From: Methanomethylovorans hollandica DSM 15978
GTDB taxonomy: Archaea; Halobacteriota; Methanosarcinia; Methanosarcinales; Methanosarcinaceae
Length of the DNA: 64,000 nucleotides
Assembly: GCF_000328665.1 (NCBI RefSeq)
Contig: NC_019977.1
Span: forward strand, 2,038,011 to 2,102,010
Reading direction: 5' to 3'
The notes beneath the pieces are model-generated. The model saw only the letters and a program-made list of their open reading frames with translations. It was not told the DNA's origin and ran no database searches. A program made the position numbers and the translations under genes. Shown in pieces: positions 1-64,000 of the stretch; position 1 is the stretch's first letter; each line of letters starts with the position of its first letter.

Positions 1-584
1 GGATGGAGCCAAAACCCGGTTCCATGGGTAAGCCTTCCCCTATGTATGATATTGAACTCCTGAACGCACAGGGAAATGCCTGCGAGGTGGGTGAGGAAGG
101 AGAGATATGCATAGATACAAGTTTTAGTAACCCTCCTGGGATATTTGCAGGTTACCGCTCAGAACCTGAGAGGACGGCAGATGTGTGGCATGATGGTTAC
201 TATCACACTGGAGACATGGCTTGGAAGGACGAAGATGGATACTTCTGGTTCGTGGGCAGAGCAGATGATATAATCAAGACCTCCGGATACAGGGTAGGTC
301 CTTTTGAAGTTGAAAGCGCATTGATAGAACACCCGGCAGTACTCGAGTGTGCCATAACCGGTGTACCTGAACCCGTACGTGGGCAGGTCATTAAAGCCAC
401 TATAGTGCTTACAAAGAACTACAAGGCCAGTGATGAGCTGAAAAAGGAATTACAGGACCATGTGAAGAAGGTTACTGCTCCATATAAATATCCACGCATA
501 GTAGAGTTCGTACCTGAACTGCCAAAGACGATCAGTGGTAAAATCAGGCGTGTGGAGATACGCGACAAGGACAAAGAAGAATGA
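1..584 (+). CDS. AMP-forming acyl-CoA synthetase, C-terminal part (cut by window edge)
   Basis: This is the last ~194 residues of an ANL-superfamily adenylating enzyme that makes an acyl-CoA from a carboxylic acid, ATP and CoA. Visible motifs are YHTGDMA, the hinge region [20 protein letters not shown], and the C-terminal [10 protein letters not shown], whose lysine is the conserved catalytic lysine of the family. The open frame runs off the left edge, so the true start lies outside and the ATG at 3 is only internal. It lies about 160 bases upstream of vorCBA on the same strand. A medium-chain acyl-CoA synthetase of Methanosarcina acetivorans has been described as preferring 2-methylbutyrate, so a branched-chain acid is a reasonable guess here; that substrate is inference. 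Confidence 0.9.
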
Positions 585-657
585 ATGCGTCCTGTGGTGA
601 ACTATTTATAAGATATGTATAGTAGCAAATGCCAAAATACAGAAAGCTACAAATATA

Positions 658-687
658 AATGGCCTTTTCAATAAGGCCATTATTTTG
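658..687 (+). terminator. Stem-loop terminator after the acyl-CoA synthetase
   Basis: A perfect 9-bp inverted repeat (AATGGCCTT / AAGGCCATT, 6-base loop) at 658-681 is followed by a short T run. It lies between the synthetase stop and vorC, so it probably ends the upstream transcript or separates the two units. The call rests on structure only. Confidence 0.55.
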
Positions 688-746
688 TATGAACTGTTTT
701 CTGAGATTTGTTGATCAATGCATCTTGAGTATTAGAGGCTTGAAAT

Positions 747-986
747 ATGTCAGATTTCGTAGAAAAAAAGGATCCTTACCCGGTAATAAACATATTGGAG
801 TGTAAAGCCTGTGGACGCTGCATAATCGATTGTCCGAAGGACGTGCTTCGGATGAGTGAATGTCTTAATGAGAGAGGATACCACTATGTGGAATATGTGG
901 GTTCTGGATGTATAGGATGCGCTAACTGCTACTATACATGCCCTGAGCCTCTGGCAATAGAGATACACATTCCCCTCAAGGAATGA
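747..986 (+). CDS. vorC: 2-oxoisovalerate:ferredoxin oxidoreductase, ferredoxin-like subunit VorC
   Basis: A 79-residue protein with two 4Fe-4S motifs. The first is C19-x2-C22-x2-C25-x3-C29-P; the second is in [15 protein letters not shown]. It is the delta-type electron-transfer subunit of a 2-oxoacid:ferredoxin oxidoreductase and passes electrons from the thiamine-diphosphate site to ferredoxin. Length and gene order (small ferredoxin, alpha, fused beta-gamma) match the VorC-VorB-VorA arrangement known from Methanothermobacter. A GAGG motif lies about 10 bases before the ATG. It is first in an operon with vorB and vorA. Confidence 0.85.
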
Positions 987-1009
987 ATTAACCTAGCGGA
1001 GTTTTCATC

Positions 1010-2074
1010 ATGGTTACACAATTAGTGAAAGGCAACACTGCAGTTGTTATCGGGGCTTTGTATGCAGGATGTGACTGTTACTTTGGCTATCCAATAACCC
1101 CTGCCAGTGAGATATTGCATGAAGCATCCTCCTATTTCCCGATGCTTGGCAGGAAGTTCGTGCAGGCGGAATCAGAGGAGGCAGCCATAAATATGGTCTA
1201 TGGCGGAGCATCCACCGGCCACAGGGTGATGACAGCCTCATCTGGCCCTGGGATCAGCCTGAAGCAGGAAGGCATTTCATACCTTGCAGGCGCAGAACTA
1301 CCCTGTGTGGTAGTGGATATAATGAGAGCCGGACCTGGCCTTGGTAATATCGGTCCTGAACAGGCCGATTATAACCAGGTGGTCAAAGGAGGAGGCCATG
1401 GCAACTACAAGAACATAGTCCTTGCTCCTAATTCCGTACAGGAAATGTGCGACCTTACCATCAAGGCCTTCGAACTTTCTTTTAAATATCGTAATCCTGC
1501 ATTTGTCCTGGCAGACGGAGTGCTGGGCCAGATGGTGGAGCCGCTGAAGTTCCCCACAATTGCGGTAGAGCCACAGATAGATACTTCCTGGGCTGTGAAT
1601 GCTACCGCGCAGACAAGACAGAACCTGGTAACTTCCATCTTCCTGGACTTCAAAAAGCTTGAAGGATTCAACAATGAGCTGCAGGAGAAGTACAAGCTCA
1701 TTCAAGAGCATGAAGTTGACTATGAAGAATATATGATGGAAGACGCCGACATCATCCTGGTGTCATATGGTATAAGCAGCCGCATTTGCCGGTCTGCTGT
1801 GGAACAGGCAAGGAAGAAAGGTATAAAGGCAGGTCTCTTCAGACCCATCACCCTTTTCCCCTTCCCTGAAAAAGAACTGCTCACATTGGCACAAGCAAGA
1901 GATTGCACATTCATCTGCGTGGAGATGAGCAATGGGCAGATGAAAGATGATGTACTGCTTGCAACAAAATGCCTGCGACCTGTTGAACTTGTGAACAGGC
2001 TTGGAGGGAATCTAGTAACTTTCGACCAGGTAATGCAAAAGATAGAGAGTATTGCAACAGGAGGCTCAATATGA
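1010..2074 (+). CDS. vorB: 2-oxoisovalerate:ferredoxin oxidoreductase subunit VorB (alpha)
   Basis: A 354-residue alpha subunit of the pyruvate:ferredoxin oxidoreductase superfamily. It shows the pyrimidine-binding domain signature near the N-terminus ([10 protein letters not shown], then [23 protein letters not shown]) and a transketolase-C-like half with [11 protein letters not shown]. With VorA and VorC it catalyses CoA-dependent oxidative decarboxylation of branched-chain 2-oxoacids with ferredoxin as acceptor; the reverse reaction allows branched-chain amino acid synthesis from acids. Its end overlaps the vorA start by four bases (ATGA), indicating translational coupling. The 2-oxoisovalerate specificity is assigned from subunit sizes and layout; another 2-oxoacid is possible. 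Confidence 0.85.
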
Positions 2075-3495
2075 AAGAGAAGGTAATAGGTAGACCTGCA
2101 GGTCTTTATGCCGAATTCCCCCGAAAAGGAGGAGCTGCTCCTACTGCAACTCACTACTGTCCGGGATGCGGCCATGGTATCCTACATAAGCTCATAGGTG
2201 AGGCTATGGGTGACCTGGAGATTCAGGACCGTACAGTGATGATCAGCCCAGTGGGCTGTGCAGTGTTCGCTTATTATTATTTTGATTGCGGGAACTTGCA
2301 GGTCGCACATGGCCGCGCTCCTGCAGTAGGTACCGGTGTTTCCAGAGCCCTTGATCATGCAGTTGTTATTTCCTATCAGGGTGATGGTGATCTGGCATCC
2401 ATTGGTCTTAATGAGACCATCCAGGCGGCCAACCGGGGAGAGAAGATAGCTGTATTCTTCGTGAACAATACTGTGTACGGTATGACGGGAGGACAGATGG
2501 CACCAACCACCCTCATAGGCGAGAAAACAGTGACGTGCCCCACCGGGAGAGACCCAATGTATGCAGGTTATCCCCTACACATGTGCGAATTGCTGAGCAG
2601 TCTGCAGGCACCCGTTTTCATAGAAAGAGTGTCTGTTTCAGATATATCTCACATCCGCAAGGCTCGTAAAGCCGTAAGGAAAGCTCTGGAGATCCAGCGT
2701 GACGGTAAAGGCTATGCCTTTGTGGAAGTGCTCTCCAACTGCCCTACGAATCTGAAGCAGGATGCAGAAGCAAGCACAAAGTTCGTGAACGAACAGATGG
2801 AAAAGGAATTCCCTCTGGGTAATTTCAGGGACAAGTCAGATGAAGTGGATACGCTGTGTCGCAATGGAAGCAATTTCAGTAAGGAAGCTATCGATATAGC
2901 TTTTAGCCTTGAAACAGAAGCATCACCTGACGCTGTGGAAGATCAGGATTTCGGACAGGTTTTGGTAAAGGTCGCGGGCTTCGGCGGACAGGGAGTATTG
3001 AGCCTTGGTCTGATACTTGCAAAAGCAGGATGCAGAGCCCAGAGACATGTATCATGGTATCCTTCCTATGGCCCTGAACAAAGAGGGGGTACAGCCAACT
3101 GTTCTGTAGTGATCTCAGGTTCTGCCATTGGTTCACCCATAGTATATGAGTCAAACATATTGATCGCCATGAACCGTCCATCCCTGGAAAAGTTCGCCAT
3201 GGACGTAAAACCCGGAGGTGTCATACTCTATGATTCGACCATAGGGGAATATGATATTCCTGAAGGAGTAAGAGGTATTGCGGTACCTGCCATGGAGATA
3301 GCCTGCAAGGCCAAGGCAGAGAAGGCCGCAAATACTGTAATGCTTGGCGTACTGAAGGAACTTGGTGTTACAAAACTTCCGGCAGATGCATTTACTGAGG
3401 CTCTGGCAGAGAACTTTGCAAGTAAACAGAAACTTATCGACATCAACAAGAAGGTACTGGAAGCAGGAGCGCAGTGGGTTAGAGATAACCTGTAA
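2071..3495 (+). CDS. vorA: 2-oxoisovalerate:ferredoxin oxidoreductase subunit VorA (fused beta-gamma)
   Basis: A 474-residue fusion. Residues ~25-240 are the thiamine-diphosphate-binding beta domain, with [10 protein letters not shown] and the cofactor motif GDGDLASIG followed by [11 protein letters not shown]. From about residue 300 a gamma domain follows, with the FGGQGV motif and [13 protein letters not shown]. The beta-gamma fusion and length agree with the ~478-residue VorA of thermophilic methanogens. It is last in the vorCBA operon, and a T-rich tract follows 31 bases after the stop. Confidence 0.88.
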
Positions 3496-3526
3496 ATATG
3501 TAAATAAGATCCCAGGCTCCTTGCCT

Positions 3527-3546
3527 CTTTTTTTTCTTTTTCTTTA
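3527..3546 (+). terminator. T-rich terminator after vorA
   Basis: A run of mostly T (about 17 of 20 bases) lies on the coding strand about 30 bases after the vorA stop. Oligo-T tracts without a strong hairpin are the usual archaeal termination signal. Confidence 0.6.
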
Positions 3547-3617
3547 AATGAAGAAGTGCCTGGAAGTGTATCTCCTCTATTCAATTGAGTGCCTGATTGA
3601 ATCTAAAAAAGACGGGA

Positions 3618-3974
3618 TCATTTTTCATCTTTAAATGAAAAATCAGGAGAAGATAGTATCTGAGCAGTACCGAATACGCTATCCAATGGTACAACAAATC
3701 CTATACCGCATCCTGGTTCATTGATACCTATTGAATCCTTTATTGCCCCGATGACCTTATCTGTGATTTCAGCTTCGACTATTGTCAGAATTATTTCTTT
3801 TTCAGGTTCTATCATCAGGCCAAGCAGGCTTTTGTTCTCATGTACCCCGGTACCTCGACCAAACAAGATCGTGCCACCTTTAGCTCCTGCTTTTCGTGAA
3901 GCTCGCACAACTTTGTCTCCCCAGCCCTTTTTTACAATCGTTACTATCAATGAAAATGAATTTTCTTGTGACAT
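3618..3974 (-). CDS. PII-like signalling protein
   Basis: A 118-residue protein of the PII/GlnB fold. It starts with a beta strand (FSLIVTIVKKG), has the GAKGGTILFGRGTG segment where PII proteins bind nucleotide, and ends with the second beta-alpha-beta unit. The classical T-loop sequence of nitrogen-regulatory PII is not evident, so a PII-like regulator of its neighbouring transporter is more likely than a GlnK of ammonium uptake. It is the last gene of a three-gene minus-strand operon, four bases after a DUF1538 membrane protein. Such linkage suggests it senses a nucleotide or ion-linked signal and gates the membrane pair; this is inference. Confidence 0.8.
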   Translation of the reverse strand: MSQENSFSLIVTIVKKGWGDKVVRASRKAGAKGGTILFGRGTGVHENKSLLGLMIEPEKEIILTIVEAEITDKVIGAIKDSIGINEPGCGIGFVVPLDSVFGTAQILSSPDFSFKDEK

Positions 3975-3978
3975 TGCC

Positions 3979-4683
3979 TCATCTCTTCTTATATTTCACA
4001 TATACACCAAGCAGCATAATAAATATGATAGGTGCCAAAGCCACCAATGCAATAAGCCCAAAACCATCCACTATGGCATTTCTTTCACTATGTGAAGAAG
4101 CCACACCCACAAGCATTGACATAAGGAATGATACAGCCATAGGACCGGTGGCAACACCTCCTGCATCAAAGGCAATACCAATAAAGTCTTTATCAGATAC
4201 CCATAGTAGCATCAAAGTTAACAGATATCCAGGAACAATGATGTATATAAAGGGTATTCCATATACTATTTTTACCATCCCGATAGCAACAAATACAGCA
4301 ACACTAAATGATAAAATGTAAAGCATAAGCTTTGCTCGTAGATATCCACTTGAAGACTGCTCAACCTGGTAACAAAGTACCCGCACAGCAGGCTCGGCGA
4401 ATGCTGTCAGAAAACCAAGAACAAAACCTATCGGTATCAAGATCCACATTTGTTCAATGTTCCCGAGGAATTCGCCGATCTGAAACCCTACTGGGTAAAA
4501 TCCATTGTAAACCCCATAAAGGAACAATATCATCCCTACAGCTGTCATTAACATGCCTATTAAGATCTTGACGACCTCAAAGGAAGGAAGTTTCAAATAT
4601 CTCAGCTGAAAAAAAATAAAAAATAGAATTATGGGAATAAGTGCCTGAAGGACCTCTATTGTGACATCTGTGATTCCTTCCAT
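3979..4683 (-). CDS. DUF1538 membrane protein, second of pair
   Basis: A 234-residue protein of about seven hydrophobic segments. It resembles its upstream neighbour: both carry an AEPxVRVL motif (AFAEPAVRVLCYQVE here) and a DAGGVATGP or DSGGVTTGP motif. These are DUF1538 hallmarks as I remember the family. A two-gene DUF1538 system has been reported as a two-component Na+/H+ antiporter in Halomonas (UmpAB); I recall this but could not check it. A GGAGAATAT motif directly precedes the ATG. Likely role: one half of a two-subunit cation/proton antiporter or exporter, controlled by the adjacent PII-like protein. Confidence 0.75.
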   Translation of the reverse strand: MEGITDVTIEVLQALIPIILFFIFFQLRYLKLPSFEVVKILIGMLMTAVGMILFLYGVYNGFYPVGFQIGEFLGNIEQMWILIPIGFVLGFLTAFAEPAVRVLCYQVEQSSSGYLRAKLMLYILSFSVAVFVAIGMVKIVYGIPFIYIIVPGYLLTLMLLWVSDKDFIGIAFDAGGVATGPMAVSFLMSMLVGVASSHSERNAIVDGFGLIALVALAPIIFIMLLGVYVKYKKR

Positions 4684-4692
4684 ATATTCTCC

Positions 4693-5388
4693 TCAGTGTG
4701 ATAGAATTCCTAAGATCATCAAGCTCAAAATTGGACCAAGAGATGCGAGTCCTATCAAGCCATAACTTTCTGAAAGTTCAGACTTGCCCCTAAGAACAGA
4801 AGATATACCTATTCCAAGAGCCAGTATCACAGGTACTGTCACCGGACCCGTAGTCACGCCACCTGAGTCGTAGGATATTGCAAGATACTCGGTTGGTGTT
4901 ATGAAGGACAGCAAAACTACCATCAAATAACCGACAAATAACATATGATTCAAAGGAATACCATAGATTATCCTGAGCAGAGATGCGGCTACGAAGAAGC
5001 CAACACCCAGAGATATAGAGAGTATCATCGTAGTGCGTTGTATACTACTTTCAGAGACTGATTCGATTACAGTGCTTAACACCCTAACATCAGGCTCAGC
5101 TACAGTTGCCACAAAAGTGAGCAAGAAACCGACGATAAAAACAAATATCACTGAGCCGTGCTTTGGCAGATCAGCGCCGATGGCTTCTCCAATGGGCAGC
5201 ATTCCTAGTTTCACACCCATCAGAAAAAGGCCCATGCCAAATATTACAAATAGAGCTCCTTTAAGAAAGGTAATCAAAAGACCGGTATCCGCACCCATGA
5301 ACAGCAACATAATTAACAAGACTGCTAGTGTTAATGGCAATGTTGCCTGTAGTACTTCCTTATATGTCTCTTTGAAGTCTTGTATCAT
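4693..5388 (-). CDS. DUF1538 membrane protein, first of pair
   Basis: A 231-residue integral membrane protein with about seven hydrophobic segments and the paired motifs VAEPDVRVLS and YDSGGVTTGPVTVPV. It precedes its paralog by nine bases and leads the DUF1538-DUF1538-PII operon. The conserved acidic residue in AEPD and the GGVTTGP loop could form an ion path, as reported for a related two-subunit antiporter; the substrate here is unknown. No gene is seen in the 278 bases upstream, where the AT-rich promoter should lie. Confidence 0.75.
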   Translation of the reverse strand: MIQDFKETYKEVLQATLPLTLAVLLIMLLFMGADTGLLITFLKGALFVIFGMGLFLMGVKLGMLPIGEAIGADLPKHGSVIFVFIVGFLLTFVATVAEPDVRVLSTVIESVSESSIQRTTMILSISLGVGFFVAASLLRIIYGIPLNHMLFVGYLMVVLLSFITPTEYLAISYDSGGVTTGPVTVPVILALGIGISSVLRGKSELSESYGLIGLASLGPILSLMILGILSH

Positions 5389-5666
5389 GATATATTCCTT
5401 AAAGATGTGGTTTCATATATTATTTTGATATTTTAAAAGTCTTTCTATAGAGTAGAGTAGAGTACACATATAGTTCTGTTCATATTGAATTTTGCTATAA
5501 ACATAAAAGTATTAAAATGCTGTACAGGAATATAGATAATAAATTCAAATCAAAAAGTAAATAAAAAAAAATAAAGAAATAAAATTGGTCTGTTTATTGA
5601 GCTTTCTGGATTCAGGTATGCACCTGCTATTAAGAAAGTCCAACAGCAAAGTTTAACCCTTTATAA

Positions 5667-6107
5667 TTATGGAATGACCAGTACCGGCTTTTTTGCATGC
5701 CTTACCACATTCTCTGCAACGCTTCCAAGGAGAATATGCGTGAGTCCTGTGAGTCCCAGTGTTCCCATCACTATGAGGTCTATATCGTTCTCTGTAGCAA
5801 AATCCATTATTCCATCGGCAGGGGCTTTACTATCAATGATCACGCATTCCACTTCAACCCCTTCTTTCTTGCCCATTTCCACCACATATGCAGTAGCTTT
5901 CTCACCTTCTTCCTTCAGGTGGCTCTCCAACGCCTTTGCCCACATCTCACCACGCATAGCAACAGCTACACCTGCAGGAGGCACAACATAAAGAGCCGTG
6001 ATCTTGGCATCGTTTGCCTTTGCCAATCCTATACCCCAGTTAACTGCATTTTTTACATTTTCTGATCCATCAGTTGCTATCAGTATCGACCTTACATTTA
6101 CAGTCAT
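5667..6107 (-). CDS. Universal stress protein (UspA family)
   Basis: A 146-residue UspA-type protein. It has the N-terminal strand VRSILIATDGSENVKNAV, and the C-terminal nucleotide-binding signature GTLGLTGLTHILLGSVAENVVRHAKKPVLVI corresponds to G-x2-G-x9-G-S. That pattern belongs to the ATP-binding type. The frame stays open upstream, but the start at 6107 is preferred because a GGGAG ribosome site lies just before it and the family begins here. The gene stands alone between the DUF1538 operon and the Kef-type antiporter. A second Usp lies at 48467-48919. Confidence 0.88.
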   Translation of the reverse strand: MTVNVRSILIATDGSENVKNAVNWGIGLAKANDAKITALYVVPPAGVAVAMRGEMWAKALESHLKEEGEKATAYVVEMGKKEGVEVECVIIDSKAPADGIMDFATENDIDLIVMGTLGLTGLTHILLGSVAENVVRHAKKPVLVIP

Positions 6108-6216
6108 AATTAATACTCCCAATATAGAGTTAAGGTTTGTATATAATATACCTATTGGTTGAATCCGTATCTGTAGAACTGATAGATAAAGCTGACAAGG
6201 AGTATATACGACCATA

Positions 6217-6236
6217 AGAAAAAAGAAAGAAAAAAT
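6217..6236 (-). terminator. T-rich terminator after the Kef-type antiporter
   Basis: On the minus strand the 100 bases after the antiporter stop contain two adjacent T runs (TTTTTTCTTTCTTTTTTC). This fits an archaeal oligo-T terminator and separates the antiporter from the downstream Usp gene. Confidence 0.5.
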
Positions 6237-6315
6237 AGTACAGATTTGTGTACTAATATCCGACCATCTTTTCAATTTCGATACGTATATAGATTATTTT
6301 GCAGTAAGACAAATC

Positions 6316-8373
6316 TTATGCACCTTCATAAGAACAAACTCCGGAGGAAACAGTATCAGCATCTCCTCCCAGGAAATTTCTCAGCTGACATAGCCTTTCA
6401 GGTTTTCCGAGTACAATTAGCAGATCACCTGATAGGAGTTGCGTATCACCCACAGGGTTCTCAATGATTTGTTCACCTCTGCGAATGGCCAGTACTGTTG
6501 CACCATGAATGTTCCTTAGATCCGCATCTTTGAGGGTACTTCCGTGAATGAGACTGCCTTCCTTGATCTTAAAAGATGTTACATCCAGTCCCGGGAGATC
6601 ATCTTTCAGGCTGAAGGTGTCCTTTTTAGTTCCAACGGAATGCTTTCTCAACATAGAGTAACCGTTTGCACGTATCTCCCTTGTGAATGAATAAATATCC
6701 TCTTCCGGTACAAGATATTTTTTAAGAAGACGACTGAATATTTCCACCGATGTTTCATACTCTTCGGGAATTACCTCATCGGCACCCAGCTGACTGAGGG
6801 TTTTGATCTCGCTCATATATCGTGTCCTTGCGATAATATAGATATCCGGATTCATCCTTCTTGCAACATCGGTTATTGCCCTCGTACCGATGAAATCAGA
6901 TATGCCTACTACAAGTACTCTGGCGGACTTTATGTTAGCAGAATCAAGAACAACTTCATGAGTTGCATCCCCATAGTAGATCCTTTCTCCCTTTTTTCGT
7001 TCATTGCGCACGGTTTCAGGGTTTGTTTCTATGATGACATAAGGTATGCCTGCAGTCTTTGCAGCATTAGAAACTGTTTTTCCATTGAATCCATAACCTA
7101 CGATAATAAGATGATCATCCAATTCCACATTTTCGTCTACAGGCATTGCATTAGTTGAGTATATACCCATGCTCTTTGCATACAGACCGTTGACCAATAT
7201 AGGATTTTTAGTCTTGTTAGTTAGTTTGTGCGAGAAACTGTGTGAGAAAGTCATCACAAAGGGAGTAGCTGCCATAGTTACTATGGAAACAGCAAGGAAA
7301 GCCTGATAAAGACTTTCATCGAGCAGCCCGTAAGACTTTCCAAAGCTTGAGAGGACAAATGAGAACTCACCCACCTGGGCCAGCGTCATCCCGGTTATGA
7401 TCGTGGTTCTCAGAGGATAGCCCAAAAGGAAGGTAACAAGCCCCGATGCCATAGATTTTACAAGTATTACCCCTGCAGCCAATGCCAGGAGGGTGAATAT
7501 ATTCTCCAGGAAAAAACCGACATCCATCAACATTCCTATGGATATAAAAAAGAAGCTTATAAAAACATCCTTAAAAGGCATCATGTTACCGACAGCCTGG
7601 TGACTGTACTCAGATTCAGATATGATCAGACCCGCCAGGAACGCTCCTAGAGCCAGTGATAATCCTGCTTTGGAAGTCAGCCACGCTGTACCGAACACCG
7701 TGAATATGATGGTCAAAAGGAAAAGTTCTCTGTTCTTGGTCTTAGCGATCCTGAAGAGCAGTGCAGGCATTATCCATCTAGCAGTGACAATCACAAACAG
7801 CATGATACCAAGCCCTTTCAGAAGAAAGGTGACAGGACTGTCTCCTGAAGTGGAGGGCACGCCTGCCAGTATGGGCGTGAGGAGTATCATGGGAACAATA
7901 ACAATATCCTGGAATATGAGTATGCCAAGGGAGATCTTGCCGTAAGTGGTGTATGTCTCTCCTTTTTCCTGAAACAGTTTCAGTACTATAGCAGTACTGC
8001 TGAGAGATACCAGAAATCCAAGGAAAAGAGCAGTGCTGGGACTGTGGCCCATATAAAGTGAAATATAGTAGACAAGTGCTGTAGTGATACCCACCTGCAA
8101 ACCACCGCCCACCAGCACGAATCTTTTGATGTCCCAGAGCTCTTTGATGGACATCTCAACCCCTATTGTGAACAATAACAGAATTATCCCTATCTCTGAA
8201 AGTACCTCTACCTGCTCCACTTCACGGATGATACCAAGGACATGAGGGCCTGCTACAATTCCCGTAACAAGAAAACCAAGAACTGGCGACAATTTAGCTT
8301 TATGAAAAACCAGCAAAATAAATATCGACAAACCAAAAATTATTTCAATATCAGTAAACAGTGTCAGATCCAT
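6316..8373 (-). CDS. Kef-type CPA2 cation:proton antiporter with RCK domains
   Basis: A 685-residue membrane protein. Residues 1-~385 form the CPA2 (Na+/H+ exchanger-type) domain with about 12 hydrophobic segments and the LGFLVTGIVAGPHVLG and GVEMSIKELW signatures. Residues ~420-540 form an RCK/TrkA-N Rossmann domain with the nucleotide motif GYGFNGKTV and the acidic IETNP strand end. Residues ~590-670 form a TrkA-C (RCK_C) domain. The arrangement matches KefB/KefC-like and archaeal K+/H+ antiporters. Cytoplasmic nucleotide binding probably gates K+ or Na+ exchange. It is monocistronic by position. Confidence 0.88.
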   Translation of the reverse strand: MDLTLFTDIEIIFGLSIFILLVFHKAKLSPVLGFLVTGIVAGPHVLGIIREVEQVEVLSEIGIILLLFTIGVEMSIKELWDIKRFVLVGGGLQVGITTALVYYISLYMGHSPSTALFLGFLVSLSSTAIVLKLFQEKGETYTTYGKISLGILIFQDIVIVPMILLTPILAGVPSTSGDSPVTFLLKGLGIMLFVIVTARWIMPALLFRIAKTKNRELFLLTIIFTVFGTAWLTSKAGLSLALGAFLAGLIISESEYSHQAVGNMMPFKDVFISFFFISIGMLMDVGFFLENIFTLLALAAGVILVKSMASGLVTFLLGYPLRTTIITGMTLAQVGEFSFVLSSFGKSYGLLDESLYQAFLAVSIVTMAATPFVMTFSHSFSHKLTNKTKNPILVNGLYAKSMGIYSTNAMPVDENVELDDHLIIVGYGFNGKTVSNAAKTAGIPYVIIETNPETVRNERKKGERIYYGDATHEVVLDSANIKSARVLVVGISDFIGTRAITDVARRMNPDIYIIARTRYMSEIKTLSQLGADEVIPEEYETSVEIFSRLLKKYLVPEEDIYSFTREIRANGYSMLRKHSVGTKKDTFSLKDDLPGLDVTSFKIKEGSLIHGSTLKDADLRNIHGATVLAIRRGEQIIENPVGDTQLLSGDLLIVLGKPERLCQLRNFLGGDADTVSSGVCSYEGA

Positions 8374-8858
8374 ATAGTAGCCAATCAGTCCTGATTGAGC
8401 CTAAACTATAAAGATGTGTTGACCTGCATAAAATCATATAACCAAAGTTTGGCAGTTTCATTTTTTGGCCTTATAGAATTTGACAGTGAACTGGTTTCAA
8501 AACTTATTCTCCACTCATTTCATCAAAATTCGGTTAAATGAAATAAAAACAGATTATGTTTAATAATTTATCGTTGTAGTTAAAAATGAAAATAGTAGAG
8601 GTTTTGAATTCGATGCATCACAATAATTAAATATCATTAAATAAATACCCATATATGGGTGAGTTGTTCTTAATGCTTACATTGAAAAATGTGGCAAACA
8701 AGAGTAGCTTGTAACTCGTTTTCTCAGTTTTTTGGTTATACAATAGTAGGCTAAATAATTTTTTACTGGGAAGTAAGTTTACGACAGAAATGTGTACTTG
8801 TGAAAGTACGTAGCTCTGATCGAAGTATGTAAATAAATGGGAATAAATGGGGGTATAT
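8374..8858. other. AT-rich intergenic region with a perfect palindrome
   Basis: These 485 bases separate divergent genes (antiporter leftwards, exported protein rightwards). No credible coding frame is seen. At 8647-8660 there is a perfect 14-bp palindrome, ACCCATATATGGGT. At 8794-8809 a short hairpin (GTACTT, loop GTGA, AAGTAC) lies in the probable leader of the exported protein. Both could be regulator sites; nothing shows which. Confidence 0.4.
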
Positions 8859-9650
8859 ATGATGACTAATGAGATGAAATCATTTAAAGGATACCTTTCT
8901 GGAAAAAGATTACGGTTAAGTGTTGTTGCGATCATCCTGGGAATACTGGTGCTCGCACCATTGGCTGCGGCAGCAAAAAATCCGAATCCTGGTGTTTTGC
9001 CGGTTGATTCACACGCCTATGGGATGACTTATGGAGAATGGAGTGCAGAATGGTGGAAGTGGGCTTTTTCCATGCCTGCAGGCCAAAATAATCCTATCCA
9101 AGATACAAATGGAGATTTCGCTGCTGAAGGACAATCTGGAAAAGTATGGTTCCTTGCTGGTACCACGTTTGACTTGTCAGGACAAACTGTAGAGCGCTCT
9201 TGTGAGATTCCCGCTGGCAAAGCTCTCTTTTTCCCAGTAATTAATAGTGCCTTTTCGGAATTAGAGCTCGGTTTAGATAGTAGCGTAGATAATGAAGAGA
9301 CGTTGCGTGCTGCCGTCACTGAAGCAATGTATTACGTAACAGATATAGAGGCAAGCGTCGACGGTAAAGAAATAGAAGATCTGGAGAATTATAGAGTCCA
9401 ATCCGATCTTTTTGACGTAGTGATAGATCCAGAGACCATTTTTTTTGAAGTGCCAGACGATTGTGTAGATTATGAGACTGTTGCAGTATCTGATGGTTAC
9501 TGGATAATGTTAGCACCTCTTTCTGTCGGTGAGCACACAATTCATATTTACGGCAGAATGGATGGTGTGGATTCGGAGGATAAGCCTTGGGTTTTTGTTA
9601 CAGACGTGATCTATCACCTTACTGTTGTGCCCGGAGGTTCAACTAAGTAA
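8859..9650 (+). CDS. Exported protein of unknown function
   Basis: A protein of about 263 residues with a clear signal peptide: basic start (KGYLSGKRLRL), a hydrophobic core (SVVAIILGILVLAPL), then AAAAK as a likely cleavage region. The mature part has YGEWSAEWWKWAFSMP, then GQSGKVWFLAGT and CEIPAGKALFFPVINS. This combination recalls an uncharacterised secreted family that I believe occurs in cyanobacteria and other bacteria; I cannot confirm this. An in-frame ATG exists at 8847, but a GGGGG stretch at 8849-8853 fits a start at 8859 or 8862. There is no C-terminal anchor, so it is probably released or held by the cell wall. No operon partners. Confidence 0.75.
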   Translation: MMTNEMKSFKGYLSGKRLRLSVVAIILGILVLAPLAAAAKNPNPGVLPVDSHAYGMTYGEWSAEWWKWAFSMPAGQNNPIQDTNGDFAAEGQSGKVWFLAGTTFDLSGQTVERSCEIPAGKALFFPVINSAFSELELGLDSSVDNEETLRAAVTEAMYYVTDIEASVDGKEIEDLENYRVQSDLFDVVIDPETIFFEVPDDCVDYETVAVSDGYWIMLAPLSVGEHTIHIYGRMDGVDSEDKPWVFVTDVIYHLTVVPGGSTK

Positions 9651-9704
9651 GTGATGGCAAACATCGAGAGTATGGAAATTATCTCAACAAAAGGGGGAGA
9701 AAAA

Positions 9705-9776
9705 ATGTTGTATATGGAGATAATTACATGGGACCCAAAGGATGATATGGAAACTGCTAAGCGCTATGCTGAATAA
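9705..9776 (+). pseudogene. Short ORF, probable remnant of a small conserved protein
   Basis: A 23-residue frame (starting MLYMEIITWDPKD) follows a strong GGGGGAGA motif. It looks like the beginning of a small protein that stops early at TAA; the bases just after still look protein-like (MEIAAKFGEM in another frame). It may be a truncated gene or a genuine micropeptide. I do not recognise a function. Confidence 0.35.
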
Positions 9777-9921
9777 GTTCATGGAGATTGCTGCAAAATT
9801 TGGGGAAATGTGACTACCTTCGTATATTCTTGACAATATACTCAGAAGTAACACTTTCCTTCACTTTTTTTATTTATAACATGGGTTCGCCATGACAAAA
9901 AACAATTAGGGAGTGGATGAT

Positions 9922-10035
9922 ATGAATCAAGATGTTAAGGTCCGAATGAATTGGCTGAAGGGGATGTATATTTATACCATCATTGGAGATATCATCGCAA
10001 TTCCTTGTGCTTACATTTTTGCGAAAGAACAGTAG
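9922..10035 (+). CDS. Small single-pass membrane protein (37 residues)
   Basis: The frame encodes MNQDVKVRMNWLKG followed by a hydrophobic stretch (MYIYTIIGDIIAIPCAYIFA) and the polar end KEQ. A GGGAGTGG ribosome-site-like stretch lies 9-16 bases upstream, and a strong T-rich terminator follows directly. These signs make it a plausible real small membrane protein. The function is unknown; its neighbours (exported protein, marker 16) give no hint. Confidence 0.5.
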   Translation: MNQDVKVRMNWLKGMYIYTIIGDIIAIPCAYIFAKEQ

Positions 10036-10038
10036 GTT

Positions 10039-10073
10039 CGTTTTTATTACTTTTTTCATTTTTTCTTTTTTTA
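10039..10073 (+). terminator. T-rich terminator after the 37-residue protein
   Basis: About 35 bases on the plus strand are mainly T, with several runs of five to seven, starting three bases after the small ORF's stop. This is a typical archaeal terminator. It overlaps no gene and ends before the convergent marker 16 gene. Confidence 0.6.
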
Positions 10074-10097
10074 GATAGGTTTTCCACAGAGCCGGTA

Positions 10098-11390
10098 TTA
10101 CTTTATCCTCTGAGCCATCTGTCCCATGACAAAAGAACCTTCCATCAACTTGTTCTTTAGTTCTTCAGCCATCTTCTGTGCTCTTTTGCGGTCAGATTGG
10201 CGTAGTACAATAGGTACTTCCCTGTAGCTGTCTGCATCATAACAATTCAACTTTGTCTTGATATTTCCAAGCTTTGCAATGAATACGCCTGCAGGACATA
10301 GAGTGGAGCAAAGACCACAATTAAAACAAAGATACCTGTCAAGCACAAGCTTGCCTTTATTCCTATGTATGGCATCCATGGGACAGTTTTCTTTGGCTTC
10401 ACATGTTGTACATTGAATGCATGCAGATGGATCAAAACGAACATCAAGGTCCACATTCTGCCAGACATCCCCATAGCACGCCTGACCTATGGGCTTTCTG
10501 CGAGCAACATCCATTACAGGAAGAGGTATATCTTCATCTGTGGCCTTGATAGCATCCAGCACAGACTGACTTGTCACTGGTATGGGAATAGCCCAGGAAA
10601 CAATGCATTCTGGTCCGGAACTGGTGGTAAAACCACCCATTAGCTGAGGGTCCATGCCATGCATATCCGCAAATCCTGTGAGGTTTGGTTTTGCTGCACT
10701 ACTACGAGTACCATCGCCTATGACAAAACCCTCACTACCATTCATAAGGAAACGCGTACCAATGCCAATGGTTTCCAGCAGAGGGTCATTCTTAACAGGA
10801 TTTATCTCTCCGCAGCCGGATACAGTAGCTCCTGAAAGTTCGGGACTGAAACCCATTGCATGAAAGATGGTGTGAACTGCCTCAGAAGAACAATTAACAA
10901 ATGCAGAGTAGTTCTTGAAGCAGTGTCTGGTCCCGAACAGGCGGGCAAAAGGTACATGGTCCAGAGTAATGCCTGAGGTGAAAGTATCATGCTCATCAGT
11001 GATCACAGAAACCTCGATCTCTTTTTGCTGCACCATATCCCGGAAAAGATGACCAGCACCGTAGTCTGGCCTGAGGCCGGAATGAGAGGTCCCAAAGACC
11101 ATAAGATCAAGTATGCCCAGCCTCTCATTAGGACAGGGGCCTGCAAAAGCAGGTACACCATTCAGGAATATCTTTTTCGCCCGTGTGAACTGCCGCGGAG
11201 CTTCAATGGGAAATGACATAACTGCATAAGTACCGCTCATTATTGCCCTTGTGGCTGTGGTAACCACATCCACATCTTCCATTCTTATATCCTTACCCTC
11301 TCTGACAAGCTGACAGATCTCGTGGGCGGTCATGACCACAGCTTCTTTCCTGCTGATCTTGGAACATATCTCTTCCACAGTACGTTGCAT
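10098..11390 (-). CDS. Methanogenesis marker 16 metalloprotein (DUF39 plus two 4Fe-4S clusters)
   Basis: A 430-residue protein. Residues ~1-330 are a DUF39 domain (PCPNERLGILDLMVFGTSHS, GATVSGCGEINPV, GDGTRSSAAKPN). Residues ~340-400 form a bacterial-type ferredoxin module with CIQCTTCEAKENCP and CFNCGLCSTLCP. The fused form is the methanogenesis marker 16 family, found almost only in methanogens. DUF39 proteins act in forming homocysteine from aspartate semialdehyde with help from a ferredoxin, so a sulfur-transfer role is likely. The exact reaction of the marker 16 branch is not established. It is a single gene with 155 bases to the next gene upstream. Confidence 0.88.
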   Translation of the reverse strand: MQRTVEEICSKISRKEAVVMTAHEICQLVREGKDIRMEDVDVVTTATRAIMSGTYAVMSFPIEAPRQFTRAKKIFLNGVPAFAGPCPNERLGILDLMVFGTSHSGLRPDYGAGHLFRDMVQQKEIEVSVITDEHDTFTSGITLDHVPFARLFGTRHCFKNYSAFVNCSSEAVHTIFHAMGFSPELSGATVSGCGEINPVKNDPLLETIGIGTRFLMNGSEGFVIGDGTRSSAAKPNLTGFADMHGMDPQLMGGFTTSSGPECIVSWAIPIPVTSQSVLDAIKATDEDIPLPVMDVARRKPIGQACYGDVWQNVDLDVRFDPSACIQCTTCEAKENCPMDAIHRNKGKLVLDRYLCFNCGLCSTLCPAGVFIAKLGNIKTKLNCYDADSYREVPIVLRQSDRKRAQKMAEELKNKLMEGSFVMGQMAQRIK

Positions 11391-11545
11391 GGCCTTATTC
11401 CCCTTTATGATTCCAATATCCGATCTGATTCGGAATTAAGCACCCAGTATGTTGTTATTTAATGGTGAAACTATCAAACACAGAAACAAAATCCAGGATC
11501 CGGGTGTCTGTAAGGATCATTGGATGAAGAACATTAGCCCTCTTT

Positions 11546-12679
11546 TTATTCCACATTAAGTATGCTTGCCAGTTCAAGTCCTTCACTGCCAAGTTCCGCC
11601 AGCTTGTTAAAGAGCTCTTCTTTTGTTACGTACTTTTCTGTCCTTGTGCCATCAGTACGTTCAATCTTTATGGTTATCTCGTTCTTAACGAATCCTCTGT
11701 CAATGCATTCGCGAACAACATCACCATACCTTTCCATAATGATCTTGAAACAATCAAAGACTTCATTGTTATGGACTGCATCCCTGCCATCAAGCATGAC
11801 TTTTTGAAGTTTCTGAGACATAATAGACATTTCTAAAAACTTTATAACATCAGTGCCTAGTGGTCCTATCCGGTCCATATCAATAGATTGGGATAGAGTT
11901 TTATCTGTAGTTATATCGCTGCTCCCTTGAAGGATCTGAATATCCTCGGAGTTAAAAATTATTTTGAACTGCTGGTCCTGCTTTTTGTTCTCAAAGGCCA
12001 GGTCAAGATGGGAAATACCATCAAAATCGATATTCGTGATCATGAACTCACTTACATAGACCATCTTTACTTTGTTTTCCTTATGTATTATCCCACTTTT
12101 TGCCCAGACAGGGAGCTGGATATTCCCATGAACTTCACGCATAAATAATGGCCCATTGCGATATAGAAGATCACTTTCGTATTCCACACCTGATATAAAA
12201 GCTTTGAGCTCTCCCCGCATAATGCCATTGTCAAGACGAACCGAATACTTCCGAGTAGCACCGTATATACCGTCCTCAAAAAGAGAATTGAGCATGGGAA
12301 GCATTTTTTGTTCCAGTTCGCTGATATGCACCTCATGTTCCCGCTTTTTTTGCTCGAGCTCTTTTTTGAGATTATGAAGACCAATACTGGCACTTTCATC
12401 ACATGCATCGATGATGGCATTATGACAATCGAGGATCTCCACACTTTCTGCATTAAGAGAAATAGAGCTTACATATGTTTTTACATCTGTTGCAAATTTT
12501 TCCAGATCGACTATCCTGCTTTCCAGAGAGGAAATAGCCTTCAATTCAATTTCATTTGCATCGATAGCATCATTTTCCAAGGAGAGGACTTTCCCTGCTA
12601 TTTCAATAAGATCATTTATATCCTGAATAAAATCACGCTGTACGGGCAGGTCTGTGGAATCCTGATAGGTATACCTCAT
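11546..12679 (-). CDS. Conserved hypothetical coiled-coil protein
   Basis: A 377-residue soluble protein that I do not recognise. Residues ~20-150 are mostly helical with heptad-like patterns, strongest at LHNLKKELEQKKREHEVHISELEQKMLPML. Residues ~155-260 look like beta structure (YSVRLDNGIMRGELKAFISGVEYESDLLYR). The last ~100 residues are helical and charged, with TDGTRTEKYVTKEEL. No signal peptide or membrane segment is seen. The upstream gene is tyrS in the same direction, 76 bases away. An adaptor or scaffold role is possible, but there is no direct evidence. Confidence 0.65.
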   Translation of the reverse strand: MRYTYQDSTDLPVQRDFIQDINDLIEIAGKVLSLENDAIDANEIELKAISSLESRIVDLEKFATDVKTYVSSISLNAESVEILDCHNAIIDACDESASIGLHNLKKELEQKKREHEVHISELEQKMLPMLNSLFEDGIYGATRKYSVRLDNGIMRGELKAFISGVEYESDLLYRNGPLFMREVHGNIQLPVWAKSGIIHKENKVKMVYVSEFMITNIDFDGISHLDLAFENKKQDQQFKIIFNSEDIQILQGSSDITTDKTLSQSIDMDRIGPLGTDVIKFLEMSIMSQKLQKVMLDGRDAVHNNEVFDCFKIIMERYGDVVRECIDRGFVKNEITIKIERTDGTRTEKYVTKEELFNKLAELGSEGLELASILNVE

Positions 12680-12755
12680 TTGATCCTCCGCCTGAATAAA
12701 TATTCAGACTATTTCTTGTATGTAACCACTTAAATATGTTGCGACTTTAAAAAGT

Positions 12756-13715
12756 TCAATTACCTTTCAGAACCTTTCTGACAGGCTCAAGTATCATGCT
12801 CATGTACTTTGCAGCACCTTTCTTGAGATCCATAGGATGCAGTTGTCCATCAGAAAAAACCTTAGTAAGCTCTTCGTAGCTTCTGCATACGAGGTTTCCA
12901 CCGTATTTCTCCGGCCTTTCAAATATAATTTCCTGATATCTGGGACAGATGTGATACCTGAACAATTCCAGCATAGGATTCTCATTCACCTGACCGGCCG
13001 GACAAAAAGCTTTTCTCATCTTCTGATCAATTTCTTCTTCTGAATCATCCACAGAAATGAAATTCTCACTTGAAGAGGACATCTTTTTTCCGTCCAGACC
13101 CAGAAGTATGGGAGTATGTATGCAAAGAGGTGATCTGAAACCCAAAGCTGGCAGACCTTCCCTGGCAAGCATATGTATCTTGCGCTGGTCTATACCACCC
13201 ACAGCTACATCCACACCAAGAAGAGCGATATCTATTGCCTGCATCATTGGATAGACCATCTGGGAAACCTTGGGATCTTCCATCTTTCTGCCAACCTCGT
13301 CCATACTTCTTCTTGCCCTGTTAAGAGATGCAGTAGTTGTAAGCTTGAGTACATTGAGCATGTAATCGGATGTTAGCTGGAAATCAGAACCATACACGAA
13401 TTTAGTCTTGTCCGGATCAAGCCCAAGTGCAATGAAACAATCCCTGTTATAATCAGCAGTTTTACGTACCTCTTCGAGAGTGCCTTTCTGATTAAGGTAT
13501 GCATGTACATCGGCAAGCAGGACTATTATCTGAAAACCGGCATTTTGCAGATCAAGGAGTTTATTGACAGTAAGCACATGGCCTAAATGGATCTTGCCAC
13601 TTGGCTCATAACCCACATACGCAACAGGTTTATCCTTCTTTTTTAGAAGTTCTTCCAGTTCTACCTCTGTAACAATTTCCTGTACGTTCCTCTTTATAAG
13701 CTCCAGTTTGTCCAT
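12756..13715 (-). CDS. tyrS: Tyrosyl-tRNA synthetase (archaeal type)
   Basis: A 319-residue class I aminoacyl-tRNA synthetase that charges tRNA-Tyr. The HIGH-type motif is HLGH in YEPSGKIHLGHVL, and the KMSKS-type motif is KMSSS in LLGLDGKKMSSSSENF. The length and the GGIDQRKIHMLARE segment fit the short archaeal/eukaryotic TyrRS. It belongs to a minus-strand housekeeping run with thg1 and mdh but has its own 54-base spacer. Confidence 0.95.
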   Translation of the reverse strand: MDKLELIKRNVQEIVTEVELEELLKKKDKPVAYVGYEPSGKIHLGHVLTVNKLLDLQNAGFQIIVLLADVHAYLNQKGTLEEVRKTADYNRDCFIALGLDPDKTKFVYGSDFQLTSDYMLNVLKLTTTASLNRARRSMDEVGRKMEDPKVSQMVYPMMQAIDIALLGVDVAVGGIDQRKIHMLAREGLPALGFRSPLCIHTPILLGLDGKKMSSSSENFISVDDSEEEIDQKMRKAFCPAGQVNENPMLELFRYHICPRYQEIIFERPEKYGGNLVCRSYEELTKVFSDGQLHPMDLKKGAAKYMSMILEPVRKVLKGN

Positions 13716-13769
13716 GTGTTCACCATTCGTAAATAATGGTTCATATAAAACCCCTTTCTGTTTATATGG

Positions 13770-14501
13770 TTAACTGTCGTCAATCAACGAATTAATGAGC
13801 GATCTGCCTTCTGGAGAAGTAAAGAGAGGTACATCCCAGTTCTGAACAACTCTTGAACGGATGCTGCTTGTATTTACCTGCATCAAAGGATCATATCCTT
13901 CAATAGAGTATTGCTCTTTATGGACAAGTATTCCTTTCCTCTGCCATGCAGGCACTTTAGAGATGTTGATACCATGCCTGAAAAGTAATTCATGGACATC
14001 TGATGACCTTTTCTTTTTAAGGGCAGCAGCTGCTTCCTTCTCACTGGACCCTTTTGAGACAAGAGTGTAAAAAGCATATGAGTTGATACAATTCCTCCAT
14101 GCTTCCTTCTGCCTCCATTCCAAATATTCAACTATCTGCTCTCTGCACACAGGAACAATTCGGGAATCAAAGGCAAGTGGCTCCTGTACATTTAGACCTA
14201 AAGTAAGTGCACTACTTAAAAAACTGGGAACAATCGAATTCAGTTTTTCCACCCTCCCGTCAAATGGCGTGTCCTTGAACAGGAGGTTGATCTCATCAGA
14301 GAAAGTATATCCAAAAACAGGTGACAGACCACTTTTCTTTAATAGTGCCTCTACGATGTTACCCATAGAAACTGCAAACCTGCTATCAAAGGGCTTTTTT
14401 AAACCCATACGTAACAGTGAGGCTTTGAATGTTCTGCCATCTACACGAATAATAAAAGGAGGTGCACAGCGCAGATCACTGTAGATCTCTCGCTTCTTCA
14501 T
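13770..14501 (-). CDS. thg1: tRNA-His guanylyltransferase family protein (Thg1)
   Basis: A 243-residue member of the Thg1 family, which adds nucleotides in the 3'-5' direction at the 5' end of tRNA. The N-terminal segment PPFIIRVDGRTFK and the second metal site FSDEINLLF carry the conserved acidic residues of the polymerase-like palm. Archaeal members may repair tRNA 5' ends (Thg1-like) or add G-1 to tRNA-His; sequence alone does not decide. It starts eight bases after the PRC-barrel gene, so the two are likely co-transcribed. Confidence 0.9.
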   Translation of the reverse strand: MKKREIYSDLRCAPPFIIRVDGRTFKASLLRMGLKKPFDSRFAVSMGNIVEALLKKSGLSPVFGYTFSDEINLLFKDTPFDGRVEKLNSIVPSFLSSALTLGLNVQEPLAFDSRIVPVCREQIVEYLEWRQKEAWRNCINSYAFYTLVSKGSSEKEAAAALKKKRSSDVHELLFRHGINISKVPAWQRKGILVHKEQYSIEGYDPLMQVNTSSIRSRVVQNWDVPLFTSPEGRSLINSLIDDS

Positions 14502-14508
14502 GTGCTTT

Positions 14509-14781
14509 TTACTCTTCTTCTTGTTCTTTTTCTTTCTTATTCTTAAACTTGCTAACGATACTTCTAATTATAACAATGTCCCCTGTGGTCACTACCCATC
14601 TGTAGGGAATAATGGCACCTCTTGTAGGTACATCAAATATATCCCTGTTGATGTCAGTTATGGCTATCCCTTTAACATTCCTTTCTTCCACGTTCAATAC
14701 AAGGTCAGCCACTTTTCCAATGTATGTGCCAGCATCTGTGTAGACATTAAGCCCGAAAAGTGATGTTAGATCCGTACGCAT
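14509..14781 (-). CDS. PRC-barrel domain protein
   Basis: A 90-residue protein made of one PRC-barrel: LTSLFGLNVYTDAGTYIGKVADLVLNVEE, then VKGIAITDI and RGAIIPYRWVVTTGDIVII. A charged tail KNKKEKEQEEE follows. Small stand-alone PRC-barrel proteins are common in methanogens and haloarchaea. Some are linked to RNA metabolism or cell division; none of that is shown here. It precedes thg1 by eight bases. Confidence 0.85.
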   Translation of the reverse strand: MRTDLTSLFGLNVYTDAGTYIGKVADLVLNVEERNVKGIAITDINRDIFDVPTRGAIIPYRWVVTTGDIVIIRSIVSKFKNKKEKEQEEE

Positions 14782-14836
14782 GCTATCTCTCCTTTATTTA
14801 AGAGTACTTATATATGAATATTCGTATGTAAAAGCG

Positions 14837-15787
14837 CTATACTAGAAATGCTTTTTCATATAACCCCATATCTAGCTTTCCTATACCGTGCCGAACGGAC
14901 TTTTCCGATTTTGAAAGCGCTACTATCTGTTCTTCTGAGAGTTGTATTTCAATGACCTTTTCAATGCCATTCTTTCCCAGCTTTGCAGGTACTCCCAGAC
15001 ATAGGTCACTGAACCCATACTCCCCTTCGAGATATACAGATACAGGCACCACTCTTCCTGAGTCGTTTATGATCGCGTCCACCATGGATACGATTGCCGC
15101 CGAGGGAGCGTAGAAAGCACTTCCTTCTTTTAGAAGGCTGACTATCTCAGCTCCCGCGTCTATGGTCCTTGCGACAAGCCTGTCAATAGTGTCCTTTGGC
15201 AGGAATTCGGATATGGGTATACCTGAAACTGTCGTATACTGTGGGAGAGGGACCATGCTATCTCCATGCCCGCCCAGGACCATAGCATCTACATCCTTTA
15301 CAGAACAGCCTACCTCCATGGCTACAAAAGAGGCAAACCTGCTTGAATCCAATAGTCCGCTCATACCAAATACCCTCTTTTTCCCAAATCCTGTACATTT
15401 GTATACAGCATAAGTGATAATGTCAAGTGGATTGGTAACCGTGATAACTATGCTCTTTGGTGCATACTCCCTGATATTGCCGCATACTTCTCTTGTGATC
15501 TTGGCATTGATGTTCAGCAGATCGTCTCTTGTCATACCAGGCTTGCGTGCTATACCTGCAGTTATGATCACGATATCGGAACCCTCTATGTCTGCATAGT
15601 CATTGGTTCCCTTTATGTTCACATCATATCCCATCAAAGGCGCAGCCTGCATAAGATCAAGTGCTTTCCCCTGAGGAAGTCCAGGTACCACGTCCAGCAT
15701 AACAATATCACCTAATTTGCTCTCTGCCAGCCTCTGCACAGTGGATGCACCCACATTGCCTGCACCTATTACTGAAAGTTTTTTCAT
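14837..15787 (-). CDS. mdh: Malate dehydrogenase (NAD(P)-dependent)
   Basis: A 316-residue enzyme of the LDH/MDH superfamily interconverting malate and oxaloacetate. It has the Rossmann motif GAGNVGAST, the proton-relay histidine in VLGGHGDSMVPLP, and substrate-binding arginines in GIARKPGMTRDDLL, where the arginine pair marks malate rather than lactate specificity. Two in-frame ATGs exist. The GAGGA motif lies seven bases before the second (15787) but abuts the first (15793), so the second is chosen. It is the first gene of the minus-strand cluster. Confidence 0.93.
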   Translation of the reverse strand: MKKLSVIGAGNVGASTVQRLAESKLGDIVMLDVVPGLPQGKALDLMQAAPLMGYDVNIKGTNDYADIEGSDIVIITAGIARKPGMTRDDLLNINAKITREVCGNIREYAPKSIVITVTNPLDIITYAVYKCTGFGKKRVFGMSGLLDSSRFASFVAMEVGCSVKDVDAMVLGGHGDSMVPLPQYTTVSGIPISEFLPKDTIDRLVARTIDAGAEIVSLLKEGSAFYAPSAAIVSMVDAIINDSGRVVPVSVYLEGEYGFSDLCLGVPAKLGKNGIEKVIEIQLSEEQIVALSKSEKSVRHGIGKLDMGLYEKAFLV

Positions 15788-15950
15788 GTCCATTCCTCTT
15801 ATAAGGTGTTTTTTGACATTAATACACTAATATAAAAGCTATTCATATAATATAGTGGTTGTGATTCATCGTTAAGTATATCCTCATTATATACGCATAA
15901 CGTCACGGTTATTAATCAATAGCCTATACTAAAGAACAGAGGCCGGTTGA

Positions 15951-16721
15951 ATGCTAGAAAGCACTTATATCCACATGCCGACTATAGGCGCCACGATCGA
16001 GAAACGCATATGGAGCAGTGGTGTGAGAACATGGGAAGAATTCCTCTGTGAAAGGGACAGTGTGTACATTCCTGACAAGAAGAAAAGTCTCATTTGTGCA
16101 GGCATAGTTGATTCTCTGGACCGGCTTAAGGCAAAAGATCATGAATTCTTTGCCTGTTCCCTGCCTTCTTCAGAACATTGGAGGGCTTACAAGCATTTTT
16201 TGGATGATGTGGCATGTGTGGATATCGAAACCACGGGTCTTGCCCCCTGCCGCGACAATATTACCGTAGTGGGCATCTATAATGGAAAAGAAGCGAAAAC
16301 ATACGTCAAAGGTATTGACCTTGAAGATATCGTTGACGAATTGCCAAAATACAAAACACTTATTACTTTTAACGGTGCCCGCTTCGATCTGCCTTTTATC
16401 AAAAGAGAATTCCCTGAGATCGAATTTGACCAGTTGCACATCGATCTGATGTACCCTCTGCGCCGTATCGGTTTTTCGGGCGGATTGAAAAAGATAGAAC
16501 AAATTCTTGGCATCTCCAGAAGTGAGGGAACTACAGGACTTTCCGGTTTTGACGCAGTGCGCCTCTGGCGGGAGTACGAACGCGGAAACAACAGATCCCT
16601 TGACCTTTTGCTCGAATACAACCGTGAGGATATAGTTAACCTTAAAACTATAATCGATATGGTATATGACCGGTTAGTGGAGAACAAGTTTGGGCAAGCT
16701 GGGACCTCTTGTGAAAAGTAA
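15951..16721 (+). CDS. DEDD-family 3'-5' exonuclease-like protein (RNase_H_2)
   Basis: A 256-residue protein with an RNase-H-like exonuclease domain from about residue 85. The first acidic motif is CVDIETTGL, the second is in LITFNGARFDLPFI, and the third is YNREDIVNLKTI; together they match the YprB/RNase_H_2 (DEDD) family. The N-terminal ~80 residues (ATIEKRIWSSGVRTWEEFL) look like the short helix-hairpin-like segment often found before this domain. A GAGG motif lies nine bases before the ATG. It likely acts on nucleic acid in repair or RNA processing; the substrate is unknown. Confidence 0.8.
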   Translation: MLESTYIHMPTIGATIEKRIWSSGVRTWEEFLCERDSVYIPDKKKSLICAGIVDSLDRLKAKDHEFFACSLPSSEHWRAYKHFLDDVACVDIETTGLAPCRDNITVVGIYNGKEAKTYVKGIDLEDIVDELPKYKTLITFNGARFDLPFIKREFPEIEFDQLHIDLMYPLRRIGFSGGLKKIEQILGISRSEGTTGLSGFDAVRLWREYERGNNRSLDLLLEYNREDIVNLKTIIDMVYDRLVENKFGQAGTSCEK

Positions 16722-17033
16722 GTCCTGTGGACTTTAATCAGAAACTCATAGGACCCATTTCCAAAACTGAGCTTTTGGCCTAATTCAACAGATCTGCATA
16801 GTGATATGATTTTAACTTAAATATCCGAACCTATAGTCCAGGTGCTGATAATTTATAATATAATTACAATGTTATAAGAAGTGCATACGCTAAAAAATGA
16901 GGAATCAGAGAATAAAGCTGAGGAAATATTATATTGTACTGTAGAGATTCTAAACGCCAGATGTGGAAGGAAATATATCTATGATGATATATGGAAGTTT
17001 CAAAGGGGCTTGTGAAGTAAAAAGGGAGATTCA
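16722..17033. other. Intergenic region, no gene seen
   Basis: These 312 bases separate the exonuclease-like gene from trkH. They are AT-rich, contain TATA-like stretches suitable for the trkH promoter, and hold no supported coding frame or strong hairpin. Confidence 0.5.
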
Positions 17034-18467
17034 ATGAATTCAGCCGTTGTGCTTAGTGTACTGGGAACTCTCCTGCGCTTTCAGGGAATTATAATGATAA
17101 TTCCCCTGTTAGTAGCAGTATATTACAATGAATCCACAATGCCTTTCATTGTTGGCATTGTCCTGACCGAGATAGCAGGGACATTTCTCTGGTTACGCTA
17201 TAAGTCTGATGCTGAATGGAAACACAGAGAAGCTTTTGCTACCGTAGCTTTCGGATGGTTGACAGTTACGATCTTTGGCACCATACCTTTTATTATAAGT
17301 GGCATATCCCCTATTAATGCTTTATTTGAATCCATGGCTGGATTCACAGCTACTGGCGCAACTATCCTTGATAATATCGAAAGTCATTCGAAAAGCATTC
17401 TATTCTGGCGCAGCATGATCCAATGGATAGGAGGCATGGGTATAATTGTGCTGTTCATTGCCATCCTTCCTAAATTAAACATTGGAAGTAGACACCTATT
17501 CCGTGCAGAAGTTCCCGGATTGAAAGAAGAAAAGATAAAGCCCAGGATAAGAGAAACAGCGAAGATCCTCTGGATGGTCTATTTATTGATATCATCTTTG
17601 CAGATCGCAATGTTATACTTGGCTGGCATGTCAATATACGATGCTATCGTTCATACGTTCACTACTATAGGCAGCGCAGGTTTCTCTCCTTATGGAGAAA
17701 GTATTGTCGCTTTTAACAGTCCTTTGATAGAGGCGATAATCACACTATTCATGTTCATAGCAGGAGTTAATTTTGTACTCTTGTACAGAACATTCTACAT
17801 AGACCACACAAGTATTTTCAGGGATGAAGAATTCAAGTTCTACACTGCTATAATTTTAACAGCCACCGCTGTGCTTATCCTTACATTAAGATATGGCATA
17901 GCTGCTGATCCATTCACATGCTTACGCTATGCTTTATTCCAGGTCGTATCTATTATCACCACCACTGGTTTTGCGAGTGTGGATTTCAATCTGTGGCCTG
18001 ATTCTTCCAGGATCGTCCTGGTGTTTATGATGTTCATAGGAGGATGTGCCGGATCCACCTCTGGTGGCCCAACAGTTGTAAGAGTGCTCTTACTTTTGAA
18101 ATATGCAAACGGTGAATTATTCAAGTTTATTCATCCCAGAGCAGTAAAACCGATCAAATTCAATGGAAAAGTTGTCCCAGCTGAAATAATACACCAGGTA
18201 ATATCATTTATGGTCATCTATTTCCTTATATTCGTTACCAGTACTTTCCTTATTTCCTTAATGAATGTTGATATAGTCACTGCTTTTACAGCATCTATTG
18301 CGACTCTGGGCAACGTTGGTCCTGGCTTGAATCTTGTTGGACCGATGTCAAGCTACAACTGTATGCCATCCATAGCTAAACTGATAATGATAATGAATAT
18401 GTGGATAGGAAGACTTGAAGTATTCACAGTTATGGTATTGTTCACACCAGAATTCTGGAAAAAATAA
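17034..18467 (+). CDS. trkH: Potassium transporter membrane subunit, TrkH/KtrB family
   Basis: A 477-residue membrane protein with the fourfold pore architecture. Selectivity-filter segments include FTATGATILDN, TTIGSAGFSPYG, ITTTGFASVDF and ATLGNVGPG, each with the conserved central glycine. It mediates K+ uptake, normally with a cytoplasmic TrkA/KtrA ring; no trkA gene lies beside it, so a partner must be encoded elsewhere. A GGGAG motif lies five bases before the ATG. Together with the Kef-type antiporter it suggests active K+ control. Confidence 0.92.
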   Translation: MNSAVVLSVLGTLLRFQGIIMIIPLLVAVYYNESTMPFIVGIVLTEIAGTFLWLRYKSDAEWKHREAFATVAFGWLTVTIFGTIPFIISGISPINALFESMAGFTATGATILDNIESHSKSILFWRSMIQWIGGMGIIVLFIAILPKLNIGSRHLFRAEVPGLKEEKIKPRIRETAKILWMVYLLISSLQIAMLYLAGMSIYDAIVHTFTTIGSAGFSPYGESIVAFNSPLIEAIITLFMFIAGVNFVLLYRTFYIDHTSIFRDEEFKFYTAIILTATAVLILTLRYGIAADPFTCLRYALFQVVSIITTTGFASVDFNLWPDSSRIVLVFMMFIGGCAGSTSGGPTVVRVLLLLKYANGELFKFIHPRAVKPIKFNGKVVPAEIIHQVISFMVIYFLIFVTSTFLISLMNVDIVTAFTASIATLGNVGPGLNLVGPMSSYNCMPSIAKLIMIMNMWIGRLEVFTVMVLFTPEFWKK

Positions 18468-18652
18468 AAGACTCACACTAATAGGTCATTGATTAATGTC
18501 ATCCACAGCTTTACATATAATTTGGAGTTGCGATCAGCATGGATCTCACAAGAGTGAATTCATGCAGCTTCAGGCAGAAGATCATTTTACGGATCACAAC
18601 GAGCATATATATATTTCCAGTTTACGCATAATTATATTTGGAGAATTGTTCC

Positions 18653-20476
18653 ATGGCCATTGATCTATCTTCACTTCCGGATTTTTCGGGAGTGTACCTC
18701 ATGAAGGATGATTCGGGAGAAGTGATATACGTGGGTAAGGCGCTTTCCCTGAGAAAAAGGGTACGCCAGTACTTCCAGTCCTCAAAGAACCTCACGCCAA
18801 AGACTAAAACTCTTGTTAGACACATAGAAGATCTGGAGTATATAATCACAGATACGGAAGTAGATGCTCTTGTTCTTGAAGCTAACCTTATCAAAAAATA
18901 TAGGCCACGATACAATGTACGCTTGAAGGATGATAAGAGATACCCTTATGTCAAGGTCACAGTGAATTCCAGATATCCCAGGATCTTCCTTACACGCCGC
19001 AGACTCATGGACGGTGCTCTGTATTTCGGACCATATACCAATGCAGGTGCTGTCAGAAAAACATTGGATATCATTTCTCAGGTGTTCAGAATACGCAGGT
19101 GTAGGCAACCTCTTAATCAAAAGAAGGAAAGACCCTGTCTGGACTACCATATTAAAAGGTGCTTTGCACCCTGTGCTGGCAAGATAAGTGAAAAGGAATA
19201 CATGGAAAATGTCCAGGAAGCTATAAAATTCCTCAAAGGAGAGACCTCTGAACTAGTGAAAGAGCTGGAAGAAAGGATGTATGACCTTGCATCAAAGCAG
19301 GAGTATGAAGCTGCTGCCCAGCTCAGAGATCAGCTGGAAGCTATAAAGGTGCTCTCACAACAACAGATAGCCACCTCCGGAACAGATGATAGGGACGTTA
19401 TAGCAGCTGTTCAGAGCGGTGACACTGCTTCCATTCAGATATTCTATGTAAGACATGGCAATATGGTAGGAAGAGCTGACCTTGCTATGAGCTCTGCTGA
19501 AGGCACCACACTTCCTGAAACCATCTCACAATTCATAAAACAGTATTATCTGGATTCACCCATCCCTACGGAAATATTGGTACAGTACGACATACCTGAC
19601 CATGACCTTATCACCTCATGGCTCAAACAGAGATCCGGAAGAGAAGTTCACATAAATGTACCACAGAGAGGGGATAAGAAGAAGATGCTTGAAATGGCTT
19701 TAAAGAATGCAGAAATGACCATGCGGATGAACCGGTTGAAGGTTACTGCAGCAAGCGAGTCACTGGGATCGCTCAAAGAACTGCAATCAGTACTTTCACT
19801 GCCCTCAGTGCCTCTATACATAGAAGGATTTGATATATCAAATATCTCAGGGACAGATGCAGTAGGCTCAATGGTAGTATTCGAGAATGGAAAGCCATCG
19901 AATAGCAAATACAGGCAACATAATATCAGAACTGTAAAGGGTATTGATGATTTCGCAATGATGGAAGAAGTAGTGGGAAGGCGCTATTCTCGCCTTAAAG
20001 ACGAAAAAATGCCTTTCCCTGATCTTATCCTTATAGACGGAGGACCAGGACAGTTATCTGCAGCAAAAGCTTCACTTGATGAGTTGGGGATCGATATCCC
20101 TGTGATTGGCCTTGCCAAAAGGTTCGAGCACATAATCACTACTGAAAAAGGTCCTGGTGAAGTGATAATTCTGCCCCATAGCTCCCAGGCTTTGAAACTC
20201 CTTATGCATGTAAGAGATGAGGCACACAGATTTGCAGTGTCCTCTCACAGACGCAGAAGATCAGCAAGGCTTACGCATTCCATACTTGACGGTATAAACG
20301 GCATAGGAGAAGCAAAGAAAAGAGCGCTTATCAGTCATTTTAGTTCTGTGGAAAAGATTGGGCAGGCCACAATGGAAGAACTATGCAAGATTGAGGGTAT
20401 AAACAAAAAACTGGCGCAGCGTATACTGGAAAAATTCCAGGAACATGGACCCTGGAATCAGAATGATAAAATGTGA
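18653..20476 (+). CDS. uvrC: UvrABC excinuclease subunit C
   Basis: A 607-residue nucleotide-excision-repair nuclease. It begins with a GIY-YIG domain (SGVYLMKDDSGEVIYVGKALSLRKRV), has a UvrB-interacting UVR motif near residue 200 (LASKQEYEAAAQLRDQLEAI), an RNase-H-like endonuclease half (YIEGFDISNISGTDAVGSMV), and ends in tandem helix-hairpin-helix motifs (GINGIGEAKKRALISHF). A TTG at 18638 is also in frame, but GGAG at 18640-18643 sits nine bases before the ATG at 18653, which is chosen. uvrA and uvrB are not in the window. Confidence 0.95.
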   Translation: MAIDLSSLPDFSGVYLMKDDSGEVIYVGKALSLRKRVRQYFQSSKNLTPKTKTLVRHIEDLEYIITDTEVDALVLEANLIKKYRPRYNVRLKDDKRYPYVKVTVNSRYPRIFLTRRRLMDGALYFGPYTNAGAVRKTLDIISQVFRIRRCRQPLNQKKERPCLDYHIKRCFAPCAGKISEKEYMENVQEAIKFLKGETSELVKELEERMYDLASKQEYEAAAQLRDQLEAIKVLSQQQIATSGTDDRDVIAAVQSGDTASIQIFYVRHGNMVGRADLAMSSAEGTTLPETISQFIKQYYLDSPIPTEILVQYDIPDHDLITSWLKQRSGREVHINVPQRGDKKKMLEMALKNAEMTMRMNRLKVTAASESLGSLKELQSVLSLPSVPLYIEGFDISNISGTDAVGSMVVFENGKPSNSKYRQHNIRTVKGIDDFAMMEEVVGRRYSRLKDEKMPFPDLILIDGGPGQLSAAKASLDELGIDIPVIGLAKRFEHIITTEKGPGEVIILPHSSQALKLLMHVRDEAHRFAVSSHRRRRSARLTHSILDGINGIGEAKKRALISHFSSVEKIGQATMEELCKIEGINKKLAQRILEKFQEHGPWNQNDKM

Positions 20477-20598
20477 AACCTATAAGGCTATATATATACA
20501 AATCAATAATAATAGTGTATTTACATAGAATGTAATATTGAACAGTAGACATTGATTATGTATTAAAATATATATTAAAGATACTGAGGGATGTAAAA

Positions 20599-21330
20599 AT
20601 GGGGAAAGAACTTAATTTTTTTGGACATATTAAAACACCAGACATCAGGATGCTGCATGATATGGATGAGGTTCTTTATGATACTGAGTGGGCCAGGACC
20701 GCAGAGAACACAGAACTTTATTATATGTACAGGGATCTCTACAGAAACGAAGTAGAACATGAATCTATTAAGGCCCAGCAACTTAGATACGATATCACTG
20801 CCATTCCACCCCAAATGCTTGGAAGGGAATATGTTAAAACAGCAGGCCATTATCACCCTAATGTGCCTGGGGCTTCAGTATCCTATCCAGAGCTCTATCA
20901 AGTCCTTGAAGGTGAAGGTAATTACCTGTTGCAGAGAATGGAAAAAGAATCTATTGAGGACGTAGTGCTCGTCGAAGCAAAAGCTGGAGATATAATAATG
21001 GTTCCACCAGGATATGGCCATATTACCATAAATTCTTCAGATGAAGTCCTTAAGATGGCAAACTGGGTGTCCAGAGAGTTCGCGTCCATGTACGAACCCA
21101 TCAAGGAGCATTCAGGAGCCGCATATTATCTTCTTGAGAAAGGATATATACCCAACCCGAAGTATACTAAAACACCACCTATCCGCTACCTTAAACCTGC
21201 TGATGCTTCAATGCTGGGGCTTGCAAAGGGAGAGGATATGTACAATCTTGTCAGTGACCTCAGCAAACTGGATTTCCTTAAAAATCCTCATTTATACAGT
21301 GCAATGTTCTCAAAGGTGCTTGAAAAATGA
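20599..21330 (+). CDS. pgi: Glucose-6-phosphate isomerase, archaeal cupin type
   Basis: A 243-residue enzyme of the archaeal metal-dependent cupin phosphoglucose isomerases, interconverting glucose-6-phosphate and fructose-6-phosphate. The cupin metal motif is visible as TAGHYHP...YPELYQVLEGEGNYLLQ, with a third site in VPPGYGHITIN. The family is unrelated to the bacterial enzyme. It is slightly longer than the ~190-residue Pyrococcus form because of N- and C-terminal extensions. It probably feeds gluconeogenesis or glycogen turnover. It stands 74 bases before the NrpR-domain gene. Confidence 0.9.
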   Translation: MGKELNFFGHIKTPDIRMLHDMDEVLYDTEWARTAENTELYYMYRDLYRNEVEHESIKAQQLRYDITAIPPQMLGREYVKTAGHYHPNVPGASVSYPELYQVLEGEGNYLLQRMEKESIEDVVLVEAKAGDIIMVPPGYGHITINSSDEVLKMANWVSREFASMYEPIKEHSGAAYYLLEKGYIPNPKYTKTPPIRYLKPADASMLGLAKGEDMYNLVSDLSKLDFLKNPHLYSAMFSKVLEK

Positions 21331-21404
21331 ATGTGAAACTTCTCATATCTGCATCGATAGTGTATAATAGAATAAAGACAAATAGATTCTCTTGAGGTCT
21401 GTCG

Positions 21405-22160
21405 GTGCAGAAAAACTACTGTATCCAGTTCACATCAGCAAAGATAGAAGATCTGATGTTCAGAACAACTTTTGATCCGGTAACACGGGAAGGTAAAGTA
21501 ATAGTCAATCTGTCCATTACCAATAAGAAAGATCTGGAAGATGTGATGGGGATATTTGAAATGGCCATCAATAGTGGCCTTTCAGTAAGTCCTTATATAA
21601 GAGTACTTCATGAAGGAGATAACATTGAGGGAATCACTGTGGGGCCAGATCAAGTTGGTTTTCTAACAGTGTGCAGCATTACCATAGATGGAGTCCTGCT
21701 CAAGAAAGGAGTGCTTGTAAATCCACGATTTGGCGGATTGGTGGAGATCAAGAATGGAATACCACTTAGGTTCACTAATGTGCTCACATACCATAGTACT
21801 ACGATCGATCCTCTGGAAGTGCTCATGTCCCAGGAGGTCACATCGGTAACTGAAATGCTAAAAACAGGTTCCGGGAAAATACTGGCGAACCTCAGAGAAG
21901 CCCCCTTGGCTGCAAGGGATGATATCGACCGCATCCTTTCAGATATGATGGATGCCGGTATCACAGGTATCCTGGAAGTGGGAGAGCCAAATACACGCAT
22001 TCTGGATGTGCCGGTAGAAAGGGATCATCTGGGAATTGTTGTGATTGGAGGCACTAATCCCATGGCCATTGTCCAGGAACACGGTATAGGTATAAAATTA
22101 AATGCAATGTCAAATGTTGTTGATATAAAGGAACTGCGACATATCAATGATTACACCTGA
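21405..22160 (+). CDS. Stand-alone NrpR regulatory domain (DUF128) protein
   Basis: A 251-residue protein consisting of one DUF128/NrpR domain ([69 protein letters not shown]). NrpR senses 2-oxoglutarate and represses nitrogen genes in methanogens. The N-terminal winged helix is absent: translation starts at a GTG with GAGGT just before it, and nothing upstream could encode one. Methanosarcina species are known to have two NrpR proteins, and I recall that one lacks the DNA-binding domain; this gene fits that co-repressor-like member. An NrpR-family protein with another ligand is also possible. Confidence 0.8.
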
Positions 22161-22164
22161 CAAG

Positions 22165-23565
22165 TCATTTTTTCAATATCTGAGTACCGATAATTGAATC
22201 GAGCTTGCGGATGAACTCATCCTTAGTACTTTGAGGAATGGTTGCTCCGGCTGCTATGTCATGTCCGCCTCCAGCTCCTCCCACCTCTGCAGATACAAAG
22301 GCTAATGCTTCTGAGAGATTTAGCCCTTTTCTTACAAGGTCCTGAGTACCTCGAGCAGAGACTTTGACACCTTCTTCCGCATCTGCAAATGCGATAATAG
22401 GATAATTCCTGTCAGCAACAACTGATGTACTCATACCGGCAACAATTCCTATTATTGTTTCCTTTATATTTGAGCCAGCATCGAAATACTGTAAGTTACT
22501 GAGTTTTGTGATTCCATTTGTCTTTACGAATTTAAGTCCATTCACAAGGTTAGATCGATGTTCAGTAAGCAATCTGCTCGCTTTCTGATAGGCTTCCTCC
22601 CTGTCTCCCATACATACTTCCATCCCGATTTCAGCATTGTCATATCTTCCAGTTGCGTTCAACAATGTCGAATACTCAGTGGCATCCCGCATTTCAGTGC
22701 CTTCCCGTTCATTCAACAATATATAAACTTCCCCAATAAGCCTCTCCAGTTTGCAGGATTCCTGTCCCGAGGAAAGACCGTGTTGTAAAAGAGCAGAGAC
22801 TATTCTTTGCTTTTCTCCCTGTTCCAGATCTATCCACCTTCTCCATCGGTCATCATCTCCAAAACGAAGCCCTATACGATGAAGGAAATCTATACAGGCA
22901 TCTTCATCTCCTGTTAGACCTGGAAGATATGGATCCGAAGCATATTGCAAGAGTTTAAAAATGGGTCTTGTTTGCTTACCAAAAAGCATGACATCTTTTT
23001 CAAAGGATAATACCTTTTTAGAAACACCTTCCTCAAGGATCTCCCTATTGAGATTGATAAGATGGCCATTACGTCTGTTCTGCATATCACCGATGGCACC
23101 AACTATTGCGAGATCTGCAAGGTCATGATTATCTCCAAGTTCACTGGCCAGCAAATATGTTGTTCCTGAGCCACTTATGTCTGTAGAGCCATTGGCTCCA
23201 AAAAGATGAGGATTAAGATGGTTCTTTACAAGATTTTCCGGGTCGCCGCGCGGGCGATGATGATCAGAGATCACAACGTGCAACCCGGATGTTATGATAG
23301 ATTCAAGCATTCCGCTTCCCAGGTCAGTGAATATGACAAGCTCAGGATTCTGATCCTTGAGCCTTGATATAGCGTTTTCATCAAGTTGCTTTACAAAATT
23401 AACAGAATTGTCAATGCCTGCACGATCAAGTGCTTTGCAAATAATGGCAGCGGATGTGATCCCATCTGCATCTATATGTGATACAACTTTTACTTCACTT
23501 ATCTTCTGTATAGTTTCTGCACATTTTTTTGCACAATCCCTCATTTGCTGTAGACTACCTGACAT
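22165..23565 (-). CDS. DHH-family phosphoesterase, archaeal RecJ-like
   Basis: A 466-residue DHH-DHHA1 protein. Motifs in order: SHIDADGITSAA, VIFTDLGSGM, the DHH signature ISDHHRPRGD, and a C-terminal DHHA1 glycine-rich motif GGAGGGHDIAAG. These are the metal-binding aspartates and histidines of RecJ/NrnA-type nucleases. Archaeal RecJ-like proteins can be 5'-3' ssDNA exonucleases (GAN) working with GINS, or RNA exonucleases. A GTG start at 23574 is possible; the ATG at 23565 is used. Directly upstream sits a small nuclease-like gene, suggesting a repair pair. Confidence 0.88.
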   Translation of the reverse strand: MSGSLQQMRDCAKKCAETIQKISEVKVVSHIDADGITSAAIICKALDRAGIDNSVNFVKQLDENAISRLKDQNPELVIFTDLGSGMLESIITSGLHVVISDHHRPRGDPENLVKNHLNPHLFGANGSTDISGSGTTYLLASELGDNHDLADLAIVGAIGDMQNRRNGHLINLNREILEEGVSKKVLSFEKDVMLFGKQTRPIFKLLQYASDPYLPGLTGDEDACIDFLHRIGLRFGDDDRWRRWIDLEQGEKQRIVSALLQHGLSSGQESCKLERLIGEVYILLNEREGTEMRDATEYSTLLNATGRYDNAEIGMEVCMGDREEAYQKASRLLTEHRSNLVNGLKFVKTNGITKLSNLQYFDAGSNIKETIIGIVAGMSTSVVADRNYPIIAFADAEEGVKVSARGTQDLVRKGLNLSEALAFVSAEVGGAGGGHDIAAGATIPQSTKDEFIRKLDSIIGTQILKK

Positions 23566-23574
23566 TTCAACCAC

Positions 23575-24072
23575 TTATCCGAGTACTCTTCCTGCTTTCC
23601 ATTTTGCAGGATCTATAAGATACCTGTTTCCCTCTCTCTCTATCATGGAATACTCCTTTAAATCTGATATAGATAACTTAGTTTCTCCCTCGGTATTAAA
23701 AAGAGTATCCAGTTCTGTCCAAGGCACTATATATGCTTCACGGGCATAACCTACCCCCATCCTGAGTTCCACTGCCAGAAAACCTGCGCGCCCCGAAAGC
23801 CTGAGAAAATCAGAGATGCGTGATATCTGATGAGTGCCTTTTTTATCTACAGTAAAGTGCTGAGAAAAATACAGAGCTTTTGCTCCTTTATCCACAGAAA
23901 TACTTTTGCATTCTATTCCCATATAAAAGTCAGGGTCAAGTGAATCCACAAGTACATCCAGAAACTGGGGAGTAAAACGGTGCTGTTTTACTCTGTGTGC
24001 TATACCTTTTATTCCATTCTCAGTGAAAAAGGAATTAAAAGATTGCACAAGCACTCTCTCAAATTCTGTCAT
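23575..24072 (-). CDS. Predicted nuclease-like protein (PD-(D/E)XK type)
   Basis: A 165-residue soluble protein. It has a motif resembling the active site of Holliday-junction-resolvase-type nucleases: an aspartate strand (FLDVLVDS) followed by a strand ending in ECK (MGIECKSI), with helix residues in FSQHF and HQISRISDFLRLSGR after it. The spacing fits a PD-(D/E)XK fold, but I infer this from pattern only. Its stop abuts the RecJ-like gene, so the two are almost certainly co-translated. A role in repair or recombination is likely; the substrate is unknown. Confidence 0.65.
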   Translation of the reverse strand: MTEFERVLVQSFNSFFTENGIKGIAHRVKQHRFTPQFLDVLVDSLDPDFYMGIECKSISVDKGAKALYFSQHFTVDKKGTHQISRISDFLRLSGRAGFLAVELRMGVGYAREAYIVPWTELDTLFNTEGETKLSISDLKEYSMIEREGNRYLIDPAKWKAGRVLG

Positions 24073-24149
24073 ATATCACCTATTAATTGGCATGTTTACT
24101 GACGATCCGGTGCGTTAAATTGATGTACATCATCCTCTAATTGAAGCAC

Positions 24150-24344
24150 ATGAATAAAAAGACCCTTGAAGTACTATTGTCCATCTTTTCAGTGCTAGTC
24201 CTGATCGCCCTTATTATTGTCACCCATTCTACATTTTCTTCTAATCCGGACCCATTGATGGAAAGTTATGGATTCATAGCCTCCTTGGTTATTTTTATAC
24301 TTCTTATTTCCGGAATAGGTATTAAGCTGATGGATGTGGAGTGA
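24150..24344 (+). CDS. Small two-helix membrane protein
   Basis: A 64-residue protein starting MNKKTLEVLLS. It has two hydrophobic segments (LLSIFSVLVLIALIIV and GFIASLVIFILLISGIGI) joined by a polar loop (THSTFSSNPDPLMES) and a short tail KLMDVE. A TTG start at 24141 is possible, but the ATG at 24150 is preferred. It is divergent from the nuclease-like gene by 77 bases. I do not recognise the family. Confidence 0.55.
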   Translation: MNKKTLEVLLSIFSVLVLIALIIVTHSTFSSNPDPLMESYGFIASLVIFILLISGIGIKLMDVE

Positions 24345-24541
24345 AAGTATTCAGGCATTTTGACATTGATCTAAGTCTTCTTTGTAACTCAGCTACCAAA
24401 AATAATGTGAATTTTAATCTCTAGCCGCAGTACTGTGCTGGGTGAGTAATATACTGCGTGATACTTTACTGTGTGCGGGAGTGAGAAAGACAGATAAAAA
24501 AATGATACCGATCGTTTAGACCGGTCTGATATACATTGGAA

Positions 24542-24940
24542 TTAATTGCTTTTGATAAGGAATGAAATGAAATCCGGACTGAGCCTGGTTTCCCTTACCA
24601 TCTTGTCAGCTATATCGTCTTCCTGCATTCCATCCATACGATACTGCTTTATGCGATCATAAACATTCTGTGAGACCTCAGAATACTCGTTGATGTCCTT
24701 ACGGTGCCCCCACACGTCTCCCTCGAGCAGTTCGATACCCTGCATTTTGAGATACATTTTTGCAGAGTTGGAAATAGTTCTCTTGTAAGAACTTGGAATG
24801 TGGAGTGCCTTAACCTGTGGACACTTCATGATAAGTGAGAAGATGTCCGTGTTGGATGGCCTGAATGCAAGATGCACTATCTCTTCATTTGGGCTCAATG
24901 TGTTGATTTCTTCTTTGGAACTGACAACTCTTATTTTCAT
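24542..24940 (-). CDS. DUF1699 family protein (copy 1)
   Basis: A 132-residue soluble protein, closely similar along its length to the gene at 25550-25951 (both begin MKIRVVSSKEEI and share HLAFRPSNTDIFS and WGHR). I assign it to DUF1699, a family I associate with Methanosarcinales. The N-terminal half has a repeated strand-helix pattern (VKALHIPSSYKRTISNSAKMYLKMQGIELLEGD). The C-terminal helices (YDRIKQYRMDGMQEDDIADKM) look like a small binding domain. The function is unknown. It is preceded by an unusually long gene-free region. Confidence 0.75.
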   Translation of the reverse strand: MKIRVVSSKEEINTLSPNEEIVHLAFRPSNTDIFSLIMKCPQVKALHIPSSYKRTISNSAKMYLKMQGIELLEGDVWGHRKDINEYSEVSQNVYDRIKQYRMDGMQEDDIADKMVRETRLSPDFISFLIKSN

Positions 24941-25549
24941 ATCTTATACCTCTGTGGATCGTAAAATATTGTTTTTTTACAAGTAAAATACTTTATAATC
25001 CTATTTTCTGTGTATCTACAACTTTCTATTTAAAGTTTATTAAACTAATTTTATACGGATCATATAATATGTAAAATTTATTAAGTTAATTTTACATTAA
25101 TAGCCTTTGATATAAAGTAATCAATTAAGTTAAAAAATTTGAATATAAATCTAGCGCCGACATATTATAGAAAGATAAATAGTAATACACATATAAAATA
25201 TTTCTTACTCATTTAATCTGTATTAATTATATGATATTTATTAAAGATAATTAGATATTATGATTCATATTCTTTGCATATATTAAATTTTAAGACAGAT
25301 GAGATCGTCGTCAACTGTAATACACATATACAGAAAAACTTGATCTTTATATGGATATAGCATGCACCTAATTATATAATAAAAAAAGTTTGTCAACTAC
25401 AGTAAAAATATGTTAATTTAGAGGTAACAAGACAAACATTGGAAAAATAATAAATATTGATAAATAGAATAGTATACACTTTTCAACAATACTGAGATCA
25501 ATAACTTGATAAAGATGTCCAATGATAAATAGAGGGAGGAAAACTCCCG
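24941..25549. other. 609-base AT-rich intergenic region between DUF1699 paralogs
   Basis: No protein gene is supported here. The region is extremely AT-rich. It contains a 14-base direct repeat, GTAATACACATATA, at 25182-25195 and 25317-25330, and several TATA-like sequences. On the minus strand it is the upstream region of copy 1, so it may hold a distant promoter with a long untranslated leader, or a small RNA. Confidence 0.45.
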
Positions 25550-25951
25550 TCATTTAGTTCTGTTGATGAGGAAAGAAAGGATATCAAGACTTAAACCGGT
25601 CTCTGTTTTCATTTGTGTTAGTATATCCTCATCAGACATTCCCTTTTGTCTATATTCCCCGATACTGTCATAAACATGTTGTGAGATCTCAGAGTACTCT
25701 TCTATTGCTTCTCTGTGCCCCCACAAATCACCTTCAAGAATTTTTACACCCTGCATTTCTAGGAACATGAGGGATGACTTGGAAAGTGTTTTGTTATATG
25801 AGGTAGGCATATGGATAGCTTTGAGTTTAGGGCATTTTGCTATCATTGAAAAGATATCTGTATTTGAGGGCCTGAAAGCCAGATGTATCATTTCCTCACT
25901 CTGGTGCAGGGTTTCTATCTCTTCTTTTGAACTTACTACTCTTATTTTCAA
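25550..25951 (-). CDS. DUF1699 family protein (copy 2)
   Basis: A 133-residue paralog of the gene at 24542-24940 with the same order of conserved blocks (RVVSSKEEI, HLAFRPSNTDIFS, KAIHMPTSYNKTLS, MLFLEMQGVKILEGDLWGHREAIEEYSE, LSFLI). The two copies lie in tandem on the minus strand with 609 bases between them, so they arose by duplication and each seems to have its own promoter. The upstream 207 bases are AT-rich. No catalytic motif is recognised. Confidence 0.75.
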   Translation of the reverse strand: MKIRVVSSKEEIETLHQSEEMIHLAFRPSNTDIFSMIAKCPKLKAIHMPTSYNKTLSKSSLMFLEMQGVKILEGDLWGHREAIEEYSEISQHVYDSIGEYRQKGMSDEDILTQMKTETGLSLDILSFLINRTK

Positions 25952-26158
25952 TTTGACCTCCAGCTTTGTATAAAGCTAGTTACTGTTATAAAATTTTTAA
26001 CTGAAAGCGCGAAATCTATGTATATTATCATATATATAGTTAATGACAACTATGTTCACAAAACAATATACACTGACACAACAAGACAAAAAAGTTAAAT
26101 TAATTTCAATAGCGAGTAATCAAAGTAATCCCTATTCTGAAAAAAGATTATATGAGAT

Positions 26159-26560
26159 TTAATCAATGTTCTTATTATCGATGATGCAAAAATATACCTT
26201 TCTACCTGCACGGTATTTTTTCACATGTCTCATCCTCACAAGCTGATTGAGGTAGCCACTTTCGACAGCCCCCTCCTTAAGTGTAACCTGTGATATGTCT
26301 TCAGCAGTAGACTCCCCCAGTTCAAATAATACCGTTGCAGTGGTTCTCAAATGTTCCGGCAGAGAAAGCAATGTCATTACATCCAGACCAGTGGATGGAC
26401 CCTCATTGTCATCTTCTATTGAAGTTTTTCTGGTCATAGAGACATCCCCCGGAACCAAACGGTCCATTCTCTGATCGATACTGATCAGTGTTTTAAGGAT
26501 CTGCACCAGTATCTCTTTTTCTGACATGTTCTCTATCTGATCACTACTCATTATTGTCAT
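26159..26560 (-). CDS. Predicted winged-helix DNA-binding protein
   Basis: A 133-residue protein. Residues ~10-40 form an amphipathic helix (SEKEILVQILKTLISIDQRMDRL) suited to dimerisation, followed by a polar linker. Residues ~65-125 read like a winged helix: LPEHLRTTATVLFELGESTAEDISQVTL, a recognition-helix-like segment (AVESGYLNQLVRMRHV) and a wing (KKYRAGRKVYFCI). It lies 31 bases after elp3 on the same strand; targets are unknown. The assignment rests on pattern resemblance to archaeal HTH regulators. Confidence 0.6.
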   Translation of the reverse strand: MTIMSSDQIENMSEKEILVQILKTLISIDQRMDRLVPGDVSMTRKTSIEDDNEGPSTGLDVMTLLSLPEHLRTTATVLFELGESTAEDISQVTLKEGAVESGYLNQLVRMRHVKKYRAGRKVYFCIIDNKNID

Positions 26561-26591
26561 GATCCATTACAGGCATTGGTAAAAAATGTAT

Positions 26592-28232
26592 CTAAAACCA
26601 CTTAGACATGTAGACCCCATCCAAAATATAACCCTGCTTACGATAATATTCCCTTACTCCAATACCACTTATAACAGAGATCTTTTTAAAGCCTGCACCC
26701 TTTGCCACTTCTTCCGCATGTGCAAGCAATTCTGCTCCATAGCCTCTGTGCTGCCAGGCATATTCTTTTGCATGTTCACCTACAGGAACCATAGATCCGT
26801 ATACATGCAACTCCCTGACCAGAGCTGAATTCTGAAGCTCGGGTCGGTAAGGATCATGAGGGAACCTCAATCTCAAAAAACCTATCAAAATATCCGATTG
26901 TATATCTTCAAAAGATATGAAATGTTCCACACCACCACAACAATCATATTTTTCAACAACCAGCTTAATGTTGTCAGGATGAGGATACTTTCCATTAAGA
27001 ATATTATGACCTACCTCGCGGCAGCGGATGCACTGACAGGAACCACCATGTTCTTCCAGCATACTTCTAGCAAGTTGTCTGATATTGCTTTTACGAGTAC
27101 CTGCAAGTATCTGATAAGCAGGAATATCCCGCTGTATCCGTTGTAATCTTACCCATTTAGGCAGGAAGGATTTGATCTTAGCAAGCAGTTCCACAGCATT
27201 TTCATCTGTAAGGGCTTCATATTCCCCGTCCTTCCACATTCTCTGAAGTGCTGTCCCCTCTGTGACCAGTGTAGGATATATTTTCAGATAATCCGGCTTG
27301 AATCTGGTATCTATAAAAAGTTTTTTGAAATTGCGCACATCCCCTTCAATATCCATTCCCGGAAGATGAGGCATCATGTGAAAACCTACTTTCAGAGCGC
27401 TGTCCCTTAGAACCCTATTAGCCTCTGTGGCATCTGCAACAGTATGCCCACGGTTCATCCTGGAAAGGACAAAATCATAGGTGCTCTGCACTCCGATCTC
27501 AACTTTGGTGGCACCTAATTTTAACAGTACATCTACATGATCTTCTTTAGCCCAGTCTGGCCTGGTCTCAAATGTCATACCTACATTGCGGACCTTTGCT
27601 GTCTCATTGGCCTTCTGCACGTCCTCAAGAGTGAGGTAGGGGAAGGTCTTACCAATAGTAGGGACATGTTCACGCCATTGGGTATCAAAAAAATCGTTCA
27701 TTGCTTCAAGACATCGTTTTACATACCATTCCTGATAGTCTAAAGTGCGGGCTGAATATGTTCCCCCCATTATGATCAATTCGGCTTTCCCTATATCATG
27801 CCCTATCTGTTTTAATTGCTCAAGACGGGCAGCGGTTATCCTGTATGGATCATACTCATATTGGATCGCGCGCATTGCAGAGGGTTCCTGCCCCATATAG
27901 CTTTGCGGCGAGTTAAAAGAAGAAGCTGGGCCTCCTGGGCAGGGAACACATGTGCCATGGGGGCAGGGGGCAGGCGATGTCATAGCTGCGATCACAGCTA
28001 CACCTGAGATAGTACGAACCGGTTTTTTCCGAAGGAAATCCCTTACCAATAGTTGCTCTTCTTCGCTACCGGAAATCATAATGTCCGCATTTGTAGGCAG
28101 TGAAGGAAGTTTGTGATGTTTACTTACAAGTTTCTTTGCCTGAACCAATTGATCCGGATCCCGTATCTCGCCATTAAGCACCATTTCCAGAAGCTTGCGG
28201 CAAGCCAGTGTGAATTCACTATTTGCATCCAT
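26592..28232 (-). CDS. elp3: Elp3-family tRNA U34 carboxymethyl-transferase
   Basis: A 546-residue Elp3 homolog. It has a radical-SAM domain with the cysteine motif CPHGTCVPCPGG and following glycine-rich strands, and a C-terminal GNAT acetyltransferase domain (HVYGSMVPVGE, QHRGYGAELLAHAEEVAKGAGFKKISVISGIGVREYYRKQGY). Archaeal Elp3 alone forms carboxymethyluridine at tRNA wobble position 34 using acetyl-CoA and SAM. The GTG at 28238 and the ATG at 28232 are both possible starts; the ATG is used. It follows the RFC paralog by about 15 bases, in the secF-secD-RFC-elp3 cluster. Confidence 0.93.
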   Translation of the reverse strand: MDANSEFTLACRKLLEMVLNGEIRDPDQLVQAKKLVSKHHKLPSLPTNADIMISGSEEEQLLVRDFLRKKPVRTISGVAVIAAMTSPAPCPHGTCVPCPGGPASSFNSPQSYMGQEPSAMRAIQYEYDPYRITAARLEQLKQIGHDIGKAELIIMGGTYSARTLDYQEWYVKRCLEAMNDFFDTQWREHVPTIGKTFPYLTLEDVQKANETAKVRNVGMTFETRPDWAKEDHVDVLLKLGATKVEIGVQSTYDFVLSRMNRGHTVADATEANRVLRDSALKVGFHMMPHLPGMDIEGDVRNFKKLFIDTRFKPDYLKIYPTLVTEGTALQRMWKDGEYEALTDENAVELLAKIKSFLPKWVRLQRIQRDIPAYQILAGTRKSNIRQLARSMLEEHGGSCQCIRCREVGHNILNGKYPHPDNIKLVVEKYDCCGGVEHFISFEDIQSDILIGFLRLRFPHDPYRPELQNSALVRELHVYGSMVPVGEHAKEYAWQHRGYGAELLAHAEEVAKGAGFKKISVISGIGVREYYRKQGYILDGVYMSKWF

Positions 28233-28247
28233 GATCACTATTATATG

Positions 28248-29288
28248 TTAGTTGCAAAAATCTGTCACAAGAGCTTCAAGCTGAATTCTGTCATTAGCAG
28301 CCTGTAGCATTTTAAAGTTGGCATCTGCGATCTTAATGTTCCATCTAGCGATCCTTTGCTCAGGTTCTCCAGACCCTGCAACAATTCTGTGAAGGCGTTC
28401 TAGTATCTCATTGCCTGTAAAACCGTAATCAACCAGCATACGGTCTATGAATTTCCTGGCCTCTATTATATTCCCGACAGTTGCAGCCTCATAGAGCAAT
28501 CTTACATCTCCTACTTCTTCCCTGACAGCAGCCGTATATATGGCTTGGGCCCCTATTGGTTCACCATTTGAGAGAATAACTGCCACCTGTAATGTATTAA
28601 GTGAGGTTGCTACGTTACCTCTTGAATGATACAACAATGCCTGTACTCCATTTTCTGTGATCAGAAAGCCTTCGGTTTCCGCTATATGCTTTATGAAATC
28701 AGCCAGTTTTTCATCAGATACATGCCTGAAAAAAAGCTGTAGACCTCTGGAACGCAGAGGTGCTATCAATCTTGAGGGCTGAGTGGTAGAAAGAATGAAC
28801 CTGCAGGTTGTTGTGTATTTTTCCATTATGCGCCTTAATGCATGCTGTGCATTCGTATCAAGAGTTTCGGAACTGTCTATGAATATGATCTTGTAGTCCG
28901 AGTCTATTGGCGCCATACTTGCATATTCGTTTATTATTTCCTTGAAAACAGAGATCACACTTTTCTGGATCTTCCGTGGGTCATCTGTGCCCAGTATACG
29001 CGTGAACCTCTTGTCCCGGACAAGATAACTTTTACCGTTATCAAAGAAATCGGATGCATTGAAGTAAGTGAAATTTCTCTCAGACCCTTCTCCGTAAATT
29101 TCATTTGCAAGGGCGAAGGCAGCGGTGGCTTTTCCGGAATTGGACGGCCCATACAATAACAGGTGCGGAACATTACGAGATAATGCGAGCCTGCGAAGGG
29201 TATTCACAGACTCTTCATTACCTACAAGCTCCTCAAGCCTTGAAGGTCTATATTTCACAGTCCAAATATCTTTTATGCTTGCTTGCAT
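28248..29288 (-). CDS. Replication factor C small-subunit paralog with degenerate ATPase motifs
   Basis: A 346-residue AAA+ clamp-loader subunit (KYRPSRLEELVGNEE, as in all RFC small subunits). The Walker A is GPSNSGKA (residues 47-54), where T/S is replaced by A. The Walker B is IIFIDSSETL instead of the usual DEAD. The SRC motif is SRG, but its arginine remains. Methanosarcina acetivorans is known to have an RFC with two different small subunits, and this may be the second one. It probably assembles with active subunits to load PCNA while contributing an arginine finger rather than strong ATP hydrolysis; that is inference. It starts two bases after secD. Confidence 0.85.
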   Translation of the reverse strand: MQASIKDIWTVKYRPSRLEELVGNEESVNTLRRLALSRNVPHLLLYGPSNSGKATAAFALANEIYGEGSERNFTYFNASDFFDNGKSYLVRDKRFTRILGTDDPRKIQKSVISVFKEIINEYASMAPIDSDYKIIFIDSSETLDTNAQHALRRIMEKYTTTCRFILSTTQPSRLIAPLRSRGLQLFFRHVSDEKLADFIKHIAETEGFLITENGVQALLYHSRGNVATSLNTLQVAVILSNGEPIGAQAIYTAAVREEVGDVRLLYEAATVGNIIEARKFIDRMLVDYGFTGNEILERLHRIVAGSGEPEQRIARWNIKIADANFKMLQAANDRIQLEALVTDFCN

Positions 29289-29290
29289 AA

Positions 29291-31003
29291 TCAGATCTGA
29301 CCCTCACTTTTATCTTTCAATACTTCATTTATCATCTTTCCATAAACTGGCCTTGCTATTACCACACCTATGAACACACCTATTATGGTGGTTATGGCAA
29401 ATCCTTTGAGGGATCCGAAACCCATCAATACCAATGGACCCATGGCAATTACCGTTGTTGCTGCTGCACCCAATATTATAGTAAATGCCTTGGCTATCCT
29501 GGAAAGATACACCTTTGTAGGAGGTAATTTTCCTTCATACAATACTTCGTCAGTGATGATAACAAGGTGATCAATACCTGTACCAATGGCAGCAATAATA
29601 CCTGCAATACTTGGCAGGTCAAGTTGCCATCCTATCGCAGAGGCGACACCTAATATCATTATTACCTCACTTACAGAAGTACCCACCATAGGGATAAGAA
29701 TTTCCTTTTGGTGATATTTTCTGTACACCACAAAGGCCACTGCGAACAAAGCGATAAGACCTGAGATCACAGATTGTTTCTTGAATTGAGTTCCGAGTGC
29801 TGCATCCACGTGTCCTGCGCCTATGACCTCCACATTGACAGGGAGAGCTCCGGCCCTCAGATGAATCTGAAGCTGCTGTGCTTTTGACTTACCCTCATCA
29901 TCAGAACCTGTAGAAGATTGCCATGAATAGATCGGACCTGTTTCCAATTGCTGAGCAGCAGAGTTACTTAAAGGAGCACTATATACCTCGTTGCCGTCAA
30001 GTAACATTATCAGATTATGCTCCATGGGATTACTTGTAGCCCCGGTCTCGATAGCTGCTTTTTGCAGGGCTAGTGCTCCCGCTTCGTTGAGAGTGAAGGG
30101 TGTAGACCACATTCCATCCTCCTCATTATAACCAACTATCCCGACACTCTCTATATTTTCCCCATATAGTACATGTTTTGTTTCATTGCCTGTTGTCTGG
30201 ATGCGTATCTCGAATTTACCGGGTTTCTCTGCAATCTCCCTTGCTGTTGCCAGATCAATGCCTGCAAAGTCTATGAGGATATACTCATCACCTACAGTCT
30301 TTACAGGTATGTCCTTAAGTCCAAGAGAGTTCATCTTTTCACTAAGGATGGTTTTGGTAAGATCGCGGGTCTCTGCCCTTACCCTGTCTTGATACCGTGA
30401 ACTGCCATCGGCATTTTTAACAATGGAACCGCCCACTGCGTTCATGAGGGCTTCTATCTGCTGCTCTGTTACAGCTGTCCTTATCTCATATTCCACTCCA
30501 TCAGTAGTAACCATTGGAACGATCTCAGCTTTTAATGAATTACCCAGATAGGAATCAATAAGTGTCTCTTTAGAAGTGGTTAGTTTGACTTGTGTAAGCT
30601 CATTTTGCTTACTGATGGTGTATTCACCCAATCCAAGGAGATCCATCTGAGAATTTGTAATGGTACCAGGAGTTGTGAACGTGATGGTCTGGGTTTGGGC
30701 CTGTCCTTGTACATTCACAGTGGCTGTTGAACCTGTGATCTCGATAGTATTAGTTATCAACGGTTCTATAAGAGCCTTAAGCAGCATATTCATGTCTGCG
30801 TCTACCTGCACCAGTGCGCCCTGAAGCTTAACCTGTAACCATGAGCCACCTTCCAGGTCCAGCCCATATTTGAGATTTGTCGTAAATCCATCTTCAGAGT
30901 TATATCCGGGATGAATGAAAACTATCGATCCCAGAAGAGCAATTATGAAGATTATCACCCGTAGATCCCTGAATATACTTTTTGGCTCCTCATCTTCTCT
31001 CAT
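29291..31003 (-). CDS. secD: Protein-export membrane protein SecD
   Basis: A 570-residue archaeal SecD. It has an N-terminal membrane helix (IIFIIALLGSIVFI), a large external domain with the D1 signature LKYGLDLEGGSWLQV, and a C-terminal bundle of about five helices of the RND type (GLIALFAVAFVVY, SIAGIIAAIGTGIDHLVIITDEVL). With SecF it uses the ion gradient to pull exported proteins through SecYE-beta. The start overlaps the end of secF by four bases. The insertion-rich external domain is typical of archaea. Confidence 0.93.
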   Translation of the reverse strand: MREDEEPKSIFRDLRVIIFIIALLGSIVFIHPGYNSEDGFTTNLKYGLDLEGGSWLQVKLQGALVQVDADMNMLLKALIEPLITNTIEITGSTATVNVQGQAQTQTITFTTPGTITNSQMDLLGLGEYTISKQNELTQVKLTTSKETLIDSYLGNSLKAEIVPMVTTDGVEYEIRTAVTEQQIEALMNAVGGSIVKNADGSSRYQDRVRAETRDLTKTILSEKMNSLGLKDIPVKTVGDEYILIDFAGIDLATAREIAEKPGKFEIRIQTTGNETKHVLYGENIESVGIVGYNEEDGMWSTPFTLNEAGALALQKAAIETGATSNPMEHNLIMLLDGNEVYSAPLSNSAAQQLETGPIYSWQSSTGSDDEGKSKAQQLQIHLRAGALPVNVEVIGAGHVDAALGTQFKKQSVISGLIALFAVAFVVYRKYHQKEILIPMVGTSVSEVIMILGVASAIGWQLDLPSIAGIIAAIGTGIDHLVIITDEVLYEGKLPPTKVYLSRIAKAFTIILGAAATTVIAMGPLVLMGFGSLKGFAITTIIGVFIGVVIARPVYGKMINEVLKDKSEGQI

Positions 31004-31911
31004 GCTCTTCTCCTCCTTGCTCCTTTTGTTCCTTCTCTTTTAACATACCAGCGTAGAATTGAAACGTTAGTAAGCCATGTATTTATAATATCAGCCAAGA
31101 GCCCGAATATGAGTACAATAGAAATATCCGAAAGCAGATTGATCTGGGAAAAAGAAGGTATGATCAAATAAGAATATGTGGTCACTACATACAGCACTAT
31201 CAGGGCTGCAAGAGTAGTGGTGGTCATTGTTATACCAGTACCCATAGCATTTGTTATGTTTTCTTCGACTTCTCCTCTTCTCTTAAGCACCCTGGTAGTG
31301 AGCAATATGTCGCTGTCTACAGAGTAACCTATAAGCATAAGCAGCGCTGCAACAGTACCAAGAGATAGCTCGATACCGGCTACATTCATAAAAGCTACTG
31401 CGATAACAATATCACAGAAAGCAGCTAAAACTATTGCCAATGATGGAATGAAGATCCTGAAGATTATGAACACAACAAGAGACATGCCTATGAATGAGAA
31501 AATAACTGCTTTAATTGCCTGTTTTTGCAGATCTGTCCCATAAACCGGACCTATCTGTCTAATCTCCACATTCTGATAAGTATCCGTAACATCCTGGGTA
31601 AGACTCAGCTGTTCTTCATTGGATAGTGGACCAAATTGTATGACTGTCCTTGAGCCTGTCTGCCGTACGTCAGTCAGAGGATAAGCCGAATACTTTTCCT
31701 TAAGAGCAGCTGCCGGCGTATCAGTTGTCAGAGAGATCATTGTACCACCTTTGAATTCCATGCCCAGTTTCACCGGTGCCCCGGTCGTAGCTAAGGTGAA
31801 GGCAATGATTAATATGGCTATAAGGAAGATAGCAACAGGCAAAACCAGCAATTGTCGGTCGTTGTGCTTCCTTACGAACGAATCCAGTTTTTCCGTAAGA
31901 GATAGACTCAT
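31000..31911 (-). CDS. secF: Protein-export membrane protein SecF
   Basis: A 303-residue SecF. It has an N-terminal helix (QLLVLPVAIFLIAILIIAFTL), the conserved GMEFKGGTMISL domain, and about five C-terminal membrane helices with the SecF motif GYSVDSDILLTTRVL. It forms the SecDF complex with the downstream gene. A TTG at 31926 is in frame, but the ATG at 31911 has a GGAG about nine bases upstream and is chosen. It is the first gene of the secF-secD-RFC-elp3 run. Confidence 0.92.
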   Translation of the reverse strand: MSLSLTEKLDSFVRKHNDRQLLVLPVAIFLIAILIIAFTLATTGAPVKLGMEFKGGTMISLTTDTPAAALKEKYSAYPLTDVRQTGSRTVIQFGPLSNEEQLSLTQDVTDTYQNVEIRQIGPVYGTDLQKQAIKAVIFSFIGMSLVVFIIFRIFIPSLAIVLAAFCDIVIAVAFMNVAGIELSLGTVAALLMLIGYSVDSDILLTTRVLKRRGEVEENITNAMGTGITMTTTTLAALIVLYVVTTYSYLIIPSFSQINLLSDISIVLIFGLLADIINTWLTNVSILRWYVKREGTKGARRRRA

Positions 31912-32015
31912 CTTCTGATGCTCCAAGAGTGTAAGAGTGATGGAAATTGAGATTTATATTTTGTTTCCAACATACACTACAACTTATATATACTACTTGC
32001 TATTTTTATAAGTCG

Positions 32016-32477
32016 ATGATAGAGAGGCCGGGATTAGACGAATATTTCCTCGAAATAGCTACCGTTGTAGCAAAAAGGTCAACATGCCTGAGAAACCAGG
32101 TGGGTGCTGTGATCGTCAAGGATAAAAGGATACTTTCCTCAGGCTATAATGGTGCCCCCAGGAACATGGCCCATTGTCTTGACATTGGCTGCATCAGACA
32201 GCAGAACAACATCGAATCGGGTACACGCCACGAGAAATGTCGGGCAGTGCACGCCGAGCAGAATGCCATCATCCAGGCAGCACTTTATGGGGTCAGCATA
32301 GACTCGGCAACCTTGTACTGCACACACCAGCCATGCATCCTGTGTGCCAAAATGATCATCAACTCAAATATCAAAAGAGTTGTGTTCCTGCAATCCTATC
32401 CGGATAGGGATTCCATTGAATTCTTTGATGAGGCCGGAGTAGAACTTGTTAACCTGCCCTCAAACCCGGCACCTTAG
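32016..32477 (+). CDS. Deoxycytidylate (dCMP) deaminase family protein
   Basis: A 153-residue zinc-dependent deaminase: [11 protein letters not shown] carries the zinc histidine and catalytic glutamate, and [11 protein letters not shown] gives the two zinc cysteines. The N-terminal region [13 protein letters not shown] and a further cysteine-histidine segment (CRAVH) match dCMP deaminases, which supply dUMP for thymidylate synthesis. The start at 32016 gives the usual family N-terminus ([15 protein letters not shown]). Its last 18 bases overlap the convergent cofE gene. Confidence 0.88.
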
Positions 32478-33224
32478 ATATTTCAGGCTTTTTTTAATCA
32501 GATCTTCTTCATCCGACCTATACATTTCCTTTACGGATGCACTATCTTTGGACCTTAATTTCAGGCCACGTATTATCACTACAGGATATCCGCCGTTACC
32601 TTCACCCATAAGCAGGTTCGCAGCTCCTGCGACCTCATCAGCGACAGCTTCTTCTGTGATCTTAAGTTCTTTACCGAACAGATCTTTTTGTCCCTTCCAG
32701 TCTTTGAGAGGATGGATACGATAGACTCCTACAGCAACCCCTGTTTGACCACGCTTAAAGGCTCTCCCATTCGTATCGGTAATGATTACACTGATCTGCG
32801 TACCAGTGTAACTCTCGATCCCCTTTCCAATATATGCAGCGCTTGCATCAGAATCTGCCGGAAGCTCCAGAAGTATTTCCTCTTCAACATTAGATTCATC
32901 AATGCCTGCATTGATGCATATATGGCCATTTTTCATCTCCACAAGCAATACTGGTGAAGAAATCAGGCATTCCCGGCTCCTTTCAAGAACCGCCTGTATA
33001 AACTCGGGAGTGAAACGGATATGTTTGGAGAACTCTACTGCCTCTGCACCAGGAACTATATCCACCAGGGAAAAAGTCCTTCCTTCAGCTTTCCCCACAA
33101 TGGTGGAAGCTATAACTATGACATCCCCATCAAGGATATCGGTTCTTTCACAAATGATCTGTGCGATATCATCCTCTTTTTTTATCAGTGGGATGTTTTC
33201 CACTACAAAAGCCTCGAATCTCAA
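32460..33224 (-). CDS. cofE: Coenzyme F420-0:L-glutamate ligase
   Basis: A 254-residue CofE. It uses GTP to attach glutamates to F420-0, completing coenzyme F420, the hydride carrier of methanogens. Diagnostic blocks are [14 protein letters not shown], the metal/nucleotide-site segment [19 protein letters not shown], and [28 protein letters not shown]. It begins with TTG, with GGTG about six bases upstream. The 3' end overlaps the dCMP deaminase gene tail to tail by 18 bases. Confidence 0.94.
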
Positions 33225-33378
33225 AAATTACACCTGGTGTTAACAGGTCATTAGGCATAAATAAGCCTATCTACATATGAACAGATGCGGCGATGATGAT
33301 AGTTACCCCGACTGAGCAAAATATGAAGAGGTTATTTCCCTGATGCCGTAAATATATAAATTACTGAAAAAAGCGATA

Positions 33379-33403
33379 GTACGTCCATCATATATGGACG
33401 TAC
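33379..33403 (-). terminator. Perfect hairpin after hsp20
   Basis: A perfect 10-bp inverted repeat (GTACGTCCAT / ATGGACGTAC) with a five-base loop lies about 20 bases after the Hsp20 stop. On the minus strand it is followed within 10 bases by six T residues. It probably terminates the Hsp20 transcript. It also lies upstream of cofE, so a regulatory role is possible. Confidence 0.55.
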
Positions 33404-33422
33404 CCTAGAAATTATCCACAAC

Positions 33423-33893
33423 TCATTCGATAAGTATCTTCTGCTTTTCCTCTATCTCTGCCTTAGGTATTTTTATGGTCAGAACGCCATCCTCCAGTTT
33501 GGCTTTCGCTCCTTCTGTCACAACATTCGCAGGCAGGCTGAAGGTCCGGGCAAACCGTGAAAAAGCGCGTTCATGCACCACATATCCTTCCTTCTCTTCT
33601 TCCTTTTCGCGATGCGTGTTTGCATTGATGTAGAGCATATTATTCTTAATATCGATCTCCACATCTTTCTTGTCTACTCCGGGCATGTCGGCCTTTACAA
33701 CTATTTCGTTATCCTTATCCTGCACGTCCATCATGGGTGAAAGCGTGTCTAAGGTCTTTATTTCACCCGAAAGTGACAGTTCACTGAACAGCTGTCTTAG
33801 AAGTCCCTGCATCCTGCCTACCTCTTCAAAGGGATCCCATTTAGATATACCCGAAGGTGTCCATCTTGTAAGACCTTGTTTCATGCAATCCAC
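33423..33893 (-). CDS. Small heat shock protein (Hsp20/alpha-crystallin)
   Basis: A 156-residue chaperone with an alpha-crystallin domain: NEIVVKADMPGVDKKDVEIDI, then the edge strand, the conserved FARTFSLPANV segment and LEDGVLTIKIPK, ending with KQKILIE, an I-x-I-type tail. The N-terminal arm (DPFEEVGRMQGLLRQLF) is the variable oligomerisation part. It holds unfolding proteins under stress. It is monocistronic, with a TATA box and a terminator hairpin on either side. Confidence 0.93.
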   Translation of the reverse strand: MDCMKQGLTRWTPSGISKWDPFEEVGRMQGLLRQLFSELSLSGEIKTLDTLSPMMDVQDKDNEIVVKADMPGVDKKDVEIDIKNNMLYINANTHREKEEEKEGYVVHERAFSRFARTFSLPANVVTEGAKAKLEDGVLTIKIPKAEIEEKQKILIE

Positions 33894-33950
33894 ACCTTTG
33901 AGTATCGGGGTTTAGCCATTCCCCGCATAACTCCAATGAAATACATGAGA

Positions 33951-33962
33951 ATTAATTATAAA
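33951..33962 (-). promoter_or_regulatory. Probable TATA box of hsp20
   Basis: The minus strand reads ATTTTATAATTAAT about 60 bases before the Hsp20 start, the usual place for an archaeal promoter with a leader of about 35 bases. The leader contains a short GC stem (CGGGG / CCCCG around 33906-33925). Confidence 0.45.
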
Positions 33963-33996
33963 ATTTGACTATGGTTAAAAAAAAGAGATTGTGTTC

Positions 33997-35196
33997 TTAT
34001 GTGTGGCGTTGTATCATGAGCTTTACCAGATCAGCAGCATACACAATTCCATAGGATCCCTCCCGCACATCAACTTCATTGAATGCTGTGGCATTGTCGG
34101 GATGTTTCTCATTGGTGGAGTAGATAGCAAAAGGTATGGGATCAGATGTATGCGTCCTCAGGTGCACAGGAGTCGGATGATCAGGCATTACCAGGATGGT
34201 CACATCTGCGGCCATGGAATTAGCACCCTGCAGTATGGTGCCAACAACCTTCTCATCAAAATCCTCGATGGCCTGGATCTTAGCCTTTGCATCTCCCATG
34301 TGCCCTGCCTCATCCGGTGCTTCCACATGTACGACAACGAAATCGTGATCCTTCAGAGCATCCAGTGCATACTCGGCCTTTCCTACGTAATTGGTATCCA
34401 GATAACCTGTTGCTCCGGGCACCTCGATTATATCGAAACCTGCGTATATTCCGATCCCCTTCACAAGATCTACTGCGGAGATGATAGCTCCGGTCTTACC
34501 GTACATATCCCTGAACAGAGGAAATGCAGGCGCACCTCCCTGTCCCCATAACCAGATCGAATTGCCTGGCTTCTTACCTGCTGCTATCCTGTTAAGGTTC
34601 ACAGGATGCTTCGCAAGAATGGCCATGGAAGTATCGATCAATTCACAAAATATCGTACTGTCCTTGCCTTTTGGCATATGATCTTCTTTTTTTTCGCCTA
34701 TCACGTCATGAGGAGGAGTGCACGCGGTTTCAGCACCAAAGTTGTTCTTTGTAACCATCAGATGTCTGTAGCTGATACCCGGATAGAAGCTGATCCCGTC
34801 CTTACCTAACTCTGCATCTACGGTTTGTATAAGTTCCCTGGCCTCTTCGCTTGAAATGTGTCCGGAACTGTAATCAGCGATCATTCCGTCCTCTATAGTT
34901 ATGAGGTTACATCTGAAAGCCACATCATCAGCATCCAATTCAATGCCCATGCTTGCAGCTTCAAGAGGAGCCCGGCCTGAGTAATACTTTTTAGGATCAT
35001 ATCCTACAATAGACATGTTCGCAACATCGCTTCCCGGATGCATACCTTCCGGGACGGTCCGGGCCAGCCCCGCTTTTCCATGGGCAGCAATATAGTCCAT
35101 GTTGGGCGTTCTTGCCTTCTGGAGTACAGTTCTTCCTCCCAGTTCAGCAATAGGTTCATCCGCCATACCATCTCCGATCAGTATTATATATTTCAT
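33997..35196 (-). CDS. apgM: 2,3-bisphosphoglycerate-independent phosphoglycerate mutase, archaeal type
   Basis: A 399-residue member of the alkaline-phosphatase superfamily that interconverts 3- and 2-phosphoglycerate in gluconeogenesis and glycolysis. The N-terminal metal site is [13 protein letters not shown]. The serine nucleophile region is [17 protein letters not shown], and the C-terminal metal motif is [14 protein letters not shown]. Upstream codons are in frame, but the start at 35196 has a GGTG motif and gives the family N-terminus. It lies about 100 bases upstream of hsp20. Confidence 0.93.
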
Positions 35197-35284
35197 GATA
35201 TACACCAGGGATCCTAAAACCGACAGACTAATCAACTAATAGAAGAAACAAGCATGCAATCACATGTAATGTCCTTTAATTTGT

Positions 35285-36301
35285 ATGATAGTGGTTCCTA
35301 TGAGATATATACGTTTTGTGGTTGTCTGTGTAATGACATTGCTTATTCTGCTGTCTTCCCCAGTTTATTGTTCCCCTGAAGAAGGGGCAATGATATATTA
35401 CTCTGAGGAAACTCTGAGTGCAGGCGATATTGTACAGTTAGAGCAAGGTTATTCTTTCAAGCTCATAGATTCCAGCAAAGACTCCGGAGACATATTATTA
35501 AAAGTGTACTATAAAGATGAAGAGATCGATATAAGGGATTCTTTCGGAGACGAAGATAAACCATTTGAGTACATAGTCACCATGGAAGAAACAAATGAAG
35601 ACAAAAAGGAAGAGGAAATAGATTACGTTGTACTCAGGATCACACCCGTGGATTTTGATGAAAAAGATGATAGGATATATGTTGAAGTGGAGATCGAACA
35701 GTTCCTTGATCCTGAGCAGGAAGATGACGATTTCCTTATGCTGGATACCTCAAAGTCTGTTAAAGTTGGAGAAAGCCTTTCCCTTGAAGACGGTTACACT
35801 CTGGAAGCAAGTGATGTGGAAGATGATTCTGTGATCCTTGAACTGAGCAGGGATGGGAGATCGCTGAAGAAAGAAGAACTGGAAACTGGCGATATATTCA
35901 TTTATTCCAAAAATGTGGATGGCAATTCACGGACCATTTTTATAGCAAGGATAAGTAAATTTTTTGAATCTTCGACCAGTTCCACTGTTATCCTTAAAGA
36001 TGTGACGCAGAGACCTGATCTGGAAGAAAATAGCATAGGAAATGTAGTAAGAGATATATCAAAAAATGTATCTGAAAACAACAATAATGATACGAATCCT
36101 TTGATATCAATACCTGATAGCATTGACAAAAATAAGGGAGAACTTAATAGCTCTGCTACACAAAACATAATGAATCCTTCATCAACACCTGCCACTAACG
36201 GAAATGGGAATGTGACAGATCATGTGAATACTGATAGTTTTATGCCAATTCTATTCATAATTATCATAGCGATAGGAATTGTGATCTTTAAATTGAGCTA
36301 A
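35285..36301 (+). CDS. Surface protein with S-layer-type domains and C-terminal membrane anchor
   Basis: A 338-residue exported protein. It has a signal peptide (MRYIRFVVVCVMTLLILLSSPVYC), an acidic body with two related segments (LSAGDIVQLEQGYSFKLIDSSKDSGDILLKVY and VKVGESLSLEDGYTLEASDVEDDSVILEL), an Asn/Ser/Thr-rich stalk (~250-310) with several N-glycosylation sequons, and a final hydrophobic helix (MPILFIIIIAIGIVIF). The repeated LE-x-GY-x-L pattern is that of the methanosarcinal S-layer duplication domain. It is probably a minor cell-wall protein. Starts at 35285 and 35300 are both possible. Confidence 0.75.
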   Translation: MIVVPMRYIRFVVVCVMTLLILLSSPVYCSPEEGAMIYYSEETLSAGDIVQLEQGYSFKLIDSSKDSGDILLKVYYKDEEIDIRDSFGDEDKPFEYIVTMEETNEDKKEEEIDYVVLRITPVDFDEKDDRIYVEVEIEQFLDPEQEDDDFLMLDTSKSVKVGESLSLEDGYTLEASDVEDDSVILELSRDGRSLKKEELETGDIFIYSKNVDGNSRTIFIARISKFFESSTSSTVILKDVTQRPDLEENSIGNVVRDISKNVSENNNNDTNPLISIPDSIDKNKGELNSSATQNIMNPSSTPATNGNGNVTDHVNTDSFMPILFIIIIAIGIVIFKLS

Positions 36302-36403
36302 AAGTAAAAAATACATTAATCTTACTTTAATGGGTTCATAATCTTTATATCACACAATCTTCTTTATAGTGCAATCCATAACCGCGGAAAGTGTGAAATT
36401 AAT

Positions 36404-37798
36404 ATGAGAATCGTAATGAAATTTGGTGGTACTTCGGTAGCAAATGGAGAAAAGATCCGCCATGTTGCTACACTCCTGAAAGGCTTCCATGAAAACGGTC
36501 ACGAGCTTATTGCAGTTACATCAGCACTTGGTGGTACTACAGATGGGCTTTTGAGCACAGCAAAGGATGTTTCAAAGAACGGCAAAGTCTCGCTGGTCAA
36601 AGAGTTCATAGCGGACATCACCAAAACGCATTATGATGCCATACATGCTGCAATAGATGATGAGAATATTATCTCTGAAACCACAGAGGTAATTGATGTT
36701 AGATTAGATGAACTGGAAAAAGCCTTAATAGGAATATGTTATCTTGGAGAGCTTACGCCGCGTTCAATTGATTATATTTCTTCTTATGGGGAGAGGTTGG
36801 CTGCACCCATAGTAAGTGGCTCTATAAGGTCTTTAGGTATTGATTCCAAATGGCTGACCGGTGGAGAGTCCGGCATTATCACTGATGGCAATTATGGGAA
36901 CGCACTGCCCCTTGAAAAAAGCTATGAACTTATCAAGGAAAAATTATCTCCTTTACTGAACTGTTCAATAGTAACAATTATCACTGGTTTTATTGCAGAG
37001 AACGAAGACGGAATCATCACCACCCTTGGCAGGAGCGGATCTGATTTTTCAGCTTCGATCATTGGCGCAGCTGTCCAGGCTGACGAGATTTGGTTATGGA
37101 AAGAAGTACATGGAATAATGACCTCTGATCCAAAAATAGTTCCTGAGGCAAAACCACTGGCTCAGGTTTCTTACATCGAGGCTATGGAACTGTCATATTT
37201 CGGCGCCAAGGTACTTCACCCCAGGACAATAGAACCAGCTATCAAACACAAGATACCTGTTAGAGTAAAAAATACTTTTGAACCTTCTTTTGAAGGCACT
37301 CTTATAGTGGCTGATCAGGTACCAAGCCAGAATGTAGTAAAAGCAGTGACCTTGATCAAGAAAGTGGCGCTTATAAACATCTGTGGAGCTGGCATGATGG
37401 GCACGATCGGTACAGCTGCACGGGTTTTCACAAGTCTTGCTAATGCAGGAGTAAACATAATTATGATAAGCCAGGGCTCTTCTGAAGCAAATATGTCTCT
37501 GGTGATCGATGAGGACCAACTGGAAACTGCTGTCGCTGCAGTGCGTTGCGAATTCAATAGAAATGTGGTGGGAGACGTTGTCTTTGACAGAGATATCTGC
37601 GTGGTCGCTGTTGTAGGTGCAGGTATGGATGGCACACCAGGTGTCTCGGGCAGAGTATTCAGTACGCTGGGAAGAGAAAAAATAAATGTGATAATGATCA
37701 GCCAGGGCTCATCACAGCACAATATATCCTTTGTTGTGAGCTCAAGGGACGCCATTAATGCAGTTAGGGTTTTACATCGCGAATTCTATAATTTATGA
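36404..37798 (+). CDS. Aspartate kinase
   Basis: A 464-residue monofunctional aspartokinase, the first step from aspartate to lysine, threonine and methionine precursors. It has the N-terminal KFGGTSVANGEKI motif, the substrate segment ITGFIAENEDGIITTLGRSGSDFSA, and two C-terminal ACT domains (each with INVIMISQGSSQ-type repeats, ~320-390 and ~400-460) for allosteric control. Its stop lies 13 bases before purM, so the two may be co-transcribed. Confidence 0.93.
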   Translation: MRIVMKFGGTSVANGEKIRHVATLLKGFHENGHELIAVTSALGGTTDGLLSTAKDVSKNGKVSLVKEFIADITKTHYDAIHAAIDDENIISETTEVIDVRLDELEKALIGICYLGELTPRSIDYISSYGERLAAPIVSGSIRSLGIDSKWLTGGESGIITDGNYGNALPLEKSYELIKEKLSPLLNCSIVTIITGFIAENEDGIITTLGRSGSDFSASIIGAAVQADEIWLWKEVHGIMTSDPKIVPEAKPLAQVSYIEAMELSYFGAKVLHPRTIEPAIKHKIPVRVKNTFEPSFEGTLIVADQVPSQNVVKAVTLIKKVALINICGAGMMGTIGTAARVFTSLANAGVNIIMISQGSSEANMSLVIDEDQLETAVAAVRCEFNRNVVGDVVFDRDICVVAVVGAGMDGTPGVSGRVFSTLGREKINVIMISQGSSQHNISFVVSSRDAINAVRVLHREFYNL

Positions 37799-37811
37799 AA
37801 GGGGTAGTTCA

Positions 37812-38813
37812 ATGAGTGAAAAGCATCTCACATATGCAGGATCGGGCGTGGATATAAGACAGGAAGAGAGCACTATCAAAGCCCTTACCAGTAAAATGAC
37901 CTATATGCGTACAGGCCTGGGTGCTCCGCTAACAGATATAGGGCATTATGCAGGTCTTCTTGATTTTGGGGAATACGCCCTTGCAATGACAACAGATGGA
38001 GTTGGTTCAAAAGTCCTCATTGCAAACGCGCTTAAAAAATGGGATACAGTCGGAATAGATTGCGTTGCTATGAATGTAAATGACATACTGGCTATTGGCG
38101 CAGAGCCAGTGGCTTTTGTAGACTACCTGGCACTTGAATCCCATGATGAATCATTCGCAACTCAGATTGGAGAGGGATTAAGAAATGGTGCTGAGTTTTC
38201 CCGCATGTCAATAATAGGCGGTGAGACTGCTACCCTCCCGGACGTTATAAAAGGTTTTGATCTTGCAGGCACTTGCCTTGGTATGGTTAAAAAAGATAAG
38301 ATCATCACTGGTGAAAATGTGCAAGTGGGTGATGTGCTTGTCGGCATACCCAGCAGTGGAGTACATAGCAACGGTTATTCCCTGGTACGCAAAATAGTCG
38401 AAGGGTCCGGACATTCTTATAAGGATCCATTCCCATACAACGATTCTACTACCATTGGTGAAGAGCTGCTCATTCCCACCAGGATATACATGGAAATACT
38501 TGATGTGATCGGGCAATGTGAAGTACACGGTTTGGCTCATATCACGGGAAGTGGCCTCTTAAAACTTCAGAGGGTCACCAAGCTCGGATTTGATATTTCC
38601 GATCCCATAGAACCCAACGATATTTTTAAGTTCTTGCAAAGAGAAGGTAATGTAGACGAACTTGAGATGTACAGGACGTTCAACATGGGAATGGGGTTTG
38701 TAATAATACTGCCCAAAAAAGACGCTTTAAAAGCAGCTGAGCTTACAGGCGGGAAGATCGTAGGCAGTATAGTAGAATCCGGTATAAGAGTAAAGGGACT
38801 CACAATAATTTGA
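37812..38813 (+). CDS. purM: Phosphoribosylformylglycinamidine cyclo-ligase (AIR synthetase)
   Basis: A 333-residue PurM that closes the imidazole ring in purine synthesis with ATP. It shows the N-terminal YAGSGVDIRQEE, the ATP-site motif GVGSKVLIANALKKWDTVGIDCVAMNVND, GGETATLPDVI, and PSSGVHSNGYSLVRK. The frame stays open upstream to 37758 inside the aspartate kinase gene, but the ATG at 37812 is the natural start. Confidence 0.94.
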   Translation: MSEKHLTYAGSGVDIRQEESTIKALTSKMTYMRTGLGAPLTDIGHYAGLLDFGEYALAMTTDGVGSKVLIANALKKWDTVGIDCVAMNVNDILAIGAEPVAFVDYLALESHDESFATQIGEGLRNGAEFSRMSIIGGETATLPDVIKGFDLAGTCLGMVKKDKIITGENVQVGDVLVGIPSSGVHSNGYSLVRKIVEGSGHSYKDPFPYNDSTTIGEELLIPTRIYMEILDVIGQCEVHGLAHITGSGLLKLQRVTKLGFDISDPIEPNDIFKFLQREGNVDELEMYRTFNMGMGFVIILPKKDALKAAELTGGKIVGSIVESGIRVKGLTII

Positions 38814-38823
38814 GGCGGTTAAC

Positions 38824-39111
38824 ATGTCCAGATCATCATGCACAAAAGATATGCCTTATGAGGTATTGACTAGTGGGGTTACTCTTACACAAAGTGAAAA
38901 ATACATAAAGGACAACTCTGAAAAGGTATTTCATGTACCCGGAGGTTATAGCATAAAGGGTATGAAACTTATTGGTTCAGATAAGATCCCTGTGGGTGTA
39001 AAAGGTAACGATCTGATCTTCCAGTTCATAAAGCCCTGTTTTGGATTATTCATACTAAAAATGACTGATGTTCAGGAAGAAATAGAAAAGCTGCAAAAAG
39101 AGTTTCCGTGA
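38824..39111 (+). CDS. Small conserved protein of unknown function, 3' end at a transposon boundary
   Basis: A 95-residue soluble protein 10 bases after purM and probably co-transcribed. It has a DMPYEVLTSGVTLTQSEKYIKDN helix region and a beta-rich centre (GYSIKGMKLIGSDKIPVGVKGNDLIFQFIKPCFGLFILKM). It may belong to a DUF1894-like methanogen family, but I am not sure. The TGA stop lies inside GTGAAC, which appears to be the end of the neighbouring IS605-type element, so the native C-terminus may have been altered by the insertion. Confidence 0.65.
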   Translation: MSRSSCTKDMPYEVLTSGVTLTQSEKYIKDNSEKVFHVPGGYSIKGMKLIGSDKIPVGVKGNDLIFQFIKPCFGLFILKMTDVQEEIEKLQKEFP

Positions 39112-39240
39112 ACTACTACCCTATTAATAGGGTGGCTTCCTACTTCATACCCCTGACCATTGCCAGTAAGTCCATAGGCTCTTTCCGTAGTCCCTACGGT
39201 GTTATATCCCGATTAGGTTTTGCTTATTAAGAGCAGACTT
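39108..39240 (-). ncRNA. Predicted omega-RNA (reRNA) of the tnpB element
   Basis: In IS605-type elements the guide RNA overlaps the 3' end of tnpB and runs to the right end, with the flanking DNA as its guide. Here the minus strand from the tnpB 3' end to 39108 holds stable short stems (CCGTAGGGACTACGG and the ACCCTATTAATAGGGT palindrome). The guide would start at 39107 and read GGAAACTCTTTTTGCAGC. The position is inferred from the family; the 5' end is a guess. Confidence 0.5.
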
Positions 39241-40314
39241 TTTGATATTAATAGCGGCATTAACATCCCTGTCATGATTGGTTTTACAATCAGGACATTG
39301 CCATTCTCTATCTGCAAGTGTTAAGTTCTTATTGTGATATCCACACACATTACAGATTTTAGTTGACGGTTCAAACTGTCCTATGCGTAAAATTGTTTTT
39401 CCAAACCATTCTGCCTTATATTCCAGTTTAGTTACAAAAGAACTCCAAGAAGCATCTGCTATGTGTAGTGCAAGGCAATGATTTTTCAACATACCGCTAA
39501 CGTTCAAAGTTTCCAATGCTAACGCTTGATTCTCGCCTATCAGCTTAGAGGATAATTTATGTTGAAAATCATTTCTCTGGTTGCTTATTTTTTCATGGAG
39601 CTTTGATACTGCATTTCTGGCCTTTGCCCTGTTCTTTGAACCTTTTTGCTTTCGACTCATCCTTCTTTGTAATACATGAAGACGTTGTATAGAGGTTTTA
39701 AGGTATTTCGGATTATCTATTTTTTTACCATTGGAAAGTATAGCAAAGTCCTTGATTCCAATATCGATACCAACAGTTACCTTTTCATTGAACAGACTTT
39801 TAACAGGTGTTTCCTGTTCATCATCTACAAGAATACTAATGTAGTATTTTCCAGTTGGTGTTCTGGATAATGTAGCGGTCTTTTCAATACCCTTAAATTT
39901 ACGATGTAGTTTTGTTTTTATCCATCCAATCTTAGGGAGCTTTACTTTATTGTTATCAAAGTCCACTTCGTAGAATTGTGGTACTGAAAAAGATTGTACT
40001 GGATTTTTCTTAGATTTAAAATTCGGAAATCCTTTTTTTTCTCTAAAAAATTTGGTAAACGCAGTTTCAAGATTAAGAGTAGCACCTTGTAATGATTGTG
40101 AGTTTACATCCTTTAACCATGTATGTTCCTCCTTCAATTCAGTTATCATTTTATTCAAGGTGAATCTTGATACGGATTTATCATTTTGCTCGTATGACTT
40201 GATTTTGTTCTCTAAAGCCCAATTATAGACAAACCTACATGCACCGAAATGTTGGAAGAACGATTCTTCCTGCTCCTTTGTAGGATATATTCTATACTTG
40301 TAGGCTTTTAACAT
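39202..40314 (-). CDS. tnpB: RNA-guided endonuclease TnpB (IS605 OrfB family)
   Basis: A 370-residue intact TnpB. It has an N-terminal helix-turn-helix-like domain (KAYKYRIYPTKEQEESFFQHFGACRFVYNWAL) and a RuvC-like nuclease with catalytic residues D184 (VGIDIG), E268 (LALETLN) and D350 (DRDVNAA). A zinc ribbon between them is CNVCGYHN...CPDC. TnpB cuts DNA next to a target-adjacent motif using the omega-RNA and helps keep the element at its site. An upstream in-frame ATG exists (40338), but the start at 40314 gives the typical N-terminus. All catalytic residues are present, so it could be active. Confidence 0.93.
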   Translation of the reverse strand: MLKAYKYRIYPTKEQEESFFQHFGACRFVYNWALENKIKSYEQNDKSVSRFTLNKMITELKEEHTWLKDVNSQSLQGATLNLETAFTKFFREKKGFPNFKSKKNPVQSFSVPQFYEVDFDNNKVKLPKIGWIKTKLHRKFKGIEKTATLSRTPTGKYYISILVDDEQETPVKSLFNEKVTVGIDIGIKDFAILSNGKKIDNPKYLKTSIQRLHVLQRRMSRKQKGSKNRAKARNAVSKLHEKISNQRNDFQHKLSSKLIGENQALALETLNVSGMLKNHCLALHIADASWSSFVTKLEYKAEWFGKTILRIGQFEPSTKICNVCGYHNKNLTLADREWQCPDCKTNHDRDVNAAINIKKSALNKQNLIGI

Positions 40315-40448
40315 ACAAACAGTATATTGTTTTAACAATATATATATATATATTTAGTATTGAGTTGTGTGGAGAACTTCTTTTGTAGAATAGACGTAAT
40401 TCATCCACCGTTTGAAAACGGTGGTCTTCTTACTCCAACATGATAAAC

Positions 40449-41015
40449 TCAGATCTTGCAGCTTGAAGACATAGCCACTATAGTTTGCAGAAAATCTTGA
40501 GAAGGAAACTCATGTATGGAACAGGCTATGACCTTGCCCTTACCTACATCTTTTACGACCATCAGTGACCTGCCCTTTGGGTCCTTTAACACAACGTTTG
40601 CATCCGTGTCAAGGAAATACCCGTCATATTCCACTTCAGTTACATGCTTTTCGATGACACAGATATCTTCATGTGCTTCCATCCTCTGCACTGTGCAAGA
40701 ACCCTGTTCCTGCACATATTTCAGTTTAAAGGGTAGCCAGTCATAATCATATTCCGGCACCATCGGCCCAAATATGACTACAGTACCTCCTTTTTTGAGG
40801 AAGTTTTCAATTTTATTTTTGTTCCTCACGATACCCTTGAGAGTGGAGGTATATACAGGGTTGGCAAAACCTGTGGGAAGAACAATACATCTGCACGGAG
40901 GCAGGAAAGGTGTGCCTATAGATTCAGCTTGCACTCGCTGGCATTTAATATTATACTCTACAAATAATTTCTCAAATAAAACGGGCGTGTCCCAGAGAAG
41001 CATTACATCTGTCAT
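40449..41015 (-). CDS. Conserved protein of unknown function, amidotransferase-like fold possible
   Basis: A 188-residue soluble protein. The N-terminal part (VMLLWDTPVLFEKLFVEYNIKCQRVQAESIG, then CIVLPTGFANPVY and FLKKGGTVVIFGPM) reads like the Rossmann-type core of ThuA/class-I-amidotransferase-like proteins. There, a strand ends in a conserved loop and a glycine-rich GGTVVIFGP follows. The C-terminal VKDVGKGKVIACSIHEFPSQDFL also resembles that group. No clear catalytic cysteine-histidine pair is seen. It is divergent from the unknown gene at 41123. Confidence 0.5.
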   Translation of the reverse strand: MTDVMLLWDTPVLFEKLFVEYNIKCQRVQAESIGTPFLPPCRCIVLPTGFANPVYTSTLKGIVRNKNKIENFLKKGGTVVIFGPMVPEYDYDWLPFKLKYVQEQGSCTVQRMEAHEDICVIEKHVTEVEYDGYFLDTDANVVLKDPKGRSLMVVKDVGKGKVIACSIHEFPSQDFLQTIVAMSSSCKI

Positions 41016-41067
41016 GGAAGCAGCATTAGTGCATTCTCATATTAATCTTTCTGAGTAACTGGTTATA

Positions 41068-41075
41068 TTTAAATA
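41068..41075 (+). promoter_or_regulatory. Probable TATA box for the gene at 41123
   Basis: The plus strand reads GGTTATATTTAAATAGC about 50 bases before the gene. An AAGGAG Shine-Dalgarno motif follows at 41098-41103. The position fits a short leader. Confidence 0.45.
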
Positions 41076-41122
41076 GCATTAGATCAAACCTTCTTATAAG
41101 GAGTATATTAAAAAATGTCCCC

Positions 41123-42262
41123 TTGTATGTGAAAGGGTGGGGAGTAAATCCATCTGATTTACACCCGGTTAATTTTGACCGATTTGTGGAACATCAAAAT
41201 GTCATGGTGATGATGCATGAAATGACCGGTTACAGAAGAATCCGGTGCATCGACCAAGCAGGCTTTGGTATCGAGGCTTTTAGAATGGTGATACCTGATG
41301 ACTGGACGTGTTATGGCGGGATCACTTGGGTTAATGACATGCATATGCCTGTATACATTAATTTTGCAGTGGCCAGTCCCGATGGACTAATTGCATTTGA
41401 AGGTTTTCCCATCCTGAAGTTCACGTGGTCGAGCAAACCTATGGCAGTTATGAACCAGCAATTATGGCAGAGCCAGAGTACAAAAGTTGCTGCGCCCATG
41501 CAACCGGACGAAGTGCTCCTTAAATATATAATAGCTCCTTTCCGGCAAAAGATGCAGCCTTACAGGATAGTTCTTAGAGGTCCGGTGCATCCTGATGACC
41601 CAATGGTTGCAGATGCTTTTACTCCTCGTACCGAAGCCAATGTGAGATTTGGAAAAGTACGAATAGCCTATGAAATTGCAGAAAATCCTATTGAAGAGGA
41701 ATTTTATGCCGGAGTCTTATACGAACAGGTTCCGGTGATAGGTGGAAACTTCATCCTCTGGCAGATGCAGACTGGATCTATCCGTGCCCCTGAGGGGCAT
41801 CTTGAAGAGAATCTGCCCCTTTTCAGAACGATGAAGGCTTCTCTTCGGCCAAATGAGATATGGGTCCGGCAGCTAACAGACCTGATGATAGGATTGTATC
41901 AGCAGCAGATTGCAAATATCCAGAAGATAGGCGTTTTTTCAAGAAAATACAGCCAGATGCAGGATAGGTTAAGAGAGCAGAGAATACGCAGCTGGGAAGA
42001 GTCCAACAGGCAATTCGAGGCTGACAGAGCAGTAAATAATACACAGATCGATCGGGAAAGCCCTTCTGAAAGGTTCAGTCGCGAGGCCATTCTTGGCCTT
42101 GAAAGACGCTGGGACCCTTATGAAGAGAAGGAGATCGATGTTGAGAGCGGACATGTGGATGTTTGGATAAATGCTCTGGGAGACAGAATCCTCTCTGACA
42201 GCTACAATTACAACCCGGATGAACATCTTATGGGCAACTGGAAGAGAATGGAAACACTTTAG
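41123..42262 (+). CDS. Protein of unknown function (379 residues)
   Basis: A soluble protein I do not recognise. The first ~230 residues look like beta-rich, tryptophan-containing domains (DDWTCYGGITWVNDMHMPVYINFAVASPDGLIAFEGFPILKFTWSS). Residues ~270-330 are strongly charged and helical (YSQMQDRLREQRIRSWEESNRQFEADRAV), a likely coiled coil. The tail is HVDVWINALGDRILSDSYNYNPDEHLMGNWKRM. The start is uncertain: TTG at 41123 or GTG at 41129. A well-placed AAGGAG instead serves an out-of-frame ATG at 41115, which ends after five codons. A small frameshift at the start is possible. Confidence 0.6.
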   Translation: MYVKGWGVNPSDLHPVNFDRFVEHQNVMVMMHEMTGYRRIRCIDQAGFGIEAFRMVIPDDWTCYGGITWVNDMHMPVYINFAVASPDGLIAFEGFPILKFTWSSKPMAVMNQQLWQSQSTKVAAPMQPDEVLLKYIIAPFRQKMQPYRIVLRGPVHPDDPMVADAFTPRTEANVRFGKVRIAYEIAENPIEEEFYAGVLYEQVPVIGGNFILWQMQTGSIRAPEGHLEENLPLFRTMKASLRPNEIWVRQLTDLMIGLYQQQIANIQKIGVFSRKYSQMQDRLREQRIRSWEESNRQFEADRAVNNTQIDRESPSERFSREAILGLERRWDPYEEKEIDVESGHVDVWINALGDRILSDSYNYNPDEHLMGNWKRMETL

Positions 42263-42299
42263 AATGGATTTGATCAAAAAATCAATTAAAAAAGAATGG

Positions 42300-42323
42300 A
42301 AACTGGTATGATCATACCAGTTT
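42300..42323 (-). terminator. Terminator hairpin overlapping the mtrH stop codon
   Basis: A perfect 24-bp palindrome (arms AAACTGGTATGA / TCATACCAGTTT) contains the mtrH TGA. On the minus strand two runs of T follow. This is the only strong terminator-like signal after the eight mtr genes, and it sits between convergent genes. Confidence 0.6.
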
Positions 42324-43268
42324 GAATATGGGGTGGTTCGGGTCCTTAACCTCAAGACCAAGTTCCTTTGCAGTTTCGGCCAGCATGATATCTACCATGG
42401 CTGTTGCAGGGAACACTTTGTCAGTGTTCTCAATTGGACCGAAAAGCTGGAAGTTTGAACCGAGCACCTGTGGCACAAGGTTTGTACCTATATCTGCCGG
42501 CATGTAGATTGCCTGCTTTTCTTCCTTTGTCTCGAACTTCTTCTTGTAGTTCTTCATCCAGTCCCATGCAGATGCCATGTTGTGGTATCCACCGCCCACA
42601 GGAAGACCAAGGTGCCCCTTGATCGCCAGGACTGCTCTCATGGATGCACCGGAACCAGCTCCCAATGGTGTTGCTGCCACATCGACCAATGGTTTTGTGA
42701 TACCACATTCCTTGGCAATCTCAAGCATTCCCTTTGTCTGGCCTGTACCACCGGTCTCAAGGATCTCGAGCTTACCTTTTACACTTGGGTCAGTTGCATT
42801 GAATGCAAGGACAATAGAACAGTTGATGTCACTTTCCCTGACTGCTTCCATCTCGTCCGGGTGGATACTGGCATTGATAGAGTTGTAGATAGCCCTGTCA
42901 GCTACACCGATCTCTGTAACGTGCTTCGCGGCTGCTGCACGAACATCGCCTGCTGAAGAGTCGATAAGGAAGGGAGTCTTATCATCAAGCTCAACAAACC
43001 AGTCAATGTACTTTGTGATCGCTTCAGGAGTTTCTCCCACGATCTGGTTGACATATGGGTTACCTGTGGTTGCACCCATCTCCTGAATGTTATGCCACAG
43101 ATTTTCTGCAGCTGCCTTGTCGAATATACCTTTATCTTCATCTGACACGATCTTGTGCCTTGCATAGAACATCGTACCTACAAGTACTGTTGGGTATTCT
43201 CCGGGCTGGCCACCGAACTTGACGCTGCCTACCTCGTATACCTCTTGCTTTTTATCAAATCTGAACAT
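42312..43268 (-). CDS. mtrH: Methyl-H4MPT:coenzyme M methyltransferase subunit MtrH
   Basis: A 318-residue soluble subunit that takes the methyl group from methyl-tetrahydrosarcinapterin and places it on the corrinoid of MtrA. It starts MFRFDKKQEVYEVGSVKFGGQPGEYPTVLVGTMFYARHKIV and has the TIM-barrel pterin-binding fold of methyltransferase 1 enzymes (LIDSSAGDVRAAAAKHV, NATDPSVKGKLEIL). It is the last gene of the operon. The complex couples methyl transfer to Na+ export across the cytoplasmic membrane. Confidence 0.97.
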   Translation of the reverse strand: MFRFDKKQEVYEVGSVKFGGQPGEYPTVLVGTMFYARHKIVSDEDKGIFDKAAAENLWHNIQEMGATTGNPYVNQIVGETPEAITKYIDWFVELDDKTPFLIDSSAGDVRAAAAKHVTEIGVADRAIYNSINASIHPDEMEAVRESDINCSIVLAFNATDPSVKGKLEILETGGTGQTKGMLEIAKECGITKPLVDVAATPLGAGSGASMRAVLAIKGHLGLPVGGGYHNMASAWDWMKNYKKKFETKEEKQAIYMPADIGTNLVPQVLGSNFQLFGPIENTDKVFPATAMVDIMLAETAKELGLEVKDPNHPIFKLV

Positions 43269-43280
43269 TTGTACACCTCT

Positions 43281-43511
43281 TTATCCAAATAACCATGGTT
43301 TTATTGACAGGTAAACAAGGAATATTAGTATTCCGGCAACGGCTCCATACAGTATTCCAATGTCCCTTCCAACCTTCCTACCTATCCTCTGTGCGACTTC
43401 ACTGTGGACGAACTCTATTTTCTCGTCTATCTTGTTAAGTCTCTCCAGCACTTCAGCGAAATCCGCTGGGTCTGTGACCACGCTGGGTACTCTATCGCTT
43501 CTTTCGGTCAT
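43281..43511 (-). CDS. mtrG: Methyl-H4MPT:coenzyme M methyltransferase subunit MtrG
   Basis: A 76-residue small subunit. An N-terminal helical part (DPADFAEVLERLNKIDEKIEFVHSEVAQRIGRKVGRDIG) is followed by one C-terminal membrane helix (ILYGAVAGILIFLVYLSI). It is a structural stalk component of the Mtr complex. The start overlaps the mtrF stop by one base, and the gene lies between mtrF and mtrH as in other methanogens. Confidence 0.95.
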   Translation of the reverse strand: MTERSDRVPSVVTDPADFAEVLERLNKIDEKIEFVHSEVAQRIGRKVGRDIGILYGAVAGILIFLVYLSIKPWLFG

Positions 43512-43744
43512 TAGTAAATCACCTGCCAGATGATCAATGGAAGAACTACTGCCATAAGAATGGCAAATATAAAACCAGCAGCAAAACCAATGAATCCTGT
43601 TGCACTTACACCGGAATCAAGCTTCTGGTTCCTTGCAATGAGCTGGGCGCGGGCCCTTATGTCCGCTACAACATTATCTATAGGTCCCATCTGAGGTGAG
43701 ATGACCATAGGGACACCTTTATCATATTCCAACTGTTCAGCCAT
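43511..43744 (-). CDS. mtrF: Methyl-H4MPT:coenzyme M methyltransferase subunit MtrF
   Basis: A 77-residue subunit. Its N-terminal part ([37 protein letters not shown]) is homologous to the linker of MtrA, and one membrane helix ends the protein ([24 protein letters not shown]). MtrF is thought to be a partial duplicate of the MtrA C-terminus. It lies one base downstream of mtrA, within the tight operon. Confidence 0.95.
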
Positions 43745-43745
43745 G

Positions 43746-44471
43746 TTAGTTACCTCCCAGCAGAAGACCCAGTATTGTCAGAGTAATACCCAGGCCGATC
43801 ATTATACCTTCTACCTTACCGGCATGGACACCTGCATGGAACTTGTTGAGGTTACCGATACCCATCATCTCTTTGTTGACACTGAGTATACGGCTCCTTA
43901 CAGTAGCCATCTCTGCAGCCATTGGCTTGAGGCCACCTGCTTCTTCCTTCTCTTCTTCTCCTCCCTCCCCTATCTTCAGGAGCATAGGCTCTGCATCATA
44001 GGCTCCGGGGTCCTTTGCAGCATACTCTTTGATCTTTGCTACAATTGCATTGGTATCTTCTGTTCCTATGAAGTTGACACATTCGACCTGTTGCTGGAAC
44101 CTTTCTATGGCTTCTGCCGTAAGGTTCTCTATATAGGGAATAGCACCTACTGCACCAACTATCCTGTTATCTTTAACACCGTTCTGGTGCATCTTCAGGA
44201 TTGCATCACCGGTAACGTGTCCTTTGACCTCTGAACCGGTTACAATGAGAAATCTTATGTTAGGATTGGAGATTATGTGTACAACTACCTTCTCTATACC
44301 CAGGTTCTCTGTCTTACAGGGCCCAGTGATGCAGGCTCCTGCATCAAGTTGAGGACCACCGGTAAGGTGTGAACCCAGGGTGATGACAGCAACACAGTTC
44401 TTTACATCTCCTACTTCATATTCACCTTTAAGTACAGGCCACTGTGGTGCTGGCTCTCTCTTATCTACCAT
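43746..44471 (-). CDS. mtrA: Methyl-H4MPT:coenzyme M methyltransferase subunit MtrA (corrinoid carrier)
   Basis: A 241-residue subunit that carries the cobamide cofactor. The Rossmann-type cytoplasmic domain has [11 protein letters not shown] and the axial-ligand histidine (His85) in [11 protein letters not shown], equivalent to His84 of the Methanothermobacter protein. A charged Glu/Lys-rich linker ([12 protein letters not shown]) joins it to a C-terminal anchor helix ([17 protein letters not shown]). Methylation and demethylation of its cobalt drive the Na+ pump. Confidence 0.97.
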
Positions 44472-44472
44472 C

Positions 44473-44796
44473 TCACATCACTCCCATAGTTTTTAGCACA
44501 TACATCACGATGAGCAGCAGACCTGCAACTCCAAGACCTACAATTATTCCGTAGAAGGAATTTCCATATATACCGGCAATGTAGGATGTATTTTCACGAC
44601 CGGGGAATGAGTTCATAAGTGGCCGGTCAGGTGCAAGGGAGTTCACCAGATCATCCGCTATCTTGTCCAGTTCATCAATCTTTGCAAGTATGGGATCCAT
44701 TGAATACTGGATAATATCGGGACGTTCCTCTGCCAGTAAAGAGGTTAATGGATCAAGCACCAGGTGCGCTTCTGGTGCAACGTGTATCATGCTCAT
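44473..44796 (-). CDS. mtrB: Methyl-H4MPT:coenzyme M methyltransferase subunit MtrB
   Basis: A 107-residue subunit with a soluble N-terminal part ([28 protein letters not shown]) and one C-terminal membrane helix ([23 protein letters not shown]). It sits between mtrC and mtrA, with a four-base overlap with mtrC. It is a structural component of the membrane complex. Confidence 0.95.
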
Positions 44797-45620
44797 TCTA
44801 ACTCCTCCTCAGATGGCAGTAACCCAGTTCCAACTACTTTGAAGGCATCTCTCTTGACACGTTCATAGAATCCCATGAACCCAATGTACCAGAGGAATAT
44901 ACCTATAATGATGGTTACCATACCAGCTGATGCATTCTGCACAGACAATGCTACTATACCTGCTATGATCATTGCTATAGCACTTTTTTCAAATGCAGTA
45001 TACAGAGTACGGTCCTGCTTTTCATCCGGGCCGAGGTTTGCATTGAACGGGTGAAGCATAGCCATACCGCCTGCAATGAAGATCACTGCGATGTAACCTG
45101 TGGTGATGACCTCTGTAAGCACAACATCGAACGTGAATGTGCCTGTCATTGCAACAGCAAGACCAATGATCAATATGGTCCCTGATGCAGCTATCTCTGT
45201 CATTGACTGTTCCATTACAGGGATATTCATATTCAGGACCTTGTTAGCAAAGATACCAATAACTAAACCAATTATTGATGCCACTACAACAGCTACCACA
45301 GGACCGGCGATTTCAATACCCAATCCTTTACCTACTGCAAGGCCGAACATGGCTGCAACGACACCCATACCTAAGGCCAGCATGCCTATAGAAGGTACAC
45401 CGGTACCAAGACCATAGCTTGCCACTCTTCTAACGGCTGCAGCGCCCCATATAGTAGCGCATATAGCACCAAGAGCACCCATGAATGATAAGACGCCGCC
45501 TGCTACATTTGACAGGAAATATGCTGCATATATTCCTACAAGGCCTCCGATTATACCGAAAGCTATTAGCTGATTCTGTGGGATAGCTGCATGAGCTTCC
45601 CCGCTTCCTCCTGCTGACAT
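44793..45620 (-). CDS. mtrC: Methyl-H4MPT:coenzyme M methyltransferase subunit MtrC
   Basis: A 275-residue integral membrane subunit with about seven to eight hydrophobic helices ([40 protein letters not shown]). With MtrD and MtrE it forms the membrane core in which Na+ translocation is believed to occur. It lies one base after mtrD. Confidence 0.95.
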
Positions 45621-45621
45621 C

Positions 45622-46374
45622 TTACATACCTCCTATGGTGACCACTGCCAGAACAGCACAGAGAAGGGTAACGACTAAAGAAGTGATCGCTGCCTTTGGC
45701 CATTTCTTGAACTTCGGGTCATGGAAACCTTCTATGGTTCCTCCAATGTTGTATGATGGAATAACCGCGTTCATGAAGAATATACCTACTGCGAAAATAC
45801 TGGCAAGGCCCACCAGTTGATGACCTGTTGCACTCATGATATCCTTAATGGTCAATCCTGCAGCAACTTCTCCCATCTTCAGCAGTGCATAATAAACAGT
45901 GCCTCCGCCAAGTCCTCCAAGCCCTGCTCCGATAACACCGCTCACAAATGAAACGGTTGGGATCGCATGGCCTTCAGTACCCTGGGATATGTAAAGGTCC
46001 TGCCTGTCCTTTGTTATAGGGTCGTATTTTACTTTTGCTGATGCTGCGGGACAACCCACACCATAGAAGTAGACCCATTGACCTACAATCATGGTAACAG
46101 CTATCATGATCATACCACCCACTGCACCTGAGGCAAGCACCAATCCAATATTATCAGTAACGCCCATCATTGAACCTGCTGTGACCAGGCCTGTAAGACC
46201 TGCTCCGGCAGCCAATTGCACGGTACCTGTTCCGATACCGGTTGCCTGGGCCATTGCAGCTGGCGCACCGCCTACTGGCACGAAGTGAACGCTAACAGAT
46301 ACAAGGACACCTCCGAGGGTGATAAGCAACATATACATTATGTTATCTGCAATTAATCCTACTATATCTATCAT
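45622..46374 (-). CDS. mtrD: Methyl-H4MPT:coenzyme M methyltransferase subunit MtrD
   Basis: A 250-residue membrane subunit with about six hydrophobic helices, beginning [20 protein letters not shown]. It has glycine-rich segments ([31 protein letters not shown]) and a conserved cytoplasmic loop with [19 protein letters not shown]. It overlaps mtrE by four bases. It is part of the Na+-translocating core. Confidence 0.95.
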
Positions 46375-47276
46375 GCTGCTTCCTCTTTATCTTCTTTGTA
46401 GGGACCGAATGCTTTCCTTGCCTGGATTTCGATCTTTCTGTTATAGATGATCATAATGAAGACAATGAGAGCTCCTGCAATAACAGACTCCCATCCGGCC
46501 GTGGGGCCTTTTGACGGATCGAAAACAGTAGTTATCCATCCACTAAGGAAGACTGTCATACCAAAGGCAATACCCGTTACAGGTCCTCCGAACTTTGCAC
46601 AGAACCAGGAATTATCCATACTGCTCCTGATCCCGGATTCTGCCTTTCTTACGATCTTACCGGAGTTTGCGGTGTTAAGACCGGAACCGAACTCCACATC
46701 CTGGAACTCACGCTCGGCACCATAGTGCACATCACCTGTGGATGAGCCGATAGCGCCAACGGTGATACCCCATATGAATGCCAGTAGCGGAAGCGGGAAG
46801 GGATGAGCAAAAACAGTCATCATTAAGTAAGATACTACAAGAATAGAGAATGTTGTTATGAATGAGTATCCCATTATTGCCGGCGTGTGAGAACGCAGCA
46901 CATCAAGGTATACCATCTGTTTGAAACGTTTCTGGCTGGAGCATCTGCCCATGTATGAAGTTACTGCATATGTTCCGTGTACCATGGCTGCGACCAGTGA
47001 TCCTATGGTCAGTGCAAGCACTGCGGAAAAGTTGGCGTTCAACATAACATAAGCTATAGTTCCACCGATAGCACACATAAGAGCGTTCGATGGTGGTTCT
47101 CCAGAAATGGCTTTATTATAGATCCTGTGTGGATACGACATCTGGGGCGCAAGTTGCACTTGAGAGTTAGGGTTACTCTGAGATCCGATATCGGATTCCA
47201 GATCTTCTGATGCACCTGCTATGGTAGCAGCAGCACCCATAAGTGCTAACGCGCCCATGCCTATGAGCGGGTCCAT
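46371..47276 (-). CDS. mtrE: Methyl-H4MPT:coenzyme M methyltransferase subunit MtrE
   Basis: A 301-residue membrane subunit, starting [37 protein letters not shown]; this segment is the classical MtrE N-terminus with a conserved acidic site proposed to take part in Na+ transport. About six membrane helices follow. The frame stays open upstream to 47348, but a GGAGG motif lies directly before the ATG at 47276, which fixes the start. It is the first gene of mtrEDCBAFGH. Confidence 0.97.
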
Positions 47277-47367
47277 ATATTTTCCTCCTACATCTTTGTC
47301 TTCTGATTGTGAATTAATTCTATTATATGGATAATATTTGTCCATCATATAGTAAGTAGTGTCAATG

Positions 47368-47385
47368 ATGGTAATATATTACCAT
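47368..47385. promoter_or_regulatory. Perfect 18-bp palindrome at the predicted mtr transcription start
   Basis: ATGGTAATATATTACCAT is a perfect inverted repeat. It lies about 26 to 50 bases downstream of the TATA box, so transcription would begin at or beside it. It could be an operator for a dimeric repressor, or a hairpin at the 5' end of the mRNA. Confidence 0.5.
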
Positions 47386-47410
47386 TCGCTGAAATTGAAG
47401 ATACTGTCTC

Positions 47411-47418
47411 ATTATAAA
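47411..47418 (-). promoter_or_regulatory. Probable TATA box of the mtr operon
   Basis: The minus strand reads CGAAAGGTTTATAATGAG; the purine-rich part resembles a BRE and TTTATAAT a TATA box. Transcription would start near 47388, about 110 bases before mtrE. Confidence 0.55.
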
Positions 47419-47680
47419 CCTTTCGAAGAAAAACTCGCATTGCATAGAGCTATTTTTTATCTTAGTTATATTATAATTAGAGATATGTCAGAACATTACA
47501 TATGACAGTAGAGTTTAAATACTACTATACGCTTTTGTCTAGGCCAACCGGATTTTTAAAATATTCAAATTCTAGAATATAGAAGTTTTTTCTGCGTGTG
47601 CCCTGTTAAATACAAAGCCTATGGTACATTTTGGCAGTCAACCACAAATATCTTATTACCAGGATATCACCTGATAGTAT

Positions 47681-48493
47681 ATGATAATTGGAGCATCTTC
47701 CTTTGCAGGTTCCCTCTCTGAGCTGTCAGATGAAGTAAGATCTGTGGAACTATACATACCCAAAATGCATGTATATAATGGTCCAAGGCTGGACCGTGAT
47801 GTACTGTCAACGATCCTCGATGAGCTCTCTACTTTGAACCTCATGACCTCGATACATGCCCCCTACTCTGCCCAATCATCCACCTATCCTAAAGACCTGC
47901 AAGTAGACACTGCAAATATGGAACCAAAAGATTTCAGGCTCATGCGTGAATCCATTGAACTTGCAGCAAGCCTGGGCTCAAAAGCAGTTGTCCTTCATCC
48001 CGGCAGGATCACTGGTGATCGTGAACTTTCCTTTATGAACATGGTATCCAATCTGAAGCAGCTTGCAGTACAGGCAGCTGACTTCGGGGTGATGCTGGGA
48101 CTTGAGAATAAGGAAGGTACAGACCCCACAAACCTCTGCTGCCAGGCAGAGGAACTTATGGCTGCAGTGGAAGCCGTGAATTCGGATAATCTGAATATCA
48201 CACTGGATATCGGACACGCAAACCTTACATGCGATGGTGATCCTGAAGAATTGCGGACATTTGTCAGAACTGTAGCACCCCGTGTGATACACATGCACAT
48301 GCATGATAACAATGGTAGGTGGACCAGTACGTACGACGGGGACGAGCACCTGGCCCCTGGCAAAGGTACTGTAGACTATACAGTATTAAAGGAGATACAT
48401 AACTATAGAGGCATCTACAATCTTGAAGTGTTCTCCATGACGGAAGTTATCCAAGGTAAAACTACATTAATGAATTGTCTGGACATCATTTGA
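47681..48493 (+). CDS. Sugar phosphate isomerase/epimerase family (AP endonuclease 2-like TIM barrel)
   Basis: A 270-residue TIM-barrel protein of the xylose-isomerase-like superfamily. Metal-binding motifs are visible: IHAPYSAQ, KAVVLHPGR, LENKEGTD with the conserved glutamate, LDIGHANLTCDG, and IHMHMHDNNG. The final acidic residue is in YNLEVFSM. The family includes sugar epimerases and endonuclease IV-like enzymes; the substrate here is unknown. The last 27 bases overlap the convergent Usp gene. Confidence 0.8.
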   Translation: MIIGASSFAGSLSELSDEVRSVELYIPKMHVYNGPRLDRDVLSTILDELSTLNLMTSIHAPYSAQSSTYPKDLQVDTANMEPKDFRLMRESIELAASLGSKAVVLHPGRITGDRELSFMNMVSNLKQLAVQAADFGVMLGLENKEGTDPTNLCCQAEELMAAVEAVNSDNLNITLDIGHANLTCDGDPEELRTFVRTVAPRVIHMHMHDNNGRWTSTYDGDEHLAPGKGTVDYTVLKEIHNYRGIYNLEVFSMTEVIQGKTTLMNCLDII

Positions 48494-48919
48494 GTTGTCT
48501 TCGACCTGCGAAAATGTGTAATTAGGCGGTACCACCAATACTAGCTTTTCTGAAAGCTCCAGCACCTTAGCAGTGACAGAGCCCATTATTTTCTTTAGAC
48601 CACTTTTACCCTGGTTACCCATGACTATAAGATCAACTTCATATCGATTAGCCACATCCACGATTTGTGCAGGTGCATTTCCTTCTTCTACGACCTTCTT
48701 TATCCTGGAACTGTCAAAACCTATCTCGATCAGTATATTTTCGATAGAAGAGAAAAGAACATCAGCTCCATCTTTCTGCCATGATTTCATACCCATGCCT
48801 TTATCTGCAAGTACATGAAGAATAATGAACTCATTATGCTCATTTCCTATCCTTTTAGTGACACGCGCAGCATTTTCTGAATATGTAGAGCCATCAGTGG
48901 GTAGTAAGATCTTCATCAT
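48467..48919 (-). CDS. Universal stress protein (UspA family), second copy
   Basis: A 150-residue UspA protein with the N-terminal MKILLPTDGSTYSENAARV and the C-terminal ATP-binding signature GNQGKSGLKKIMGSVTAKVLELSEKLVLVVP (G-x2-G-x9-GS). It is similar in layout to the gene at 5667-6107 but clearly diverged. It overlaps the convergent isomerase-like gene by 27 bases. The start could be either of two adjacent ATG codons. Confidence 0.88.
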   Translation of the reverse strand: MMKILLPTDGSTYSENAARVTKRIGNEHNEFIILHVLADKGMGMKSWQKDGADVLFSSIENILIEIGFDSSRIKKVVEEGNAPAQIVDVANRYEVDLIVMGNQGKSGLKKIMGSVTAKVLELSEKLVLVVPPNYTFSQVEDNSNDVQTIH

Positions 48920-49011
48920 TCCTTCATTAGAGTTAAATATATTAAAGCCCTTTGAATTGAAATTGTACTATAGTGGCTGCAATACAAATTTGGAATTTCA
49001 GGAGACAAGGC

Positions 49012-49479
49012 ATGAAGTACCAGAAGTTCAGAAAAATGGATAGCAAAAAATACCTAGAGGTTACCCGATTCCTGAAAAGGACAACACACCTTACTGCAAG
49101 AGAGTGGGTGATAGCTCACCTTTGCGCAGATTTCAAAGATGCATCCAATAGATCTGAGATGACATGGATAGGCTCCAATCTTAAAGAACTTGTTCCTTTT
49201 ATGGAAGAAGAGTATACTCGCCAGGAAGTTTCAAATGCAAGAGCAGTGTTCAAAAAAAAGGTTCAGCGCAGTGGCACTACCTTCTTTTATGCATATTATG
49301 CAGGCCTCATTACACAGGAAGAAATGATAGGCATGATACATAAGATGGTACAGGACATGAAAAAACTTATCGAAACTGAAGGTGGGGAGATTCCGGCAGA
49401 ACATGCGACCGAAGTGCAGATGCTTGTAGCAGATGTGCTGAGAAAGATCAATGAATCAATGGAAGAAGATTTTTATTAA
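49012..49479 (+). CDS. DUF5806 family protein
   Basis: A 155-residue soluble protein with a pattern I associate with DUF5806, found in methanogens and haloarchaea: MKYQKFRKMDSKKYLEVTRFLKR, then HLTAREWVIAHLCADFKD, MTWIGSNLKELVPFMEE, and TTFFYAYYAGLITQEEM. It is mostly helical; the function is unknown. The start at 49012 has AGGAGAC just upstream and begins where the family does; an upstream extension to 48973 is unlikely. The C-terminal end nearly touches the convergent zinc-motif gene. Confidence 0.75.
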   Translation: MKYQKFRKMDSKKYLEVTRFLKRTTHLTAREWVIAHLCADFKDASNRSEMTWIGSNLKELVPFMEEEYTRQEVSNARAVFKKKVQRSGTTFFYAYYAGLITQEEMIGMIHKMVQDMKKLIETEGGEIPAEHATEVQMLVADVLRKINESMEEDFY

Positions 49480-49483
49480 GATA

Positions 49484-49756
49484 TTAAATCCTTTTTTCCA
49501 TATACCCTTCGTAATAAGCAAGCATGTGCTTTTCAATGCGCCTCAGATGATGAGCCTGTACCCTTGAAATATAAAGCTTATTGGGTCCTATCTGCATAAC
49601 GATATCCGAATCCTTCGGAGCTTTCATCTCAACTGGCACGATCACAGGCCCCCCACATGTAGTGCACAACCTGAAGTCTCCTTTACGTTCCGATATGAAA
49701 GCTCTGACCTCCGGATCAACATCAAAGATGCTCTGATTTTTTTCCATGCCAAACAT
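49484..49756 (-). CDS. Small protein with a CxxC motif, conserved hypothetical
   Basis: A 90-residue protein starting MFGMEKNQSIFDVDPEVRAFISERKG. It has one CTTCGGP motif (cysteines two apart) inside a beta-hairpin-like segment (RLCTTCGGPVIVPVEM), then KLYISRVQAHHLRRIEKHML, whose histidines may complete a metal site. A GGTG lies upstream of the ATG at 49756; longer starts are unlikely. Its role is unknown. It is convergent with the DUF5806 gene, four bases away. Confidence 0.6.
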   Translation of the reverse strand: MFGMEKNQSIFDVDPEVRAFISERKGDFRLCTTCGGPVIVPVEMKAPKDSDIVMQIGPNKLYISRVQAHHLRRIEKHMLAYYEGYMEKRI

Positions 49757-49867
49757 GCATAAAACACCAACTATATGTATCTTGCTGAAACTTGCCCGAG
49801 AATATCTTAAATACAAGAGATAGAAATATTATAAAATATATATATGCATATATATATACCCAGAGTT

Positions 49868-50284
49868 ATGGTATCATTGATATTGATAGCAGCCATCTGC
49901 CTTTGTGGTTATATCGAGAAAAAAGAGGAAGAAATTCCATTATATACTGACCCTGGATACCCGAATACTTATTTTGCCCATCCTGTCCTGGGCTGGCACC
50001 TGAACAAGACATCCCATGTGTATGAAGCTCAAGGACAGTCAGCGGCTTTCCTGTATTATACTTCCGACCCTTTGCTGAGCACCCGGGAAGGTGATCTTAA
50101 ATTAAGGATCCACACAACTGAAAAGGATCCTAACGATCTTGAGACTTTGAGGGGACTTGGCACAGACATACTCACAGTTTCTGTTGATGGCACCACTATA
50201 GCATGTTATATCCCAATCGGTAGTCTGCAAGAGCTTGGAACCCTTGACTTCGTGAAAGATGTAAGTTCTGAGAAAAAGGAGTAA
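49868..50284 (+). CDS. Exported or membrane-tethered protein of unknown function
   Basis: A protein of about 138 residues starting MVSLILIAAICLCGYIEKKEEEIP. The hydrophobic start followed by cysteines is like a lipoprotein signal, but the lipobox is imperfect. The body includes TDPGYPNTYFAHPVLGWHLNKTSHVYEAQGQ and LRIHTTEKDPND. An in-frame ATG at 49844 would add eight residues, including an arginine, which would improve the signal peptide. I do not recognise the family. Confidence 0.55.
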   Translation: MVSLILIAAICLCGYIEKKEEEIPLYTDPGYPNTYFAHPVLGWHLNKTSHVYEAQGQSAAFLYYTSDPLLSTREGDLKLRIHTTEKDPNDLETLRGLGTDILTVSVDGTTIACYIPIGSLQELGTLDFVKDVSSEKKE

Positions 50285-50341
50285 ATCGTCAAAAAGGATC
50301 ATCAGGGAATTTTAAATCACATGAAGTACTAACTAAAGGCC

Positions 50342-50632
50342 ATGTTGATGCGTGATAGGAATAAACTGGTCATATGGCCAGCCTATATAGACAAGAACAG
50401 ATCAAGAAGCCAGGGACGTATTATTTCAAGAAAATCCTCCGTTGGAGAACCAACTCTCACTGAGATAGAGAAAGCAGCATTGAAGCTCGGCCTTAATCCA
50501 GAAGTCGAAAAAGAGAAGTCCTACCCCAGATCATGGTGGGAAAAGAGCGGCAGAGTCCTTATTGATAATACGGCTCCGAAAACACAGCTTTCAAGAAAAA
50601 TAGCTGCAGCTATAAAAGAGATACGTGCATAA
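50342..50632 (+). CDS. srp19: Signal recognition particle subunit SRP19
   Basis: A 96-residue archaeal SRP19. It binds 7S RNA and helps SRP54 assemble for membrane targeting of proteins. Diagnostic features are KLVIWPAYIDKNRSRSQGRIISRKSSVGEPTLTEIEKAA, with conserved basic and glycine residues that contact the RNA, and RSWWEKSGRVLI. ATG codons at 50342 and 50348 are both possible. It sits close to the convergent Sec61-beta gene, so secretion genes cluster here. Confidence 0.92.
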   Translation: MLMRDRNKLVIWPAYIDKNRSRSQGRIISRKSSVGEPTLTEIEKAALKLGLNPEVEKEKSYPRSWWEKSGRVLIDNTAPKTQLSRKIAAAIKEIRA

Positions 50633-50687
50633 ATAACAGAAAGCCGATCTGGAAAAAAACAGAAAAAAAAACTGAATATAATAAGAA

Positions 50688-50861
50688 TTATGGCCAGAGG
50701 CCATACATAGCATTGAGCATTATGATAGCAAAACCAATAACTACACCGAATACCAGCACAGATTTTGGATCGATGTGAATTGCCTTCTTATCCGCTTCAT
50801 AATAACGCATCAGACCGGCTGAGGACATCAACCCGCTACCACTTGAACTTTTCTTAGACAT
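50688..50861 (-). CDS. Preprotein translocase subunit Sec61-beta
   Basis: A 57-residue protein. The start MSKKSSSGSGLMSSAGL and the middle segment RYYEADKKAIHIDPKSVL are the usual archaeal Sec61-beta (SecG analogue) signature. A single membrane helix follows (VLVFGVVIGFAIIMLNAMYG). GGAG lies five bases before the ATG. It completes the SecYE-beta channel in the membrane. Confidence 0.93.
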   Translation of the reverse strand: MSKKSSSGSGLMSSAGLMRYYEADKKAIHIDPKSVLVFGVVIGFAIIMLNAMYGLWP

Positions 50862-50950
50862 ATTTTCTCCTGCTGATAAATAGGCTATATTTATATTAGT
50901 GCTTTATGCTGAATTGCATTTAACCATTTAAAGCCTTATGGTCTAAGCGA

Positions 50951-51970
50951 TCAAATGAAGAGTTCTTCCAGCAGAAATGGAGGATAATATACCCCCTTTT
51001 CTGTGATAAGAGCAGTGATATTTTCCATAGGGGTTGCATCGAATGCCGGATTATATACCTTTACATCTTTTGGAGCTATTGCTTTTCCATTACAGAAACG
51101 CAACTCATCCTCGTCCCTTAGTTCAATGGGTACAGTTTCCTCCCACCCTTCAAGATCAAAGGTAGATAGGGGTGCAGCTACATAGAAAGGTATCTCGTGC
51201 TCCTTTGCAAGCACAGAATGGGTATATGTCCCTATCTTGTTAAAAACCACGTCACCTGTTATCCTGTCAGCTCCCACTATAACCTTATCTATGAAACCGT
51301 TTCTCATCAGGTGTCCTGACATAGAATCCGCTATCAGAGTGACAGGGATATTATCCTGCATCAGTTCCCAGGCAGTGATCCTGCCCCCCTGGTTAAGCGG
51401 CCGGGTCTCGCATGCTACCACCTGTATTTGCTTACCATCTTCCACTGCCGAACGTATCACACCAAGTGCTGTACCCCAGTCCACACAGGCCATCCTGCCT
51501 GCATTGCAGTGAGTGAGCACCACGTCACCATCTTCCAGCAATCTGGCACCATGTTCCCCTATTTTCCTGTTCTTGGCTACATCTTCATCTGCCATCCTTT
51601 TTGCCTCCGATAGTGCCACAATTCTTATACCTTTCAGATCATACGTATCGTTGATGGCATGCAATATCCTGTCAACACCCCACGCAAGGTTGACAGCAGT
51701 GGGTCTTGTAGCCTTTATGGTCTTTGCCGCAATTTGCATGTCTTTTAACAATGCATCCATATCCTTGGCACTACTAAGCCTGGCTGCAAGAGCCATACCA
51801 TACCCACCTGCGACCCCCAGAGCCGGAGCTCCGCGCACTCTGAGAGACATGATGGCCTCACACAAAGATGCGAGAGTCGTACATTCAATCACTTTGTATT
51901 CTGCCGGAAGCAGAGTCTGATCGGTCATTACTATTGAATTTGATTCATCATCCCAGTCTATTGTCCTCAT
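50951..51970 (-). CDS. mtnA: S-methyl-5-thioribose-1-phosphate isomerase family (MtnA)
   Basis: A 339-residue member of the eIF2B-related isomerases. It starts MRTIDWDDESNSIVMTDQTLLP and has the MtnA blocks LRVRGAPALGVAGGYG, HCNAGRMACVDWGTALG with the catalytic cysteine, and VGADRITGDVVFNKIGTYTHSVLAKEHEIPFYVAAP with the catalytic aspartate. It converts methylthioribose-1-phosphate to methylthioribulose-1-phosphate in methionine salvage; methanogen members may act on related pentose phosphates. An in-frame extension to 52090 has no good start signal. Confidence 0.9.
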   Translation of the reverse strand: MRTIDWDDESNSIVMTDQTLLPAEYKVIECTTLASLCEAIMSLRVRGAPALGVAGGYGMALAARLSSAKDMDALLKDMQIAAKTIKATRPTAVNLAWGVDRILHAINDTYDLKGIRIVALSEAKRMADEDVAKNRKIGEHGARLLEDGDVVLTHCNAGRMACVDWGTALGVIRSAVEDGKQIQVVACETRPLNQGGRITAWELMQDNIPVTLIADSMSGHLMRNGFIDKVIVGADRITGDVVFNKIGTYTHSVLAKEHEIPFYVAAPLSTFDLEGWEETVPIELRDEDELRFCNGKAIAPKDVKVYNPAFDATPMENITALITEKGVYYPPFLLEELFI

Positions 51971-52183
51971 GGTATCTGCTTTGTAAAGGTGCAAAGAAGG
52001 ATAAAAATATGGAGGTTGGTACATGAGTCGGTAAGTCCGAAGATCGTGCCAGCAAGTCACGTGTGGAATTTGTTTATTGGAGCCGGACATTCTTCCTGGA
52101 AAACTTATTCCCTTTCATATTTTATGATAAATAATAAATATACTAAATTATATAATAAATGCTCAATCACTTGAGGAGAAAAT

Positions 52184-52838
52184 ATGCATCTTTCCAATTA
52201 CATTGGTAAGTACTGGACCGGAGCAGAGGTTATCTATGCAGTGATCCTCGCAATGACCTTCACCAGTTTCCTTAGGACTTAAATTGCCATGCCAGTAGGA
52301 TCATACTTCCCTATAATATATTCTGCACTTTTCTGCTGTATTGCATGAGGGATCGCTGATGGTGCATTCTATATATGGAAGAGAAATTATAATCTCGGGA
52401 TAGAGAAATATAATAGAAATATGTAAGTCAGACCTGAAAGGAGAAGCTGCGATTTACCTGATCAGCGAAAAGCTTGAAAATACTATTATTAGCAACATTT
52501 CTGAAGAAAAGAGACTTGAATTATACAGAGATCTTATATTGCATCTTGCAGCAACCGGGGAAAAAGAAACAGTATCTACCCGGGAAGTGCTGGCTATAAT
52601 CGTGGTCACATCCCTGATATCCACAGCTTCAGGAGTCACAGTTGTCCTGCCGTTCTTTCTGGCGGACAAGCTGATCCATGCACTTGCTTAGTCTAATCTG
52701 CTGGGAATATTGCTATTGTTTATCACCGGCTACTACAGAACATACGAAAAGAACCTTTACGGCAAGGTGAGATCAGGATTTGGCACTACGGTCATAGGCA
52801 TGTCGATTGCAGCGATAACGATCGTATTGGGAGGTTAA
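52184..52838 (+). pseudogene. Decayed membrane-protein gene (VIT/CCC1-like family)
   Basis: Reading through gives MHLSNYIGKYWTGAEVIYAV (residues 1-20), ILAMTFTSFLRT, then a stop (TAA 52280), FCCIA, a stop (TGA 52346) and GIADGAFYIWKRN. A +1 frameshift near 52424 leads to EKLENTIISNISEEKRLELYRDL and three more hydrophobic segments, with a TAG at 52689. The order of segments and the interrupted IA(W)GIADG motif resemble a family of VIT1/CCC1-like metal-transport-type membrane proteins. The ribosome site GAGGAGAA before the ATG is intact, so decay seems recent. Confidence 0.75.
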
Positions 52839-52926
52839 GGGTATAAAGTGGCTGATAAGACCTGGTCAGGCATTTAAGATCGCATTTGCCTTTCCTTTAT
52901 ATATCCTCTTATCCTAATATAATCCA

Positions 52927-54756
52927 ATGCAAAAACCCCTCATAATACATGATCCTGTGCACAAGACCATCATCCTTGATGAGTTCGAGCAGATGCTTCT
53001 GCACACACGTCAAGTCCAAAGGCTCAGGAACATACAACAACTTGGGTTAGTTGACCATGTCTATCCCGGTGCAAATCACACTCGTTTCGAACATAGCATC
53101 GGCACCATGCATATGGCATCTGTCATCGGCCAATCGCTTTCACTTGAAGAAGAGGAAATACGCAAAATAAGAATCGCTGGACTCTTACATGATATAGGCC
53201 ACTCAGCATTTTCTCATGCAGTAGAGAGTGTCCTCAGGCGTAATCCCCATTTACAGCCAGTGGTCAAAGACAGGAAGTTCATAAAACACGAGGCCTTCTC
53301 AAAGGATATAATCAGGATGATGCCAGAGGATAATTTCATTGCAAGATACACGGAATCTGAATTTGGTACAGACCCTTTCTGTTTCTTTGATGAGATCGCA
53401 AATATTGCCACAGGTAACGCATATGCTATCTCAAAGCCATACCTCGCCCAGATAATATCAGGTGATATAGATGCCGACAGAATAGATTTCCTTCTAAGAG
53501 ATTCTTATCATACAGGTGTATCCTTCGGACTCATCGATGTTGACCAGATAATCGACAGCCTCACCATCAAGGATGGGAATGTCGTGTTGGGAAGCCCGGA
53601 TGACTCGGACTATGGCAATGAAATGGCACTCACGGCTGCAGAATCCATGTTAATATCCCGAGCTCACCATTATACTGCTATCATACACAACCCGAAGACT
53701 CAGGCCGCCAGGGTAATGCTGCTCTACGCACTTGAGGATGCACTTGAAATGTTCAGAAATGAGTATGGAATAGAAGCTGCAAAGAACGAGATAATTAGCT
53801 TTTTCACTGAATACAATGACAAGGACCTGCTTGGTTTCATCAGGTCACATGCATCTGAAGGACCTCTCCGGCTACTTAATGACCTCCTGGGTGATAGATT
53901 ATATGTACCGATTGCAAGGTTCAGCCAGAAGATGCTCAGACCTTCCACAAGGATGGCACTTGCAACCATTGCCCGACACAGTGTGGCTAAAATGAAATTT
54001 GAATCAAGGCTTGCCCGGGAGCTGGGAGATGTGCTGGTAGACCTGGATGTAGCATCCGGTGTTCCAAAAAGTATGAGAGTATTGATAGGGAATGAAGAAA
54101 GCTTCTTCTATGATGAATCTGCCCTGGCCAACGGACTTGTCAGGTCCATTTCAAGGCAGCTTTCACTTACGACATTTGCACATCCCGATGCTGTCGCAGG
54201 GATGGATGGATCAGTGGTTTCCGATCAGATGCATAAAGTTGTGGATGAACTATCGCCCAGGCTTCTGGGCTTTATTCGTGCAGAACAGTATCTTCCCATA
54301 GAAAGCATAATACTGCTTTTCTATGCAATATACAATATCTTTAAGAAGGAAGAAACTGGTTTCATCTCAGTGCCACGGCTCAGGCATATTACCTGGTTGT
54401 ACCGTACCATACATCAGTTAAGCAATCATGCTTCTCTGAAGAACCTTTTCGAGTATGACTTCCATGAAAGATATGGGTTCCCATATAGTGACAAAGCCTT
54501 CGAGGATATACAGGTGCTTGTTGCTATGGGCATAGTAGATGAGGATCTTAGATACTATGAAAAGCATGGGCGATACAGACAGAGATACGAGTACGTGCTC
54601 ACACACGACGGCACTGAATATGCACATAAACTTGCCGGGTCCTATGCACATGAATTCAGGCAGATAGAGAATTATGTTCAGATAAATAAACATTCTATTC
54701 CCAAGGACATAGTGACCATGCCCCTGGTAAGATACACGCCCCAAAAACATATCTAG
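52927..54756 (+). CDS. HD-domain phosphohydrolase (dGTPase-like family)
   Basis: A 609-residue protein with an N-terminal HD domain. Metal ligands are visible in HTRFEHSIGTMHMA (His, then His), LLHDIGHSAFSH (the HD pair) and ISGDIDADRIDFLLRDSYHTGVSFG (the last Asp). The first residues, PLIIHDPVHKTIILDEFEQ, are typical of archaeal/bacterial relatives of dNTP triphosphohydrolases and SAMHD1. The C-terminal half (~400-600) ends in a winged-helix-like segment (YRQRYEYVLTHDGTEYAHKL). Likely acts on nucleotides; the substrate is not shown. It is followed eight bases later by trmI. Confidence 0.88.
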   Translation: MQKPLIIHDPVHKTIILDEFEQMLLHTRQVQRLRNIQQLGLVDHVYPGANHTRFEHSIGTMHMASVIGQSLSLEEEEIRKIRIAGLLHDIGHSAFSHAVESVLRRNPHLQPVVKDRKFIKHEAFSKDIIRMMPEDNFIARYTESEFGTDPFCFFDEIANIATGNAYAISKPYLAQIISGDIDADRIDFLLRDSYHTGVSFGLIDVDQIIDSLTIKDGNVVLGSPDDSDYGNEMALTAAESMLISRAHHYTAIIHNPKTQAARVMLLYALEDALEMFRNEYGIEAAKNEIISFFTEYNDKDLLGFIRSHASEGPLRLLNDLLGDRLYVPIARFSQKMLRPSTRMALATIARHSVAKMKFESRLARELGDVLVDLDVASGVPKSMRVLIGNEESFFYDESALANGLVRSISRQLSLTTFAHPDAVAGMDGSVVSDQMHKVVDELSPRLLGFIRAEQYLPIESIILLFYAIYNIFKKEETGFISVPRLRHITWLYRTIHQLSNHASLKNLFEYDFHERYGFPYSDKAFEDIQVLVAMGIVDEDLRYYEKHGRYRQRYEYVLTHDGTEYAHKLAGSYAHEFRQIENYVQINKHSIPKDIVTMPLVRYTPQKHI

Positions 54757-54764
54757 GAGATATT

Positions 54765-55517
54765 ATGGAATATGGAGAAATGGTATTATTGAGAACGTTC
54801 TTTAAGGAAAAGCCAAGAGAATTCATAGTATGCGTTTCTGAGGATGCGTTCCACAGCGATTTTGGTATTATCGAGCTGGAAGAACTTACAAGATTATCGT
54901 CCGGAGATAAGATTTGTTCTCACAAGGGTCAGGAGTTCATTGTGCAGAAACCGCGTATGCCTGATATGTTCAGGCATGCACAGCGTTCTGGCGCCCCTAT
55001 GATGCCCAAGGACATAGGCATGGTCATTGCATACACTGGAATTTGTAAAAACGATGTTGTGTTAGACGCAGGTACTGGCTCTGGCATTTTATCTATGTAC
55101 CTTGGTTCCATAGCAAAAAAGGTAGTCACTTATGAGGTAAAAGAAAATTTTGCACAGCTTGCACGCAGCAATATTTCAAAAGCCGGTCTGGATAATGTGG
55201 AAGTGCGTTGTGGCAACATCGTTGAAGAGATCAGCAAAATAGAAGAAAAATTTGATGTTGTTACCCTTGACACTATCAATTCCCCTGAAGTTATTCCAAT
55301 GGTGCGAAGAGTGCTTGTACCCGGCGGATTTGTAGTGACATATTCCCCATTCATAGAACAGACAATAGCAATACGCAAAGCTCTGGATGCTTCCGGACCA
55401 TGGGATGTCACTACCATAGAATGCATAGAAAGACCTTTATCCGTATCAGAAAGAGGGACAAGGCCCGCGACAGGTGGAGTGGGCCATACAGGCTATATCA
55501 CTATTGCCAGGGTATGA
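54765..55517 (+). CDS. trmI: tRNA (adenine-N1)-methyltransferase TrmI
   Basis: A 250-residue SAM-dependent enzyme. It has an N-terminal beta domain (GEMVLLRTFFKEKPREFIVCVSE), then the Rossmann domain with motif I VVLDAGTGSGILSMYLG, the acidic strand end VVTYEVKENFAQLARSNI, and motif IV FDVVTLDTINSPEVIPM. It methylates N1 of adenine 57/58 in the T-loop of tRNA. Archaeal TrmI acts as a tetramer. It is convergent with radB, with three bases between the stops. Confidence 0.92.
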   Translation: MEYGEMVLLRTFFKEKPREFIVCVSEDAFHSDFGIIELEELTRLSSGDKICSHKGQEFIVQKPRMPDMFRHAQRSGAPMMPKDIGMVIAYTGICKNDVVLDAGTGSGILSMYLGSIAKKVVTYEVKENFAQLARSNISKAGLDNVEVRCGNIVEEISKIEEKFDVVTLDTINSPEVIPMVRRVLVPGGFVVTYSPFIEQTIAIRKALDASGPWDVTTIECIERPLSVSERGTRPATGGVGHTGYITIARV

Positions 55518-55520
55518 CTT

Positions 55521-56174
55521 TCATTCAACCCCTTCAGAAGTTATTGTGAACTCACAGCTTATACCTTCCGGAAGGGAACGATGTTTCCTGAGAACTGCCC
55601 GCCTTTTTCCATCGCCAACGCGTTCTAACTGGATAATGGTCTTGGATATATGCTCGATGATATTCCCTCCAACGGGCCTCAGCGTGCCTGAGGTAATATC
55701 CGTGTATACCTGATTGGTGATGACTACAGATATGCCATATTTTCTTGCAAGGCTGTGCAGAAAACCTATCTGACTGCCAAGTTCGCGTCTTGCCCGCATA
55801 GCAGAATCGTCCTGCTCCAGTTCAAATCTGTAGAAGGCTGTAGCAGAGTCAACAATGATAAGACCAATGTTCTCCTTTATGACCTTTTCAAGTTCTCTTA
55901 CTGCCGCATGCTGCTCTTCAAAGTTATGGGGTTCATAGATTATTATCTGCTGAGCTATTTCCTTTGCCCGGTCTCCTGCTATCTGCCGGAACCTACTGGG
56001 AGAAATACCTTCTGTATCAATGATAATGACCTTTTTTCCTTGCTCAACACATCTTATGGCAAGCTGAAGACACAGATTTGTTTTGCCGCTGCCAGCTTCT
56101 CCAAAAAACTGAGTAACAACTCCGGCTTCTAGCCCTCCTGCAAGGAGATCATCAACTGATTTGCAGCCAGACAT
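55521..56174 (-). CDS. radB: DNA repair and recombination protein RadB
   Basis: A 217-residue RecA-family protein without the N-terminal domain of RadA. It has Walker A GEAGSGKTN, then the strand KKVIIIDTEGISPSRF, and Walker B IGLIIVDSATAF. It matches the short RadA paralog found in euryarchaea, which binds DNA and helps recombination but has little strand-exchange activity. It is alone on the minus strand between trmI and the nrd cluster. Confidence 0.93.
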   Translation of the reverse strand: MSGCKSVDDLLAGGLEAGVVTQFFGEAGSGKTNLCLQLAIRCVEQGKKVIIIDTEGISPSRFRQIAGDRAKEIAQQIIIYEPHNFEEQHAAVRELEKVIKENIGLIIVDSATAFYRFELEQDDSAMRARRELGSQIGFLHSLARKYGISVVITNQVYTDITSGTLRPVGGNIIEHISKTIIQLERVGDGKRRAVLRKHRSLPEGISCEFTITSEGVE

Positions 56175-56553
56175 TAAATGTGAATCTATGTAAACACCTC
56201 TTGAGATTACTTGCTATAGGAGGATAATTTATATCACTTTTTTGTACATTGGGTTGATGATCAAACCTGATCAGCGATATATTACCAGATATGATTATTA
56301 AACATGGAGGCGGATAAGGTTGTAGATCAAGTTTGTTACCGGAAAGGATTTTTGTGTATATAGATATGCTATGAAAAACCATTATTAAGCTATAGGTCAT
56401 TTGTATAATTTACCTTCAAACGAGAGAGACGAGTTATTGAGAAGGGTTTTTTGCTTGTGGTTTTTAGATAGGTACAGGCAATGCTTGCTCATGACTAAAT
56501 AATATACAATTAGAATAATAGATTAACGAATAAGGAAGAATGGACGCGAGAAA
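56175..56553. other. Intergenic region upstream of nrdH
   Basis: These 379 bases separate radB from the nrdHDG operon; no gene is supported. TATA-like sequence (CTAAATAATATACAAT at ~56495-56510) could be the nrdH promoter. A short frame near 56304 (about 19 codons) has no support. Confidence 0.45.
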
Positions 56554-56805
56554 ATGGCTGAAGTCACTATATATACAACAAAAACCTGTCCTAAATGTGA
56601 ACTGCTCAAAAAGACCCTTAAAGAGAGTGGAGTGTCCTTCAAGACCACTGATATGTCCACACCGGAAGCTCTCACAGAACTGAGAGTCAATGGAGTTTTC
56701 ACCCTTACAGCTCCTGTAATGCAGATAGATGAAGAGTTTCTCACTCATGATGAACTGTTCAATGGAATGGAAGTAAAAAGAGAAGTATTTAATAATTTAC
56801 TTTGA
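56554..56805 (+). CDS. nrdH: Glutaredoxin-like protein NrdH
   Basis: An 83-residue thioredoxin-fold redoxin with active site C12-P-K-C15 (YTTKTCPKCELLKK) and the substrate-site segment LTAPVMQID, which holds the cis-proline. It precedes nrdD by 18 bases. In Methanosarcina barkeri a similar NrdH, reduced by a ferredoxin:disulfide reductase, is known to supply electrons to the class III ribonucleotide reductase; the same role is likely here. Confidence 0.9.
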   Translation: MAEVTIYTTKTCPKCELLKKTLKESGVSFKTTDMSTPEALTELRVNGVFTLTAPVMQIDEEFLTHDELFNGMEVKREVFNNLL

Positions 56806-56823
56806 TCAGAAGGAGACCGGATA

Positions 56824-59208
56824 ATGGATACATGCACCATAGAGACACAGGACAAGAAGGAAGAAGTACCTGAAAGGAGTGACAAAAGGCTTAAGTTCAC
56901 GGGTACTGTTCAGGAGGACATGACACAACCGCAAAAACAGGCCGTACAAAGGACCCTTGATGGCCATTCCATATCTGTTATGCCAAAAGTGCGTACCACT
57001 GACGGACACATGGTGGACTGGGATCGTAATATAGTGGTCAACCAGCTGATGAAGGAAACAGGCCTTGCCACAAGGTTCTACAATAAGCCTGGCATAACCA
57101 GAAAAGAAGCTCAGGAAATTGCAAAAGATACAGAAAGACGTATAAGACAGATGGACCTCAAATTCCTTTCAGGCCCACTCATCAGGGAAATGGTAAACAT
57201 GATCCTGCTGGAGCGAGGACATGTGGAATGGAGGAACGTTTCCACCAGAGTGGGTACTCCTGTATATGATGCCTGCGAGATCGACCTGGGATCAGGTTTT
57301 GAGGCGAAGGACAATGCAAATCTGCAGGAGAATGCCGAAACATCACACAAAAAGAAGGCAGACAAGATCTCCAAAGAGCAGTATTTGCTGCTGTTGCCAC
57401 CCAGACTGGCAGACCTACACCTTAACGGCGATCTGCACATCCACGACCTGGAATACATGGGCACACGTGCCTTTTGTCAGGACTGGGACCTGAGGTATTT
57501 CTTCTACTATGGCCTTATGCCCGATGGGTCTGGTGCCAAGGCCAGTGTTGCGGGTCCTGCCATGAAGGCAGAAGTTGCCATCCTGCATGCAGTAAAAGCA
57601 TTGGGTAGCGCCCAGACCAATTTCGCTGGAGGACAGGGATTCTACAATTTCCTGACATTCCTTGCACCTTACTTCGAAGGCAAGAGCTACAAGGACATCG
57701 AACAGCTTATGCAGATGTTCGTGTACGAGATGACACAGATGATGGTAGCCCGGGGAGGCCAGGTTGTCTTCTCCTCAGTGCAGTTATCCCCTGGTGTGCC
57801 AAAGCTCTGGAAAGATATTCCTGTAGTATACAAGGGCAAGGTGCATGATGGCACCAACGGCACTGTCAGGCGTACATACGAAGAGTTCGAACGGGAGGTA
57901 AGGCTGGGATTCGCAGCACTCATGAACGTTATGCTTCAGGGAGATAACTGGGGCAAGCCGTTTAACTTCCCAAAGCCAGAGATATCCATTGAACCGGATT
58001 TCATGCAGGAGGATGATTTATTCAACCGTGCCCATCCTGAGCTTCCCACCTATGATGGCCTGTACACCCTGGCATTCGAACTGGCTGCAAAGTTCGGCAC
58101 ACCTTACTTTGATAACCAGTTACCTGAGTATAGAGGATCAGGAGATGGGATCTCATGTTATCAGTGCTGTGCATACCAGTTCTCTGCAAATGCAGATGCA
58201 GATGACAGATTTGATGACAAACTCCATTTCAGGGATGGTATGCATTTCTCCATGGGCTCATGGCAGGTAGTGACACTCAACTGTCCAAGAGCAGCATACA
58301 GGGCAAATGGTGATGATATGGCGCTGTTTGCGGACCTCAAGAGTCTGATGGACCAGGCCATCAAGATCTTTGCAACCAAAAGACAGTGGATGGAGAGTAT
58401 TATAGAGAATGAAAGGATGCCCTTTGCGACCCAGCGTCCAAAAGACCCGATGACCGGTAAGAAGGGCTCAATAGCAGTGGATATAGACTCACTGGTATAT
58501 ACCATAGGTGTTGTGGGAATAAACGAGATGGTGCATTACCACACAGGCAACCAGATATATGAGTCAAAGGCTGCCTTCAAGTTCGCTATAAGAGTTATGA
58601 CAGAACTTGAAATGTATGCACGCGAGCTGGGCCAGAAGCATGGAATCGAGATAGCACTTGCAAGGACCCCTGCAGAGACCACAGGTCAGAGGTTTGCTGC
58701 ATCCGACCTGTTGCATGAGGAATATGCAGATAGTGCAAAGCAGGTCGTGCAGGGAGATCTGGAAACAGCTCTGGCAAAGATAAAGGACACACATGACCTT
58801 CCTATCTATTACACCAATGGAACTCATGTGCCACCTGGAGCTGATATATCCCTTGCTGAGAGGATAAAGATAGAGCATGTGTTCTTCCCCATAGTGGATG
58901 GAGGAAATATCTGCCACATCTGGCTGGGAGAAGGTTCACCGGATCCAAAAGGTCTGAAGGAATTTGCTATGAACATTGCAAAGAACACACAAGTAGGATA
59001 CTTTACCTTCACCAAGGACATGACTATCTGCCTGAACGATTTCCACATGATGTCCGGACTAAAGGATGCATGTGAGAACTGTGGTTCTTCCAATGTGGAA
59101 CAGATGTCCAGGGTCACAGGATATATCCAATCTGTCAGCGGCTGGAATGCTGCAAAGAAGCAGGAACTGGCAGACAGGAAGAGATATAAAGTAGCTGGCA
59201 TTGCTTGA
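56824..59208 (+). CDS. nrdD: Anaerobic ribonucleoside-triphosphate reductase NrdD (class III)
   Basis: A 794-residue glycyl-radical enzyme making dNTPs from NTPs. An ATP-cone-like N-terminus (residues ~55-145: VMPKVRTTDGHMVDWDRN) is followed by the catalytic barrel with cysteines (ISCYQCCAYQFS). The C-terminal radical loop is SRVTGYIQ with Gly766. The zinc-site region has only one complete CxxC (ACENCGSS), and the residues after the loop are NAAK instead of the usual NAGK. These features, plus the adjacent redoxin, point to the redoxin-dependent methanogen type rather than the formate type. nrdG overlaps or abuts the end. Confidence 0.94.
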   Translation: MDTCTIETQDKKEEVPERSDKRLKFTGTVQEDMTQPQKQAVQRTLDGHSISVMPKVRTTDGHMVDWDRNIVVNQLMKETGLATRFYNKPGITRKEAQEIAKDTERRIRQMDLKFLSGPLIREMVNMILLERGHVEWRNVSTRVGTPVYDACEIDLGSGFEAKDNANLQENAETSHKKKADKISKEQYLLLLPPRLADLHLNGDLHIHDLEYMGTRAFCQDWDLRYFFYYGLMPDGSGAKASVAGPAMKAEVAILHAVKALGSAQTNFAGGQGFYNFLTFLAPYFEGKSYKDIEQLMQMFVYEMTQMMVARGGQVVFSSVQLSPGVPKLWKDIPVVYKGKVHDGTNGTVRRTYEEFEREVRLGFAALMNVMLQGDNWGKPFNFPKPEISIEPDFMQEDDLFNRAHPELPTYDGLYTLAFELAAKFGTPYFDNQLPEYRGSGDGISCYQCCAYQFSANADADDRFDDKLHFRDGMHFSMGSWQVVTLNCPRAAYRANGDDMALFADLKSLMDQAIKIFATKRQWMESIIENERMPFATQRPKDPMTGKKGSIAVDIDSLVYTIGVVGINEMVHYHTGNQIYESKAAFKFAIRVMTELEMYARELGQKHGIEIALARTPAETTGQRFAASDLLHEEYADSAKQVVQGDLETALAKIKDTHDLPIYYTNGTHVPPGADISLAERIKIEHVFFPIVDGGNICHIWLGEGSPDPKGLKEFAMNIAKNTQVGYFTFTKDMTICLNDFHMMSGLKDACENCGSSNVEQMSRVTGYIQSVSGWNAAKKQELADRKRYKVAGIA

Positions 59209-59218
59209 TTGTGGTATA

Positions 59219-59995
59219 ATGAACGCCAATTACGGCTCATATATACCCATTTCGACTGTAGACTGGCATGGGAAAGCGGCTGTAGCCCTCTTTTTGAGAG
59301 GATGTCCTTTCCGCTGCCCCTACTGCCAGAACTATGAGATCCTGGAAGGATCCGACCTTCTTGAAGTGAAGGTCCTGAAGGATAAAATTGAAAATTCGAT
59401 TCCTTTTGTAAGCAGCCTTGTAATTTCCGGCGGAGAACCCCTGATACAAAAAAATATTGTGAAGGAACTGGCAAGCTTTGCTAAGAAAAAGGGATTGCTG
59501 GTTGGCATACACACCAATGGTTTTTTTCCACAGGTTATTGACGAACTCTTGCAGGAATCATTAGTAGACGCTTTTTTCCTGGATATCAAAGCGCCTATGA
59601 ACGACCCTATAGCTTACGGCAAGGCCATTGGCCGTGATGAATATAACCTTGATCTGGAACCTAAAATGGTTATAGAAAATATTACAAAGAGCCTGGACAT
59701 CATTTCCGGAAGTGGTGCACAGCTGGAGTTGAGGACTACTGTTGTACCCGGCATTGTGGGCAGCAAGGAGGATATTGCTGCTATAGGTCAGTTATTATCC
59801 CCTTATGTCAAGGACAAAGACATACCCTATGTGATACAACAGGGACTACCTGAAAATGCCATGTCTGAGGGCTTAAGAGATACAAAGCCTTTCACAAGGG
59901 AAGAATTGCTTGAGATGGCTAAAGCTGCATACCCTTTTCTACATAATGTCTGGATAAGGACAAAAGAATCAGGCAATGAAGAAGTTAACTTCTAA
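59219..59995 (+). CDS. nrdG: Anaerobic ribonucleotide reductase activating protein NrdG
   Basis: A 258-residue radical-SAM activase. The cluster motif is C29-x3-C33-x2-C36 (RGCPFRCPYCQN), followed by ISGGEPLIQ and GIHTNGFFP. It uses SAM and a 4Fe-4S cluster to form the glycyl radical on NrdD. It is longer than bacterial NrdG (about 155 residues), as is common for archaeal and Thermotoga-type activases. The ATG at 59219 is chosen because a GTGGT motif precedes it; an in-frame start at 59201 would lie inside nrdD. Confidence 0.92.
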   Translation: MNANYGSYIPISTVDWHGKAAVALFLRGCPFRCPYCQNYEILEGSDLLEVKVLKDKIENSIPFVSSLVISGGEPLIQKNIVKELASFAKKKGLLVGIHTNGFFPQVIDELLQESLVDAFFLDIKAPMNDPIAYGKAIGRDEYNLDLEPKMVIENITKSLDIISGSGAQLELRTTVVPGIVGSKEDIAAIGQLLSPYVKDKDIPYVIQQGLPENAMSEGLRDTKPFTREELLEMAKAAYPFLHNVWIRTKESGNEEVNF

Positions 59996-60064
59996 TTTGT
60001 TTGAAGTTAACATAATTTGTTTATATGTAAGACTTCATACATTATAAAAGTTGGAGTCAATCGA

Positions 60065-60922
60065 ATGAAAATAAACTATCAACTACTGGTTGTAGTATTG
60101 CTCCTTATAGGAACAAGTGTTGCAGGCTGTATATCTCAAACGAGTACAGACTCATCATCTCAAGCCCCTCAAGTCACCGTATATCCTGCTTCTGAGAACA
60201 GTGCAGCATATGAATATACGAGTGATGAGACGTTCGCGGGAGCTGGCACTTCTGAAATTTACCTTTCTGAAAGAAAGACTATCACAAACGTGGATATATC
60301 GATGGAAGCAGACAATGCTTTCAGGACTGTGGATGAGATCACAGTAATGGCAACTGCTGCAGGTGGTTATGTTTCAGGTTCATCTGTTTATGATCCATAC
60401 TACAGTGATACCTCCCGCCAGGAAGGTTATATCACTGTACGGATACCTGCTGAAAATTATACTGCTTTCGTGAGAGATGTTGAAAAACTGGGTGAAGTTA
60501 ACTCTAAAAGCATAACAGGTACTGACGTTACAGAGGAATACATAGACATGGAAGCCAGGCTCAATAACCTGCTAAAGCAGGAAAAACGCCTGACAGAGAT
60601 CCTCAATATATCCACTACCGTCGAAGAAGTGCTTAGTGTGGAAAAAGAACTAGAGAGGGTACGCGGAGAAATAGATAGCCTTACTGGAAGGTTGCAGTAT
60701 CTGAACAACATAATAGATTTTGCCACGATCAATATCAGAGTAACAGAACCAACACCTATCACACATTCATGGGGTATGAGGGATGCTCTTTCCAGTTCAG
60801 TGCAGGGTTTTGTGTCAACTGTCAGAGCCATGGTAATTCTGGTCGGATATCTGCTCCCAATTCTAATAGTGCTTTCGACCCTTGTAGCTATCCTGTTGGT
60901 GATAAGGCGCAGGAAACAATAA
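60065..60922 (+). CDS. Lipoprotein with DUF4349 domain
   Basis: A 285-residue protein. It has a lipobox signal peptide ending SVAGC (Cys22), a Ser/Thr-rich linker, the DUF4349 core (~90-250) with ISMEADNAFRTVDEI, VRIPAENYTAFVRDVEKLGEV, a coiled-coil stretch (LNNLLKQEKRLTEILNISTTVEEVLSVEKELERVRGEIDSL) and FATINIRV. A C-terminal membrane helix (VILVGYLLPILIVLSTLVAILLVI) is followed by a basic RRRKQ. It would be anchored at both ends. The family function is unknown; it may be linked to the envelope. An upstream frame to 60017 is less likely. Confidence 0.85.
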   Translation: MKINYQLLVVVLLLIGTSVAGCISQTSTDSSSQAPQVTVYPASENSAAYEYTSDETFAGAGTSEIYLSERKTITNVDISMEADNAFRTVDEITVMATAAGGYVSGSSVYDPYYSDTSRQEGYITVRIPAENYTAFVRDVEKLGEVNSKSITGTDVTEEYIDMEARLNNLLKQEKRLTEILNISTTVEEVLSVEKELERVRGEIDSLTGRLQYLNNIIDFATINIRVTEPTPITHSWGMRDALSSSVQGFVSTVRAMVILVGYLLPILIVLSTLVAILLVIRRRKQ

Positions 60923-61063
60923 ATGAGTAATATTAGTAGCTTATATGGACAGTATATAGAAGGCGTAGAAGCCTTATATTGAATGAAGGTCTATGACACA
61001 TGCGATCATATAAAAATGGTATGGCCTATGTAGAGACTTTTTCCAGATATTAAATGATGACTC

Positions 61064-62062
61064 ATGAGATACACACCAGTTTCAAAAATTGGAGAAAGAC
61101 CTCTGATATCCCTGATATCGAATATATTCCGTGAATTGCCTGATGGCATCATTTTAGGTGCCGGTCCCGATGACTGCGCAGTAATAGATATAAAAGAGAG
61201 TTCATATCTTGTAGTTACTACGGATATGCTGCATCGTATGACAGATTTTCCCTGGCAGATGAGCCCCTGGCAAATTGGATGGATGTCTGCTGCAGTTAAC
61301 CTGAGTGATATTGCTGCTATGGGTGCCAGGCCACTAGGTGTACTGGCAGCTATAGGCCTTCCGATTGACACAGATGTCGCTTTTGCGGAAGAGATCGCCA
61401 GAGGCATGAGGGACTGTGCCAGAGAATATGACACTGCAATCATAGGCGGAGATATTGACACCCATGATGAACTTACTATTTGCGGTACAGCCCTTGGAAC
61501 CGTGCCAAAGGAACAACTGCTTACAAGAAAAGGTGCGCATGTGGGCGACAAGGTATGTGTTACAGGATATGCAGGTGCTGCGGGTGCTGCCCTCTATGCT
61601 TTGGAAAACGATATTAACGCACCGGATAGTGTCCTTAAGGCTTTGCTCGAACCCACACCCCGAATAAATGAAGCAATGAAACTTGCATCCATGGGCCATG
61701 TGACAAGCATGATGGATACAAGTGATGGCATTGCAATGTCACTTTATGATCTTTCAAAATCCTCCGAAGTAGGATTCAGGCTTCAGGAAAAGATGCTACC
61801 CCTGCAGCCGGAGGTAGAAGAATTGATGTCTTTTAACAGGGAAAATCTATATTCTATGGCCCTTTATACAGGCGGTGATTTTGAACTGATCTTCACTGTG
61901 AGGCCAGAAGGCATTGAAGATGTGCTGAAACTGGGTAATATCAGTATGATCGGAGAGGTTGTACATCAGGAAAAATCGATCTCCATACAAAAGTCGGATG
62001 GTACTGTGTTGCAAGTGGAACGAAAAGGCTATGAACAGTTAAAGATAGCAGATAATACATAA
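61064..62062 (+). CDS. thiL: Thiamine-monophosphate kinase
   Basis: A 332-residue ThiL, which phosphorylates thiamine monophosphate to the diphosphate cofactor needed, for example, by VorA. N-terminal and metal motifs are ISNIFRELPDGIILGAGPDDCAVIDI, VTTDMLHRMTDFPWQMSPWQIGWMSAAVNLSDIAAMGARP, GGDIDTHDELTICGTALG, and MDTSDGIAMSLYDLSK. The fold is the PurM/ThiL superfamily. It sits between the DUF4349 lipoprotein and the S-layer-type gene, alone as a metabolic gene. Confidence 0.93.
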   Translation: MRYTPVSKIGERPLISLISNIFRELPDGIILGAGPDDCAVIDIKESSYLVVTTDMLHRMTDFPWQMSPWQIGWMSAAVNLSDIAAMGARPLGVLAAIGLPIDTDVAFAEEIARGMRDCAREYDTAIIGGDIDTHDELTICGTALGTVPKEQLLTRKGAHVGDKVCVTGYAGAAGAALYALENDINAPDSVLKALLEPTPRINEAMKLASMGHVTSMMDTSDGIAMSLYDLSKSSEVGFRLQEKMLPLQPEVEELMSFNRENLYSMALYTGGDFELIFTVRPEGIEDVLKLGNISMIGEVVHQEKSISIQKSDGTVLQVERKGYEQLKIADNT

Positions 62063-62104
62063 AATGCAAGAAATAAAGTAAGTAGAAATATGGTAGGTTA
62101 TATC

Positions 62105-64000
62105 ATGAAAACGCGTTTAGGTTTTGCTATATATTTAGTATTGATACTGCTGGCAGGTGGGGCAATTGCGATCCCAAGCATTTCTGACCACTCTCCAGCC
62201 AGCGATCTGACTTCAACAGTTGGTGATAGCCAAGATTTCAGTGTTAACATAAATGAAACTGCTGATGTTACCTGGTTTTTGAATGGGACACTGGTCAACA
62301 CAGATGAAGCAGTAACCACTTCTACATATTCAAATGACGATGCATCCGCTGGAGTATATAATGTTACAGCAGTAACACAGAATGCCAATGGAACTGACCA
62401 GTATATCTGGATTTGGACTGTAAATAGTACACCTTTGACTATAACAGGCTACAACCCCGATGACACTACCCCAGAATCCATAACAGGAGAATCAGTAAAT
62501 TTTGATGTCACACTCAACCAGGAAGCTGAGATAAGATGGCTTATTAACGGAACAGAAGTGGATACAGCAACAGGTGCTTCAGACTCATATTCAAACAGCA
62601 CAGCTCTTGCCGGAAGACATAATGTAACGGCTGTTGCATCGAACATGAACGGTACTGAACAGAGAACCTGGGATTGGACGGTCACAAACGCAACAAATGA
62701 AACACTGTCCATTACAGATTTCAGGCCTACTGATACCACCCCAGAATCGACCACCGGAACTCCAATAGAATTTAATATTACACTCAACCAGGAAGCTGAG
62801 ATAAGATGGCTGATCAATGGAACCGTTGTGGATACAGCAACCGGCACTTCTGATTTATATACTAACAGTACGGCTGTTCCAGGAACATATAATGTAACGG
62901 CAGCTGCATCGAATGCAAATGGCTCTGCTCAACAAATATGGGGTTGGACGGTCACAAGCGCAACAAATGAAACATTATCCATTACAGATTTTACACCCAC
63001 TGACACCACTCCAGAATCTATCACAGGAACTTCAATGGAATTTAATGTTACACTCAACCAAGAAGCTGAGATAAGATGGCTGATCAATGGAACTGTTGTG
63101 GATACAACAGCTGGAACTTCTGATTCATATTCTAACAGTACGGCTGTTCCAGGAACATATAATGTAACGGCAGCTGTATCAAATGCAAATGGCTCTGCTC
63201 AACAGATATGGGACTGGAAGGTTTCAAATGCTGAGATCGGATCTCCCGAGATCACAGGTTTCACTCCTGAAGAGGACCCTGCAAGTGTGGTGGGTGCTTA
63301 TCAGAATTTTACAGTTGAAACTAATCAGGATGTCGATATCGAATGGTATATCGATGGAGATCTGGAGCAAACCAACGAATCTGTATCATTTGCAGCATTA
63401 AATGTTTCGGATAAGGCTACAGGTTCCTATAATGTAACAGCGATAGCATCAAATGAAAATGGAGATGCTCAGAAGAGATGGACATGGACAGTAGCTTCAA
63501 AAACATATCTGAGTGGTGACCGTATATGGGACGCTGATGCCAATCAGTCTCTTGATTATACATGGACGGCCCTGAGCTACTCCGGTTTTTACTATGACCT
63601 TGATACAGGAGAAGGATCAGAGACCATGACCGTGCATCTTGACAGCAGGTCTGACAGATCTATTGACAGAGAGGATCTGGAGTATGAAACCACACCTATA
63701 ACTACTGATTTTGAGTATGGCAATTGGGGTAAGTATCAGGTCATAGGTTTCATGGCCGAGAAATATTTCGCAGGATATCTGGACACTACTCGGTTTACTG
63801 ACGAGATAAGTGTCATGTCGGACGGCATACTCTCTAAAGTGCTCTTAGATGAAAGTGATAAAAAATCACTATATGCAGGCTCAAGCCTTACCCTGGAACA
63901 AGGTTATGCCCTGAACATAGTAGAAGTAGACGTGAACGGTAACAATGTGTATGTAACCCTTTCCAAGGATGGCTCACAAGTTGATGAGACCATAGTAAGA
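62105..64000 (+). CDS. Large S-layer-type surface protein with tandem Ig/PKD-like repeats (runs off window)
   Basis: The frame is open from the ATG at 62105 to the last base (632 codons). A signal peptide (MKTRLGFAIYLVLILLAGGAIA) precedes five related repeats of ~88-90 residues, each with a strand like EIRWLINGT, a YNVTA segment and a W-x-W-T-V-like end. After about residue 460 comes an S-layer duplication-type domain (GDRIWDADANQSLDYTWTALSYSGFYYDLDTGEGSETM, then LTLEQGYALNIVEVDVNGNNVYVTLSKDG), as in Methanosarcinales S-layer proteins. Many N-x-T/S sequons suggest glycosylation. The C-terminal end is outside. Confidence 0.85.
   Translation, partial: MKTRLGFAIYLVLILLAGGAIAIPSISDHSPASDLTSTVGDSQDFSVNINETADVTWFLNGTLVNTDEAVTTSTYSNDDASAGVYNVTAVTQNANGTDQYIWIWTVNSTPLTITGYNPDDTTPESITGESVNFDVTLNQEAEIRWLINGTEVDTATGASDSYSNSTALAGRHNVTAVASNMNGTEQRTWDWTVTNATNETLSITDFRPTDTTPESTTGTPIEFNITLNQEAEIRWLINGTVVDTATGTSDLYTNSTAVPGTYNVTAAASNANGSAQQIWGWTVTSATNETLSITDFTPTDTTPESITGTSMEFNVTLNQEAEIRWLINGTVVDTTAGTSDSYSNSTAVPGTYNVTAAVSNANGSAQQIWDWKVSNAEIGSPEITGFTPEEDPASVVGAYQNFTVETNQDVDIEWYIDGDLEQTNESVSFAALNVSDKATGSYNVTAIASNENGDAQKRWTWTVASKTYLSGDRIWDADANQSLDYTWTALSYSGFYYDLDTGEGSETMTVHLDSRSDRSIDREDLEYETTPITTDFEYGNWGKYQVIGFMAEKYFAGYLDTTRFTDEISVMSDGILSKVLLDESDKKSLYAGSSLTLEQGYALNIVEVDVNGNNVYVTLSKDGSQVDETIVR
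62200..63495 (+). repeat. Five tandem ~270-base repeats inside the S-layer-type gene
   Basis: The codons for A-E-I-R-W-L-I-N-G-T begin at 62525, 62795 and 63065, exactly 270 bases apart. Diverged first and last units align at 62261 (264 bases before) and 63332 (267 bases after). The middle three units are nearly identical at DNA level, including the DTTPES region, which suggests recent duplication or gene conversion. Confidence 0.85.

Follow-up and report, generated by a model that had tools for sequence, protein, structure and literature searches.

The promoter and the palindrome at the predicted mtr start

The mtrEDCBAFGH operon, which encodes the sodium-pumping methyltransferase of methanogenesis (Mtr), lies on the minus strand of the window analysed here, i.e., the whole 64,000-nucleotide stretch of Methanomethylovorans hollandica DSM 15978 (the source species). 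Reading along this strand, the first gene is preceded by the BRE, the TATA box, a perfect palindrome, a variable stretch, and a ribosome binding site, with the following coordinates.

47419-47425, minus strand: BRE of the mtr promoter, CGAAAGG, read from the sequence and conserved across the family
47411-47418, minus strand: TATA box of the mtr promoter, TTTATAAT, read from the sequence and conserved within the genus as well as in other genera
47368-47385, no strand: perfect 18-bp palindrome ATGGTAATATATTACCAT, from the sequence, the searches of the window and genome, and a Markov expectation
47376-47383, minus strand: 5' strand of helix 1, GGUAAUAU, the left arm of the palindrome, from the alignment fold
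47365-47371, minus strand: 5' strand of helix 2, CCAUCAU, overlapping the right arm of the palindrome, from the alignment fold
47342-47348, minus strand: 3' strand of helix 2, AUGAUGG, from the alignment fold
47330-47337, minus strand: 3' strand of helix 1, AUAUUAUC, from the alignment fold
47284-47289, minus strand: ribosome binding site AGGAGG, not part of the conserved stem, read from the sequence and invariant in the genus
46371-47276, minus strand: mtrE, first gene of the operon (which runs to 42312), with its start corrected from 47348

The correction of the mtrE start concerns an open reading frame beginning at 47348, which results artefactually from an in-frame ATG further upstream and was rejected because the extension runs into stop codons or frame shifts in the relatives; the true start is the ATG at 47276, with AGGAGG before it. 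The arrangement of the BRE and TATA box predicts that transcription begins at approximately 47385-47390, and the promoter call of the earlier note, which had placed the start near 47388, is sound as a prediction from these two elements. Neither a mapped mtr start for Methanomethylovorans nor an mtr leader motif was found in the literature searched.

The palindrome is exactly as the earlier note had described it, both in its symmetry and in its location at the predicted start, some 92-109 nt ahead of the mtrE start codon. Nothing else in the window matches it at up to three mismatches, and the search of the 2.71-Mb genome likewise returned no second copy at up to two mismatches. Given an order-1 Markov model of the same composition, 0.32 perfect palindromes of at least 18 bp are expected per 64 kb, and four were observed, two of which are simple AT repeats (49836-49857, 22 bp, and 40337-40354, 18 bp). 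As a bare sequence object, the palindrome is unusual only to a mild degree, and it is the location at the predicted start that is striking.

Conservation and predicted folding of the leader within the genus

The mtr upstream regions of five Methanomethylovorans species, including the source species, were aligned. The sixth genome of the genus (G004, listed as 95% complete and carrying mcrB) returned no mtrE match, which is probably due to an assembly gap. The stretch from the TATA box to the start is strongly conserved in the genus, and at the palindrome an invariant TTCAATTTCAGCGAATGGTAATATA is followed by a short variable segment and then by an invariant ACCATCATT. This segment reads TT in the source species and CT in three of the sisters, and the fifth species (G005) has ATA, which is one base longer. 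The C found in three of the four sister species disrupts a central pair of the palindrome, while G005 has an altered half-site, AACCAT, and a gap lengthened to seven bases by the inserted base. The half-sites ATGGTA and TACCAT are kept with their six-base gap in four of the five species, and the perfect symmetry is restricted to the source species, being found in none of the four sisters.

Folding of the alignment pairs each arm of the palindrome with a segment further downstream. The left arm forms helix 1 with a strand located approximately 40 nt downstream, and the strand overlapping the right arm forms helix 2 with AUGAUGG. All 15 pairs of the two helices are possible in all five species. 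Among the 56 columns spanned, all 30 paired columns are invariant, compared with 11 of the 26 unpaired ones (p=4.8e-7), and the same test on the 3' strands alone gives p=1.4e-4, both values being optimistic in that the helices were picked on the same alignment. With every paired column invariant, the helices offer no covariation within the genus.

The column-shuffle test provides a further line of evidence, given that the initial 75 nt of the genus leader fold with z -3.8 (0 of 200 shuffles being as stable), against values of +0.3, -1.3, and +0.3 for the control stretches in the promoter and upstream of it. On its own, the source-species leader is no more stably folded than its shuffles (z -0.8). 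No Rfam covariance model matched the stretch of the window at E values of up to 5, and an Rfam scan of 13 loci returned chance matches only.

In the source species, the isolated helices are predicted at -12.4 kcal/mol, compared with -5.6 kcal/mol for the palindromic hairpin. Numbering the four strands from the 5' end, the leader may pair either 1:2, which is the palindrome folding on itself, or 1:4 together with 2:3, and when the remainder of the leader is also allowed to fold, this latter arrangement is favoured by 1.4-3.5 kcal/mol in all five species. The earlier note had also suggested a hairpin at the 5' end of the mRNA, and while an RNA fold is supported, its pairing is a different one, both arms being predicted to pair further downstream rather than mainly with one another.

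A probable structured 5' leader and the alternative readings

We consider it probable (at approximately 0.62) that the mtrEDCBAFGH mRNA carries a structured leader of some 110 nt, with the palindrome as its 5' portion, a reading drawn from comparison of sequences and their predicted folds. In all five species, both arms of the palindrome can pair with later segments of the leader to give an imperfect stem interrupted by variable loops. This stem would be located a few nucleotides from the 5' end of the mRNA and would leave the ribosome binding site free, and, given these two features, it would most likely shield the 5' end from decay, or tune the passage of the polymerase or the loading of the ribosome, possibly with the involvement of an RNA-binding protein. 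The best reading of the fold is, then, that it works through the stability of the mRNA, its elongation, or its translation. The perfect symmetry of the DNA would be mostly a side effect of the RNA fold, since strands 1 and 2 are mutually complementary, which makes the weaker 1:2 hairpin possible, and it is a single base, unlike that of the sister species, that makes the symmetry perfect in the source species.

Alternatively, the palindrome may be a DNA operator for a dimeric regulator, as the earlier note had also proposed. Under this reading, the regulator would recognise ATGGTA-N6-TACCAT at the start site and thereby repress or tune the transcription of mtr. The placement at the predicted start, the retention of both hexamer half-sites and of the six-base gap in four of the five species, and the strong conservation from the TATA box to the start are all consistent with such a site. 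On the other hand, one half-site and the spacing are lost in G005, the centre varies on one side only, and the invariant downstream strands are left unexplained. A genome search for TGGTA-N6-TACCA found seven sites, compared with two in the control, although two of the seven are the palindrome itself and the end of mtrH, and the remaining five are mostly inside genes (four, with one intergenic), so that no regulon of related sites was found. A dedicated operator with a single site and no regulon is possible. The earlier note had itself named absence from close relatives as refuting, and for the symmetrical site this is largely what is observed. With its symmetry restricted to the source species, broken in G005, and accompanied by no regulon, the proposal is weakened, and we regard an operator as unlikely.

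The site at the end of mtrH belongs to a second palindrome, AAACTGGTATGATCATACCAGTTT, a perfect one of 24 bp at 42300-42323, which overlaps the mtrH stop codon between convergent genes and has TGGTA-N6-TACCA in common with the palindrome at the mtr start. It may form a hairpin at the transcript end, although it is not followed by a T run on the mtr strand.

A simpler RNA reading is that the palindrome folds on itself at the 5' end (a 7-bp stem with a 4-nt loop), and that this hairpin alone matters. At least five of its pairs are possible in all five species, and the predicted ensemble is mixed, with the palindromic hairpin reaching a probability of 0.29 in the source species and 0.53 in one sister (G001). 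The innermost pair is, however, disrupted in four of the five species, and in every species the long stem is the more stable of the two, which makes the hairpin distinctly unlikely to be the element that matters.

The two pairings may also be combined in a bistable switch, in which 1:2, the palindrome, would form first during transcription and would later be replaced by 1:4 and 2:3, with a signal such as the state of methyl or cobamide metabolism tipping the balance and thereby setting the mtr output. We hold this to be a long shot of much the same low standing; if true, it would represent an undescribed regulatory RNA on the operon responsible for sodium pumping in methanogenesis, and leaders of other sequence across the Methanosarcinaceae would be its counterparts. 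Attenuation of the terminator type was rejected for the source species, in whose mtr leader no terminator-like site was found.

An accidental palindrome in an AT-rich leader, with no function besides that of the promoter, would be in keeping with the 0.32 such palindromes expected per window and with the unremarkable folding of the source-species leader when taken alone. This reading is very unlikely, given that it has to contend with paired columns that are invariant amid variable loops and with consensus folds that reach z-scores near -4 in four genera. Finally, mtr could be controlled by translation of a leaderless mini-ORF, MVIYYHH, from the AUG of the palindrome, which lies near the predicted 5' end. 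In three species a stop codon comes directly after MVIYYHH, and the one codon change among them, UAU/UAC, is synonymous. The mini-ORF is, however, not kept in the other two, where the frame extends to 31 codons (G003) or stops after three (G005), and this reading was rejected as highly improbable.

Predicted folded leaders in the family and in known systems

Approximately 100 mtr upstream regions of the Methanosarcinaceae were compared. Most of those from other genera share the promoter, and their leaders, roughly 105-150 nt long, differ in sequence. Just downstream of this promoter, the consensus folds are significant in most of these genera, with the first 75 nt reaching z -4.0 to -4.3 by column shuffles in three of them (g5, g3, and g8), while g4 reaches z -3.7 over the whole leader and g9 less (z -2.8). 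The control stretches are mostly near zero, with the exception of the g4 upstream stretch (z -4.0), and the reverse strand scores well in some genera, equalling the forward strand in g5, so that the column-shuffle test leaves the strand undecided.

In the stem of the Methanosarcina-type group, 92.5% of the cells are paired, against 17-61% when it is slid, and three sequences of this group carry an apparently compensatory change from C-G to U-A. For g5, the corresponding values are 92% against 30-56%, with covariation little beyond that of the shuffles. A covariance model built for g5 matches the leaders of g3 and g14, and weakly that of g9, but did not find the Methanomethylovorans leader. Judging by these predicted folds, folded mtr leaders are widespread in the family, whether or not the folds share a common descent.

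Other symmetrical elements were observed in these regions. A GGATT-N6-AATCC dyad, which a simple pattern search detected in 13 of the 104 leaders, lies between the TATA box and the predicted start in some other genera (L017, L024, and similar loci), i.e., upstream of the transcript. In addition, a palindrome, TTATTAACATGTTAATAA or TTATTACATGTAATAA, stands directly before the ribosome binding site in Methanosarcina-type leaders (L024, L031, and similar loci) and is absent from Methanomethylovorans.

The mcr leader of Methanomethylovorans (loci L129-L134, before mcrB), of approximately 105 nt, folds more strongly than that of mtr (z -5.1, 0 of 300 shuffles being as stable), and a structured leader is therefore not peculiar to mtr in this genus. 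The two leaders are alike in being folded and in having a stem that begins with AUGG near the predicted 5' end, although the mcr leader has another sequence and a branched consensus fold, and the likeness need not reflect common descent. Its closing stem is AUGGAAAA:UUUUCCAU in most species. A stem pattern shared by the two, ATGGWAANAT...TWTCCAT, has 15 matches in six genomes, compared with four in the control, and three of the 15 are in mtr or mcr leaders.

To our knowledge, the control of the level of mtr expression is poorly known. The conserved leader fold offers a concrete target at the RNA level and argues against seeking a dedicated DNA-binding regulator from the symmetry alone, and, given that the mcr leader is folded as well, control at the RNA level could be general among the core operons of methanogenesis.

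Previous studies of mtr expression are of relevance here. In Methanosarcina acetivorans, a fusion carrying the promoter and ribosome binding site of M. barkeri mtrE was weak, a stronger ribosome binding site made it weaker still, and the use of mcrB sequence for all but the last 30 bp resulted in a fourfold rise, for which the authors propose an attenuator- or riboswitch-like mRNA structure (PMC11409679). The mcrB swap altered the promoter and the leader together, so that the effect of the leader is not isolated. Between substrates, the M. acetivorans mtr genes show a 2.3-fold difference (PMC2838876), and long leaders are usual in the Methanosarcinaceae (PMC5378194, PMC2838876).

Among known systems, hairpins in the 5' UTRs of Methanococcus maripaludis (9-13 bp, targets of the RNA chaperone TRAM0076) affect reporter expression (PMC6705878) and are archaeal leader hairpins, as in mtr, although they belong to another order, to shorter leaders, and are terminator-like, unlike anything in the mtr leader. 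The mtaA and mtaC mRNAs of a cold-adapted methanogen are similar to mtr in the length of their 5' UTRs, which are said to aid transcript stability (PMC5378194), although these are other genes, likened by description and not by sequence or structure. One other comparison is with the 5' leader of the Methanosarcina cdh operon, which encodes CO dehydrogenase/acetyl-CoA synthase (Anderson et al. 2009, cited in PMC5112694). This is a different operon, likened to mtr by the title of that paper alone and not by sequence, fold, or mechanism, but its leader is also long, belongs to a methanogenesis operon from the same family, and, according to that title, regulates expression.
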